From positions 124,001 through 188,000 of the forward strand of contig CAJNOJ010000048.1 of assembly GCA_905250025.1 (NCBI GenBank): DNA of 64,000 bases, read 5' to 3'. The notes under the pieces were generated by a model. That model saw only the letters and a program-made list of their open reading frames with translations, did no database searches and was not told the DNA's origin. The position numbers and the translations under genes were made by a program. The DNA is from Adineta ricciae (taxonomy: Eukaryota; Rotifera; Eurotatoria; Adinetida; Adinetidae). Numbering within the stretch: position 1 is the first letter of the stretch; each line of letters starts with the position of its first letter. Positions 1 through 64,000 of the stretch are shown one piece after another.

Positions 1-3000
1 CCCGAACGTGAAACACTCGAGTATGCTTGGCAAATGGAAATCATTCTTGGCAAAATCGCGGCTCGATTGACAACAATTCAGGTGTGTTAAATGTCATTTC
101 AAATCATTTGAAGTTTCTCCTTCTTTGTAGCTGGAAAAAGTGCTCGGATTTGTGAAGAATTTCTATTTACAAATCATGGAAGATGAATACACTCTCACTC
201 GTTCGCCTGTCATCGACAAAACAAAATGGATTGAAAAACTAAAGTACGACGTGCTACGGTTCAGTTTAGATTCTATCGATCTCAATCTCGTCGAAGTTGG
301 CAGTGCAGTTAATGTTCAAGTAAGTCATCGACATCGGATTGACCCACAAGGACTATAGCTATTGACTTTTAGATAGCGCCCATTCGTCTATGTATGTGTA
401 ATATGCATACAGCATTGTGTAACGAAAGTTTAACCTTGAAAGTTGGCAGCATACAAGTTCGTCAGTTATTACGACTCTATCCCGGCTCGTGGTTAGAAGC
501 AGGTTCGATTCATGTTCCTGAACTTCGTATCAATGCCAAATTTGAATGTCATCCGCCATCACCAGCGACGATCAGCGAACAACTGGATTTTCTTCGTCGA
601 CATGATCAACATTCTCAACGCTTACATTTTCTCTACAATCCCAAATCTCAACAAACGTTAAACATCCCAAACATCTCAACGAATTTGAAGCGTCCATCGA
701 ATGTTGGTCTTGCAACGAATGCCAATGTTTTATCGTGCGCCTGTCTTGGTGGCTCGTCGAATTACTACACGCTTGTGCAAGGGGGACAATTTTTCAAGAA
801 TACATTTCGTCTCAGTGAACAATTCTCATTTGGACGTTCGTTGTTTCGTCCCGACGTTCACGTTTTGTATTCACATGCAATCTTCGAACAAAAGTATAAT
901 TGGAATACTTACGAGCGTTTCCATAAGTTTCCCGATGAATTAGAAGATGAAGAAATTTTCTATCCATTCGATTTTTGTGCACAACAAACACAACCCGATG
1001 AAACCCAATCGCCGGCGATCAACGAAAATCATCTGCGACATAGTGTTCCCACTGATTTGTATTCGCTATCACGAACGAGTTCAGTTAAAAATATCAAACC
1101 GAAATCAGTCATCGAGCGAAACCAACACAAACGTTCGTCGTCATCCATTCCGTTAAATAACATCAATCCAGCTTCCTCACCTTCGCCAACAACACCCATC
1201 AGTGATGATTATTTAACACCAAATGATCGATTATCTCCCACAAGTTCCAGTCGTACGAGTCTGAATTCGGCCGTTCATCATCGAAACAATATCATGGAAA
1301 CCTCGTCCATATCATCGTTAACGATGATGCAACAACAGTGCTCAGCTGTCTCGTCACCAATACAGTCGAATACGAATCTGTTCTCCAGATCAGTTGACAA
1401 TGGACGAGATTCACTCACGAATTCATCACGTTCATCATCATTTGATTCGTTAGTAGCTCTAGAAGAAATACTACAGAGACAACAGATGAGGAATAGTTCG
1501 ATGTTCATTCATCACAAAGTAATTATCGGAACAAAAAGGCAACATTTGTCTAATTTGCGTTCTATTGTTTAGGGTGTTTCATCAACAACAGAACATAACA
1601 AAATCCAACAACCATCATTACCCAGTTCGTCATGGATTAGTCTACGCAACCAAATGAAGATGTCCATTCCAAAATCCACTCTTCTGTCCACAACGTATAT
1701 CCGCTATTTATCACATTATCGTTCTTCAACATGGTCCAATACTGCAACATTTCCACCCAATATTCAACGTGAACAAGTTGATCCACGTCCATTACTTGAT
1801 TTCGATTGTGTATCTCAAGGCTTCTCGTGTTCTTTCCTATCTGAGACTTCTTCGTCTCAATCATTCACCACTCCGCCATCTCGACAATCACAGCAGCAGC
1901 AGCAGCAGCAACAACAACAACAACAACAAAATCAGTCACAGTCACTATCAGCAACAACAGTAAACACTCGACCGCGTCCATCAGTTGCGCAATCGATGTC
2001 CCCGATTAACTCTTCGAATAACATTGCAACCGAAAAAGAAATATGCCTTCGGTTTATTGGAGCGTTCAATATTCTTTTGACACCACTAATGTTGGAATGT
2101 TTAACCGTCTACATCGAAAAATGGAAAACATTTGATTTGCATCCGATTTCCATTCTTGATGGTCTCCACGTTCGAGCCCAAACACAATCGAATCCGTCTG
2201 TCACATCGATTGACCTATCAGCAACTAAAATTTCTCTTCAACTACCCAAGATCAATGTTTGCTTACTACAAGCTGGTCTTGCAGAAGACAATGTTCAATT
2301 AACTGAATTACGTACACCTATAGATATTGTGACGATGTCTCTCTTTGCGCTATCATGTAAACAAATTCAGATGGAAACGATTCTCTCGAAGCGCGATCAG
2401 TCCACAGCTGGCGTTTTCAAGATTCAATCGATTACGGGACAGTTTCGTCGATTCGAAAATGATTTTTCCTCCATCGAAAATGTCAATATCCATGCTATAC
2501 AATCGCAACGTTGTCGTTTACAATTCCGTTTAGGAAATGACATTCAAACACATCTACCACTTGGCGTCAATCGAAAGAATGTGGGTTTTGTTATGAATGA
2601 ATTTGGCTTGCAAAGATTATGTTTTAAATTAATTAATAATGCAGCGAAACAGCAGCAACAGAGAAAGTTTATCTCGCCAGTTATGACTCAAGTGGATGAA
2701 ACACATACATCGAGATCGTCGGCAAAACATAAATCCAAACGAAAACAATCGACAGACGTAAGTTTGAGATTTGATCAGTATGTATCATTTACCAGTATTG
2801 TTATCAATTATTTCAGCCACTACTGTCGTCGGCAATCAATTCCCCGACAAACATCACATCGACAGTGACTTCTTCCAGCGCTTCATCGAGTAGTGTATTT
2901 GATGGTTCGATCGATCATGTCTGGATCTCATTTCCAGAACCACCACATCATACGCATTCAACATCGAATTCTTCGAGACGTCCGCGGACGAGTACGACTA

Positions 3001-6000
3001 GCGCCAAGCAAGCGCCGGCACCAAAGAAACTGTTTTCGTACACGCGATACGATTGGAATTTCCTGTCGACGTTATCTCCCACTGTTCTCGGCTGGTTTTG
3101 TGTCATTAATCGAATACAAAAGCCGATGGAAAAGTTTCTTCATAGACGCGAAAAGCGACTCGACGCTGTCTTAGCGTATTTTCTTGTCGAAACGAAACCT
3201 ACATTGACTCTATCAAAAAGTAAATTCTATGATTTGTTCACTCCGAAAACAAAATACCTTCTTTCACATCCGGTTTGTCAACTGGTTACTGAACTTCGCA
3301 AACAATTCAATCATAGTACACAAATGCATATCAATCTTCAACCGATTATTGTGCCTGAATTGCAAATACTCAAACAAGGTATACGCGGAGCTTGTCATGA
3401 TTGGGCAAAAATCATTAAACAACAGCCACATCAAATCATCGTTCAACCCATCACATTACCACCATCAACTTCGCCAATCAATGTTATTTTACCCACTTCT
3501 AGTAATGAACAAGAACAACCACCAGCTGTCGTACGAGCGCCAACGAAAGTTGATCGTGTCCAACGTTTTATTGGACATGAATTTGTCAAAACACATCCAC
3601 GTCAACCAGCGACAGGCCCTATAAAGCTACAGGACGGTCTCGATCATGGTACAACCAATGGATCTGCTATTCGAAAGCGCACAATAGTACAAAACACGCG
3701 AAATAGTGCTAACAACAGAGAAACACTGATTGACATGATTGGCGACAGTAATGATCCGGGTGTGGGCGAAACTCGACGTCCATCTGGCTTCTTAGGTAAA
3801 GAACGCTCTTATTTCTTCAGATCTATAATCAAGTTATGGATTAAAGACTAAATCGAAATATTCTTTTCTTTTTCATAAGTAGTTATGCGAGAAAAAGCCT
3901 CTAACGGTAGGATTGGTATTTAGAAACATACGTTTTTGCAATATTAGCTTTGTGTCTTGTGCTTAGTGAATGATGAATGAATTTAGAATGAGAGATGTGA
4001 AGTGTTGTCCACCTGAGGTAACCAATAGATAGCCTATCGCAGGGAAGGATGTAACGGGAGCATTTATCTTCTTGAATCATTTCATCTTTGCTTATCAATG
4101 ACTATTACACTATATTATTCGACGATTGAGTCATCTTCTTCTAAGGGATGCTTGAAAGCTGAACTAATTCACATCGATCTTCTTTAGTCAAATGACTGAC
4201 TATATCATATCCTCGCCTTACAATCGAACACAGTATCTACTTAGAAGTAATCCTTGTTATTATATGAATCGTGGCGGTTTAATTCTGAGAAAGAGTTTAA
4301 TTCACTTTTTCATCAACACTTGGAAAAGATTTGTCGAACTACGAAAATCTTTTGATTAGTGTTTATCTCCATTCACTATCTATTATATAAATCCTATTGT
4401 AACCAAAACTATTAGTTGACCAATGTCATTTCCCTTTCCCAAATTTTTCATTTCTGTTGTTGTTTGTGAACATCCCTTACCCATAAGTAAGACTTCATGA
4501 ATGTTTTTATAGAGCCAGCTTCGGGTTATGTAAATGTAGCATATCAAGAAGGTAAGCGGTCTCATTTTTCAATGGTTGAATTAGCAAGAAAATCTAGCAA
4601 ATGTTATCAAATACTTAAAACTTTGCTTCTTCTCACGCTCTCATTCACATGGCGAAAGGAATTGACATGGGCCGAACAAATGTGTTCATATGATAATGCA
4701 AACTTCTAGATGCATGTGCATGACGTTGATGCTTTTTCATTTTAACGAAGAATGGAAACGAAGTCTTTGGTGAATGTTTAACATTCGTTTGCTTTCTCTT
4801 TAAAGGTGATGCGATGCGACGTTTCGAACCGACAGTGAACGTTAACAATACAAATGGTTACAAACGTTTAAGTATTGGCCATGATGAGTCCGATTTCGAA
4901 GGTAACTCTAGTGCCATTCGCTCAGCGGACAATGCTCATGATAATGAAGCGGTGTATTACACCGACAGTGCTCGAGAGTATGCGGACTCAGTGGAACAGC
5001 TATTTAAGATTTTACTTGAATATGCTGGTGTTGAATTATCTGTTTCATCGTCAATCGAACCATTGTTTGAAAAATTAGGTCAGACAGTTCTAGCATCAGC
5101 ACAGATCAAACGATTTGACGTGAAAATCCTCCCCAACGAACCAGCAAATGAAACTCAAACAAATGTAAATCACCAGCCATCATCACCACCAACCACAGTT
5201 CAGTTTCGAGTGCCACATATTCGCCCATCGATATTGAACACATCCAACGAACTATCGATCCTTTCGGTAACAAATTTAAGCATTCAAAGTGTCTGTCGGC
5301 AATCACTCGAATACGACCGATTACATTCGGCGAACGTCCAAGCTGGTATACGTGTACAGCGTGTTCAACAAGAAGTCAATCTTTCGTTCATTCGCTTGGT
5401 TTACCAGTTCTATACAGTTGTCGGTAATGCTGTTGAATACACTGGCATCGATGAAATAACGAGAACAGACGCGAATACGAACGAACAACAGAATGATGCA
5501 CTCGATACTTCTGGTATTATGAATCCTGATAATGGTGTTCAAAATCTTGTTTTACGAACTCTCGAGCCGAGCATTCTTCAACTAGATTCTCAGTATAATG
5601 ACACTGGACTCGATCATCCCGAAAGACAATGTTGGAAAAAATTACGAGAATTGGTCGCGCATAATGCTACATCAGCAGTACCTAAACCAACACAACCACC
5701 TGTAACTACCACGAGCCGGAAGCAACAACGTAGTGGTTCACAACCACCTAATGAGAACATACCACAACAGCAAAATCAAACAAGATTGATCGGTGCTAAT
5801 GGAAGTGCTGAAACACTTTTACTTTCGTCATTTGGTTGGTTAATTATTGATGAAATACATTATGCAGCTTCGTTGGGCGGATTGAAAGTGGATGGATGCA
5901 TGGGAAAAGTTCAAGGAAGTATTAGCATATCTCAAAGACTTCGAGCTTTACAAGCAACGGCCAATAGTCAACATACGAAGAAGTAGGATGATTATACGTT

Positions 6001-9000
6001 TACATCGAGATGATAAATGTGCTCATTTCTAGATATGATGGTTCATTGATTGTCCAAATTGGTTCGACATCGCTCTCACTTAAAGAAACACTTTCTACGT
6101 CAGCAGACAATCTTCCGCACTCGACTGTTCCATTGACTCATCCATCTTCGTCGAATATTCCTTCTTCGAACCGAGAAATCTCCGTTCTTGATATTATCGT
6201 CGGTAAATCACGTGCGCTAACATCTCTTCAAACTCGTGGAGTTAATCTGACGTTGAGTGGTGTAACAAACATTGGCACAATTGCGATGGATGTGCCATTG
6301 CGACCTCAAGAAGTTCATGATCTTGTCAATCGGGCCGGTCGGCTAATCACATCCTATGTACAAGAATTTCTTCCCGATGATACTCAACAGACGTCATTAA
6401 CCCCGTCGACCGTCAATGTCGACACTGGAACGATTAATGCAAGTTTGAACGATACCATCGAAGAACCGAACATGTCTGTTCCATTAGAACGTACGATAAC
6501 AAAGAAACGTTTAGGCACGCGTCGTAAAGATACCAAAACTCGAAATGCTAATGCACGTCCATTGGAAACGCAGCAAAGTCTCTCATCAGCGTCATCAAAG
6601 CGGCCAGTTTTTGAAGCTCATATAACTGCTCAATGTCAAGGCATGACATTCTCCACAACACTTCTCTCGACATTAAAAGCCCAGTATAAAATCGGCATTC
6701 TCGAAGGTGTGGCTAATATTGGTGCTACGAAATCACGTTTTACTGCTATCATCCATGAACATGCTCTACATTTTCTCAATAATAACAATAACGATCGTCA
6801 ACAGCCGCCGACAGTTAGTTCCGACAATCATGTTCGTATTGATTTCCCTGAAATTCGTTGTTATGGAAACTATGATATGCAACAAGAACTAGCAAATAAA
6901 AGCAAAGGACATTTGAATCTTCGTACGAAAATCGACTTACTTAAATTAACGATCACAGCCGACTTTCTTGCACAGCTGGTTTTCGTTTCAAAAGTGATCA
7001 TACATGAAATCAACGAAATTTTAGCGAAAGTTTCTGGTTTCGATCAATTTCGGTTTGGTTCAACTAAGCATGGACGATTATCATCGTCATCGACAGTGCC
7101 GATCATGCGTGTTGGTTCGACTGATATTGAAGATGAAGGTGACTACGATGAGGATGACGAAGATGATAACGAACTAGGAAAAGACCAGCAAGCAACACCG
7201 GCAACACCATTTACATACAAAATCCATATATCGATGAGAGGTTTCGAAGTTATGGGTCAGACACCGTCGAATACAACAGTGAAATTCGAGAATGGGGCTG
7301 ATAAAGTGCCAATACTTGTTAAACTAACAAATTACGATGAGCAAAATCCACTTTACCTTTATAACAAACCGCTAATCAACGCTCTATTGTACATCAAGCT
7401 TAGTCTCGGACAACTCTTGCACACAGGTGGTTTTCAAGATGCTGCGTATTTCAAAACGAAACTATTATTAAGAAATTCTTTCCAATCGGACGATCCAGAA
7501 AAAGAAGCATACTTTATTCGTTTAACAAAACCGAGTTTCTACTGGCAACCTGGTGCCATCGATAAAGGAATCCTCTTTTGGTTAAATTATAAGAACACAT
7601 ATGAACACTGGAATGAACAGCGTGGAGCATTCACAACGACTACAAGTGACTCGGCGCGTATACGTTCGATTGTTAATGTTCCGACATCGCCAACAACAAC
7701 TAAAGAACTCAATCTGATGTTTCAGTTACACATTGTAGATTTAGGTATTGCCATTCCACTGCAACAATATGATCTTCCACCAAAATTAACAACAACAGAT
7801 ACTCTACTAACACAAGGAATGACTACTCAACAATCAGTACCGGCCCTAGACGAAAGCAGTGATTTCCTTGTCTTTACTTTGGATAAGACAACGATCTCAG
7901 CGTGTTCGTGTGGTGCGATTATAAGTTCGGGTTCATTCGAAGGTTTTTGCTTTCGTTTCGCTGAAAACTTTCAACAAACAAACAACAACTGGAAACCAGA
8001 ACGCTCATCCTCGTCATGGAATACTATTCTCAACGCTTGTTGCGTTCCGAGCGGACAATACTTGATGCACTCACGTGCGAGACATATTTTGAATTCTAAC
8101 AGCCCTAAATGGTTCCTCAATGTTCAATGGGATATGAAAGGTATCGATATAAATCTAGATTCAACTGTCGGCAAACGTTTTTCTCAACTAATACGAACAA
8201 TAACTTCTACACAATTAATCGAACCAGCCGACCATTCGAATAGTGAGACGAATTCATCATCGAACTTGAATTTGTTGAACACGCAGGCGGGTAGTACGAA
8301 AAATATTCAAGAAAATCTTGATGAAAACGAAGATGATGAAAGAAATAAACGACTGGAATATGAACATTTGATATTGGGACAACGAATTGAAACATTAAAG
8401 TAAGATTCACATTTCACACAAGACCAAACGAAACTGTGTTCGATTTTCTAGACGATCTAATACACCGTATGAAATTTTAAAACCGGAACTGGTCAGATAT
8501 GAATGGTTGGAAAAGGAATTGCTTCACACAGTCAAATCAGAAATCCAACAAATTATGAAGAAACAATCAAATAAGGTATTGTGATTGTCTTTTCCTAGTT
8601 CGAAGCGATTGAAGCAGAGAAAGATGTAGCCATTGTCCGTTAATATATATTCCTATTTGACAAAGACTTTTCGAAACGAATGAGTTTTGTAGCCACTACC
8701 ACAACAACAGCAAGTTTTTACTATGCAACAGCAAAATGAATTATTTCGACGATCAAATATAGCCACGGTTCGAATTTCAATCTAGTCTGAATGTTGTGTG
8801 CACGCCCTATAATAATCGTTGTTTCCCATTATACCGCTTGATGTGAACTATTTCATTCGAACATAATCTCATCAATCTGTTGTGCATTTAGACTGGACAT
8901 AATCGCGATCGAAATCGTATTGATTCACCAAGCCATCGACGAACCCAATCCCATGATGTTAATACCAACACACATCATCTACAGTAAGTTCTTTTACATT

Positions 9001-12000
9001 CATCTAGTCTTTCATACAGAAACGACGCTTTTTATAAAACTGCTTTTATGTGTACCTGCTAATAGTATACGACGTTATCCACTGAGACAGATAGCCACAT
9101 GTGCCTCGGCATTAAGTTTTCACCGTCGAAACGCGTAAGGCATACCTCACTGCTTTGTTAATATTCGTTTCTATCACACTCATAATTTTACTTATTAATC
9201 TGGCTTTTCTACAGATTTTAATACAAAGGGCAGGAGAAGGGACTGATAGAATTCTCAAAGAAATGTTATTCATCGTTTCTGATTTGTTTAGATCGGATGT
9301 CACAGCATATTCATCATCAATACGCGAAGATGAAATAGAGACCGATACACCGCGAGCATCAAGTGCTAACATTCGGTAATATATCTCTTTCTCTTCCAAT
9401 CGATTCATACGATCTCGAATAACTTTCCCATTTAGTTTTCCGACTCAAGATTCAACTCAATTCGATGATCATCATTCCATCCCGACCAGCACTCCCAATG
9501 AAATCACATCAGCGCCAGCTGTTGATTTAGAATTGAATGTACAAATTCAGATCGCTAGTGGTTCATGTAATCTATATACCCGTCGTGATTTAATATCTCA
9601 TTCACCATTCACAACAACCAATCCAACAAAACAACAGCAATCACAAGCGAATATCGGTGCTAGTGTATATATCAACAAAACTGAATATCAAGTGTCCCAA
9701 TTTTTCTTGCCGGGTGTCGACGTCGATGCACATTACAATTCGAAACACAACAATACAACGAATAGTGCTTTGAATAAACGTGGCAGTTTCTACTGTCGAG
9801 CTATGATACAATCGCCAACAACACAAATAACCATACATCCGTTGCTATTGGATTTTCTTGAACAAGCACTTGAACATATTACTTTACCACAAGACCAAGA
9901 ACGACAAACAAATTTACAGCAAGAACAAATGCAAAATATCAATGAAGACAATCCCGAGAATGATCACTTGAAAACAATGTAAGTACTATCGATGTACGAA
10001 TATTTCTCTCATTAAGATTATATCTCCTAGGTTCTTAATCGAAGATCAGTCATCCACGGCATCATTTCCTATCGATGTCGTTGTTAGCCTTTTCATTCAG
10101 CCATCCGTTCTTCTATTCACATGTTTACCAACTCATCCCATGGAATGTGAACTTCGTTTACCTACAGTCGACGTTGTCTTCTCTTCGAAACGTGCTTCAT
10201 TAGACAACGTCCCATCGTCGGTTATCGACAGTGATACTGAACAAATTATCGAAAATTCTCTTGGTGGTCTAAGTTTTTCTCTGTATATGAAAGATTTCAA
10301 ACTGAATGTATACCATCCATTTTCTGGCGAGTCGAAAGTACATCTATTCGAAGATATTCGATCAGGACAATTACGAACGCGCAATGCACTAGCGGTTAGT
10401 GTTCAGTCTGTATCATTCAATATTTCTCGTACACGGTACACTCTTATTGAACGCGACGGTGAGGTTTTGAACAATATACAATTGTCCATTATTGGTCAGA
10501 TCTCGAAGGCACAATTCGAATATGATATAAAACGTTTTTCTGAAATATTAACATTTCCGAAAATTTGGTACAATCGCTCATTGGCACGTCGATTGTTCTT
10601 AGGCGATGAAACATTACCGACAACGATCCCAACAGCATCGCCAGCACCACCGCATTCAACGTCATCGACTGTGACAAAATCAGCGGCTCCAAACGTGGCT
10701 AAAGCAGCCGCAAGTAAACAGTTACGTAAAGAAGCTCGCGTGTTACTAGCAATACAATTGAAAGAATTGCAAATTTCGATGAGAATGTCTAATGTCATGG
10801 GTAAAGTCGAATGGAATACAACAGATGTTTCATCAACGGGTAGTTTAACATTAACGAACGATGGTCAACGTACCTTCTTCTTTTCAATTGGCCTACAGAA
10901 ATCGGTTTTCCAAGCCGACGAGGGTATCGTCGGAGGTATTATTCGGTTGAAAAATCTTCGAACGACAGGTACATTATCGTTTGTTGACTAAACTTCCATT
11001 CATTGAATCGATTCATCTCATTTTTTTAGGCCTCATTCGGCACGGTCTACAAAATCATGCATTTCTCAATGAATCCTCTCATGTCTTCGATGTTCTTACC
11101 GACGCTATTGAAATTCGTCTCGATTATATGAGTTTTCCAACCTTGATGGGTCGTATATGTCATATACTACTTCGCTTAAAAGATGATCATCATGGCACAC
11201 CAGGTAGCCATTCTATGCCTCCTTCGACCCTAGTGCTTGTTAATCTCGAATGGTCACAATTACATCTAATGATAACACGCTCAACGACCCCGGATATAAT
11301 CAAAATGGTTCTGAAATTATGGGAATTCTTCAATGCACATTTACTCAACTCGAAAAGTCTACTAGCGTCGATTCATTACGATTTTCACGATGGTGTACGA
11401 CAAAATCATGTGGAAAAGAAACCGACGAGTGGCCAATCGAAATATGACACAAATATTATCAAACGATATATTGGCATGCACGGAGGAGAATTGATGTTGC
11501 AAGGACACAATTTGACCCTAGTCGTTTTTCATGGTTCAAATTTTAAAGCGCGTCAGTGGGCGTTATTTTCTCTGAACGAGCCACAAATCAATTTTGTCAC
11601 AGATCATGGAGAAACAGGCGATGGTAAGCTCAGTATTTGAATTATTCTATGATATGATCGATCCGTTCCTTGTTTTAGTCAATCAGAAATTATTCTTCTA
11701 TCTTGGTCATCAAGGACAAACAATGCCCAGATCTCGGACAAATATGGCGTCAATATCAAAAGTGACGAGAAACAGTAATGAAGCACCTTCGAATCTAACC
11801 ATTAATGAATGGTTTAATTATGCGAGTTCGACCATATCTGCTGTTGGTACGTATGAGGAATTAGCGAAAGGAATGTTTCTAAATGCATTTTTGCCAGGTT
11901 TACGTGATTTTCCAAGTATGGACGATGTACCGAATCCTGTATTACTGACTAAAGCTCGTTCGAAACAGTACGAACAGAGTGCTGAATCGATCTTTATTCT

Positions 12001-12629
12001 ACCTGGCCTTGAACTACGATTTCAAACACGGCAATTATCCGGTAAACGCTTTCATTCTGTTTCATCGATTAAAACAAAGTTGATTCTGTTCTTCAGGACA
12101 AGTTCATTGTAGTTTCGAAACCGAATTCTACGAGCATATCATGTTTTCATTCAATGCTGAGCATTTCTACTTCCTACATGATCTCATTTCATCCTACATC
12201 AAAGAAAAAGAAAAAGGTAAAAGTCAAGACCTTCCTCGATAACCAATAGCTTGATTTTCTTTAGCGACTTCGAATGATAAACCAAGACAACGATCGCCAC
12301 CATCGGCAACAACCCATCCTATTGATAATGCCGCATTGGCGTCACTTGACGAAGTACGAAGTGATGATTTGCGTCATTTCCATTGCCCGGATGCGAAATG
12401 GAAACTACAACCTACCATCAAACTCCTTACTGCGTATGGAAACGAAGTCGAACCATTCGGTGCTGATTACATTCTGCAGAAACTAGGCTTTCGTCATGCA
12501 CGTTTAACAATACCAAAATGGCTTCAACGTGGTATTATGGATCCATGCGAACAATCCATGACAGTCGTACAGTTATTTCTTATCTTTCTTTTACCAGAGC
12601 GCTTCAAAGAAATGTGCATGCGGCAATGA
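1..12629 (+). CDS. BLTP1: BLTP1 (KIAA1109/Tweek) C-terminal part, 5' truncated by window
   Basis: This is the C-terminal portion of the bridge-like lipid-transfer protein that carries lipids between membranes at contact sites. Exons that I could phase are 1-81, 131-319, 373-1518, 1573-2757, 2817-3795, 4513-4551, 4806-5982, 6033-8399, 8452-8575, 8693-8767, 8892-8983, 9066-9134, 9215-9375, 9436-9978, 10031-10968, 11030-11623, 11679-12041, 12097-12216 and 12265-12629. Vertebrate KIAA1109-like segments are recognisable, such as RLPTVDVVFSS, SRSTTPDIIKM (starting LITRSTTPD here), NEWFNYAS, ISSYIKEKEK and YILQKLGFRHARLTIPKWL near the end. Long Ser/Gln-rich linkers separate conserved blocks. The gene starts outside the window. 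The phase across 8892-9134 does not close with canonical splice sites, and the last residues after 12560 may involve another small intron. Family assignment is secure. Confidence 0.94.
1893..1932 (+). repeat. CAG/CAA polyglutamine tract in BLTP1
   Basis: A run of CAG and CAA codons encodes about a dozen consecutive glutamines in a low-complexity linker of BLTP1. The mix of CAG and CAA argues for an expressed Gln tract rather than a pure slippage repeat. Confidence 0.85.
3796..4512 (+). other. BLTP1: Long BLTP1 intron
   Basis: This 717-nt interval is much longer than the other BLTP1 introns (50-130 nt). It joins a phase-1 donor in the codon after a Gly-Phe-Leu to a small 39-nt exon (4513-4551). 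I see no convincing gene on either strand inside it. If the intron were not removed, the frame would stop at about 3851. Confidence 0.6.
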
Positions 12630-12918
12630 TACTGCTTTCCAAAACGAAACATATTAAACTTTACTTCATAATCCAGCTCAATAATGCATTTGTTTTCTGT
12701 ATCTTGTATATTTTCTAGTCGTTTGTTTGCAATTATGTTTACAACTGTATGCTGTCATTTTCGTTACATACGAACTAGTTATTTTTGTATTTTTTATGAA
12801 AAAATTCAATTTAATCAGTTCGTGCTTCAGTTCTGTGCACGTGTGGATGTGAGAAATAATAAAATGAAAAAAAATTCCAATCTTGTACTTCATGTTTGTC
12901 GATGCTCAAATCCATCGA
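12630..12918. other. Convergent 3' intergenic spacer
   Basis: This AT-rich spacer lies between the stop codons of convergent BLTP1 and SIAE. It holds an AATAAA-type signal near 12858 (in AATAATAAAATG) and nothing else I can support. Confidence 0.5.
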
Positions 12919-14731
12919 TTAAAAGAAATGAATGTAAGGTGGAGCAGGGACTTCCTGATCTTCAGCGTTGTAAACTGCTGCTTCTTTGTATGCACAAGGA
13001 GTTTCTCGCCATAAGTAACGATATCCGAACAATCTCTTCGAAATACATGAACTTGGTATATCCAGAGAAATGCTTAATGGTGATCCTTTGATTTCACTCG
13101 CGGGTGCTGCCACCCATACGGTTTCATTCGATTTACAGATATCCTCTGCGATGCAACAAATCTGAAAATAATCGATTACAATAACGACTAGATGACTGTA
13201 TTCGATATACTTCAAAGCCGTTGGTGTTTCGTAATTGAACACCTTTCGAGACTTTATCGGAGTACATCACTTGAATTTGATGCGTATGGGGTATGATGGA
13301 GAAATCGACTATAATTGGTCCTTGATAAGGGATGTTTGTCAGATTATAAGCGATAGCTAGACCTGAACGAGAGAGTCGATAGCCAACGTCGAGTTTATTA
13401 CGTGGGTGAATTCTATTTTAAGAAATCATTTTCCACCGAATAAATTTATTTGAGTAATGTACTCTCACCCGCCTTTATCGTCACGTAAGTCCATTGCCGT
13501 GGCCATGAACACATTCGGTACAACATCATTAGGTACATATCCAACATCGAATGTTTGATGCCAACGAATCCAAGGAAATCCGCCAATGACGTTTCCCGTA
13601 GCTTCTCGTGTTGACAACTGCGCAGAAAAATATATGAAGTGTATCTCTTCAAAATATTCCTACTTGAACGAAACCGAACGGAAATGTTGGATCCGTATTT
13701 GACATGGTGCGTTCATGCCATATACCTCTCCAATGCTCAATCATTTTAGAAAATGTACATTTGTATTTATTGCGATTGAAATTTGCATTGGCTTCACCTT
13801 GATACCAAAGAGCTCCTTTGATGACCATTCGAGTGAATGGATGAATCATGGCATTATATAAGACTGTATTGTTCAGAACAATATCCAATTGATTATCTTG
13901 GTCGATTGATACTCGGGGATTTCTAAAATATCACAACGTGATGGCTATCAATGGTATGAGTTGTTCTACCGTGAGATACCACAATCTTTCAGAACTTGAG
14001 GCGGTGACCAGAGTTCTACTGCAGTTCCACCCCATGATGTATGTACGAGGCCAATAGGACGTCCATCTAGTTCTACTTGAACCATACGACCATACAGCCA
14101 ACACACAGCTGATGTATATGGACTTCCGACACTATCAGCCGATGCAATAGACCACGGTAGAGCTATGGCTAGAAGTTCTTCTTCAGGCGTCGATGATTGT
14201 TGTCTTGATGCTGTAAACAGCCGAATCTTTGGATATTTATCAGCATTTTCAATTTCTATTGAACCATTAAACATATTTCGAACAGCAAATGCCATATTGG
14301 ACTGTCCTGAACATACCCATACATCACCGAACAGTACATCATGCAGAGTGATTGTGACAATCGTACCATTAGGCAATGGTTGGTGAACGTCAATATTGAA
14401 AGGGCCTTCTTCACTTTCAGCATCGAGAGTGACTGACCATATAGATTCACCTGTTCTATCGATTGCTGATGAAGAACTTCTCGTTCCATAGATTTTCCTA
14501 TTCATTGTCAAGACAATAGGAACGTTAAAATCTTCTACATATCCCCAAACAACAGCTCGCTGTGGAGCGCGTTGAAGAACCATATGATTTTGATAGTAGT
14601 TCGCAAATCGAACGGTTCCATCAACTATAACGATGATTTGTATACATTACTTATAAAATTTCTTTTACTTCTTTTTTACCTCTCAGGAAGTAGAAAGCTA
14701 TTAAAAAACCAATAAGATAAAATTCGTTCAT
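12919..14731 (-). CDS. SIAE: Sialate O-acetylesterase
   Basis: Predicted secreted or lysosomal esterase that removes O-acetyl groups from sialic acids. Six exons fit: 14731-14680, 14624-13970, 13922-13664, 13617-13469, 13412-13211 and 13161-12919. They total 1560 nt, giving 519 residues; the human enzyme has 523. Exon 1 encodes a short hydrophobic signal peptide starting MNEFYLIGFLIAFYF. The SGNH-type nucleophile block GDVWVCSGQSNM is present (Ser in GQSN), as are ALWYQGEAN, FPWIRWHQTFDVGYVP and the DLRDDKGGIHP segment carrying the candidate Asp/His of the active site. The C-terminus, APPYIHFF, resembles the human end. The family call is very secure; subcellular site is inferred from the signal peptide. 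Confidence 0.95.
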
Positions 14732-15521
14732 TGGTAATAAAATTCAGATAAACTAAGTATGATAAAAATGTACGAAGGTTTGCTACTTTAAATAATTTTG
14801 CAAACATGAGATAACGTGAAATTTTTCCAAACAGATTCTGATAAGATAAGTCCTCTGTTAAAAGAATACTAATGTATGTCGTGCAAAAGGTGTTTTGGTT
14901 GATATTATATACCTGCCTCTTTGCTCTGCTAAGGTATCTCCCATCTATATGCAAAACTGTTGTCTAGTAAAGGCATCCATTCTGTTTTGATCTCAGTACT
15001 ATCATAGGCTGGGCAGAATATGTGTTTGTTTAACAGTGTTTCTGACTTGAGGGTGTATAGTTCCTTCTCTTCTGATGTCAAGTAACACCATTAGAAATAA
15101 GAAAGAATCGCGAAGCAACAGCACACTACCCAATAGTACCAAAATTGAAAGACTTGTCATGTCTCAACTTATATGTTATGATAAAACTAGATTCATTCCT
15201 GGGCAACATTTTCACGATTTTGTATATTCATATAGACACCCGACCGTACCATTCGTAATTGCTTGCTTGATTAACGGTACATCTTTCGGAGGAATATTCT
15301 ATAGCATTAAATCGATTTTAAGTACCGCTTAGATTAGTGCAAAGCATCTTACCTTGGTGTCGATAGATGTCTCTACTAACTGAATTTTTTTCGTAACTGC
15401 GCACTTGAATAGAATAGAAACAGTAGAATGGCGTTTATCAGCCAATAGATCTTTTTGACAAGATCGACTCGTATCGCATCACATTGCTTTCATCCTTGTC
15501 ATCGTTTGTTGACATTTTCAA
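14732..15521. other. Divergent intergenic region between SIAE and RUFY
   Basis: About 790 nt separate the start codons of the divergently transcribed SIAE and RUFY genes, so promoters of both probably lie here. Short ORFs in it have no recognisable product. I could not identify individual promoter elements. Confidence 0.45.
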
Positions 15522-18007
15522 ATGTCCGAAAAGAAGCGATTTTCATTACCAGATGGAGCACGTTCTCTGACCAGTAAAGTATTCAGTTCTAATATCAAAT
15601 CGAACGCCAATGAATCAAGTGAGTCAAAGAGAAAAACAACAATACACGAATGTCATTATCATCCCTGCCTCGTTTCTAGATTCAGATATTTTAATTATTG
15701 AACGCAAGAATTTACTCTGTGTATTTAAATTAGTAATCAAAGACTTACTGAATTCCAGTTTGAAGCATGAACGTATATTAGAAAAAGAAAGTTTTCCATT
15801 ACGACATTTTTTTATTGTTTTCGAACATATTCTTTTACACGGCTATAATGGGAAGAAAAGCATCATAAATACATCAGCTAATCGTAAAGATCTATGGCCA
15901 ATCATTGAACTTATCACACGCGAATCAACTGACACGCAAATATTAGATATATCGACATCAACGAAAGAAATGACGAATATTCGTACGTCATTAGGACGCG
16001 TACGTGCGTGGTTACGCTTAGCACTGATGCAAAAACATCTCGCCGACTATTTCAAGATTCTTATCGAACAAAAGGAAGAATTGAAAGACTTCTACGATCA
16101 GGAATCGTTGATTCTATCAGAAGAAAGTGCAATTATCACTGGTTTACTTGTTGGTCTCAATGTATTAGATTTCAACTTTTGTTTAAAAGAGACTGTACTC
16201 GATCAACCCGTGGAAACATCTATAGATTACAGTTTATATTTACGTGAAAGACGTATGCTATCATCAACAACAAAAAACGCTCATCCACCCGGTGCAATAC
16301 AAGAATCGATTGATGAATTAGATGACTGTTCATCGTTGTCATCTATATCATCATCACCAGCGGTAGGAACAACCGTTCCAAGTGATAATATTTCGTCTGG
16401 TGAATGCAATGAACCGGACAATTCATACGAGCAGCGCCTTGCAAACGTTCTCGACCAGAAACATTACGTCGAAGAGATCAATCGGAAGTTAGAGTAAGTT
16501 GTTGAGTATGAAAAACGATAGAATTAACATCATTTTCTTTCCCAGGAGAACAGTAACTAGTCTACAAGAACGTCTGAACATGTTGGAACAGACAAACAAA
16601 AGTTTAACTGAAGATAGTGCAGCGAAAAAAACACGTGTTGACCAGCTCGAAGAACAAGTAGGGAAACTTACAGCTGAAAAAGAACAGTTAATCAGTACAT
16701 ATCAGCGAAAAATTGAAGTATGTCAATTGATCTATCGAATATCAAGTAACGTTGTATTCGTATGTAGACTTTAAATGCTGATATTGAAGTGGAACGAGAA
16801 ACTTATCAGAAGTCTCGAACGGGCTTCGACTCGATCTACAATCAACTACAAAAGAAATATGAAGATGAACATGAATCAAAACAGGTGAGAAATCTTTGGA
16901 GACATTCGTTTAAAAAGTTCTTGCATTTGTTTCAATAGAGAATTGAAAGTGTGTATCAAACTCAAATGTCGCAAAATAATGAATTTATGGAATCGACTAA
17001 AGTCATGGAACAAGACATAAAAAACAAAACAACGCTGTATGATCAAATGAAAGAAGATCACGACCGTCTAGTTGAACAATTTCGAGTAAAATTTCATAGA
17101 CGAAATACATTTCATATAGATTTTCTTGGTTCTATAGGCTGAAAAAGCTGAGCATGAGAAGAAAGAACACCAACTACAGAGAATGGAAAAGGAGAATCAA
17201 ATGCTACGACAAACGATAAATGAGTTAGAAACGAGGTAGAGTCAACAGAATAGCCATTCGCACCGTATTACTTTCTGTATTTAGCATTGAACAAGCTAAC
17301 AAATCAAAGCAAGCACTTGCCGACAGAAATGAGAAATTAGACAGCGAAAAGTATGTATTAAGTTTTTTCGTGAGTATACTAAATCTTTTTTTAAACTTAT
17401 TTGTAGAACATCGTTAGAAACTGACCTCCATGTCGAACGGGAATGTCATCAACGGTTACAGAATGCATTAAACAAAGAAAAAGAGAAAGTTTCAACGCTT
17501 CAATTCGACATTCATGAATTAAATCTGACCAAACAAGTAAATCGATTTTCACCTAAGTGCATTTCTACTATCGGTCTGATTTCAAGGAATATGATGCATA
17601 TAAAAAGGAAACAACTACCAAACAGAATGATTATGAAAGGAAATTCCAAGAACAAGATCGAACTATTGAAGAATTAGCACTGAAACTGCAAGCATCTATT
17701 ACACGTGAACATGAGTTCATCGAAAAAGACGGTTTGCGGTCTTCCACTTGGGTTAGAGACGAAGATGTCAAGGATTGTTATCAATGTAAGAAAGAATTCA
17801 ATACAATTCGACGAAAACATCATTGTCGAAGGTAAACTCTTCTTGTAAAGTCGCTTCTCCATGCTCGATCTATATAGTTGCGGTCAAATATTTTGTGAAT
17901 CTTGTGTGAGTACCAAACTAACACTAGCGAGTTCCAGCAAACCGGTGCGTGTTTGTGACGCCTGTTGTACACGTATACTTGCTCAATGTGCAGTCAAAAG
18001 TCCATGA
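15522..18007 (+). CDS. RUFY2: RUN and FYVE domain protein (RUFY1/2-like)
   Basis: Endosomal Rab/PI3P effector type protein. Translation starts at the ATG at 15522; the first exon ends at 15618 and the next begins at 15680. The second large exon (15680-16493) carries the RUN domain, with segments NLLCVFKLVIKDLL, HFFIVFEHILLHG and RVRAWLRLALMQKHL. Several short exons from 16546 to 17700 encode a long Gln/Glu/Lys-rich coiled coil. The C-terminus is a FYVE zinc finger with the WVRDED motif, the RRKHHCRRCG basic PI3P-binding patch and CxxC pairs, ending at VKSP. Order RUN, coiled coil, FYVE is that of RUFY proteins; RUFY1 versus RUFY2 cannot be decided. The next gene starts only 160 nt downstream on the same strand. 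Confidence 0.9.
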
Positions 18008-18160
18008 ACAAATGATTCTTTCCATCGGCAATACAAATTCAAGCAATCATGATTTGTAATCCAAGCATTTATTTATTTGTATTGTTTTCCTTTTGCGTAA
18101 TTTATTGAATGAAAACCTGTGTTGTTTTACTTTCTCTTTCCAAATGATTTCCGTCAATAT

Positions 18161-18167
18161 TTTCTAG
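18161..18167 (+). promoter_or_regulatory. Candidate trans-splice acceptor abutting the DUF924 ATG
   Basis: A TTTTCTAG acceptor lies directly against the ATG at 18168, with no GT-containing upstream exon needed for coding. Its position is typical of spliced-leader addition, although a 5' UTR intron would look the same. Confidence 0.45.
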
Positions 18168-18842
18168 ATGTTAACTTCGCGTGTCACGGACTTTTGTCAA
18201 CGAGTACTAAAGTTCTGGTTTTCAAACGATCGTTGGATGTCATTGGATCATCCGCCGGATAAAAATACGCCAATTAGCGGAACGGTTGTCATGCGGTGGT
18301 TTGCTGTCTCGAAAGAATTTGATCAACAAATACGAGACAATTTTCAAGAAGATTTACTTTACCTACTGAACAACCACGAACAAGTTTCTGCTACTGTCCA
18401 TCATCCTGTATATGCCTTAGCCTGTGTAATTGCGTTTGATCAATTCCCGCGAAATATATACCGTGGTGATGCACGTGCATTTTCATTTGATGACAAAGCC
18501 AAAGCACTAAGCGAGTCATTGATCGCTCATCAAGGTGATAAACGGTTACCGTACGTCGAACGCACCTTTATTTATCTACCATTTGAACACAGCGAAAACC
18601 TTGATGATCAAGATAGAGCTGTAGAACACTTTCGTAGTTTGTATGAAGAAGCATCCAATGATCCATGTTCGAATGAGCATGTGTGTAATCTTTTGAAGGA
18701 GTTTATCAGAGCCGCGGAACAACATCGTGATATAATCAAACAATTCGGACGATTTCCTCATAGGAACGCCGTGTTAAAACGTCAGTCACTTGAAAGTGAA
18801 AACATTTACTTAAACGACGGTGGTACACGATTTGGGCAATAG
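18168..18842 (+). CDS. DUF924 family protein
   Basis: Single-exon gene for a 224-residue protein of the DUF924 family (PF06041), helical TPR-like proteins of unknown biochemical role. Family hallmarks are the FWFSNDRWM start block, AVSKEFDQQIRDNF, ALACVIAFDQFPRNIYRGDARAF, and FIYLPFEHSENLDDQDRAVEHF. The length matches typical bacterial and eukaryotic members (about 180-230 residues). It is uninterrupted and sits between RUFY and a myosin light-chain gene with intergenic gaps of 160 and 77 nt on the same strand, so it may be part of a polycistronic unit. Members are frequent in bacteria and fungi and patchy in animals, so transfer is possible but not shown here. Confidence 0.85.
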   Translation: MLTSRVTDFCQRVLKFWFSNDRWMSLDHPPDKNTPISGTVVMRWFAVSKEFDQQIRDNFQEDLLYLLNNHEQVSATVHHPVYALACVIAFDQFPRNIYRGDARAFSFDDKAKALSESLIAHQGDKRLPYVERTFIYLPFEHSENLDDQDRAVEHFRSLYEEASNDPCSNEHVCNLLKEFIRAAEQHRDIIKQFGRFPHRNAVLKRQSLESENIYLNDGGTRFGQ

Positions 18843-18895
18843 AGAACATTTTATATCGATTCATATATTTTCTCCAATTTGATTTTAGATAATTA

Positions 18896-18904
18896 AATTT
18901 TTAG
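18896..18904 (+). promoter_or_regulatory. Candidate trans-splice acceptor upstream of myosin light chain
   Basis: A run ending in TTTTTAG lies 15 nt before the ATG at 18920 and only 62 nt after the upstream stop codon. It is compatible with spliced-leader addition to a downstream cistron. Confidence 0.4.
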
Positions 18905-18919
18905 AGTAAAGAATCAACG

Positions 18920-19420
18920 ATGCCAACGGCTGGAGATGATCAACCAGATTTTCGTGAAGCGTTCAGTTTGTTTGATGATCGTGGTGATAACAAAATTCCC
19001 AAACATCTCTTCGGTGAAGTTGTTCGCGCTCTCGGGTTGAATCCAACCGAACAGCAAGTAAAAGGCACAATACAGAATTTCAAAGCTGATCGGATCTCAT
19101 TCGAAGAATTCCTTCCTCTCTATGATTCTCTAGCGAAAAAGAAGGACACCAATATTACTGAAGAAGATCTTATTGAAGGTATGTTCTCTCTCTCGCTCTG
19201 TCAGCCAATAAAGGAGATTTTGTTATTCTTCGATTTAGGTTTAAGAGTATTCGATAAGGAACAAAATAACAGTATTTCCTCAGCTGAACTTCGCCATCTG
19301 TTGACAAGCCTTGGTGAACGTCTGTCAGACGAAGAGGTCGAACAATTACTTTCCGGCTTCGAAGATAAAAATGGTCTTATCAATTATGAAGAGTGGATTC
19401 GTAAATTACTTGGTCACTAA
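18920..19420 (+). CDS. MYL6: Myosin essential light chain (MYL6-like)
   Basis: Two exons, 18920-19178 and 19239-19420, give 146 residues; vertebrate MYL6 has 151. EF-hand protein that stabilises the lever arm of non-muscle or muscle myosin II. The order of blocks follows MYL6 closely: FREAFSLFDDRGDNKI, VVRALGLNPTEQQV, FEEFLPLYDSLAKKKD, EGLRVFDKEQNN, ELRHLLTSLGERLSDEEVE and the LINYEEWIRKLLGH end. The EF-hand loops are degenerate (for example the first loop lacks the DxDxDG pattern), as expected of an essential light chain that does not bind calcium well. The intron falls in the EGLRVFD segment. A calmodulin identity is ruled out by these loop losses. Confidence 0.92.
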   Translation: MPTAGDDQPDFREAFSLFDDRGDNKIPKHLFGEVVRALGLNPTEQQVKGTIQNFKADRISFEEFLPLYDSLAKKKDTNITEEDLIEGMFSLSLCQPIKEILLFFDLGLRVFDKEQNNSISSAELRHLLTSLGERLSDEEVEQLLSGFEDKNGLINYEEWIRKLLGH

Positions 19421-19759
19421 ACAAATCAAAAACAAAATTCTAGAACATTCCTCATTTTTTTTCTCTCTCTCTCTCTCCCTCTCTGCTAATGATCAGTGCA
19501 AACCGTTTATCTCTTTTCTAATCGATCTGCTTTTTTTTCTCTAATCATTCCACTGCGCTTTGTCTTCTTTTTATAAATATATACATAACACGAATTTCAA
19601 TTTTAGATCAAAATCATCTGGATATTTTTTTTGTTATTTTTCAATGAATTTTATTACACACAATAACAATCATAGCGATTCAATGTATCCAATATTATCA
19701 CTACCAATATGCGTCCGTTTTCGAACGGAAAAAATCTTTTCAAGCCAGTAAGTTCAGAT

Positions 19760-20641
19760 TTAAATTGATGTAGTACCATTTAATTTTTCCATTTCCTCAT
19801 CTTCGTCATGATTAACCATCGATACTTCTCCATATTCAGCAAAATCAATGGCTTGAAATTGACGTTTACTAACCACATAAGCAGGAATAGCCACAACAAT
19901 GAGCACAACGAGAGTAGCAGCGATATGCAGAACAAAATAGTATGGAATTAGCATAGATGATCGATGAGGGTCAGGGTCTTCACTTTCCTTGTAATGAGCA
20001 TGAAATGGGCTGTAGAGAAAGAAGCCGATTGTATAGAACCATGAACCTTGTAGAACTGTGAAATAAGCTCGCATTAATGTCGCATACACTTTCTTTTCCT
20101 GTTGAGCTATTTCGAAAACGCCACAGACAACAGTAGCAACGACAGCCATCACAAGAAAAACGTGAATTTGAATTTCCACAGGGTCACGAGCGTGTCCATG
20201 AAAATAGAAGAGAAGGGCTTCCGAGGAAAACGCTAAACAACCTGCAACAACATCGAGATATTTTGGTAGAGGAAAACGATAGTATAGCAAAATTTCAATC
20301 AGTGCGACCAAGAGAAACATAAGGTACATAGAAAAATGTTGAAGATTATTTGCACCTTCATAAATTGAAACATGACCCGTCTTAAAATCGACGTCCCGAT
20401 TGAAACCTGCAGTTAATTCAATAAGAATGCCTAAAATGGTTCCGAATAGGACAAAGAATGCTTCCATAGGTAGCTTAGCAACTGAAGGGCCACAACAATG
20501 ACAAGGGAAAGCGGTTGTTATATAAAACGGTCGTCGACGTTGACGACAGACAAAGTAGCGTAACCATGTTGAATACATCCACCAGAGGCCGATAATGACA
20601 AAGATGGAGCCGGGAACTAAATGTCCAGGTAGACTACCCAT
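19760..20641 (-). CDS. TMEM45B: TMEM45-like seven-pass membrane protein (DUF716)
   Basis: Single-exon gene for a 293-residue integral membrane protein of the TMEM45/DUF716 family. It begins MGSLPGHLVPGSIFVIIGLWW, the conserved family N-terminus. Further marks are EGANNLQHFSMYLMFL, ALLFYFHGHARDPVEIQIH and LQGSWFYTIGFFLY; about seven hydrophobic segments can be counted. Human TMEM45A/B have about 275 residues. Molecular function in the family is poorly defined, with endomembrane localisation reported. A candidate acceptor (ATTTTCAG) lies 7 nt upstream of the ATG. The gene diverges from TPRA1. Assignment to A or B is arbitrary. Confidence 0.9.
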   Translation of the reverse strand: MGSLPGHLVPGSIFVIIGLWWMYSTWLRYFVCRQRRRPFYITTAFPCHCCGPSVAKLPMEAFFVLFGTILGILIELTAGFNRDVDFKTGHVSIYEGANNLQHFSMYLMFLLVALIEILLYYRFPLPKYLDVVAGCLAFSSEALLFYFHGHARDPVEIQIHVFLVMAVVATVVCGVFEIAQQEKKVYATLMRAYFTVLQGSWFYTIGFFLYSPFHAHYKESEDPDPHRSSMLIPYYFVLHIAATLVVLIVVAIPAYVVSKRQFQAIDFAEYGEVSMVNHDEDEEMEKLNGTTSI

Positions 20642-20647
20642 ATCTCT

Positions 20648-20657
20648 TCTGAAAATG
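20648..20657 (-). promoter_or_regulatory. Candidate acceptor site just upstream of TMEM45-like ATG
   Basis: On the minus strand CATTTTCAG ends 7 nt before the start codon. This could be a spliced-leader acceptor or the end of a 5' UTR intron. Confidence 0.35.
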
Positions 20658-20752
20658 AAGTGAAAATGTGATTGAAGTGAATGTACTTATTTTTTTTCTC
20701 AACCCGGTACAGAACGAAGCAATCATGAGAAAAGAAAATTTCACCCTTCTTC

Positions 20753-22353
20753 TTGCCCGTTCAAAGTCACACATACGTCGCAAACATTACCGATTTGATA
20801 GGAGAAAAAGAAAAACATGTGAATACTACGCATGAGCAAAACCTATGCAAAGCAAGCTTCCTCTCCTCCTCGCCTTTTTTTTTCTTCTTTTCTCCCCAAA
20901 TAAACCTGTACAATAAAGGCAGGTATAGAATGATCCAATCAAATTCAAAACAAATACTGCAATAAAAGAAAAAGAAGTATACCTTGCTTCTGTATTTGTA
21001 GAATTCGATATTTCGATACGATTATTCTCATTCCAAATTTAATCTTTCTGTTATTTATTCTCGTCAAATGGCTACACACGCGAGCAAAATTAAATTCAAG
21101 CAAACCATTATTGCTAAGTGTCTGCTGTTTAATTCTTACTGTTTCGTTGATCAATATCCTACGATGTTTGTTCTCCATGATATTTCATGATGCACAGTCT
21201 CATGTCAAAGGAATCATTTTAAAAGTACGTTGAAAGACATCATCAATGTGATCGGGAAACTTCCTTTACTCTCGTGTAGGTCCTTTGGTTACTTGTTCGA
21301 TTTATACTGTTATGCACAGAATTAAGTTTACTTCTGTTTGGTATTTGTTTTGGTATACTAATTGAAATGATATTTTTAAACGAAACTAATATTTTCGTTC
21401 GACAGGTCGTTCCAATTCCAATCGACAATGGTTACAAACGGGCAGAATTTTAATAATCTCCTCGTTCTTTGGGCTAATCTATACAATAATTCAAGTATTT
21501 ACCTTTCTCTATCTTTATTTTACTCATTAAATATTGATTCTATAGGGCGTGCTTGAATTTCGGGGTGATACTCGTCCAAGTAGTTTTCTTCTGGCAAACT
21601 ATAATCTGTATTCGTACGGTGGAATGAAATTTCTTCTCATTTCCAGCGCGCTTTTTCTTCTTGTAAGTCGAAACTTTCCGGTGACACTTCCATTCGGTTT
21701 TATTTTTATGAACAGATGTATATAATTGTCTTCTTTTTACCATGTCTCTGTCGTCGACATCGTAAATATTTGCCAAGTAAAAAGAGCATCCGGTTGGCGT
21801 TTTTTCCTGAATTAAACTTCTCTTTTCCATTGTCTAGTTCGTCGTTCTTTTTATTTCTATTGTCTTATCATGGCATTTATTAATATGATTCAAGTGATTG
21901 GAACAATTCTAAATTTGGCTGAAACAACGAAATATGCCATGTGGTAAGTTTGATTCAATCTGACAGGACAGTTAACAAACGGCGAAACACATGCAAGAGA
22001 GATTTTCTGATCGATTAAGAACATTATTGAGCAAGATTTCATTGTAGTATGGTCGATGGAACAACTTGCATATTCTACATTTGTTTTGCACCATTTGTCT
22101 ATCATCAATTTCTACGACGAGCATTAAGGTAGATTTCGCTTTCATCGGATAAACAAAACCAAACTGAAATTTGCCTTTTCTTTTCAGTTCTCAAACTCTC
22201 ATTCCACAAGTGATGTATGCGGATTCAACAATCACTGACGATGATGAATTGATCGATCCTGAACTCGAGTCAAATCGTCCTTTGATTGACTATTCGTTTG
22301 ATCCTCATGACAACGTTATGCCTTCAACGATCGCCGGCGAAATTATTTCATAA
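20753..22353 (+). CDS. TPRA1: TPRA1 (GPR175) seven-pass membrane protein, 5' end uncertain
   Basis: Orthologue of transmembrane protein adipocyte-associated 1. Exons: first exon ending 20922, then 21002-21224, 21280-21352, 21406-21494, 21546-21662, 21716-21776, 21838-21943, 22048-22128 and 22188-22353; from 21002 the phases close exactly. Matches to the human protein include IRYFDTIILIPNLIFLL, TELSLLLFG, YSYGGMKFLLISSALFLL, RRSFYFY and CMVDGTTCIFYICFAPFVY (human: CCVDATTFLYFSFFAPLIY). The final exon is an acidic cytoplasmic tail rich in Asp. The frame open from 20753 lacks an ATG, so the true start is upstream or in another small exon; I give the open segment only. It shares a divergent promoter region with the TMEM45-like gene. 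Confidence 0.88.
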
Positions 22354-22559
22354 TCAAAATCACGAACGAGTACATAAATCAAAGATGTATTTTCTTTGTT
22401 ACATAGAATTCCTTTTCTTTATTTTCCCTCTTTTTTTAATACGTAAAGATCTGGTTTTCTTTTGTGCCTCTCAAAATTCTTTCTCTTTTTTTTTTTGTAA
22501 ATAACAAACAAACAAATAATGGATTCGAAAGTTTTCTTTTATTGATCAATAATAAGCGG

Positions 22560-22995
22560 TTACAATGGTGGCGCGCAGCAGAATTTACGCGAACGAAATA
22601 ACCATGTTGCAAAGCCATTACTGTCATTGAGGTCTACAATAAAAGATATCTATGATTTGACTGGATATGGCCGAAAATAGATCGACTTACCACTATCATT
22701 TCCATCTACTACGTTATTATAATCATCAACTCGTCCATCATGAACAGCATGCTGTCTTGCGATACGTAGGGGTAGCTGAAAAACAATGATAAGAATAGAA
22801 AAGATAGGTCACGTCTTCACAAAGCTAGATTTTAATGATTTCTCGTAGGAGATCCGTTACGATGAGGACAATTCATATTTCAAGTGATGATGTACTAACC
22901 CATCTTGTTTTGCTCATTGATGGTGGATAGGCATGGATCATTGCCAGGCAAACGATAAGAAATACAACAAATCGTACAATGTTAAGATGCATCAT
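22560..22995 (-). CDS. Small secreted peptide precursor, unrecognised
   Basis: Three exons (22995-22900, 22775-22691, 22633-22560) total 255 nt and encode 84 residues. The N-terminus MMHLNIVRFVVFLIVCLAMI followed by HAYPP is a good signal peptide. The remainder is short and hydrophilic, with Arg-Gln, Gly-Arg and Ser-Arg-Lys sites, and ends RSRKFCCAPPL with two adjacent cysteines. Shape and size suggest a neuropeptide or peptide-hormone precursor, or a small secreted effector, but I recognise no family. All splice sites are GT-AG and the phases close. Longer 5' ORFs upstream of this ATG exist but add a second hydrophobic segment, so I chose the ATG at 22995. Confidence 0.55.
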
Positions 22996-23357
22996 CGGTT
23001 CGATTGAATTCGTTAAGTTCAAAAAAAGAGTCGGAAAATCGGATATAGTAATGTCGATTACTAGAATAAGAAGAGCAAATGAATGATAGATTGTGATGTA
23101 GCAAAGAAAGTGAAGCCTTTGCATGCATAAATCTCCTATTTTGTAGAGATAGACATTTCTCTCGCTCCATTTTGTTTCAGTTTACTCAAATCGGACACGG
23201 AAAAACCATAGGAGATTCTCTCGCTAAGAAAACACATTCTCTCTCCCCCTTTCTTTCTTAATTCTATTCTCCTTTCTGACGCGCGTTGGCGAAAACTCAT
23301 TCTTCTCCCTTTTTGTCTTTTTTCGATTATCCTCATCAAGGGTGTGCTGTTGAAGCC

Positions 23358-23523
23358 TCAGATATAATCTCCATAGACGACGATTGTATCGGCTCCGACG
23401 AACAATTGCTGAATACCAAACTGAGAAATTAGTCTGTAATATAAAACTAATCTAACTGCAATTGACGAAATATTTTCTTCTCGTATCCGAAGACCATATA
23501 GTTGAGCAGCCCACTCATCGATT
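23358..23523 (-). CDS. Orphan 3' exon of an unidentified gene
   Basis: From an AATAG acceptor (23524-23525) an open frame of 54 codons runs to a stop at 23358. It reads like protein (segments DEWAAQLYGLRIREEN, VLYYRLISQFGIQQLFVGA and DTIVVYGDYI), with no low-complexity bias. I found no upstream exon that joins it in frame with an ATG in 23530-24320. It may be a 3' terminal exon or a relic. I do not recognise the family. Confidence 0.25.
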
Positions 23524-23529
23524 CTATTG

Positions 23530-24321
23530 AAAGGAAAAAGAAAACAATCGATTATACTTGCGAAATGTTTTGTTTCAAAGAATAGGTAATCGGAACTTGT
23601 TGAAAAGCGATGTCAAGAAACGATTAAGATGATTTAGCACTTAAGTTCACCTGAGAACAATCAATACTTTATAATTTAACCATTGTATTAATCTACGTCA
23701 TTTATCTTTGTTTTTGTATCATTCAACTTCTAAATAGTACTCGTTTATTCACACCAGAAAACTGTTTAATATTTTAAGCAAGCAACGCGAAAATCATCAA
23801 CAATGATGATCTATCAGAACTTGTATAAGTAGCAACTATAGTAATGCTCTTCACGCAAAATCCGAATACTTTATCAAATTATTAATCGCGTGTGTTTGAA
23901 TTTCAGTACAAACCAAGGTTTTTCTACTTCATGATACTTTGCCCCCCCTTGAATTACCTGCTGTTAGCTCGTGATGTTTCAAAGTGAGATCTCATTGAGT
24001 GTCAACTGGGAAGTTCTTGAAAAATTTTGATCGTGATGTCAGAACAACGCCTTTTGTTGACAATGTTAAATGTATATTTCTTCTGGATGATGAAAAGAAC
24101 AGACGAAACAACAACAAAGGACTCCGACAGGACAAATGACGAAAATCGAAAAAAGAAGGAAGCACAGACAACATAAACCGGTCGAATAAACAAAAATGAA
24201 AGCAAGAGAGAAAACAAGGATTGAATGATTCAATCGTGTAGAATTTGTTTTGATGAATATAACTCATATTAACCTAGTTAAATCTGAGAAGAAGAGAAAA
24301 AAAATATCATCTGGACATGTT
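23530..24321. other. Intergenic, nothing firmly supported
   Basis: AT-rich interval between the orphan exon and the end of the acyl-CoA reductase-like gene. Short ORFs here are basic or aromatic low-complexity products with no recognisable domains. Confidence 0.4.
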
Positions 24322-25999
24322 TTATGTATTTCCTGCGCTGAGAATTTTAAAAAATCGAACAAATTTGGCCACGAAAAAGTTCATAATAAAATACCAAAGA
24401 TTTCGTGCTGTTGGTCGTTTCGAGATGAAGATTCTCCAAAGAAGAACAAGTACAATTGTATTGAATGTCCAACGAATGTTTCTTAAATTATTCAGATGTT
24501 TTTGTGCACCGTTCAAACACTGAACATCTTCATTTAGAACATAACGTTTCGTTCCGATTAAATACGATTCCACGTACGTTGGCCAGTGTAATGCACGTAT
24601 ATCGAAAAAGAATTCATTCGACAGATTGTTCTCAGTTAATAATTGTCTTAAAGAATTCACGCTCTCATATGAACACTGAATTTCACCTCGAATTGTAAAC
24701 GATTCAAGTGCAAGAAGTGTTCGATGTAGGTTTTTGTAAATGTTCACTATGTGTGGCTTCTGGCCGATACAGCGTAAACCAATATCTGCCAGATAAGCCG
24801 GAATCAAATGTGAAAAGAAGACATACGAATCATGTAATAAACTATGACTTGTTAAAGATAAGTTTGGTCGACGAAATGCATGTTCATATGGAATTCGTTT
24901 CGAATATTCTGTTAGATAATTACTCATTTTTTGCCAATGAAATGGATTGAGACCGCTTGACGTGCAATGGTAGATTGTCATATGATCGACATTTTCGTCC
25001 AAGGATTTTTGCCATGCAGCCGCAATCAAAAGATTCACAGGTATGTCCACAGGAACTATGTCAAGTATATCAAGTGAATCACCTTTTATTGAACGTAGGT
25101 AACCTCGGCCGGCTGCCATGAATAGTTCACTTGGACCATTGGATTTCTCTACCCAACCTGGATATGGCTCTTTCCAAGCGGCACCGATAATTGATACTCG
25201 AACAATCGAGATTGCCGGCAGATGTTTTTGTTCCTCGGCAAGAAGTGTTTCAGCAAGCCAATGTGAAAACGAAAATGCATTCGGCTTCGGTCCAATCAAT
25301 TTTGGCGTTGCTAATGTAACCATTTCTTGATCCATCCAGTCAAGTGTATCAATTAATTTCTCAGGTTGAATCGAACATGGATAGACGCATTCATCAATGT
25401 ATGGACAATCTAAATTTCGCGAAATTTTCACTCGAAAATCAAGAGCAGCGGGATTATGACTTACCGATATTGGCGTATATAGATGATAAATAAACGACTG
25501 ATTTAAGTTTCGTACAGGTCTTCAGGAAACTTAAGTTACTCTTCAGATTCATGACATTTGTTTGAACCATTTCTTTCAGATTTTGTTCCTTGAAATCGAT
25601 GGAATTGTTTGCCATATAGAAACATATGTCAATCGTCTCTCGTAGTTTTCTGGCAGATAAGACGTCCGAGTGATTTTCTACTTGTTCATCACCATTACGT
25701 TCACCATTTGAGGACGGAAAGAGAATGTTGATGTCAAATGGAAGAATCTTTTCTTGAAATTTTGCATTACTACATCGAACCCGTTCGAATAATTTAGTTG
25801 TGTAGATTTCAGCAAATGTGTCTATTGGTGAGAGATGATGTGTCGATTTATTTTCATTTGTATCTATTGGACAATAGATCTTCTTGATTGCTGGACACGA
25901 TCGTAAGAGCTTCTCCAGTAAAACTTTGCCTGGAAATGATGTTGAACCGAAAACTAAAACATTCTTCTCAGCATAAAAATCACCAATAGACGAGGGCAT
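24322..25999 (-). CDS. Fatty acyl-CoA reductase-like protein, catalytic motifs altered
   Basis: Two exons, 25999-25465 and 25430-24322, total 1644 nt (547 residues; human FAR1 has 515). Family features: FYAEKNVLVFGSTSFPGKVLLEKLLRS at the N-terminus, then GAAWKEPYPGWVEKSNGPSEL, DIVPVDIPVNLLIAAAW, GLNPFHWQ, and a C-terminal FAR_C region ending in hydrophobic helices as in peroxisomal tail-anchored FARs. Active enzymes have TGATGFxGK for NADPH binding and YxxxK for catalysis (YIYTKALAE in human FAR1). Here the first reads FGSTSFPGK, losing the middle glycine, and the second reads FSFSHWLAE, so Tyr becomes Phe and Lys becomes His. The reading frame is intact over both exons, so this looks like a maintained pseudoenzyme rather than a decayed gene. 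The intron is only 34 nt. Confidence 0.88.
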
Positions 26000-26291
26000 G
26001 ATGAAGAACGCACTGAAATCTAGAATGTAAAAACAACTTGCGTTTGTTGATTTCGTCTACTAGAACTCCTACACAATGAATGGACTTTGTTCGCTTTATG
26101 ACAAATGTCTTGTTATTTTCATGTTAACTATGTTGCTACCATCCACCTTTCCTTCTTTCCTTCCCGTCCCTGATTCGTACGTTGCTCGAATTTATGTAAC
26201 CAGTAGCGATCGAGAGAGAGAGGAAAGAAAAAGAAAAGAAACAAAAAAGACAACACGGGCGTGATTTGCTTATTTTATTCAAAGAAATCTC

Positions 26292-28433
26292 CTAAACAAG
26301 TTTCACATGATGAGCACTTTCAACTTTTGACTTCTTTTGAATCGTCTTCAAATGTTGCCGACTTTGGTTAGGCAAGTTACCATTACGGTTTAACAAATCG
26401 AGTGCGTCACCTAAACATTCGTATTGTAATTCATTGATGGTTTCAATGATATCTAGAGCAGAATTAATCGCATTCTTTCTATTCGCTAATGATAATAACG
26501 ACATAAGACTTTGTTCATTCAGTGCGTTAATCAATGTACTACGATTCGATAGGTAGTGTTCATATAATGACCAACTGGCTTCCCAGTCGTCGGCTGGAGC
26601 TAGTAAACAGATTAGATTTGATAATAGATGTCCATCATATTGAAGTTTTGGTCGGAGTTGGTTTGTTTGTTGCTGCTGCTGCTGCTGTTGTTCTTGTTGA
26701 CCATCGGTCATTTCTTGTTGTTGTGCGGATGCATCGTTGGTACTACCGAATCGTTGCTCAACTTCCTCCGGTTCCAAAGGAAAGCGTTTCAAAATCTGTC
26801 GGGCGATATTGGCATATTGCTTGATTTGTTCAGTCGACGGTTTTCCATGATTAGTTTGAATGAGTAATGATAAATATCGATCGAGAATTCGACGATTAGT
26901 TTGTCGACTGTCGATAAAACCTAGCATGAGTAAATCTGACCAAAGGCGGACGTAATAATCTTGAATATTCCATGTTGAAATAAATTCGATCAGATCTTCC
27001 ATAACATTCATTGATGGCGAATAAACATTCGGTACGACAGATTCCCAAAGCGGCATAACCTGTTCGGGCATATCGACGCGAAAGAGCAAACGAAATAGAT
27101 TCGTATAGTACAACTGTTCTCGAAATCCATCGGGAATAAATCGAGTGTTTGAGCCAACCATGAGAAAACGATGAATACGTTTAGCTAGTTCAACGTCACG
27201 ACAGTTAACGGTTGCTTTGAACATGGCATTGAAGAAGAATTCGCCGTCATCAGAATCTTTCCATTCGAGTTGAGCGACTTTTTCTAATTCGTCCATAATC
27301 TGTGGTAACATCTGCGTTTCGAAACCTATCTGATCGCTCGGATAGAAGATCATGATCACATGTGCCCATGAACCAAGTGAAGGTTCGATGCCACATTGTC
27401 GCATTTCGTTGAGGACGGCTAACGCTAATTTTGGGCCCTGCTCGTATGCTGGACATCGTCTTAATGTATAAAGTACTGAATTGAACGTACGTAAATTCGG
27501 TTGGATCGAGCTATCTTTCATTTCTTTTAATGTATCGACGACAAATTGCCAACGTTGATCATAGGATTCTTTGATGAGACTAGTTGAACGAATGAGATAG
27601 TTGTACGTGGTTAAATCAATAGGAATAGTTGCTTGTTTCATTTCATCGATGATTGTCATTGCTTTTTCGACATGATTGTACTTCAGTAAACCACTTACGA
27701 AGGAATTATACAAACGAATTTTTTGTTCGGACGTCGCGGAAAGCTTCAACTCTTCGAACATTTGCTCAGCAAGACCATTTTCTTTCCAAGTGCGACTCGT
27801 CAAATCTACAAATACAAATAAGATAAACTATCAAACGAAAACTCTTATATTTGAGCATTTACTCGACTGATTTTTTTCATTTAATTCTCTTCGATACCAA
27901 TCTTCTTCCGGTAGTAAAGCTTCCAATGGATTCTCACTATTATAGATACATAATAGGTCAAACAATGCATATTTACATGCATCGGACACATCAATCTTGT
28001 ATTCCAAACATTTCTTATAGATTTCGTGTGCTTTGGTAACTTTGTTCCAGTTCATTAATTTATATAGAGTTGATTCGTCGGGCTCGATAAATTCTTTTTC
28101 GTCAAATGTATACGTGGGAAAATACGATGGAATCGATGGTACGGCCACATCATGGAAGAATGCGTAGGAATAACGATCGATGATCCATCGTGCTGCTTTT
28201 TTGCCCGATGCTTTCGATAATGCTAGCTGTCGTTTTTCATATGCTGACGTTGGAATCAGAAATGGATCATCCATGAACATATAGGCAGGATTTCCACCAT
28301 CGGTTTGTACACATGAATTTAAGGATTCGAGAATCGCTGTTGGTGAACGTTCGATACGTTGAGGGAAAGTAAAATTTGTTGGACGAGCCGCAGTCGATGT
28401 TGATGCACAACGGTGAAACAATCTCAGTAACAT
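26292..28433 (-). CDS. PTCD3: PTCD3 / mitochondrial ribosomal protein mS39
   Basis: Pentatricopeptide-repeat protein of the mitochondrial small ribosomal subunit. Exons 28433-27863 and 27805-26292 (57-nt intron) give 694 residues; the human protein has 689. The N-terminus MLLRLFHRCASTS is basic and suits a mitochondrial presequence. Recognisable blocks include YMFMDDPFLIP (human YVFQDDPYLMP), KASGKKAARWIID, PNLRTFNSVLYTLRR and NEMRQCGIEPSLGSW. Several helical PPR units span the middle. A Gln tract encoded by CAG/CAA (26669-26700) interrupts the C-terminal third. A strong acceptor sits 16 nt upstream of the ATG, and AnmK ends only 66 nt upstream. Confidence 0.93.
26669..26700 (-). repeat. CAG/CAA polyglutamine tract in PTCD3
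   Basis: Consecutive CAA and CAG codons on the minus strand encode about ten glutamines. The tract lies inside the PTCD3 coding exon and keeps frame. Confidence 0.8.
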
Positions 28434-28448
28434 TCTATTAATCTTTTA

Positions 28449-28465
28449 TCTGAAAAGAAGAAGAA
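28449..28465 (-). promoter_or_regulatory. Candidate trans-splice acceptor upstream of PTCD3
   Basis: On the minus strand a pure pyrimidine run of CTT repeats ends in TTTTCAG 16 nt before the PTCD3 ATG, within the 66-nt gap after AnmK. This fits addition of a spliced leader to a downstream cistron. Confidence 0.45.
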
Positions 28466-28499
28466 GAAGTTTTTATTCTCAATCAAACGAAAATGTCTT

Positions 28500-29600
28500 T
28501 CAGTTTTGCCAAACAGCTCCACCAATCGAATCCTTTTCGGCCCCAGTCACTGACGCTAAAACATTCGCTTTCTTTTGTACTCGCAATAAACCGATGAATG
28601 CCATTATTAACGCTTCTTTGAAATCAACTACATCCTTCTCGGGATAAACTGCTTCGATCTGGAATTGATCGCGAAGTCGATTTTGTAAACCTTGAAATAA
28701 ATACTTGTTATGCGCACCACCACCTGTGACTAACATTTTACAATTGGCATAAGCAGACTTGCCTTGCTTTTCCTTATCAATAATCATTTCAATCGAGTGA
28801 CATATCTGTTGAATAATGTGTTCAACGTAGGTATGTAGAGCATCATTAATATTGCCATTTTCTTTTTCAATCAATGGATAGACAACGTCCAAACCAAATG
28901 AATTCGATAACGATTTCGGATAAGATTTTCGGTAATAATCTAATTGATTTAATGTCGTCAACAGACTTGAATTAAGTTGACCGATCGACGCTTGTTGGCC
29001 ATTCTCATCATATTCCTTTTGAAGATAGTCTTGCACAAGCTTGTTTAATATCCGATTTGCAGGACATATGTCGAATGCAATTTGATATTTCCGATCGGTC
29101 ATATTGGCAATTCCACCCAGGTTTAATAATAGCCGGTATTCATTAAATAGATATTCTTCGCCGATTGGAACGATTGGTGCACCTTGACCACCATAAGCCA
29201 CATCCATAGCACGTAGATCGTTGACAACAAGTAGGCGAGTTCGTGCGCTGATCGCAGCACCGTCTCCGATCTGTCCGGTCATTCGATTCCATGGTTCATG
29301 GAAAACCGTATGACCATGCGAAGCTATAAGATCGATTTTCTCCACTTCTAGTTTGTATTTCGCAAGAAAATCATTTACGCATTCGCCTATGTAATTACCA
29401 TAGGATGTATGCAGAAGAAGGTAAGCGCGAGCGTCTAATTCCGTAGCAGTCGATAATCTTTTCACCCACTCGGATGAATAAGGAACCGTTTCAGCATGAA
29501 CAATCTGAAATGTCCACTTTTCATCTGCAGAAAAATCTACACAAGCGATATCAAGTCCATCCAATGAACTTCCGCTCATTAGACCAATTACACGCGGCAT
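28500..29600 (-). CDS. anmK: Anhydro-N-acetylmuramic acid kinase, bacterial type
   Basis: Intronless gene for a 366-residue kinase that in bacteria opens and phosphorylates 1,6-anhydro-MurNAc from recycled cell wall to MurNAc-6-phosphate. Diagnostic segments: MPRVIGLMSGSSLDGLDIA, SHGHTVFHEP, GQIGDGAAISARTRLLVVND, YGGQGAPIVPIGE, LLLNLGGIANM, AFDICPANRILN and LVTGGGAHNKYL near the end, and SIGGAVWQN at the C-terminus. The wording (AFDxCPANR, GASVTG-type tail) is closest to what I recall of Bacteroidota enzymes. All main ATP- and sugar-site motifs look intact. It lies between animal genes ALKBH4 and PTCD3 on the same strand, so contamination is unlikely. An animal role could be salvage of dietary peptidoglycan sugar. 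Confidence 0.93.
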   Translation of the reverse strand: MPRVIGLMSGSSLDGLDIACVDFSADEKWTFQIVHAETVPYSSEWVKRLSTATELDARAYLLLHTSYGNYIGECVNDFLAKYKLEVEKIDLIASHGHTVFHEPWNRMTGQIGDGAAISARTRLLVVNDLRAMDVAYGGQGAPIVPIGEEYLFNEYRLLLNLGGIANMTDRKYQIAFDICPANRILNKLVQDYLQKEYDENGQQASIGQLNSSLLTTLNQLDYYRKSYPKSLSNSFGLDVVYPLIEKENGNINDALHTYVEHIIQQICHSIEMIIDKEKQGKSAYANCKMLVTGGGAHNKYLFQGLQNRLRDQFQIEAVYPEKDVVDFKEALIMAFIGLLRVQKKANVLASVTGAEKDSIGGAVWQN

Positions 29601-29744
29601 AGCGTTTAGGCAATAGCAATCAAGTGATATACCTGCTCGTCTTACTCAATGAACTACCTAGAATATATTCGTACGAAAATTAAACAGGACACAAGAAAGT
29701 TATCGAAGATTTTAATGATGAATTAAGAAGAAAAAACACGACAA

Positions 29745-30491
29745 TCATCTGACTAGATTTCGAACAAGAAAAACATTCGATGAGAGTTGTTCAAGTAAAT
29801 CGAGTTGTTTCTCGTCATCACTGTCATTCTGATTTATCGTCAGCACCAATTGTAAACGAACAAATGTATCCAATAGGTTCAATTCTTCATCAGTCAATCG
29901 AACGGTTTCTTCGTATACTTTAACAATGTCTTTAACATTTTCATGAAACGAATTGATGTCCGTTAAGAATGTTGATGTTAAATCCATTAGATACGACGAT
30001 TGTTTACTTGTTGTCCATTGTAGACCGGTTTCTAATTGATCGCATAGTTGTTGCTGGCAAGTGAACAGATTGGAGAAAAGAAATGGAAAACTATTTTTTT
30101 TCTTTTGAAGAATCGATGCATATTGTTCGTTAAACCAATCCTGATCGAGCGAATTTTTCGAAAAACGATCTGTAGCTAAGCGCCATTGAGCTAAGAAACG
30201 AGCGATCTGTTGATTTGACGAAAGATCATCGTAATGAACAATAACGATATACGATTGATTAACGGATCCGTTGAGAATAATCGCTTTCGATTGACACGAG
30301 GAAAATATTGTTTGTAGTTGCTCACGAGAGATTGACAATTGGGGAAATAGTTTCATCAGATATTTCTTCTCTGAATCGACCAAGTACGTCGTTGGATTGA
30401 GTTTTTCGAACGCAGAAATTTTTGACGAATATGTCGATTCAAATAATTCCTTAAGTTGATTCTCGGTATTAGAGCATGTCTCAATGTCCAT
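29745..30491 (-). CDS. Unassigned protein, weakly phosphotransferase-like
   Basis: Open frame of 248 residues with no confident family. The region LNPTTYLVDSEKKYLMKLF looks like the N-lobe strand and lysine of aminoglycoside/hydroxylysine-kinase-like phosphotransferases, and VYEETVRLTDEELNLLDTFV resembles their C-terminal helix. No HGD catalytic loop or metal-binding Asp motif is visible between them, and the protein is about 100 residues short of that family, so any kinase would be degenerate. Directly before the ATG lies CTCTTTCAG/GAGAAA; this acceptor pairs with a good donor at 30547, which would join the frame to ALKBH4 by a 50-nt phase-0 intron. Thus it may be a C-terminal extension of ALKBH4 rather than a gene of its own. 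Confidence 0.45.
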   Translation of the reverse strand: MDIETCSNTENQLKELFESTYSSKISAFEKLNPTTYLVDSEKKYLMKLFPQLSISREQLQTIFSSCQSKAIILNGSVNQSYIVIVHYDDLSSNQQIARFLAQWRLATDRFSKNSLDQDWFNEQYASILQKKKNSFPFLFSNLFTCQQQLCDQLETGLQWTTSKQSSYLMDLTSTFLTDINSFHENVKDIVKVYEETVRLTDEELNLLDTFVRLQLVLTINQNDSDDEKQLDLLEQLSSNVFLVRNLVR

Positions 30492-30529
30492 TTTCTCCTG
30501 AAAGAGAAAAACAATGATGATTTAGTTGA

Positions 30530-31477
30530 CTAGCCAATGTATATTACCATTGCTTGCGAATTCACTTGGTTGACGATATGCTCGAATCTTCCGACTGATA
30601 TTCCGGTAAAACGTTTACCAATTCGAATGATTCGTTCATATAAATCCTTATTTTCTTCATAAAACTTTTCCTTTGTTCCAGTTAATTCTCGAAATGTCAC
30701 CGCTAGTCTTCGATCTTGAATATGTTGTCCTTGAATAGCATGTTTATATTCATATCTTGCATCACCATAGAGCACAATCATCCACCGACGTGGTACTGGA
30801 ATATAAACAATCTTCTTCGAATTCTGTTCGTTGGGTATCAATGAAAGAATAGTGTTCGACAGAAGATTTATCGTTATTAGTCGTTCGCCCCATATCCATG
30901 TGTCATCAATATGTGGATCAATATGCGAACCACGTTCGGATGAGTAATCGAGATTGCACAATTCGACCGATTGAAAATCACTGAGAACACGATGAGTACG
31001 TAAACGTTCGAGGAGTGCTTTTGAATACAATGGCATTCCAGTGAAGTATTTCGTTTTGATAGTTTGCTTTTTAAAATTAATTTTTATGCCGAAATCTTGT
31101 TTCAAACGACCGGATTGAGATGATATCCAAATATCATTATCGATTGCATCGACCAGATTTTTTTCTTCAATTTCATTGACGAATTCCGAAACAAGATAAA
31201 TTCCATCTAATGGAAAAGCAATGGACTCATTTCCAATCTCTGTATGATGTGGACATTGAGATTTGAGTTCATAAATGTCCATACGAATGGCTTGACGACA
31301 TGCATCACAGTAAATATAGACTGTATGCGATTGGAAATCATTGGAATTATGATTTTTTTCAGATCGGCAAAGATTACATGACCGAACGCCTTTGCATGCA
31401 CACGGCGAAGGATACATTTTGGAGAAATAATCAGCCAGAACAATATGTGATGACTGATCGTATACAGAGGGCGCCAC
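30530..31477 (-). CDS. ALKBH4: ALKBH4 2-oxoglutarate/Fe(II) dioxygenase
   Basis: AlkB-family dioxygenase; the mammalian orthologue demethylates actin Lys84 and acts in nucleus and cytoplasm. The frame gives 315 residues. It carries the ALKBH4-specific N-terminal cysteine block CACKGVRSCNLC (human CGCKGIRTCLIC), SSQSGRLKQDFGIKINFKKQ, LCNLDYSSERGSHIDPHIDD with the metal ligands His-x-Asp, WGERLITINLLS, the second histidine in YKHAIQGQHI, and the 2OG-binding arginine in RRLAVTFREL. After the family's usual end (FTGISVG) about 25 extra residues follow to a stop at 30530. A GTAATA donor inside this tail (from 30547) allows splicing into the next frame instead. Confidence 0.93.
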   Translation of the reverse strand: MAPSVYDQSSHIVLADYFSKMYPSPCACKGVRSCNLCRSEKNHNSNDFQSHTVYIYCDACRQAIRMDIYELKSQCPHHTEIGNESIAFPLDGIYLVSEFVNEIEEKNLVDAIDNDIWISSQSGRLKQDFGIKINFKKQTIKTKYFTGMPLYSKALLERLRTHRVLSDFQSVELCNLDYSSERGSHIDPHIDDTWIWGERLITINLLSNTILSLIPNEQNSKKIVYIPVPRRWMIVLYGDARYEYKHAIQGQHIQDRRLAVTFRELTGTKEKFYEENKDLYERIIRIGKRFTGISVGRFEHIVNQVNSQAMVIYIG

Positions 31478-31821
31478 GAGTAAAAATCCTCCGCAAAAGA
31501 GAAAGTGTTTGTTGTTAAAAAACTAAAAATTTCCTCTGAAGTTCGTTAGTTAAGATGAATAAAACGATCTTCGATGGGCAATAGAATGTTTTTGTCAATG
31601 GCAGATCTCAACCAATAGAAAATTTGTTCTTGGTTCATTTTCATTTTCATGCTACTTCGGAGAATAAACTAGTTGTCCATGACAAGTACAAAAACGATAC
31701 AATCGAACTGTTTTTCTACATATGAACTAACTGTTGATATCTTAAACTCATGAAATGACTCGTCCTTTGCTTGAATCTCATTTTAGAAGATAGTTTGAAG
31801 TTGCTTTTCCCTTCAAAAACA
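31478..31821. other. Divergent promoter region between ALKBH4 and RSRC2
   Basis: These 344 nt separate divergent start codons. No gene is seen; promoters for both units are expected here but no specific element could be named. Confidence 0.45.
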
Positions 31822-33536
31822 ATGGCCGAAAAAAAGTAAATACCAAATCTATTTACTTCACTATGTCGAACAAACGATGTCCTTCCTTCTTTTATTGTAG
31901 AACAAGTAATACAATCGCTACAAATGAAGAGCCAACATCTACCACAAGATCTCCTGTAAGCATAACGTTTTTTGTTCTTTGAATTGAGTAGTCTTGATTT
32001 CGTTCGTTTTGTTCTCCATTAAACTTAATCTAATCTCTCATTTTCTTATCCGAAAGAAAGTACCATATGGTTCTACTTCTCATCGATCGGAAACAATGTA
32101 ATGACAATTATACCAAATGGGAAAGTTATTTTCAAGCTAGCTTGTAAGTTAGACGATCAAGGAGATTACTCTTCGTAGGAGTAGGTATAGATGAATGCTT
32201 ATTCATAGAAAAATAGAGTCATTCAAAGACGAGAACATCGAACAGTTCAGGATGTTTTCGCTTTTAGGAAAAACGCACCGATGATAAGTCACGTCATAGA
32301 AAACGACACGATCGATCTCGATCGTCATCAGTAAAACGTCATCGACATAAACGATCACGTTCGAGATCTCGATCTCGATCTCGACATCACCGACAGAAAC
32401 GATATCGACATAGTCGGTCACGTTCACCACGACGAAAACGGTCAAGATCACGATCAAGATCAAAACATCGCTCACCACGAAGACGATCGAGTCCTGGTAA
32501 GAACTCTACATTTAGCTACTGTACTACAATTTTATCTATTTCCTTGTTCAGCACAAAATCGAGCGCCACACGTTGATGCTCGAATAGCAGAAGAAGAGAG
32601 AAAACGTATTCAGCAAGAAACATTGCAGAAATTGAAAGACATGGCAGGTAATGGTCTTGATCGTGTGATACAATTCAAATATCTGTCTTCTTCTAGCCAA
32701 TGACACATTGGACATATCACACCTAACCATTGATGATTTGAAAAAAGCAATTGATGTACCGAAAGAACTACGATCAAATCAAGCAGCAATAGTTTCATAT
32801 CAAATGGAAGAAATTCGTAAATTAGTAAGTTGCATTCCTCAACTGATGTATTTCCAGATTAGCACTGTTAACCAAGAAATGATTCGACCCGTCAATTTAT
32901 TGTGTACTATTTTCCACTTAGAAATGCACTCAGCTAGAGATCGATTTCCATTGGAAAATATACATAACTATCGGATTACCAATACCTATCTCTTGTACAC
33001 ATCATAAACCACAGTTATACAAATAAATGCTCCGTCATGATCTATTTTCTTATGTAAATATGTCCATTGTGATTGATTTAGGTTGAAGAATTGAGTGGTA
33101 TATCCGTTCCTAAAATCTACAATAACGGTGCCATAAACCCGCTTCAATATGCGCAACAGCAACGTAAACGTAAATTGCTTTGGTCGAAATCGAATGATAA
33201 AGTAATAAATTGTTCATCAACGGGTACATGACTAATTGGTTTCTTTTTCAGACATCCACTAGTAAAGTGGGTGCGGCGATAACTGACGGGCAAGATGAGA
33301 AAACGGCTGAAAAATTTCGAAAACTGTTAGGAATGAAAGCAGGTGGTAATATAATCAACGATGCAACGGAAACTGATGCCATTCATCAGCAACAACAAAA
33401 CACATTCGACTCGCTTGATAAAGAATATCAAACAGCTCGCATAACAACGCACTTACGACGTGGTGTTGGACTTGGTTTTCTCTCTCAAGGACCTTTTGTA
33501 CCTTCGTCATCATCATCGTCCTCAGAAAGAAATTAA
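31822..33536 (+). CDS. RSRC2: RSRC2, arginine/serine-rich coiled-coil protein
   Basis: Nuclear RS-domain protein associated with splicing. Exon 1 holds MAEKK; further exons add a short acidic leader, then a dense RS region (about 32267-32495: RSRSRSRSRSRHHRQ, RSRSPRRKRSRSRSRS), then RIAEEERKRIQQETLQKLKD, then the conserved SMAP-type C-terminus with AINPLQYAQQQRKRKLLWS, EKFRKLLGMKAG, DSLDKEYQTARITTHLRRG and VGLGFLS. Human RSRC2 has the corresponding VNPMKFAEQQKKRKMLW, FRKLMGIK and GMGLGF. Introns are short except one of about 250 nt near 32826-33081. The last exon ends in a serine run. RPE starts 146 nt downstream on the same strand. Confidence 0.9.
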
Positions 33537-33671
33537 ATATTCTGTATATAAATATATTCTTTTGTCTCTTTTTTGATAAACATGAAAAAAGAAAGAAAAT
33601 CGTTTGCATTGATTCTGTAGATGCGCAATGGAAATTAACGGGTACAATATGATGTTGTTGTACTTTGGATA

Positions 33672-33680
33672 AAATTTCAG
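33672..33680 (+). promoter_or_regulatory. Candidate trans-splice acceptor upstream of RPE
   Basis: AAAATTTCAG ends 2 nt before the ATG at 33683. Such an acceptor hard against the start codon is expected for spliced-leader addition, or for a 5' UTR intron. Confidence 0.45.
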
Positions 33681-33682
33681 AT

Positions 33683-34420
33683 ATGGATTCATTACCAAAA
33701 GGTATCAAGGGTATCATTGGTCCATCGATTCTCAGTGCTGATTTATCAAAACTAACAGATGAGAGTCGTCGTCTTCTCGATGCCGGTGCCGATTACCTTC
33801 ATCTCGATGTTATGGACGGACACTTTGTCCCTAATTTAACAATCGGCCATCCGGTGATCAAATGTCTTCGAAAGAACATTCCGAAAGTCTATTTCGACGC
33901 CCATATGATGGTGGCTAAGCCTGAACAGTGGATCGAAGAAATGGCCGGTGCAGGTGTGAATCAATATACCTTTCATATCGAATCAACAACAAAAGAAAGT
34001 ATGCCGGAAATTATCCGAAAGATCAAGGAAGCCGATATGAAAGTGGGCCTAGGCATAAAGCCGAAAACGGATATAAGTGTTGTAGAAGAATACATCAATG
34101 ATATTGACGTTGTTTTGATAATGACCGTTGAGCCCGGTTTCGGTGGGCAAAAGTTCATGGGAGATATGATGGAGAAAATCCGTTGGCTACGAAAAACCTA
34201 TCCGCAATTGCTTCACATAGAAGTCGATGGTGGTGTAAGTACGAAAACAATCGACGATTGTGCACAAGCTGGAGCAAACATGATCGTTTCCGGTTCGGCG
34301 CTAATCGATAGTAAACAACCTGATAAAGATATCGAACAAATGCGCAATCTCATTGATGAAAATTTAAAGTCGAAAAAGTTACATTTGCAAATAACAAACA
34401 ACGAACATTGTTCCCATTGA
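33683..34420 (+). CDS. RPE: Ribulose-phosphate 3-epimerase
   Basis: Pentose phosphate pathway enzyme that interconverts ribulose-5-phosphate and xylulose-5-phosphate; cytosolic TIM barrel. Single exon of 245 residues (human 228), start at the first ATG. Signature blocks are present: IGPSILSADLSKL, HLDVMDGHFVPNLTIG (metal-binding His and catalytic Asp), YFDAHMMVAKP (second metal His), VLIMTVEPGFGGQKF (flexible loop), IEVDGGVSTKT (catalytic Asp) and ANMIVSGSALI (phosphate-binding). A C-terminal extension of about 15 polar residues is not part of the conserved barrel. No residue expected to be essential is missing. Confidence 0.96.
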   Translation: MDSLPKGIKGIIGPSILSADLSKLTDESRRLLDAGADYLHLDVMDGHFVPNLTIGHPVIKCLRKNIPKVYFDAHMMVAKPEQWIEEMAGAGVNQYTFHIESTTKESMPEIIRKIKEADMKVGLGIKPKTDISVVEEYINDIDVVLIMTVEPGFGGQKFMGDMMEKIRWLRKTYPQLLHIEVDGGVSTKTIDDCAQAGANMIVSGSALIDSKQPDKDIEQMRNLIDENLKSKKLHLQITNNEHCSH

Positions 34421-35846
34421 GTTTCTTCTGATTTGATCAATTTTATTTAAGCTAAATATAGATAACCTTAGTCAACATCTTTCTTTCTTTCTCTCTCGTC
34501 AACGACATACTAAACATGATAACTTTTAGCTTGCAAATCGCTTCTGCTTGATTAATTATCATCTGTTTACGATACAACAGTCATTCGTATCTTCACGTCA
34601 ACTGAGTACATATTTATCTGATAGATTAGGGAGGAAAGCATTAGGAAAACTGCTCACAGAATCATTGCGCACAAGATATAATTAGATTACTTGTTCTTTT
34701 GTTTTTCGACTTGATAACCTCAATGTGCGTGTTTTTTCAAATGTCTTCTCTTTCAATTTCAGTCGACCGTGCTCCACTTTTTTTTGTTAGAGAGAGAAAA
34801 GAATCAAAATGTGGAACAAATAGATGATGATGATGCCATTAATTTTGTGCGCAAGCGTTCGAACTCATCTGCTGTTTTGCTTTGAAATCTTCTGCATCAG
34901 GGAATTTCTTTTTATGATAATGAACAAAAGAATTGTTCCAGGCTAGAACATGAAGATGTAAAGGCCCTTCTAATTCTCTTTCTTTTCAATCAGCTGTCAA
35001 ATCAACATATTGTATTGATAACGTCGTTGAAACGACACATATTTTGCTTCCAACAAGAAAAGTCCCTTGATTATTCTGATTTATTTCAAAGATCGACGGG
35101 AGGAGAAGAAAAATCGACTCGCATGCACTCATTCATTGTATTTAATCGGATTCATTTCATGGTCTACAAATATCTTCGTCTAAGATTAGGAGAAAGACTC
35201 GAAGTCATCTTCTTGTGCTGAATCTTTATGCACGGCACAACAATACAATCATCAATGTCACAGGAAAAGGAACAACGCGAGCCCTGGATAATACAAGATA
35301 TGATTACATGGTTTCCGATAGAACAGTGGTATCTACTAGCAATAACTGTTGTTATGTGCATATGTTAATATCATATCATGATTTGTTCGCCTTTTTTTTT
35401 CCCGATGTGTACATCTGTATGTGCGTATACATCGATGTTTTAGCGATTATTATAAAAATAAGAGCAAGAAGATTGAGTTTCGGTTGCATATCAGAAAACT
35501 GTTGACATGAAGAAATAATCAATCGAACGTGTGTGTGCGTATGTTATGCTCGCGATCGAACTGATTTGAGTACAAAAAAACCATATGTATGTAAAAGGCA
35601 CTGGAGTGATGAGAGGGAGAAGGAAAAGAAAAAGAAAAACTGAATTCGATTTGTTGTCTTTCGATCTTTCTATGCAACATCAGACAGCCAACGACCTTCT
35701 CGATGTATTAAAATGAATAGAGAACAGTAACTAGGTAAGGCTGGTTTGTGTTATTCTTGCTTGCATACTATCAACACGAACAAATTGAGGTAGAGCTTGT
35801 GCAAATTGAGAACCTTATTACAATCTAATTCGATGACATTTGAATC

Positions 35847-35873
35847 GTTGTTGTTGTTGTTGTTGTTGTTGTT
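35847..35873 (+). repeat. (TTG)n microsatellite
   Basis: About eight to nine tandem TTG units (CAA on the other strand). No gene frame around it is convincing, so I treat it as a simple repeat. Confidence 0.8.
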
Positions 35874-36185
35874 CTCTGTTGCTATTACTGTTTCGAAAGA
35901 CTAGACACAAGGCGTGTACTAACACGGACGAAACAAAGACTTTCCCAATTCGATTCGACTTTTTCAAAATCAACTCTGCACAGAAGAGAAATAAACCGAA
36001 GAAATGTTTACTATTTGTTGTCATTGTGCATTCTGTAATTTGCTTGAGAGTAGCAAGAGAAAAGGAATACATTATTAGAACATAGCAAACATCTGTTGAT
36101 GTCGTTTCTTGATATAGAATCAATTTTCTTTTTTTTCCCTCTTCACCTAAAGCAACACACAGGGAAAAACACAAATACCATTAAG

Positions 36186-36199
36186 ATATATATATATAT
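36186..36199. repeat. (AT)n microsatellite
   Basis: A run of alternating TA dinucleotides in intergenic DNA upstream of no recognisable gene. Confidence 0.7.
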
Positions 36200-36824
36200 G
36201 CATATAAGTGTAAATCAGCTCTTGCCAGGTATCTAATTTAACCGACTTCTATCGTGTCAATAATAAATAATAAATAAATCGGCGATCGGGGCCCTCTCTC
36301 TCTCCTTTTTTTGCTTCTCGTTCGTCCTTTTCTCCGCGTCTTCGTGTATTTATTCTACTCCGTCGTAGTCAAACAGCATATACCATTGATTAGAAAGGAA
36401 ATTGATGTGGTAGGATATGTAACATGAAACAAGCTCTTTGACTTAGCTTCACTCGAATGTTTGTTATATATTTTGTTATTATTGACATTAGAAAAGGGTA
36501 TAAAAAGTTTGTACTCGTTGGCATTAAACAAAAAAAAATAAAAGAAGAAGAAATGTGATCATTTCATTCTAGGCAAATGTTCTTGCGAAGAGAGGCAGAA
36601 GGCAACTTTCTTCTGAATAATCTTCTCATCAGACAATTTCGATTAGAATCTAAATAAGGAAAGACCTATGAAAAGAATAATGATAACAATCAGCAAAAGC
36701 AAGCAAACGGAAATCCTCGATCGTTCGTTTTTTTTTTCTCTTCCCCTTTTCATCAGGCGATGGTATTAATACAGAGCAGAAGAGAAGCTGAACTGGATTC
36801 TCTTCTTCATCTGTCANTCAACAC

Positions 36825-38666
36825 TCATAATCGCCGTGTTGTATAATAATATGACGGTTGATTCGTAGACATCGCTTTCGAATTCGTTTTCGAAGCGATA
36901 AATATATACAAACTATTTTCTTTGCGTTTGTGAGAAAAATAACTCAATTGACATTTCAAAATTGAGACGAACGCGCGACGAAACCGAACATTAAACGCTG
37001 TGTAGATAACCTAAACAAAAGAAATGAGTCATGTTTTTCGGAGAATAACTCCATTTACCGGATTGATATTTGAAGAGATGTAGCCAAGCCAACTGGTTAG
37101 ATTTAACAAGGATGGTTTGACACGACAAGATGAACAAACGGCCGCAAGAATATTCAAAATCGAAAATGGAAGCCAAGCGACCAGAAAGACAAAGAATACA
37201 ATGCCAAGAACGGTCATCGCCCGGCGTTCACTTGTTGTTTCTGTTCCACTCTTCAATGCGTGAACCGCTTTACGCACAAGAGTATTGTGAAGAAATAAAC
37301 GTTGTTGAACACTGCTCGTTGGCGTCGGCGATCGAGTTCTACGCAAAACAAAAGAAACGCATTAGATCTCGGGTCTCTTAGAATAATTTTATTAGTGACA
37401 ACGAAGAAATCTTTCTGAAACTTACGACCATTCAGTTTGGTTTAGTTTATCATCTGTGTCAAGTATCGTTTGTGAACGAGACGTAGATGGTGTTGGAATA
37501 GATGAAGAACTACGTAGTTCTCTCAATGATGCGCTCGCATAGTACGACGGAGAACGGACTTTTGAACACGATCGGTGACGTCGTAAGCGATGCGATGTTT
37601 GAGACATCATCATTAGAGACTCGTCGGGATCAGAATAGCATTTTGCTGCTTCTTCTTGTAAACGTCGTATTGTCAACGAATAAGTAACTAACATCAGTAC
37701 ACATGGGACGCAGAAACACACGATAGATCCATAGATAATAAACGAACGATTGTTCAGAACGCAAACTTGTTTATTATTATTGTTAATTACTAAAATGTTT
37801 TGAGTGTCGAGAAATCCGAGTATTAATATCGTACATGAGATACCAATGGAAAACGTCCAAATCGAGAGAATGGTGAAGAACGTTTTGCATTTACTTCGTT
37901 CTCGACTACGGAATGGTCGAGATATACGAAGAAAACGATCGATTGACAGAACAGTCAAATGCCAGATAGATGTTGTACATAATAAAACATCCAGGAAAAC
38001 GTAGATATTACACAGTATAACTGGCAGTTTCCATGAACCTATGCAAATGACAATTCCGACTTTAATCAAATTAGTACAGCAAAGATATTCAAATAGGTTA
38101 TTAGTAATTACATGCGCTACAATCGAGGACTAATCTCTGAAGAATTCTTTCTGGCATCGTTGTCTAGAGAAGTAAAATCTTTCTTTTCCTATGTCTCGAT
38201 ATTTGTTTCATGTCAAATATTAATTGTATTCGTTAAATACACGACAAATTAATGCAGCGGACGTTATCAGACCTTCTATCCGCTCACATAATCAAGCTCA
38301 CATCGAGACGAATAATTTCAAAGAACGTTCTTTCCCGTTAAAATGAAAAAATTCACGGCTAGTAAATACTAACTATCATGCCCTTGTTTGAGACGAGGTT
38401 TTTCTTCACATACCCTGAAAGTCTTTGATAATCGAAAGTGGTAAAACGATGACACTAACGAGAAAGTCAGCAATAGCCAACGAAAACAGAAACCAATTGG
38501 TGACAGTTTGCAAACGTTTATCGAGTGAAATTGCTGCACAAACTAAAAGATTGCCGAGTGCACCGAAAATAGCCAGAATTGATAAACACAACACAGACCA
38601 ATTCAAGTAATTTGAATCAAACGGTTCACTACCGTCGGTTTGATTTGCTGTTGCTGATTGAGACAT
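36825..38666 (-). CDS. Aminergic GPCR, dopamine D2-like type
   Basis: Class A receptor in four exons (38666-38414, 38038-37426, 37338-37059, 37010-36825) totalling 1332 nt, 443 residues. TM2 has LAIADFLVS; ECL1 has the WKLP segment; TM3 has CNIYVFLDVLLCTTSIW with the amine-binding Asp (3.32) and DRF in place of DRY; the ECL2 Cys lies before NNRSFIIYGSIVCF, where D2 receptors have NPAFVVYSSIVSF, so one serine is Gly and another Cys. ICL3 is long and Ser-rich. TM6 has FLVAWLPFSILN; TM7 has SWLGYISSNINPVIYTAFN, giving an intact NPxxY only after splicing of the last intron. The ligand is probably a biogenic amine; dopamine versus tyramine or octopamine cannot be told. Confidence 0.87.
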
Positions 38667-39687
38667 GTTCTAGAAGATAATCTGCTGAATAAACATCGAA
38701 TTAGTTATTCAACTTGACGCAAATGAGTGAACTAACTGATCTTTAGGTGAACTCGAATTCTGTTGAAATAAAGTTTTCCTTAGCTTCCTAATCATCATCT
38801 TATCTACTACTTGCTTGTCTTTTCTCTATCTTTTCTTCGCCGATTATGTTAGGCTTAATAAAAGGATGAGGAAAAAAAACCCCGGTTCTGATCCTAACAT
38901 GGCTACCATTATCATCTTTGACGACAGTACACATGCAAAGCAGTCGTTCGTGCGAAAAAAAGATACCAAATGAATAGGATGGAAAAGAAAAAAAAAGATT
39001 GACGACAATTAAACATGGCATCATGGCCTGCCTTGGACTTTCGCTGTCATTAGACAGGTGTCCCACTTAACTGCATCAAAAATTCATTGACATAATTGTC
39101 AGTGAGCATCAGATTTCTTCGAGAATTTCGTGATGAAACACAAGAAGAAATTGATTGATCAGAAAACAAGATGGAGAGAGGAGGAGAAAGTTGCCTGGAG
39201 GCTGAAACAGATTTTCTTATAGATGGTTGTTTTCTATCATGAAATCAAAATATCTCTTTCTCGAGAAACATAATGAAAACACAACTCCTACGTCAATTTA
39301 TCTTTGTTTAGATTAAACAGACCATACATGGTTTGTTTCCTCAATTGCAATTAATTATATTCATCAAAACGACAAATTGAGTTTTTTTCTTCTCTCTCTC
39401 TCTTTCAATAATACGTTAATTACATCGAGCAAGCGTTTTCAATAGGAGAAAAGCCAACGAAATCCGTGTTTTCTAATGAAAAAAAAAGTAGATTAAAGCA
39501 GCTCACTTTTGTCAAAAGTAAATATATATAACTACAAAGACCTGACAGCTGTCGGGAAATCAAGGCTAGATTATTCATGTTCATTTTTCCAGGACCACAT
39601 TTTGCCTTTATTACAATACTTGTCATAACAAAAATATAAAAACACACATGCACAGATACATTACAAGTCTCAGCTTACAAAACAAAC
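38667..39687. other. Intergenic, nothing supported
   Basis: About 1 kb between the GPCR start and the 3' end of the neurexin-like gene, on the same strand. It presumably contains GPCR promoter and 3' UTR sequence. Short ORFs look random, and poly-A or TC-rich tracts are present near 38986 and 39389-39405. Confidence 0.45.
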
Positions 39688-42600
39688 TTAAGAATTGGAG
39701 ATGTTCTCATGTGGCTGAGTGTATTCGAAGACCGATAAATAACGTTCAGTGATCGATTTCCCAATGATTAGATATTCCTGATGTTTGCTTGAATCGTTGC
39801 GAATCGAGTGCACATGCAAAGATTTAATCTTATCGATTGAAGAGATGAATTCATTCAGGACATCTTTACGATGAATATTCCATGTGCGAAGGCGATATCC
39901 ATCAGTGTCAATCGACAGAAAATGACGTTGATCAAGCCAAGTTATTGAATGAATCTAAAAATAGTTAGAAAATATATGCTTTGGAAGCAGTCAAGTTGCC
40001 TTCAGAAACTAAGTGCATGTTAATTCGCTTTATTAATATCCTTGAGAATGATTAAGGTTTAAATTAGATGTTTTAGTTTAGATAGATCCGCACTTACAAA
40101 AAGAAACTAAATAATAAATGTATTAGTCGTCGAATCGAGTTAAAATGTCTATGATCACACGTAAAGTATGTGTAGCACGAGAGAAATGGCTAAGTTAGAA
40201 AATTCGTAGTAATGTTCTCTACACGTTTTAGTCATTGAAATGCTCTGTTCTTGGGACATGACAGAAATAATGTACGTAACCAGATTTAGTTTCATTTTTA
40301 ATGACATTACTTGTGGCACGATGTTTGAAATCTCTAATCTGTGTCTACGCGACGTGAAGAGAAAAGGTTCTTTCACGGAAACATACAAGGTCAAAATATC
40401 AGCCTGATTGAACTGATTATCAAGTACATACGGTTCGTAGGTATTCTAGTTGCTACACTTCCGACTTCTTCTATCTACTTTTCGTGATCTTCTACAGATT
40501 TGTGTTCTTAATTACGATTCGAATGACGGGTCATTTCCCATTTTACTTACAAGAGGATCTGATATGGTAGTAATCAATGATATTTGCCCCATAACGAGCG
40601 TGACATCCCATATATGCACGAGACCGTGTTCGACTTGTACGAACAAACGATTGTTGTGCATTTGACAGTTTTGTAATTGTTGCTTTTGATTATCCGTATT
40701 CAAATGTCGGAAATCGTGATTGAATATGATTTCTCCATCGTTTAGTTTCCAAATGATAATTTGATTCATGTGTAAGATAGTTAGAATTTGTTCATCGTCG
40801 TTATTGTTCGAGTCATTGATCGGAAATGTGTATTTGGGATCACATTCGAACCGTGTCAAGATCATTGTACAGTTACTTGTCGATCCGACTTTTTGCTCTT
40901 GAGTGATCATCGACAGCGTTTCTAATTTAAACACTACGAAACATGTGTATGAACTGGCGTGTTCAGTGCAAACAACTACAACATAAGATTCATTTTTGGT
41001 TAAGATAATTCGCTGAATCTCGTCTCCGATCGGTGTATCAGGATCGGATTTGAGCTCACGTGCTAAACTACATGAATCGATTTCGAGTAAACCAAGGGAA
41101 ATTCCGCGTCCATATTTTTGTTTACCGGCCATATATAGTACCGGCAAATGTTGAGAGGCGGCAGCTATAGTGCACTTAATCGGATGTGGACTCGTTCGTA
41201 TTGTGTATGTATCGGTAGACCAGATTTTGACGGCATAAGGATTGATATTTGACGATACTTCATAGAATAAACCAATGAGAAATTGACCATCCGATGAGAA
41301 GAGAATATCATGACAAGAACCGACTGATGAGACAGGTAGTTGTGAATGAAAGCTTCCTGTCTAAATCAAAGAATCCAAAAGATATGAATGAGTAAATTTG
41401 GAATAAATCTTACCAGCGCCTGTGCTAATTGAATGCGATTTACATTCGCTGTTGCTAGAATGAGAGGATCCTGAGTTGTTTTCTGACAAGTCTGTAGTGC
41501 ATAACAATCGACGGGATTTTTCGTGTAGAGAAATAAAATTTTTGTTTGAGTTAAAATCGAATTGTTATTCTTTAGAATGGATCGGCGTTTGATTGAGGAA
41601 CGCTTTTGTGCTATGTCTTGTTCGATGTCTAAATTCGCTGCTAGATCACATGAATATACAGCTGAATATGTTTGTGTACTCGTATGATCTTGATCTTTTT
41701 TCAGCGAACGTAACGTTGCTGTGCTAGGTAGATGCGAGTGTGAATGAGACAGATGTGGTAATGGCAGTGGTGGATCACTATCTAATGATATAAGACGGTT
41801 GACTTGGTGATACATTGATGTTGATGTTTCAGGTTGAGATAAACTTGTGTGAATGCAGCAGTGCTCGTTTAAGACACAATCCGAATTTCGATAGGGTAAT
41901 GTCGAGTTTTCCTTCGTTGAAGAGATCAAATGAGAATCATCGCCGCCATTGTCTGATGAACGAAATGACGGTGGTTTCGTTTCATTTGGCGATAGGTATC
42001 GTAACAATTTCGGTGTGGACTTTTTCGACTCACGATCGTCGGATGACGGGGTCGCTGAACGGTTAGTTTGCTGTTGCAAATGAGTATAAGTTTTACCGTT
42101 TGATTCACTGTAAGAATATGGGGAATGTTTTCGTCTTGAATGACGACTGGTACAGTGTAAACGAATGAAAATGAAAATTAAGAAGAGAAGAAAACAGCTG
42201 GCAATGATTGCACCGATCAGTAGGCCTCGGACACCGAATCGCGTCACTTGATTTGAGAACCATTTGGTTACTGGTCCTTGTGTTGGAATAGGAATTGGCG
42301 CGATGATATGTTTCGTATTGATACGTTCGGTGCGTTGTAGATCATCATCGATCGAAATGAATGTTGTTGTGGCACTTGAATCCAACGAGAAAGTCTCATT
42401 CGTGACGATAGAAACTGTACGAGTCGAAGTTTGAGTAAATGTCGGCATAAATGAGGAATGAACGAGATCGAATTGACTTAAGTATGGATTAGGATGAACT
42501 TCTTCGACATCACCTAATCGAATCAACGTATGATTGAGACCATCAAATATTGATTGCCGATTCAAGGAGAAACCTGAAAGGTGGACAAGCCATGCTATCT

Positions 42601-45600
42601 ATACTTTCATCGAAATGGTGACATACCGGCAACGATGCCATTCCATCGTGATGTGTTCGTAAAACTTCCGATACGTAACCGTAGTGGTGTCAGCGAAGAG
42701 CGTTTATCTAATGGTTCCAGATGTTCTGCAAAGACAAAACGAGGGAAGGATTATTCGTTTGTGTAGTTTTCTACACTTACTATTCGATCCAAGTAACTTG
42801 ATTTCTGCTCCATCGATGTATAATTTAATCGCTGTGACATTTCGAACTATTTTAATGACGTGATACAGACCATCTGATACGTGAATGACACCTGGATAAT
42901 AAGCCGGTTGACTTTCGCCAAAGTTCAACTTTATATACGATCGTCCACCCACCTAAAACGCACAACAACAACGAGAGTTTCTATTATCAGAAAGAAAATT
43001 ATCGTACAATTTCATATTCCAGGCTGTATTTTTTCGAGTCCGATTGTAAACGAAAGATATGAGCTGACTTGGATAAAGTTTGAAGACCGAATGAAATTGT
43101 ATCATGTTCGACTTGATGCGCAGAATGGACAATATATTCCAGTGCACCAGCAGCATTGTGTTTACCGAAATAAAAGCCATTCGGCACTAAATTGCAAGAA
43201 ATGTGCTTCATTGAAGACAATGATCACGAATAAGCTTATTACTTACATTTATCACAACGTTCACCTACATAACCCGTTTCAATACAATCACATTTCGTTC
43301 CATCGCGTTCAGTCGAAGTACAAATGCCCGAGTGAACACACGTAAAATCATAGCAAAGTTTGTTTAAATCTATGAACAAAAGACAAACAAGAGTAGAGCT
43401 TGACTTTGGGATAAAACATTGGTTCACTAATCACAAAAAAAAGTACAAATCGGGCAATACAGGAAACAGTGACTACACACAATCGCTTACCAACATTTTC
43501 ATTTGAGTTCATTTCAGAAGAATCTACTATTACTCAATTGTTAGATGAAAGATGCAAACCGACAAGATACGAAAACAAAATACTCTACCTGAACAAACAT
43601 TCACTTTGACACTTCCGTAAATCGATAGAGCAGTTTGATAATCGAGTATTCGTCCATCAACAATAAAACTTGACAAACAACCTTGAAAACCGTACGAACT
43701 CAGACCAGAACCTGTTAGATTATTAATATCATTGTTAGGTATTCCACCAACATAAAGAACAGGCTGGAGTGAAACAGCATTTCGAATACCATTGGCTGAT
43801 AGAGTCGTTAGATTGACGCGATTGTCAACAACTAATTCAATTCTATAGACAACACAGAAAATGATGATACAATTTCATTTCTTGGTGTTTTCCTACTTGT
43901 CAATGCCAATTCTTGTCACTCGGACTTCATGCCATTTTCCATCTGATAATTTCGTCGATTCATCACTTATTACTTGTCGTTTGCCAAATCCGAAATCAAT
44001 ATATAACGCTAAGATTCCTGCCCGTAGTCCGATGGCAAAGTATTCATTCAAACCTTGTGCATAACGATAGAGAATGATTCCATCAGGTACATAAGATCGA
44101 AACAGAAAGTAAATATCCGATTTGCCGTAGTTTTTATTTTGATTCTCCCATTCCGAAAAGGCGATATGTGATGTCTGAGTATCGATTGTAACTAGATTAA
44201 AGAATGCAATATGATAACCAACAAGAATATGCCGACTGTGCGTATAAAACAACGATTGAATTTTTCCTTTTCTTGTTGTTAAACTCTGAAATAAATATTC
44301 GTCGTTAAATTGTAAATCACTCATGTATCCAATAAACGGTTGGAATATATCCGTATCGAAACGACGTGTGTCTCCAACTAGCAATGCGTTGATATTCCAA
44401 CTTGACACCACATAACTCGGAATGCGTGCTTAAAGAGAACAGTGGAAATGCATATTTGATCAAAACATAGAAAGAAGAAGATTTACATTCTCGTCTGTCA
44501 TCATCGACAATCACGGTATATATGCCATTGTAGTCAATTTCAAAATATAGCCAATGCCACTGATCGTTGTTGACATTTTTGCCACATTCGGTGTACTAAA
44601 GAACAGCAAAATATTGTGAATTCTACTATTGTTAGCTTTTTCGGCGCGCTTCGATTACGTAACTCAAACAAAATAGAAAAATAGTATTTAATCAATCATC
44701 CGATCGTTTTTCTGCCAATTGCATCCGGATGTGAAATCAATTTTGTTTTAGTTTGTTTCCCGGGTATCAATACTATCTAATTAAATATGTTACACACGCT
44801 TATTTAAACAGAAATGTTGCAAGTCGGAATTTGAGATTCATTTCGATTTCTATCTAGAGGACAAACACGACCTTGAAGAAAGGAAATAAGAAAATACTTC
44901 GCATCTTCATACACAGATGCGTTCTTAGTAGTTCTCTATTTGGTGTGACATAGATTGTTAATTACACAGAGAATTTCGAAAGAAAAAGTGCAAATTACTC
45001 TCTTGGTAGAGCTTCGATTAACTAGTCTTCTGCATTACATAAGTTGGAACATTTCTATGTTGATGACTGACAAAGTATATATTAAAGATTCTGACTTACA
45101 TTGACACGTGATAATATATGTCTGGTATCTTGTTCAAGCATAGTAATTTCGATCTTTCCATTTGTATGTTCGATGATAATGAACGGAATAATTGTCGAAT
45201 GAGATTTGCGATATGCTAGGGTAAGTAGAACGCCATTTGATATTCGACCGATGGTTCGGAAGTGTACTGATAAACGGAGTGGATAATCAGGTATTTCTCG
45301 ATGACGATAATCGATGAATGCCGAGGAATTAAATGTAATTATGATTGATGGTGTTGATCCTAATCATCAGAAGAGAAAAAGAAAACAGTTGCTTTTCCAG
45401 CTCATCAAACAAGGTTAGGAAAATACGTGTCCAATGATTAACATCTATCATGCCTCATCGGATATTTCTATCATCAAGTATGTTTATTCAATATAACAGA
45501 GATAACTATTAAGATCAATTATTTTTCTCCGCTTGAAGAAATGTGTTCGATCATCGATGCTCATTAGATGAGCGTGTTCGATGATGAAGTGCAAACAGAC

Positions 45601-46671
45601 GTGCATCTACCTGATCGATGTGCCGTTTGTTGGAAAGTGTTCGATTTGACAAGTTCCTTTCCTAAGTAACACTCTTTTGTTGACAGATCGGTTGTGTTTA
45701 CTATGCTGTCGTTGGATAATAATGTAAACAAAATCAGTTTTCTATATTGCTCATGATCGATTAAAAGTTGAAATTTGGATGCGAATGACAACTGTACACT
45801 GTGATTATTTCTTTTGAAATTAACTAGATGATAATGGTGATCATTCGTTGTCAGTGTCAAATTACATTGTTCAATTATGTAACATCGATCCGGTATCGAA
45901 CTTGTTTGATTAACAGCAGGGATAATAACACGAGTCGAGAGTTTTTGACATAACTAAAAAAAGAAAGAGAAAAATAGATGTATCAACGACAGGGGGCCGA
46001 AGAAATGATACAATCAATATATGATCATGGTGATTGTGTTGTTCTCATGATGGTTGAGTGGTTACTTAAGATGTCTCGGTTACTTTCCTTTGTTCAGTAT
46101 AATTAACGATCGTATGACATGCAAAAATATTCAACTGACCAGGTGATTAACTTTTTCTATACGTGTAAACGATTGTGTAAGCTTAGAGAATAGTTCGTAT
46201 TAACCTGACAAGCTTGATGCGTTCGTTTAAATCGGCGACAAACGAAAACAATCAATTCTTCATTAGAGAATGTTTTGTATTCGTAAAAGAATTACTATCT
46301 AGCCTCCAGCATAGACACGAGTATAATTATTGAAATGAACTTTTCCTTTTTTTTTTCTTTGAAAAGACTAAGATGGAAACGTATCCATATGCTCTTTTGT
46401 AAAGAGAATATAATTATGCTAAATCGCACTGGACAGACAGTGTTCGAACATTACTTGAGGTATCATCTGTTGATCAATAAGCATTAATGTGCGTTATGCA
46501 CTCATACAATGATAAATGCTCACGGCCATGTGAATGTCTCCGCCTTCAGAAAAGGGCGTTTCAACTGACAGAAGAAAAAACGAGAAATTTCCATTCGGTA
46601 TTTACCTGTGAACTTTGACTTAAGACAAATGGAAGCAGCACCAACAGATGTAAGATAGGATTGTTTTGCAT
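39688..46671 (-). CDS. Neurexin-like receptor with cytoplasmic WD40-like propeller
   Basis: Thirteen exons close to 4374 nt, 1457 residues: 46671-46606, 45953-45611, 45359-45100, 44595-44487, 44428-43897, 43842-43589, 43369-43247, 43186-43008, 42952-42781, 42725-42627, 42573-41414, 41360-40551, 39954-39688. A signal peptide (NNPILHLLVLLPFVLSQ) precedes a cysteine-bearing region and LamG domains: the first with SSAFIDYRHREIPDYPLRLS, the second with LSDGKWHEVRVTRIG and GFQGCLSSF. One EGF module follows (CVHSGICTS, CDCIETGYVGERC), then a third LamG, then the TM helix GLLIGAIIASCFLLFLIFIFI. A Ser-rich tail of about 200 residues leads into repeats resembling WD40 blades (FSSDGQFLIG with VKIWST, QIIIWKL, GLVHIWDV, YRLRTWNI). 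No PDZ-binding C-terminus is seen. Extracellular parts resemble neurexins, which bind synaptic partners. Confidence 0.8.
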
Positions 46672-47248
46672 GTTGTAGTTCGAGTATTATTTCCGATGAA
46701 TGTTACACATAACCATGAGAAAAGAGAAATAAGATATCTAAAGGCATTCAAGTGTATTCACTTCGACTTGTGTTTATGATTATAATGATAGTAGTGGTAG
46801 CTCGATCATTGAAACAGAAAAAAAGATAACAATAACATCTTTGACAGATCTGCAACAAGAACAACTCGATTTTCCCCCTTTTTCGCGCTGCATTCTTTCT
46901 TTTTCTTATCTCAACTCGATGTTTGCAAGGGTTGTCTCTTGGAATCGACGAAAAGAGCTTCTTCATCATTTTGCCATCAACGTAGATACAGAGAGAGAGA
47001 GCGAGAAGAGAGAAGAGAGAAAGAAAGAAAGCAAAAGCGAGACAGCGAGTGAACCTTCCTCTCTTTCTCTCGTTTATTTTCATACGATTTTATCTAAATC
47101 CAGATATTTGTATGTATTAGTTTTAGCTACTGAAAAGAAAACAACACACATGACAATAATGGAAACGCTTTTTCGAATAAAGAAGCATCTAAATTCTATA
47201 AATGGAAAAACTACGATCGATTAACACATTGCTACTTGTCGTATAAGC
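46672..47248. other. Upstream region of the neurexin-like gene
   Basis: This stretch includes the presumed promoter of the minus-strand receptor and a GA-rich tract (about 46990-47050). No gene is supported; the ORFs on both strands are driven by the purine tract. Confidence 0.4.
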
Positions 47249-47584
47249 TCATACAACTATATATGTGTGTTTAATCAAAAAATAGCAAAAAAAAACGACA
47301 GACAAAATAAGCGATGTATGACATATGCATATATGATTACTCTTCTCATCTCGCACTCTATCTTGAGATATTAAATGTATGAATAAATAGGTAAAAAGCA
47401 CGACGAGCACAACAACAAAGAATAGGCTTAACACTGTCGTTAGAGATCGAACTAGATTAGATGATAAATAGAGTTTCGCTTCGTGTTGTTTTTCGTACGT
47501 ATCAAAACTGTAATCATAGTCTAGGTACACGTTTAAATCAATGTACGGTTGGCCAAGCCCTATCTGTAATTCTTTTTGATGTGC
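47249..47584 (-). CDS. Orphan C-terminal exon of a membrane protein
   Basis: After a TTTCAG acceptor (47585-47586) an open frame of about 111 codons runs to a stop at 47249. It includes the acidic segment DLNVYLDYDYSFDTYEKQ, then a strong hydrophobic helix, VLSLFFVVVLVVLFTYLFIHL, and a second hydrophobic stretch at the end. This looks like the final exon of a single- or double-pass membrane protein. I found no upstream exon that joins it in phase within 47.6-50.4 kb, so the gene model is incomplete. Family not recognised. Confidence 0.3.
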   Translation of the reverse strand, partial: AHQKELQIGLGQPYIDLNVYLDYDYSFDTYEKQHEAKLYLSSNLVRSLTTVLSLFFVVVLVVLFTYLFIHLISQDRVRDEKSNHICICHTSLILSVVFFCYFLIKHTYIVV

Positions 47585-50500
47585 CTGAAATGGATTTCGT
47601 TTATTTTGCTTTGATTGTCTGACCGATAGTTGTAATAACTGATTATTACTTGTTTGAAGTCAAAAAAGATCGGGTAGAAATTAGAGCGGTCGACAAGAGG
47701 AAAGAATAACATTAACAAAATACATCTATATTTTTCCTTTTCTTCTGTTGACTGATAATCTTCTCAATAGTGAAGCAAGCCTGCAGAACTACATCCTGTT
47801 TAGACACCAATTATCGATTGCGTGCTTCAAGGCGAATAGAGTCTGTGTCAGAAACAACGTGATTATTGTTTCACTGTATCGCATACCTTGTCACTTTCTT
47901 CAATCGTCGAACAAATCATTAGTCAACGAACAAGAAATCAGTAGGAGATCATCAGCTGCTTAGGCATCCGATGAGCTATGACGATATTTATGCAACGAGA
48001 GAGAGAGAGAAGAGAAGCGGAAGTGTGAAAAATTCTCGAGAGGATAGCTGACTGACCAATTCAGTTCCTGGTAGACAAGTAAATTAAGGATCAACTTACG
48101 ATGAAAAAAAGAGGGAGGAGAAGAAGAAGAACGAAACAGCTCGAGACAAAATGAGAAGAATCGCTTTGTTTGCTATGCATCAATGATGGTTACTTCCCTT
48201 CCGCACAAATTACAGTCAGTATTATATAACCACAAAAGCGAAGAAGAATCTTGGAAAGAAAAACTTGATTTCGATAGGAAAAAGATGATGTTAAGCAAAG
48301 AGGCACTTTGGCTATTTACAAGATGCTTCTTACGAGCTGACCCGTTAAAATGTCCAAGAATCAATCCTAACATAGAGCATGAGCATTCTCGTTCGTCTAC
48401 GTATCGAAAACCAAACGCTTACATAAACATTACGACAGCTTACTAGTTTTCATTTCGTTGTTTCACTTGTCTCGTTAATACCTTTCTATCAGTTGATTTC
48501 GTTGCACAGACATAACATCGTTTGCTTAGGTCAATTGAGGCTTATTAGTTACGGTCACCGTGTGTCTACTTGCAAATAACTTCTTCGACTCTCCTGATCA
48601 ATCAATGGGTAGTGTCAGGATAATAGACTCGATATGCATTATGTTAATGTTGAAAGTTTTTCTTCTCCTTCTGTTTTATGTTGATGATTAGAGAGCGAAA
48701 TCGCAGTCAGAAGATGACTAAAGAGACTCTCGTTCTCCACTGTGCGTATGTTGAGGAGAAATGATCAAAACGGATATTGAACACGATAAAAAGAAGATGA
48801 AGTTGAAGGATATATGTAGGCCATCGTTATAAATCTGAAAGAAGAAGAGCGAAAGGAAAATCTAAAGTGCTTGTGCGTGTGCAATCTACATTCATTACGC
48901 TTGTTTGTACATGATGATCGAACAGAGAAAGAGAGAGAGAGAGAAGTGATGCTCAGATAGCCTTCGAAGCAATTCACTCATTACTCGCTCTCTTCTCGAC
49001 TTCTGTGTATTGTCATGAGAAGCGTAAGACGAAGATGAGCAAAACTCAATTGTGAGAATGTCTTTTCCAACGATCTAACTAACAATGAAATCATCTTCGT
49101 CCTATTCCAAACTCAACGAATACATAAAACATTAGATGGATACTCCCTGTTTCCAGGCGCATACTTGATGCGACCTTGGAAATTACGCATCCGTTCAGGG
49201 AATACACGTTAATTGCAATCAGAATATAAAATGTTCAGTGCTCAAAAAAAAAAACTTCCACTCATTGATCGTCTTAATTCCAATCAGAAAGTTCTTACGC
49301 GTAGAATTATTTATCCGATCGCCAAAAATCGGGTACATACTCCTAAAAACCGATGAATGCTAATAAAGAAGTGCGAAACCCTAAAGAATCAAGTCATACA
49401 AGAGTCTTGATCATCGAGTTCTTTTGTTTGACTGCGTCTGTTTTTCTCTGTTTTCTATTAATAATAAATCCAGTAATCAATTGTATCTGCTTCTTAGCGA
49501 TCAAAAGAGGAGCTTGCTCGTCTTTGAATATGTCCATTGTCACGTCATGTCATCATCACGAACATCCGTTATTTGTCGATATGATTTCATTAATACATTC
49601 ATATAGAACATCAAACGCTAAAGAAGTTCCGATGAATTGTTTTCTCAAAATCCGATCTATCAAACTCGGCACACAGAAGAAAAAAAATGCTATCGATCTT
49701 GTGCTCTATTTTCCTACCGAATGACGTTCAGCCTACTTAAAAGTGTCAATTAGTTACCTTTTTTAATTTTTCTCGAAGTGTATTAAGTGTTTTCTGAAAA
49801 TAGGATAGCTATAATTAAATGCTCAATTGTCAATGTCTAAATAATATCGTAAAATGAAAGATCAGACTCGGACTGCGTTCCGTTCCGTTCCGTGGTGCAA
49901 AGCATTTGAAAGAGAACAAGTTTAAAATAGCGTCTGCAGACAAAAGAAAACTTGGGAAGAGAAATAATAGGTTTCGGCATCTTTCCAAGTTTTTTAGATT
50001 ATTTTTTCGAGATTGTTGTTATTTCCTTATTTACGAGTACGTTCATTGTATTCAAAAAGAAAAAGTACTCTCAAAGTCAAGAATACTCCATTGATTTACG
50101 AAATAGGCAAAGACTTTTTGATTAGCACCTTACATATCTCGCTTAGCCAATTACTGCCATAATCTAAAAAAAATCAACTCTCTTACGATTAAACTGGTCC
50201 GTTTTTCTGTTTGATAACTATTAATAACAAACCTGTTCGTGGATATGACCATTGTTTGAATCTCGTGTCTAAATGCTTCCTCTTTATGATGAATCCGTCG
50301 TAGTTTGTGAAAACAAGTTGATGAAATATCACTACGAGATCGTACGGCTTATTTGCAAATAACAGAGAAGCGAGAATGCGAACGCTAGCCGTCATTCACT
50401 AATCCGAGCAAAGTTCAGTTATTGAACCACGTAATCAGCGAGCGAAATACTACTCTCTGCCATCATTCCTTGATACTTGCCAAGGTCGTGACGTGTTTAA

Positions 50501-51575
50501 TGGCTCAATGAATTGTCAAACTTCAATAAGTTTCACAAACGTCTGAAGAATAATCATTTTCTCGATTCTATCATTCGATTTATAATTCTTCTCAGTATCA
50601 GATCCTTTTGATTAGGTTAAACTAATTTCGTATGATAACGTCTTCAAATTCAATCTAACAACCAGTTCGCATTCGCTCGGAAAAATTAGTTTAATTACAT
50701 ACCTCAACTAATTGGTGGTGTATGTGTGTCGTAATTGATCTCACACATTGAATGGATTATCAACTCCAGAACAAATTCGCTACTTCTTTTGTTTAACAGC
50801 ACCGACTAGTGGGTTTTCTGCTCTCGATTTATTTGCTAATGCTTAACGATTTTCTACTGACATCGGAACTAGGACGTAGTTATTTATTTTTTGACGCTAA
50901 TACATTGGGATTACCGAGACAAATTATGACGAGCTTTTCTGAACAGATTCGTTTTATTGTTTATGATCTACAACAAGCCGCCCGTTGCTTGTTCGAAATC
51001 AGATTATAAACGAACGGAAATCTTCGGATCGTTTGCACAAAAGGTGTCTTTTTTTTCTGTAATGCATTCAACAACAACAAAGAAAAATCATTGATCACAA
51101 CATTTTCATTTGTACTGAATACTTGGCGATACGTAATCAAACACGTCATGTCATGTATCTACCAGCAATGAAAAAAAAATGATTGTGTGTTGTTCAACGA
51201 ACCATAACCAAATAAATCGAACATCAATGTAATATTTCACTATGGTGAAGTTTTTTGTATTTGATTGTTCCACTGTTCAATTATATCATTGTAAGAATTC
51301 ATTCAAAGCGGTGTTTACTGGCGACCTCGCGTCGGATAAAACTCGTCACATAAATTTGTCCAATCGACGGATTTTTTTTTCTTTGTAAAAAAGTGCACTG
51401 TCACCGCATGAAATTGATCAAGCGAACCTCGACATTTCAATCGTTCTGTTAAAACGATCATAGATGCTTTACTTTCAAGGGCACACTGAAGTACACGCCG
51501 CGATTACGTGATCGAAATTACAACAAACTATGTGTATCGAATCATTTTAGATTACTACAATCGAATTCTTTGTAA
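47585..51575. other. Gene-poor region with purine/pyrimidine tracts
   Basis: About 4 kb of AT-rich sequence with GA runs (48001-48020, 48905-48945) and homopurine clusters. A minus-strand ORF at 50189-50395, beginning MTASVRILASLLF and ending next to a GTTTGT donor, could be a 5' exon, but its phase does not match the orphan exon at 47249-47584. Nothing else is supported. Confidence 0.4.
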
Positions 51576-54500
51576 ATGGATACAATTCGACTGTTCTATC
51601 TGGTAAAGTACTATCTTGAACAACTAGGAATCAACCATACATGTACAATTTAGAGTCTACTAGATAAATTCGATCCTCAACTTCATTTTCTGCAAGAAAA
51701 GGCTCGTTCATTAAATCAGCAGCTGAGTAGTACATATTCACCATTACAATTGGTTACGACGACTGCTCTAGTCACAACATGTGTAATCGGTGTCTACCGT
51801 TTCATATTTATTCATGAGGAAGGTAAATACAAAAAAAAAATAGAATAACTAAATAAGATCTAAATCTTTCAAATGCTTAGATCTTGTAATTCGTCTTCGA
51901 GAGACAGTTTTCCGTTTGGCTCGACGACTACCTGTTGTACAAAGGCAAATCGCAAAAGCACGTGAAGACACGCTAACATCCGTTTGCAATGATATCGCCA
52001 CCAGTATTGCTGGCCATAAATTTATTCAAAGTCTACCTACGCAAGGTCTTTCCAAGGTACAGATCATGCTTTATAGACCCATCATGCATAAATTGCTTGT
52101 TTTTTTGCTTAGAAAAAACTTCTCGAAAAGCTGGAACAGTATCGAAACTTCGAAAAGATTAACTTTCAAGACGGACAAGTCTCCGGTTGTGTTTACAAGA
52201 TCCCACGAACCGATATGACTGATATTTACCAACAAGTAAGTTGTGAAAGATCTGAACTACCAATCGACAATTATCTTCATCGATAGATTTTCATTTTATT
52301 CGGCGATTCGAATCCTCTTCATGTTGATGTCTTTCCCGACATACGGACCATGGAAGCTGAAGTTGTACGCTGTGTCGCAACCATGTTTCATGGTAACGAA
52401 AGTGTTTGCGGAACGGTAAATGATCATTGTAGAATCGATACATTCGAACATCTTTCTCCTCACTTTTTCAGATGACATCAGGTGGAACAGAATCGTTGAT
52501 AATGGCTTGTAAAACCTATCGTGATTTGGCTTATTCCAAAGGCATAAGCAAACCTGAAATGTAAGTCTCGTTTTCGTAGATTTTTTTAAATTAAAACATG
52601 CTCTTCGAATAATAAAAAATAATCACAAGAGAAAAAAACAAACATGGAACTGAGATTTGCCGATAAGATGAGCTAATACCCGAAATAAATTGCTCTGCAT
52701 TTAAATAAAAATCATTATTACACTGTTCACTGTTACAACGTTTTATTGTGATGATATCAGTAAGTGATAGGGACTCGATTTTCGTTTGTAGAAGAGTATT
52801 TCCTTCGATTGTCATATCGGTGTACGGTGAACAATCGCGTATAGCTCGAGTTTTGGGATATTCACNAGCTAATACCCGAAATAAATTGCTCTGCATTTAA
52901 ATAAAAATCATTATTACACTGTTCACTGTTACAACGTTTTATTGTGATGATATCAGTAAGTGATAGGGACTCGATTTTCGTTTGTAGAAGAGTATTTCCT
53001 TCGATTGTCATATCGGTGTACGGTGAACAATCGCGTATAGCTCGAGTTTTGGGATATTCACGTGAGTTGAATGAAGAGGACAATGTACGATTGTGTAGAA
53101 CAGCAAAATAACAGAACGTTTGACATGTACGAACAGGTATCGGTCGAGTAAATTCACCACAACCAGGTCCGTCGAGAAAGTTGTCACATATTAAACACTG
53201 GAAATCGTTCCCATTGATAACTGAAGAGTAATCGATGAATAACAACAAGAGAAAAAGCCATTCCATTGATATTGCCTAAACAGAAAGCAAAAGTAGTGCA
53301 TGCGAGATTTTCGTTTCGATGTTTTGATCGATTCATTCAACTTCAGTTTCAGATTACTTACTCTTGTGTAATTACATATACACTTGTTATTCTGTTATTA
53401 GTCGGAAGAAGAGATTCGTAGTTCTTTTTCGATTCATACTCAATTGATTTCTAGAAAGAGATAGGCGTGCACATATATATAAAATATGTTTATACAGATA
53501 ATTATAAAAAAACAAAATTCCTTTCACAAATAGACGTAAGTGAAAAAGAATGTTTGCGCTTTTCGAGCTTCTGCTAATGATCGATCTAATTCTTCACATC
53601 TTGTCATCAATCAAAGTCGAGTTATCTGTAGAAATAACATCACATTGTCAATAGAAATTTGTATCTGGTCTATACAACGTGAGAGAATGAAGTATTTCAT
53701 TACTCTCTATTACTTTTTATTGACCGTTCGATTCCGAAGCAATGATTCGATTATCAGAGATATAAATCAGAAAGTAATCTACTCATGATTAATCTCAATT
53801 TCATACGGACAATGATTGACCTGAATAGAAGAAAAAGAAAGACTTTTCTTTTGCCCAAAGCATTGAACTCACTACGGAAGTGTGTGAAATTTTTTTTAGA
53901 ACATTTCCTTTTACTTTGTCTAGTCTTGTTTACTTCACTGAGGTAAAGACGTAGTCTAATTTAATCGGAAGAGAAGAAGAAAAAAAGTAATCAGACGAAA
54001 AGCAACCGACAAGGAAATAAAGTTTCCAATGTATGTCCTCGGGGAGAAGAAAAAAGTGACCAGTAAATAGAGTTAATAATATAAATGAAAATGAAACAAC
54101 GGTAAGCGGATGATGAGAGCAATGCCAAATGTTAGTTTTATGCCATGATAGAAGTATATGTATGTATATATAGACATAGAGATGGATATGATAACCAAAT
54201 CACGCAGATGTACTTGACTTTCAAATGATGTACATACGAATAGATGAAGGGAGAAAAAACGAGAGCTAGGGAAGTCATTCTCATCGTCTCCTATTTCAGC
54301 TTACCGAGCTCGTCGGTTTTTTTTTCTTGCTCTAGTCAAATAAATCTTCGACTCACGTTTTCTAATCATGATTGATGATGTTTAGTTGATGTCAACAAAA
54401 GAAAATATCAATTTATTGTACCATTATCGGCAACAGTTGTGATTCATTCGAGACGTAACCTTAACACGACGTTGTGAAAGAGGAGAAAAAGACCAATGAC

Positions 54501-57500
54501 ATGGCCAGTTGAGAGAAGAAAGAAATGGTCACTTCACTTTCTCTCAACGTGATGAAGAGAGTCGGGCAGCAGACGAGGAAGAAGAAGGAGAAGAAGAAGA
54601 AAACATATACAGACATTACCATTGTTATATTATGAAAATGTAACCAAAAGATTAATCATCGTAAATCAGTCGTTGACAATGTGCGCGTGCTAAGTCGTCT
54701 TTCTGACTTCTATATAATTAATAAATAATGATAAGAACATTAGAAGATCAACAGATGTAATCGTTTCTACAATCGTTTCCGAGTATTCACAAGTCGAATG
54801 ACGAGATATCTTTATACACCCTGAAAGTTCAGCTGAGAAGAAAAACGGGTACCTGCCGGGAATGTCGTCTTATAAAAAAGAAATTCTCTTCGTCATCGTC
54901 GTCGTCTTGCATGTTTCTCGATCCAATTATAGATAGTCAGTTTTAGTATTCTCTCTTTCTTTTTGCCGAAGAGAAATGTTTGTGTGACAAACAAGCACAA
55001 GTATCTTGCTTACGCCTCTATAAGATCGATTAAATGCAACAGAACACGCACTATAGGCATGAAATCTCTCCGGAACTTGCTCTATCTCGTTCATCGAACT
55101 AATATGCTTGATTCAAGCCGAATTAAAAAAACTGAGAGAAAGAAAGAAAGAAAGAAAGAAAGAAAAACGATGTCTATATCTTTCCATTTTGTGTGTCATT
55201 AATCATGTTCGAACGAGAATGTCTCGATGGATGTGAGCAAGATCCTCTTGCCTTGACAAAATGCAGTCACGCGGTCAGTAGTAACTAACGAGACTGCAAT
55301 TAAACGCGCATACTCTCATTTCCGCTAGCAGAACTCGTGCATGTGCACGTATCTGTCTATTTTAGATGTAGAATACAAGAAGAAGAAAAACGACGATGAA
55401 TGAGATCGTACTTCCGCAAAACAGAACATATCATTTTTTTTCCTCTGTATTAGAAAAGCGAAGCGAGAACATGAATGTGAAGAATACGACATAGGAAATC
55501 AACATATCACTCTGATGATTTCACTTCGAAAAGTGCTCTCTCTCTCTGCTTATGATAACATCTAAACCCCTCTTGACCATTGAATGAACCAGTCAAATTT
55601 AATCATCGTCTTCGATTACAATCAACATTTGTTCTTTCATTTTTGACGAATGAAAACAGTTTCTCAGACGAACATCTGTGTACCGATACTATTCAATAGG
55701 TATCGATTACGCGCATATTCGACAACATTCTCGTCTTATCTTGCTATTCAAATATACATATAAGACATGTCTCTATGTCTGCTTACTTGTGATCATTCGG
55801 AATATTTAATTGTGAAGTAAACTATGTCTAACAGGGGTTGTTTATGTAAAAAAACGAATCTAGATCGAGAATGATTGAACATTCAAGTATTCGACGATGT
55901 AGTCGGACAGAAATAAAACAACTCGTTCGTGCTCGAATACACATTCAACAAGTTTTTTTTCTCGTATAAAAACAGAAGAGAAAACTATCGGTCTATACGT
56001 GTGTTTTACTCACCAAACATCAATGCCAAGTGAGTGAGTTTTGTTAACATTTGATGTATGGTATGTGTGTGGAGAAAAAAGAGAGACCTTAGAATACTGA
56101 ATAAATAGAAAGTGTCATAAAGTCTGATGACAATGAATAGCGACGAGCTATTGATTAACTTAATAAATACGGAACAAAAAGAAGACATTCCAAAGAGGTC
56201 TAGTTGAGAAAGAAGCCGTAATCAATGCAAATGGATTCATCATTAATACAATGAGATTAAAGACAAAGAAAAACGATCGAATAGAAGTGAATGTCTCTAG
56301 AAGAAAGATAATTGATCCATCACAAAGATTACCCTAGTTCTTCTTCAAACTGATGAAATTTTTCTGGATCAGCAAACTAATTTGAGATGAGATGAGGAAA
56401 AGATGCTTTAACTATCTGAAAGGTTAATAGATAGAAATTTCTATACTCTAATGCGCAAGGTTCGATAGATACAAAGAAACGATATTTCAATTGGTCATAT
56501 GATGGTAATAACAAATCTAGTATTCGCGACGTCATTTGAAAAGAAGAATCAACAACTAATTGCATGTTTTTCTTTGAAATCATTCGTAGTGTCATGCCGG
56601 TAACAGCACATCCTGCATTTAATAAAGTAAGTTGATTTCGATCTTTTCATTGCTTAATAAAGAATATCTTTCCAGGCTTGTTCGTATCTGAAAATCAAAC
56701 TACGACGTATTCCACTCAATCCGCAAACACATGAGGTCGATCTGATGAAAATGCGTCGAGCGATAACCAAGAACACATGTTTGGTAGGACACTTTTCAAA
56801 AATGTCTTTTCTTCAGGTCTCTCTTTGGTAGCTTGTGGCATCAGCACCCTGCTTTCCACATGGTGCAATCGATCCAATTGAAGATATCGCTAAGGTATCT
56901 ACATTACCGTTTTCTAGAAAAGAAAACTTTTGCTTTCTAATCATTTAGCTTGCTGTTCAATACAATATTCCATTGCATGTTGACGCGTGCTTAGGCGGTT
57001 TTCTTATTGCTTTCATGGACCGAGCTGGCTTTCCGTTGAAGCCATTCGATTTTCGAGTCGAAGGTGTAACAAGCATTAGTTGTGATACACACAAGGTTAG
57101 TTCTATGAATTGAATAATTAAAGCGAGAAGAAATTAGTTTAGTATGGATTTGCACCCAAGGGTACATCGGTAATTCTCTATCGTAATGAAAATCTTCGTC
57201 AGCATCAATTTTTCGCATTGGCTGACTGGCCCGGAGGTATTTATGGTTCACCATCGATCGCCGGTAGTCGTTCAGGCTACTTAATTGCGTGTTGTTGGGC
57301 GACACTGATGACGTACGGAATGGAAGGTTACGTTGAAACAACTCGAAAAATTGTTCAAACAGCACGCGCCATCGCTCAAGGATGGAGTGAAATTGATGGT
57401 CTCTATCTTTTACATCAACCAGATGTATGTGTCGTAGCAATCAGTTCAGACAAATTTAATATTTATTACTTATTCGATGCATTACATGCCAAAGGCTGGC

Positions 57501-57909
57501 ATTTAATCGGCTTACAGAATCCACCAGGGTAGGTGTTTTCCGACGAAAACAAACGATTTTATACTCAGCGTAAACTTTATTTCTAGTGTTCATATTGCTG
57601 TCACACAGATTCATACACAAGAAGGCGTTGTCGAGCAACTTCTGGAAGATACGCGACAATGTGTTAAGGAAATTCTCCAATCGAACAATAAAAAAGATAC
57701 AGTGACCGTAAGTATCTCTAGAAATCGTTCATTATAACACTTATACTCGGCACTCTTTGCAGGCTGTAATATACGGAACCAATCAAAAAGTTCCTGATAA
57801 ATCTCTTATATGTGATATGACTAAATTATATATTAGTACGTGGTATGACACAAATTTGGACACGTCCAAAGATCAAAATGTGCCACATGTCGAAATGACA
57901 GCCGAATAA
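51576..57909 (+). CDS. SGPL1: Sphingosine-1-phosphate lyase
   Basis: PLP-dependent ER enzyme that splits sphingosine-1-phosphate into phosphoethanolamine and hexadecenal. Thirteen exons close to 1722 nt, 573 residues (human 568): 51576-51602, 51654-51822, 51881-52056, 52113-52235, 52287-52415, 52472-52560, 56590-56626, 56676-56783, 56832-56894, 56949-57095, 57143-57528, 57587-57707 and 57763-57909. The N-terminal hydrophobic segment [20 protein letters not shown] is the single ER anchor. Catalytic-domain blocks include [42 protein letters not shown] and [15 protein letters not shown], whose Lys should bind PLP, and [13 protein letters not shown]. The intron after 52560 is 4029 nt, against about 50 nt for most others, and contains a Ly6-like gene on the other strand. 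Confidence 0.95.
52591..53266 (-). CDS. GPI-anchored Ly6/uPAR-like protein nested in SGPL1 intron (assembly break inside)
   Basis: The N-terminus [18 protein letters not shown] is a signal peptide. The mature part has a cysteine pattern starting [15 protein letters not shown], continuing CQTFCYF and ending [12 protein letters not shown], the last being the Cys-Asn signature of Ly6/uPAR three-finger domains. The C-terminus ([15 protein letters not shown]) is hydrophobic, as in a GPI-attachment signal. The frame is interrupted because 195 bp are present twice on either side of a single N (52866). Counting the repeat once gives a continuous 480-nt frame of 159 residues, so the break looks like an assembly error. 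Likely role: cell-surface protein, ligand unknown. Confidence 0.65.
52671..53061. repeat. Exact 195-bp direct repeat around a single N
   Basis: Bases 52671-52865 and 52867-53061 appear identical by eye, separated only by an N at 52866. This is the form left when two overlapping contigs are joined without merging the overlap. It cuts the Ly6-like gene. Confidence 0.85.
55135..55166 (+). repeat. (GAAA)n microsatellite
   Basis: Six or more tandem GAAA/AAAG units within the SGPL1 intron. No function apparent. Confidence 0.85.
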
Positions 57910-58042
57910 AACTATCGACACAAACTATTTTCTTAGTTTATTTCAATATCGATTGTTCTTATCGGAAACATATAAATATAAAAATTAAGTTTCTCATTTA
58001 TCCAATATTTCATCAACAGAAGTTAAAGCAAAGAAATACTGT

Positions 58043-60415
58043 TCACTGTCGGAGAACGTTAACAGGTGTCTTACGAATAAATTCGAACAAAGTTGTCTTT
58101 TCGGATGCCTCGCAAAACTTTTTCAGATAACGATATAAATCTCGCACCGTTGCTCGCTCTCCTATCAAATAATCGTAAATAGCAGCAAACGATTCAATTA
58201 ACTTTTTATCTCCAAACGCGGTGTAGATCATAGGACGTACAGTTTGTGATGCTGCCATTAATTGAATAATCGCTAAAAATATCCAAATGCATGAAAATAT
58301 CGTCTGAAGCTTCGATGGACATTCATACCTTTCACTTCTCGATCACCATTGAAAGCTCCACAACCCCAATTGCCTGTGACAACTGGAAATGCTACTTGAT
58401 TTGTTGGTTTTCGAGAGTAAAATCCTGTGTAAGCTTTGAGTATCTCTCGTTTGATGATCTTCATATCAAACTGTTTCAATGGGTCATCAAAGTATATCGC
58501 ATCGATAGCCACTACATGAGACCATTTTCGACCCCAATTGTCTCTGCAATGCGAAAACGAATACTTTCTTTTCTATTCAGATATAGATTTCAATAAGTCA
58601 TCTACTTAAAACTACGATCTTGATAATCAGTATCGTATTGAAATGTTTTTGAATAGCCTCTATACGACGAATACCGTTCACAGCCAATGAGGAAGATGCA
58701 TTCGTCGTCATCCATAGCTTCACAAACAAGTATGCTAACAATCATTTCTGGACAGATTGCAAATCGAATTTCTTCTTGTACACAACCTGTATTCAAAACG
58801 CCACCGCCCTAATCAATCACAGATTCACCTATATTGAATGTAATAAAAAAATTTCGATCGAACTTACTATATATCGATTAGCAAAATCCACCTATGAACG
58901 AATGATTATGTAATCCAACAACAGTCAGAATAAGCGTGACACTTACTTGTAAAGAGCACTCGATATCCTCGATCTTCTTCGCTGTTGTAAAGTGTACCGG
59001 TATAAGATTTTTATTTGATTCAGACCATTTTGGTACGTATTGACTCGGTATTGAGTAACGTCGAAACGTAATCACACCGGTTGGCTCTAAATTCAATATA
59101 ATAAAACATTTTCGATTCTAACAGTGATCTTCTTCTTACTTCTCACTTGAATACGTTCGAAATAGTGTACGATACATCGGATCTTTTCCACTTTTTCTCT
59201 GCCTCCACGCAGATACAATCTTTTAGAATAGATCAGCGCCATTATTCGGTAAACACCGATGCTAGGATATACTTACGCATTGAAATTTGGATCTTGAAAA
59301 TATTTATATTCTTTTTTCAGTCTCGATCCAGACCGGCACGGAAATAGACAAAAAAATGAGCATGCCAATAATGAAGCAGCTTGAACCTGAGACATGGTAA
59401 TTGATTCATTCGACCCTGCACGTAGTAAAGGTGGAGGCTAGGAAAGAATAATTCAATTTCAAACCTATTCTAGTATATAAAAACATTATTATTACTTGAC
59501 TACAGATAATATCGACTTTCATTGCCAATGAACAAATAGAGGGTAGAACAACGGATATGAAGTGTAGACGTTGTTCGTCTGAAAAGATCTTCAAAGAAAG
59601 TATACTGTCGTTTTAGAATAGTATGCAATTAAATTTTACCTCCTTGAAAAGATACTCAAGACAAGCCACATTGTAAGTGCGATCAGCGCAGAGTTCAATA
59701 GTTTTCTGCGAATATCCGTTGAAATATACGAATACACAGGAAGAAAAATGCAATTACCTTTAAATCATCAAAGTTTGCGGACTTCTGCTCACATTTCTTT
59801 TTAAGATTCGATAAGGCAACGACAATATTTGGCCATCGTTCTCGACCATTTTTCTTCAATAGAAAACAACGTCAGTCGAAAGATGATCATATATTAAACT
59901 TACATCAACATTACGTGGTGAACATGGCATACGAACATGATGCTCATCCCAAATGTCAATATATTTATGTTCGTTGCGGATTGCTTGTGGATACTTTCCA
60001 TGTTGGTTTGGAGAATATCTGAACGGCTACGGATAAGCAAACGGGTCAATTCGACTTCACACTAGTCTTGCAATTACTTTTATCAAAAACAAACATGTTT
60101 TTATTTGAATCTCGTCCATACTGGGGATAGACGGTGGGTATGGACATATACCAGTAAGATACTCAAGTGGTGGACCCTATCTCAAACGTACATAATGAGA
60201 GTGAACATTATTGAGAAAAGTTACTTTGATTATCCTATAGTCAACAGGTTGATGGCCTCTATAGTCTTCGGTATACATGTCAAATTCTATGATGATTGAA
60301 ATTGCGAAAAAAAGATACTTTCGAATGATATTTTGTGAATCATCTTACTCTCTTCACGTTCCACTTGATCGCGTTCTCCATTAAGGTATCGCTCGGGAGT
60401 TGAACATTCAGCCAT
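58043..60415 (-). CDS. PARG: Poly(ADP-ribose) glycohydrolase
   Basis: Enzyme that trims poly(ADP-ribose) chains. Many small exons. N-terminal part of the catalytic region has YIDIWDEHHVRMPCSP (human FDQWDKHFVRMPCSP), then SITMSQVQAASLLACSFFCLF, YKYFQDPNFNA and EPTGVITFRRY. The macrodomain core follows: VDFANRYI joined to GGGVLNTGCVQEEIRFAICPE, containing the GGG and QEE catalytic signature, then IVSILVCEAMDDDECIFLIG, VAIDAIYFDDPLKQF-like segment, PVVTGNWGCGAFNGDREVKG, and YTAFGDKKLIE. All hallmark active-site residues are kept. The start is uncertain: the ATG at 60415 gives a first exon ending in phase 1, whereas the ATG at 60381 reaches the same donor in phase 0 and fits the acceptor at 60028 region better; an extra exon in between is also possible. 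The long regulatory N-terminus of human PARG is absent. Confidence 0.9.
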
Positions 60416-63400
60416 AGTACACTAATGTAGACAACGAAGTATGAGATTAAACCGACTCAATTAAAAGTATTCGCTTGCTCAAAATAAAACGAGTGCTGCT
60501 GAAACTGCCAATGTTATAAAGGCTTCTTCCGTGCTTCTAATCGGCGAGTTTCTCTTTTTTCTTAATGTTTTTCGTGAGTGGTCGACACATGGAGACATAT
60601 TTGCAGTAGGAAGAAAGAAAAAAAAATTTCATCCACGTGAAAGGCACATAAAGAATACATTTACATATGTAGAACTTCACATCAGAAACTTGTTTTCAAT
60701 TTACTATTTTAGTAGAAGCAAACAGCTGATTCGCTGGACACCGATTTGTACTGTAGTGTTTTCGTAAAGAACGATCGGTCATTTTATTTTCCAGGAATGA
60801 ATCAAATCATTGATCTATTCATTAAATAGGCGTTATACAACATATAGATGAAATCAAACATTTTGATAAGGAAAGTTTCTAGTTTAATTACATATTTCAT
60901 ACTTTGAAGTAAAAACAAACTATATCATGTCTAGTGATTCATAGAACCGTTCGTAGCAGAAGAGAAGAAGATTGTAGATGTGTATGAAGTTTATTTCATA
61001 AAATAAACACAACAAATAAGTTTTTCACTATAGGGAATATATATATATGTATCATTACGGTGAGCCAATCCATCAAAAGTGATCGATCGTTTCTTTTTAT
61101 CAGTGATCGAGCATCTATCCAAGATCTTCCTCGACATGTTCGAATCGATCAATTGGAAAAATCTGGCATCGATGACTGAATAGAACAATCACATTCTTAC
61201 TCTTCGATTTCCTAGAAGAAAAAAGTTCATCGCGTTCATGAATTTCAATCAATGATTACAATGAATAATCGAACCGGAGACCGAAACCTGAGAGAATCAA
61301 TTGCATTCTCAAGTTAGGGTCTCAGGGTCAACTGAAACATTAGAGATATTGTCTTGAGAACAAGTGGCAGGATGTAAACTAAAATAGAAGAAAGAAACTT
61401 AATTTTAATAATCATAGACAATATATATATATATATAAATTATTTCTACTGCGATGAAAAAAATAGAAAGAGTACGTGTTAAGTGATGATGGTGTCGAGT
61501 AACTGACTGAGTAAAAAACAGAACACAACAAATAGTGCGCGTCTATATACTTTCTTTGCTTTCCTGCTCGGGTATTTTTTCTTGAGGTATTCAAGTTTGT
61601 TCCCCTATATTTTTCTTTGTATGATGTTGTTGTCAATTTCTTTTTCAATGTCTATGTTGTTCAACTTACTTAGAAATTTGGAAAGAAAAACTTTGTTATG
61701 CAAAGGCGCCATACAAGTGTGTTTTTGATTAACTATCAAAATCTAATTATCTTATTTGATCTATTGGGGTTTAGCTGAAGCGATAGATTCCATCATTCCG
61801 CTCTAGAACTGCCTATTTGAGTATTACGTTAATATCTTACGTCTACTCGGTCAGATGGTTTTGCTGGCGTTGAAACTCTTCTCTTCTTCATTATTCCATA
61901 TGATTTAACGAGAAAAGTCTCGGCAAAGTGAATGTTCATTATTTTCCTGTTTTGTTTGGCATGAAAGAACAAAAACAGGAGGAAAGAAAGAAGAAAATAT
62001 TATGATTAAGTGCATTCTCTTTTTTTCTCTCGTTTTGGGTTTTCTTCTGCTGCTCGACGCAATGTTTTGGTGTATTCGTCTTTCTTTTGTGCGCGTCGTG
62101 CCCGTTTAGAGAAAAAAAAAGAAAGTTAGGAGACTTGCAAAAGGCAAAAATACTTTTTTTCTTCATAGATGTGGTTGTGATAAAAAAAAACAAGAGGGGA
62201 GAGAAAGATAGAATGCAATGCATTTACCGCAAAAGAAAAAGAAACGTCGAACTGTCAAAACAAGGAGACGCTCTTGCAAAATCATCTGGTCGGACGGTCG
62301 AGTCTTGCATACAAAGCGCGCGCGCGCAGAAAGACAAACAGCATTATTGCTGCCGTCAGTGCGTCCTTGTAAGAAACGCAAAATAACAATGATGATGATA
62401 TATGAGAAAGAAAAAGAAAAATGAAGAGGAAAATAACATAACCAACAACGATCTATTTTGGAATAGATTAGATTGCTATGGGTGTGTGTGTGAATTTCTT
62501 TAGAAAAAAAAAGTTTCTTTTATATAAAATAACTGTTTATATGAAATAATACGAAAACAAATGACGCTTCGACGAAAGAGAACAGATAAAATATGATGAA
62601 ACAGATGAATATATCACCATGTGAGTGCGTCGAGCACAGACGAGTATGTTTTAGACAATATTCTGAACTATTCGTCTCGCGTGCGCCTAAGAGACATTAT
62701 TCAGAAAGCCAGTTTTGTTACTTTACACTTCAGCGCGTTTGTCGAGTATAGGAGAGAAAATATTTGGTATTAGTCAATATTTACTTGAAGAGATCGTTTG
62801 TACTTGACTAAATATGACCTCAAAATATTCTCTTTTTTTTCGGAAAGAGTCTGTATTCGATGCTCGAATCTAATTCATCGTGGATTGTCTTGAACGTCAT
62901 TCGAAAGTGGAAGCCCATCGATTGATTTCGTTGCATGTGATTCACGAATGGGCATGTTCAGGCTTTGGGTCTAAACACTTTGTTTTATCTACTTCTTTTT
63001 TTAATGTCAACTAACGTCGTTCTGGGTTGTTTTGTGATTTCTATACCCATCACCGAGTTTCCTTTCCTTCGCATTTCAATTGATCTTACTATTCTTGGTT
63101 GCTGGTTTGTTCTCTACTATTTACACGAACAAGAACGAGGAGAAACAATACTCGTATTCAGTATTGACAACCAATAGAAGAAAACCAGCTGATGCTTGAT
63201 CAGTAGCAATTGGTTGATTTCTTTTTCCTTATTTACTGCCGAGGTAGATATTTCTATGTAATAAAAAAGGAATTTCAATAAAGCACGAGAAGAAAATGCA
63301 AAGAAATATAATTGCATACTTATCAAAGTTGAAATTCTACTCGAATACCTTGATCACTAACTCTATTTACAATTAGTTAGCTAGACGAGATGTTCTCCAG

Positions 63401-64000
63401 TAATCAATGTTGTCTGATGAAGAGATAATCATCACATTGATGAACACAAGTGGAAAATTTATGTTGCATTCGCATGACATAACGAATTTCAGTGTAGAGG
63501 GTTCCTGACAAAACGGATTAGAAATCTTCGGTGTTATTTAAAGGGTATCTTTAAATAGCTACGAAGTATTTTTCTGATTTCATATGCTAAACCAAGAACA
63601 TAGACACCATTTGCTCGAGTTGCACCCTGATGATAAAAATAGACCGAGCAAAGAAAGAGTATTTCAACAAAATGACATAGCTGTCTAGAAGTACCTAATT
63701 GTATGGAAAAATAATCAAAGATTTAACACATGTCTTTCTATAAAACACCTCGAAATTCAAAAGTTTTCTCAATGTCGTAGAGTATAATCAACTCTTGTAA
63801 CGAAGATTCAATTCTATCTGTTAACTGTCTAAATACACCCGATAACAATGTCGTCAAAGATAAACACATCATCTGCTATCTGATAATTTCATCAAACACA
63901 CATCATCAATAGATTCCTTCTCATTGAAATCTATTGATGCCATACAATTCGCGTCCACTTACATGAAATATGATGGTATTACAGATTTTTGTAAGATAAA
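60416..64000. other. Gene-poor terminal region
   Basis: About 3.6 kb of AT-rich DNA upstream of PARG on the minus strand. It contains an AT repeat (61421-61437), AAAG/CTTT-rich stretches (61990-62250), a short GC alternation near 62317-62326 and many A/T homopolymers. ORFs here are short and of biased composition. A hydrophobic frame at 63004-63177 beginning MSTNVVLGCFVIS has no other support. I see no reliable gene. Confidence 0.45.
61421..61437. repeat. (AT)n microsatellite
   Basis: About eight tandem AT units in intergenic DNA. Confidence 0.75.

Follow-up and report, generated by a model that had tools for sequence, protein, structure and literature searches.

A gene on the minus strand of the analysed stretch of 64,000 nucleotides (G000:C48:124001-188000, from here on the window) very probably encodes, as read from its DNA, one type I receptor of the neurexin superfamily in which the short tail has been replaced by a Ser-rich linker and a C-terminal WD40-type propeller. 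Neurexins and related proteins belong to the best-studied synaptic and junctional receptors and are understood to signal via separate PDZ or protein 4.1 scaffolds, which bind to a cytoplasmic tail that is normally short in neurexins. Literature listings that paired WD40 with LamG, neurexin or EGF, or that paired neurexin with bdelloid or Adineta, show no receptor of this kind in titles and abstract starts, in line with an earlier note on this DNA that knew of no described family with such a domain order, and unannotated animal proteins with a LamG-TM-WD40 architecture may well exist elsewhere. The genome searched was the 130-Mb assembly of the same animal, and the contigs and genes named below (C71, C14, C46, C97, C244, C129, C11 and others) all belong to it.

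Gene model and domain architecture

The spliced model (Table 1) starts with an ATG at 46671, closes with a stop codon ending at 39688 and comprises 14 exons for 1468 residues without any internal stop. All 13 introns show GT-AG borders and they are compact, eight of them being 65 nt or shorter. Introns of this kind, together with the paired ohnologous copies described below, suggest that the animal is probably a bdelloid rotifer, a group from which a degenerate tetraploid genome has been described. A home-made spliced aligner fed with the model protein recovered identical exons, a consistency check that depends on the model itself. The encoded order is signal peptide, LamG, LamG, EGF, LamG, stalk, one transmembrane (TM) helix, Ser-rich tail and, in residues 1066-1468, a C-terminal domain of about 400 residues. 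The earlier note had described 13 exons closing in frame over 46671..39688, of which frame and coordinates stood while the exon number had to be corrected to 14. Its placement of the TM helix and the first propeller segment in a single exon (42573-41414) is reproduced by the rebuilt model, and Pfam and hydropathy bear out the domain order that it had given from the signal peptide to the TM helix.

Table 1: Features of the receptor gene, with positions in the window.
Feature	Position	Strand	Basis or remark
Exon 1: start codon and signal peptide, 22 codons	46606..46671	-	hydrophobic segment; counterpart in C71
Exon 2: N-terminal region	45611..45953	-	no Pfam match; 38% identity to C71, which places it with the least conserved parts
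Exon 3: first part of LamG 1	45100..45359	-	Pfam
Exon 4: middle of LamG 1	44487..44595	-	Pfam
Exon 5: end of LamG 1 and start of LamG 2	43897..44428	-	identity 79% in C71, 78% in C14
Exon 6: end of LamG 2	43589..43842	-	Pfam; ohnologue comparison
Exon 7: linker exon, 33 nt	43491..43523	-	gene model
Exon 8: EGF domain	43247..43369	-	Pfam 17.4 bits, under the cut-off of 21.5
Exon 9: first part of LamG 3	43008..43186	-	Pfam
Exon 10: middle of LamG 3	42781..42952	-	Pfam
Exon 11: last part of LamG 3	42627..42725	-	Pfam
Exon 12: stalk rich in Thr/Ser, TM helix, cytoplasmic tail (Ser-rich, containing conserved islands), propeller repeat 1 (by eye)	41414..42573	-	
Junction intron, 53 nt, phase 0	41361..41413	-	column and phase identical in C71, C14, C46 and C97
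Exon 13: propeller repeats 2-6 (by eye), 810 nt, signature MAG(K/N)QKYGRGIS	40551..41360	-	
Exon 14: repeats 7 and 8 (by eye), stop codon	39688..39954	-	
AATAAA polyadenylation-type signal, about 75 nt beyond the stop	39607..39612	-	

The N-terminus of the protein is hydrophobic (mean hydropathy 1.61), and Pfam found three LamG stretches (PF02210, 125.3 bits combined), the best of them being LamG 2 at residues 369-500. Tested apart, LamG 1 (about 176-302) reached 41.4 bits and LamG 3 (about 609-700) 27.7 bits versus a cut-off of 22.9. The EGF domain (about 538-570, PF00008) stays under its cut-off as listed in Table 1 and has its six cysteines present. Among solved structures the ectodomain matched best to neurexin-1-alpha chains with an E value of 5e-71, and its strongest stretch, in the displayed part of the alignment, falls on the final portion of the ectodomain of neurexin-1-alpha, which by the usual domain numbering we take to be LNS4-LNS5-EGF-LNS6. 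This match is more specific than LamG content alone and upholds the term neurexin-like used in the earlier note; judged from these alignments, the ectodomain is neurexin-like in the strict sense and not merely LamG-containing. A Thr/Ser-rich stalk leads to one strong TM segment from residue 842 (residues about 838-862) with a mean Kyte-Doolittle value of 3.07, the corresponding value being 3.02 in C71 and C14; two further segments are far lower (1.68 and 1.75). As the flank after the helix is basic and a signal peptide is present, the C-terminus is predicted to be cytosolic. The protein thus has LamG domains interleaved with EGF, as in the neurexin superfamily, and appears from hydropathy and flanking charge to be a single-pass type I protein with a signal peptide.

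Two further observations concern other parts of the window. An uninterrupted frame of 381 codons at 28500-29645 on the minus strand matches bacterial anhydro-N-acetylmuramic acid kinase (NCBIfam, E 1.3e-127) with 425.9 bits, which is under the cut-off of 436, and this kinase-like frame in an animal genome is a candidate for horizontal transfer. Long plus-strand frames at 373-12112 resemble one very large multi-exon protein, possibly a bridge-like lipid transfer protein.

Ohnologous copies and selection

The chain of exons 2-14 recurs with unchanged order in two other contigs, C71 and C14. Exon 1 is present in C71 too, but no counterpart was found in the stretch retrieved for C14. Directly downstream of the receptor gene the window contains a GPCR-like gene (37029-38669, minus strand), and because relatives of this neighbour adjoin both copies, C71 and C14 represent ohnologous blocks. 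Between window and C71 the synonymous sites are saturated (pS 0.746) with a pN of 0.234, and the protein identity amounts to 68% in exon 13, 58% in the last exon and 52% in the tail. For C71 versus C14 the dN/dS is 0.125 overall, 0.081 in the tail and 0.038 in exon 13 (pN 0.003 vs pS 0.077), and the N-terminal region and the stalk are weakly constrained (0.62 and 0.52). These ratios indicate that both sides of the predicted membrane are under purifying selection. The alignment also shows conserved islands in the cytoplasmic tail including TATLRSLKK, QTYSAVYSCDLAANLD and RSS(I/L)KRRS. As the unusual arrangement has been kept in copies of the same genome, it looks real and not like a reading error.

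Three other origins were rejected as well. Conservation among the ohnologues speaks against a chance adjacency of open reading frames, and the low pN at saturated pS against a decayed pseudogene. A contig joined by mistake is opposed by the presence of the TM-propeller join in five contigs, three of the window type and two of the C46 type.

The junction between receptor and propeller

The junction intron has a length of 53 nt in the window and of 51 nt in both C71 and C14, and as the first propeller intron it agrees among the five genes in its alignment column and its phase. A second intron is found in column 356 (window type) or 348 (C46 type) within a gapped stretch, and both positions are likely identical, depending on the alignment. 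Such a conserved position and phase of the junction intron argues against two adjacent genes having been read as one, i.e. a LamG receptor that stops shortly behind the helix, followed by a distinct WD40-like protein of the cytosol. Two genes would agree with the short tails that are usual in neurexins and that are also seen here in the genome's own neurexin of the ordinary kind and its Caspr-like gene. Their separation could also make use of methionines which occur in the tail of individual copies (residue 977 in the window; columns 898, 933 and 985 in C71 and C14) and of polyadenylation-type hexamers inside the copies (AATAAA in exon 12 and ATTAAA in exon 13 of C71, ATTAAA in exon 13 of C14). 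None of these hexamers, however, lies at the junction or recurs in the window, whose coding strand contains neither AATAAA nor ATTAAA between 42829 and 40302; the interval 42000-41000, in which a poly(A) site had been named beforehand as evidence against one gene, is therefore free of both. The three window-type copies have no Met column in common between the TM helix and residue 1187, and this first shared Met falls inside repeat 3. A cytosolic protein started there would lose the first two repeats, which makes a separate cytosolic WD40 protein unlikely. TM and WD40 parts are also joined across introns of 49-77 nt in C46. Taking these points together, we consider two genes highly improbable and prefer one gene that encodes both parts.

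The junction intron might also serve to produce two receptors by alternative splicing, the propeller form after removal of 41413-41361 and a form with a hydrophobic-ended tail when it is retained. An in-frame stop is indeed present inside the intron in all three window-type copies, and the intron-retained C-termini are hydrophobic (FWIL in the window, FIF in C71 and FVF in C14), but a pyrimidine-rich tract encodes hydrophobic residues anyway and these ends may be trivial. We regard this pair of splice forms as unlikely and continue with one receptor that carries the propeller.

WD40 ancestry of the C-terminal domain

On the alignment of the C-terminal domain eight strand endings resembling WD repeats were counted by eye. 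Searched alone, the window domain gave no Pfam WD40 match over the cut-off (best E 0.0039), which was likewise the case for C71, and nothing significant among solved structures (best E 0.49); AlphaFold2 on the single propeller exon (exon 13 only) resulted in a pLDDT of 32.7. A search of the genome with exon 13 led to five matches at E ≤0.001, namely itself, C71 and C14 (68%), C46 (38%) and C97 (37%). C46 passes the Pfam WD40 cut-off (PF00400, 48.4 bits vs 27), and in a profile-profile comparison with hhalign the propellers of window and C71 aligned with those of C46 and C97 over 309 columns with 99.4% probability and an E value of 1.5e-21. The assignment of the window domain to WD40 is thus made through relatives that align with it, of which C46 passes Pfam, and this homology sustains the WD40-like propeller of the earlier note. 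A descent from WD40 propellers is supported by these profiles, from which the fold would follow. A joint profile, which includes C46 and C97 and is not independent of them, retrieved 341 distinct solved sequences at E ≤0.001, and the 60 listed among them are WD40-type propellers by name or design. When the propeller profile was applied to viral and prokaryote contigs, a scope that leaves animals outside, 0 of 32 and 0 of 122 pattern matches, respectively, were confirmed. The genome itself contains 987 WD40 candidates, 150 of which were scored for nearby LamG.

The alignment of the five sequences, which include two close pairs, has 66 invariant columns among 369 ungapped ones. One stretch beginning with MAG(K/N)QKYGRGIS and spanning both subfamilies is invariant in 18 of 30 columns, a value reached in 0 of 10000 permutations that ignore the natural clustering of conservation. 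Such a stretch is difficult to reconcile with a domain of WD40 descent that has decayed and no longer acts as a scaffold, even if the window copy scores weakly for WD40 and C46 clearly. Exon 13 is moreover under purifying selection, as seen from C71 versus C14, and keeps its protein identity between window and C71 despite saturated synonymous sites. Both observations speak against decay, which we therefore judge to be very unlikely; a maintained propeller is the reading we follow below.

A second subfamily

As the propeller is common to a subfamily with a longer ectodomain, the window gene and its relatives form a small receptor family. The model for C46 has 1808 residues in the order LamG-EGF-TM-WD40 with one TM segment, and besides WD40 Pfam detected LamG (103.7 bits, four stretches) and EGF (32.7 bits), with seven EGF domains being counted on the translation. 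Its LamG and EGF parts are joined across an intron of 1.9 kb, and one exon of 5 nt is probably an artefact. From the last EGF domains via the TM segment into WD40 the introns are short, as mentioned above, and C97 repeats that stretch. C97 is truncated to EGF-TM-WD40, as the contig ends before the ectodomain, and C152, whose ectodomain shares 48% identity with the one in C46, breaks off ahead of the EGF/TM/WD40 part. These complementary contig ends suggest that C152 and C97 may be halves of one LamG-EGF-TM-WD40 gene split by the assembly. On C198 the ectodomain of C46 recurs as an allele-like copy, in which an in-frame stop codon takes the place of a Trp, and the LamG matches of C471 mirror those of C152.

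The WD40 parts of C46/C97 and of the window gene are homologous from end to end and share the column and phase of the first propeller intron. In contrast, the ectodomain in C46 is longer (four LamG stretches and seven EGF domains), its WD40 is over the Pfam cut-off and the cytoplasmic linker differs by eye. The LamG region of C46 matches neurexin-1-alpha weakly (E 9e-9) and the ectodomains of both subfamilies are weakly similar to each other (blastp E about 0.001), whereas the window ectodomain is closer to the neurexin on C244 (blastp E 5e-18) than to the C46 subfamily. Either the propeller has moved between receptors or one ectodomain has been replaced or has diverged.

Proposed function

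We propose that the receptor encoded in the window uses its LamG/EGF ectodomain to bind a ligand, either a protein or a glycan, that is presented by another cell or by the matrix. Behind the membrane helix a Ser-rich linker of about 200 residues with conserved islands would lead to the propeller with its eight repeats (by eye), which is predicted to be cytosolic from the signal peptide and the basic flank. One face of the propeller could then recruit partners directly and replace a separate PDZ or protein 4.1 scaffold, with the MAG(K/N)QKYGRGIS loop as the likeliest partner contact. The propeller would act as a permanently attached docking platform, and the conserved islands of the tail are candidate regulatory sites.

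More tentatively, and with about as much doubt as confidence, these genes might represent a distinct class of animal adhesion receptors in which PDZ/4.1 recruitment has been replaced by an attached WD40 propeller, with two subfamilies, one of them neurexin-like, that separated before the ohnologue duplication, and in which retention of the junction intron may regulate the propeller. The genome has kept ordinary neurexin and Caspr-like genes beside receptors with a built-in WD40 domain that are maintained under selection, and can be regarded as a natural experiment. Partners that bind to the propeller are directly identifiable, and the receptors invite the question how adhesion signalling works with an adaptor that is unable to dissociate.

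Comparison with known systems

Named from their translations, C244 and C129 appear to be ordinary alpha-neurexin with six LamG segments on C244, five on C129 and the end REFYI on both, and C11:628500-638400 appears to be a Caspr/Neurexin-IV-like gene with a discoidin-like start and a short tail ending in EWFF. The short tails which the earlier note had ascribed to neurexins and Caspr proteins are thus also seen in this genome. A solved neurexin as query gave 124 matches in the genome at E ≤1, mostly short ones in the EGF region and the best on C342, C11, C244 and C129; the LamG matches of C342 are in line with a Caspr-type gene. The syndecan/neurexin-tail family gave six matches, four of them over the cut-off, all on contigs without a LamG match. 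Because ordinary neurexin and Caspr-like genes are present, the window gene is an additional member rather than the genome's only neurexin with a faulty end.

alpha-Neurexins consist of six LNS and three EGF domains, and the window gene resembles them in its LamG-LamG-EGF-LamG order, its single TM helix and its signal peptide. It differs by having three LamG domains and one EGF domain, and where alpha-neurexins have a short tail with a PDZ ligand its protein continues for about 600 residues past the TM helix and ends with -HENISNS. The -REFYI end belongs to C244 and C129, and the window gene carries the added cytoplasmic propeller instead. With Caspr/Neurexin IV it shares a LamG and EGF ectodomain and the single TM helix, but these proteins have an N-terminal discoidin domain, for which the window protein gave no Pfam match (F5/F8 type C) at E ≤1, and the tail on C11 is short. 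A membrane-tethered WD40 propeller is the feature in common with SCAP and other membrane WD40 proteins, and C46 has a weak match to the Pfam SCAP propeller. SCAP, however, is a multi-pass sterol sensor with a cytosolic WD40 domain, whereas the window gene appears to encode a LamG/EGF receptor of the adhesion type.
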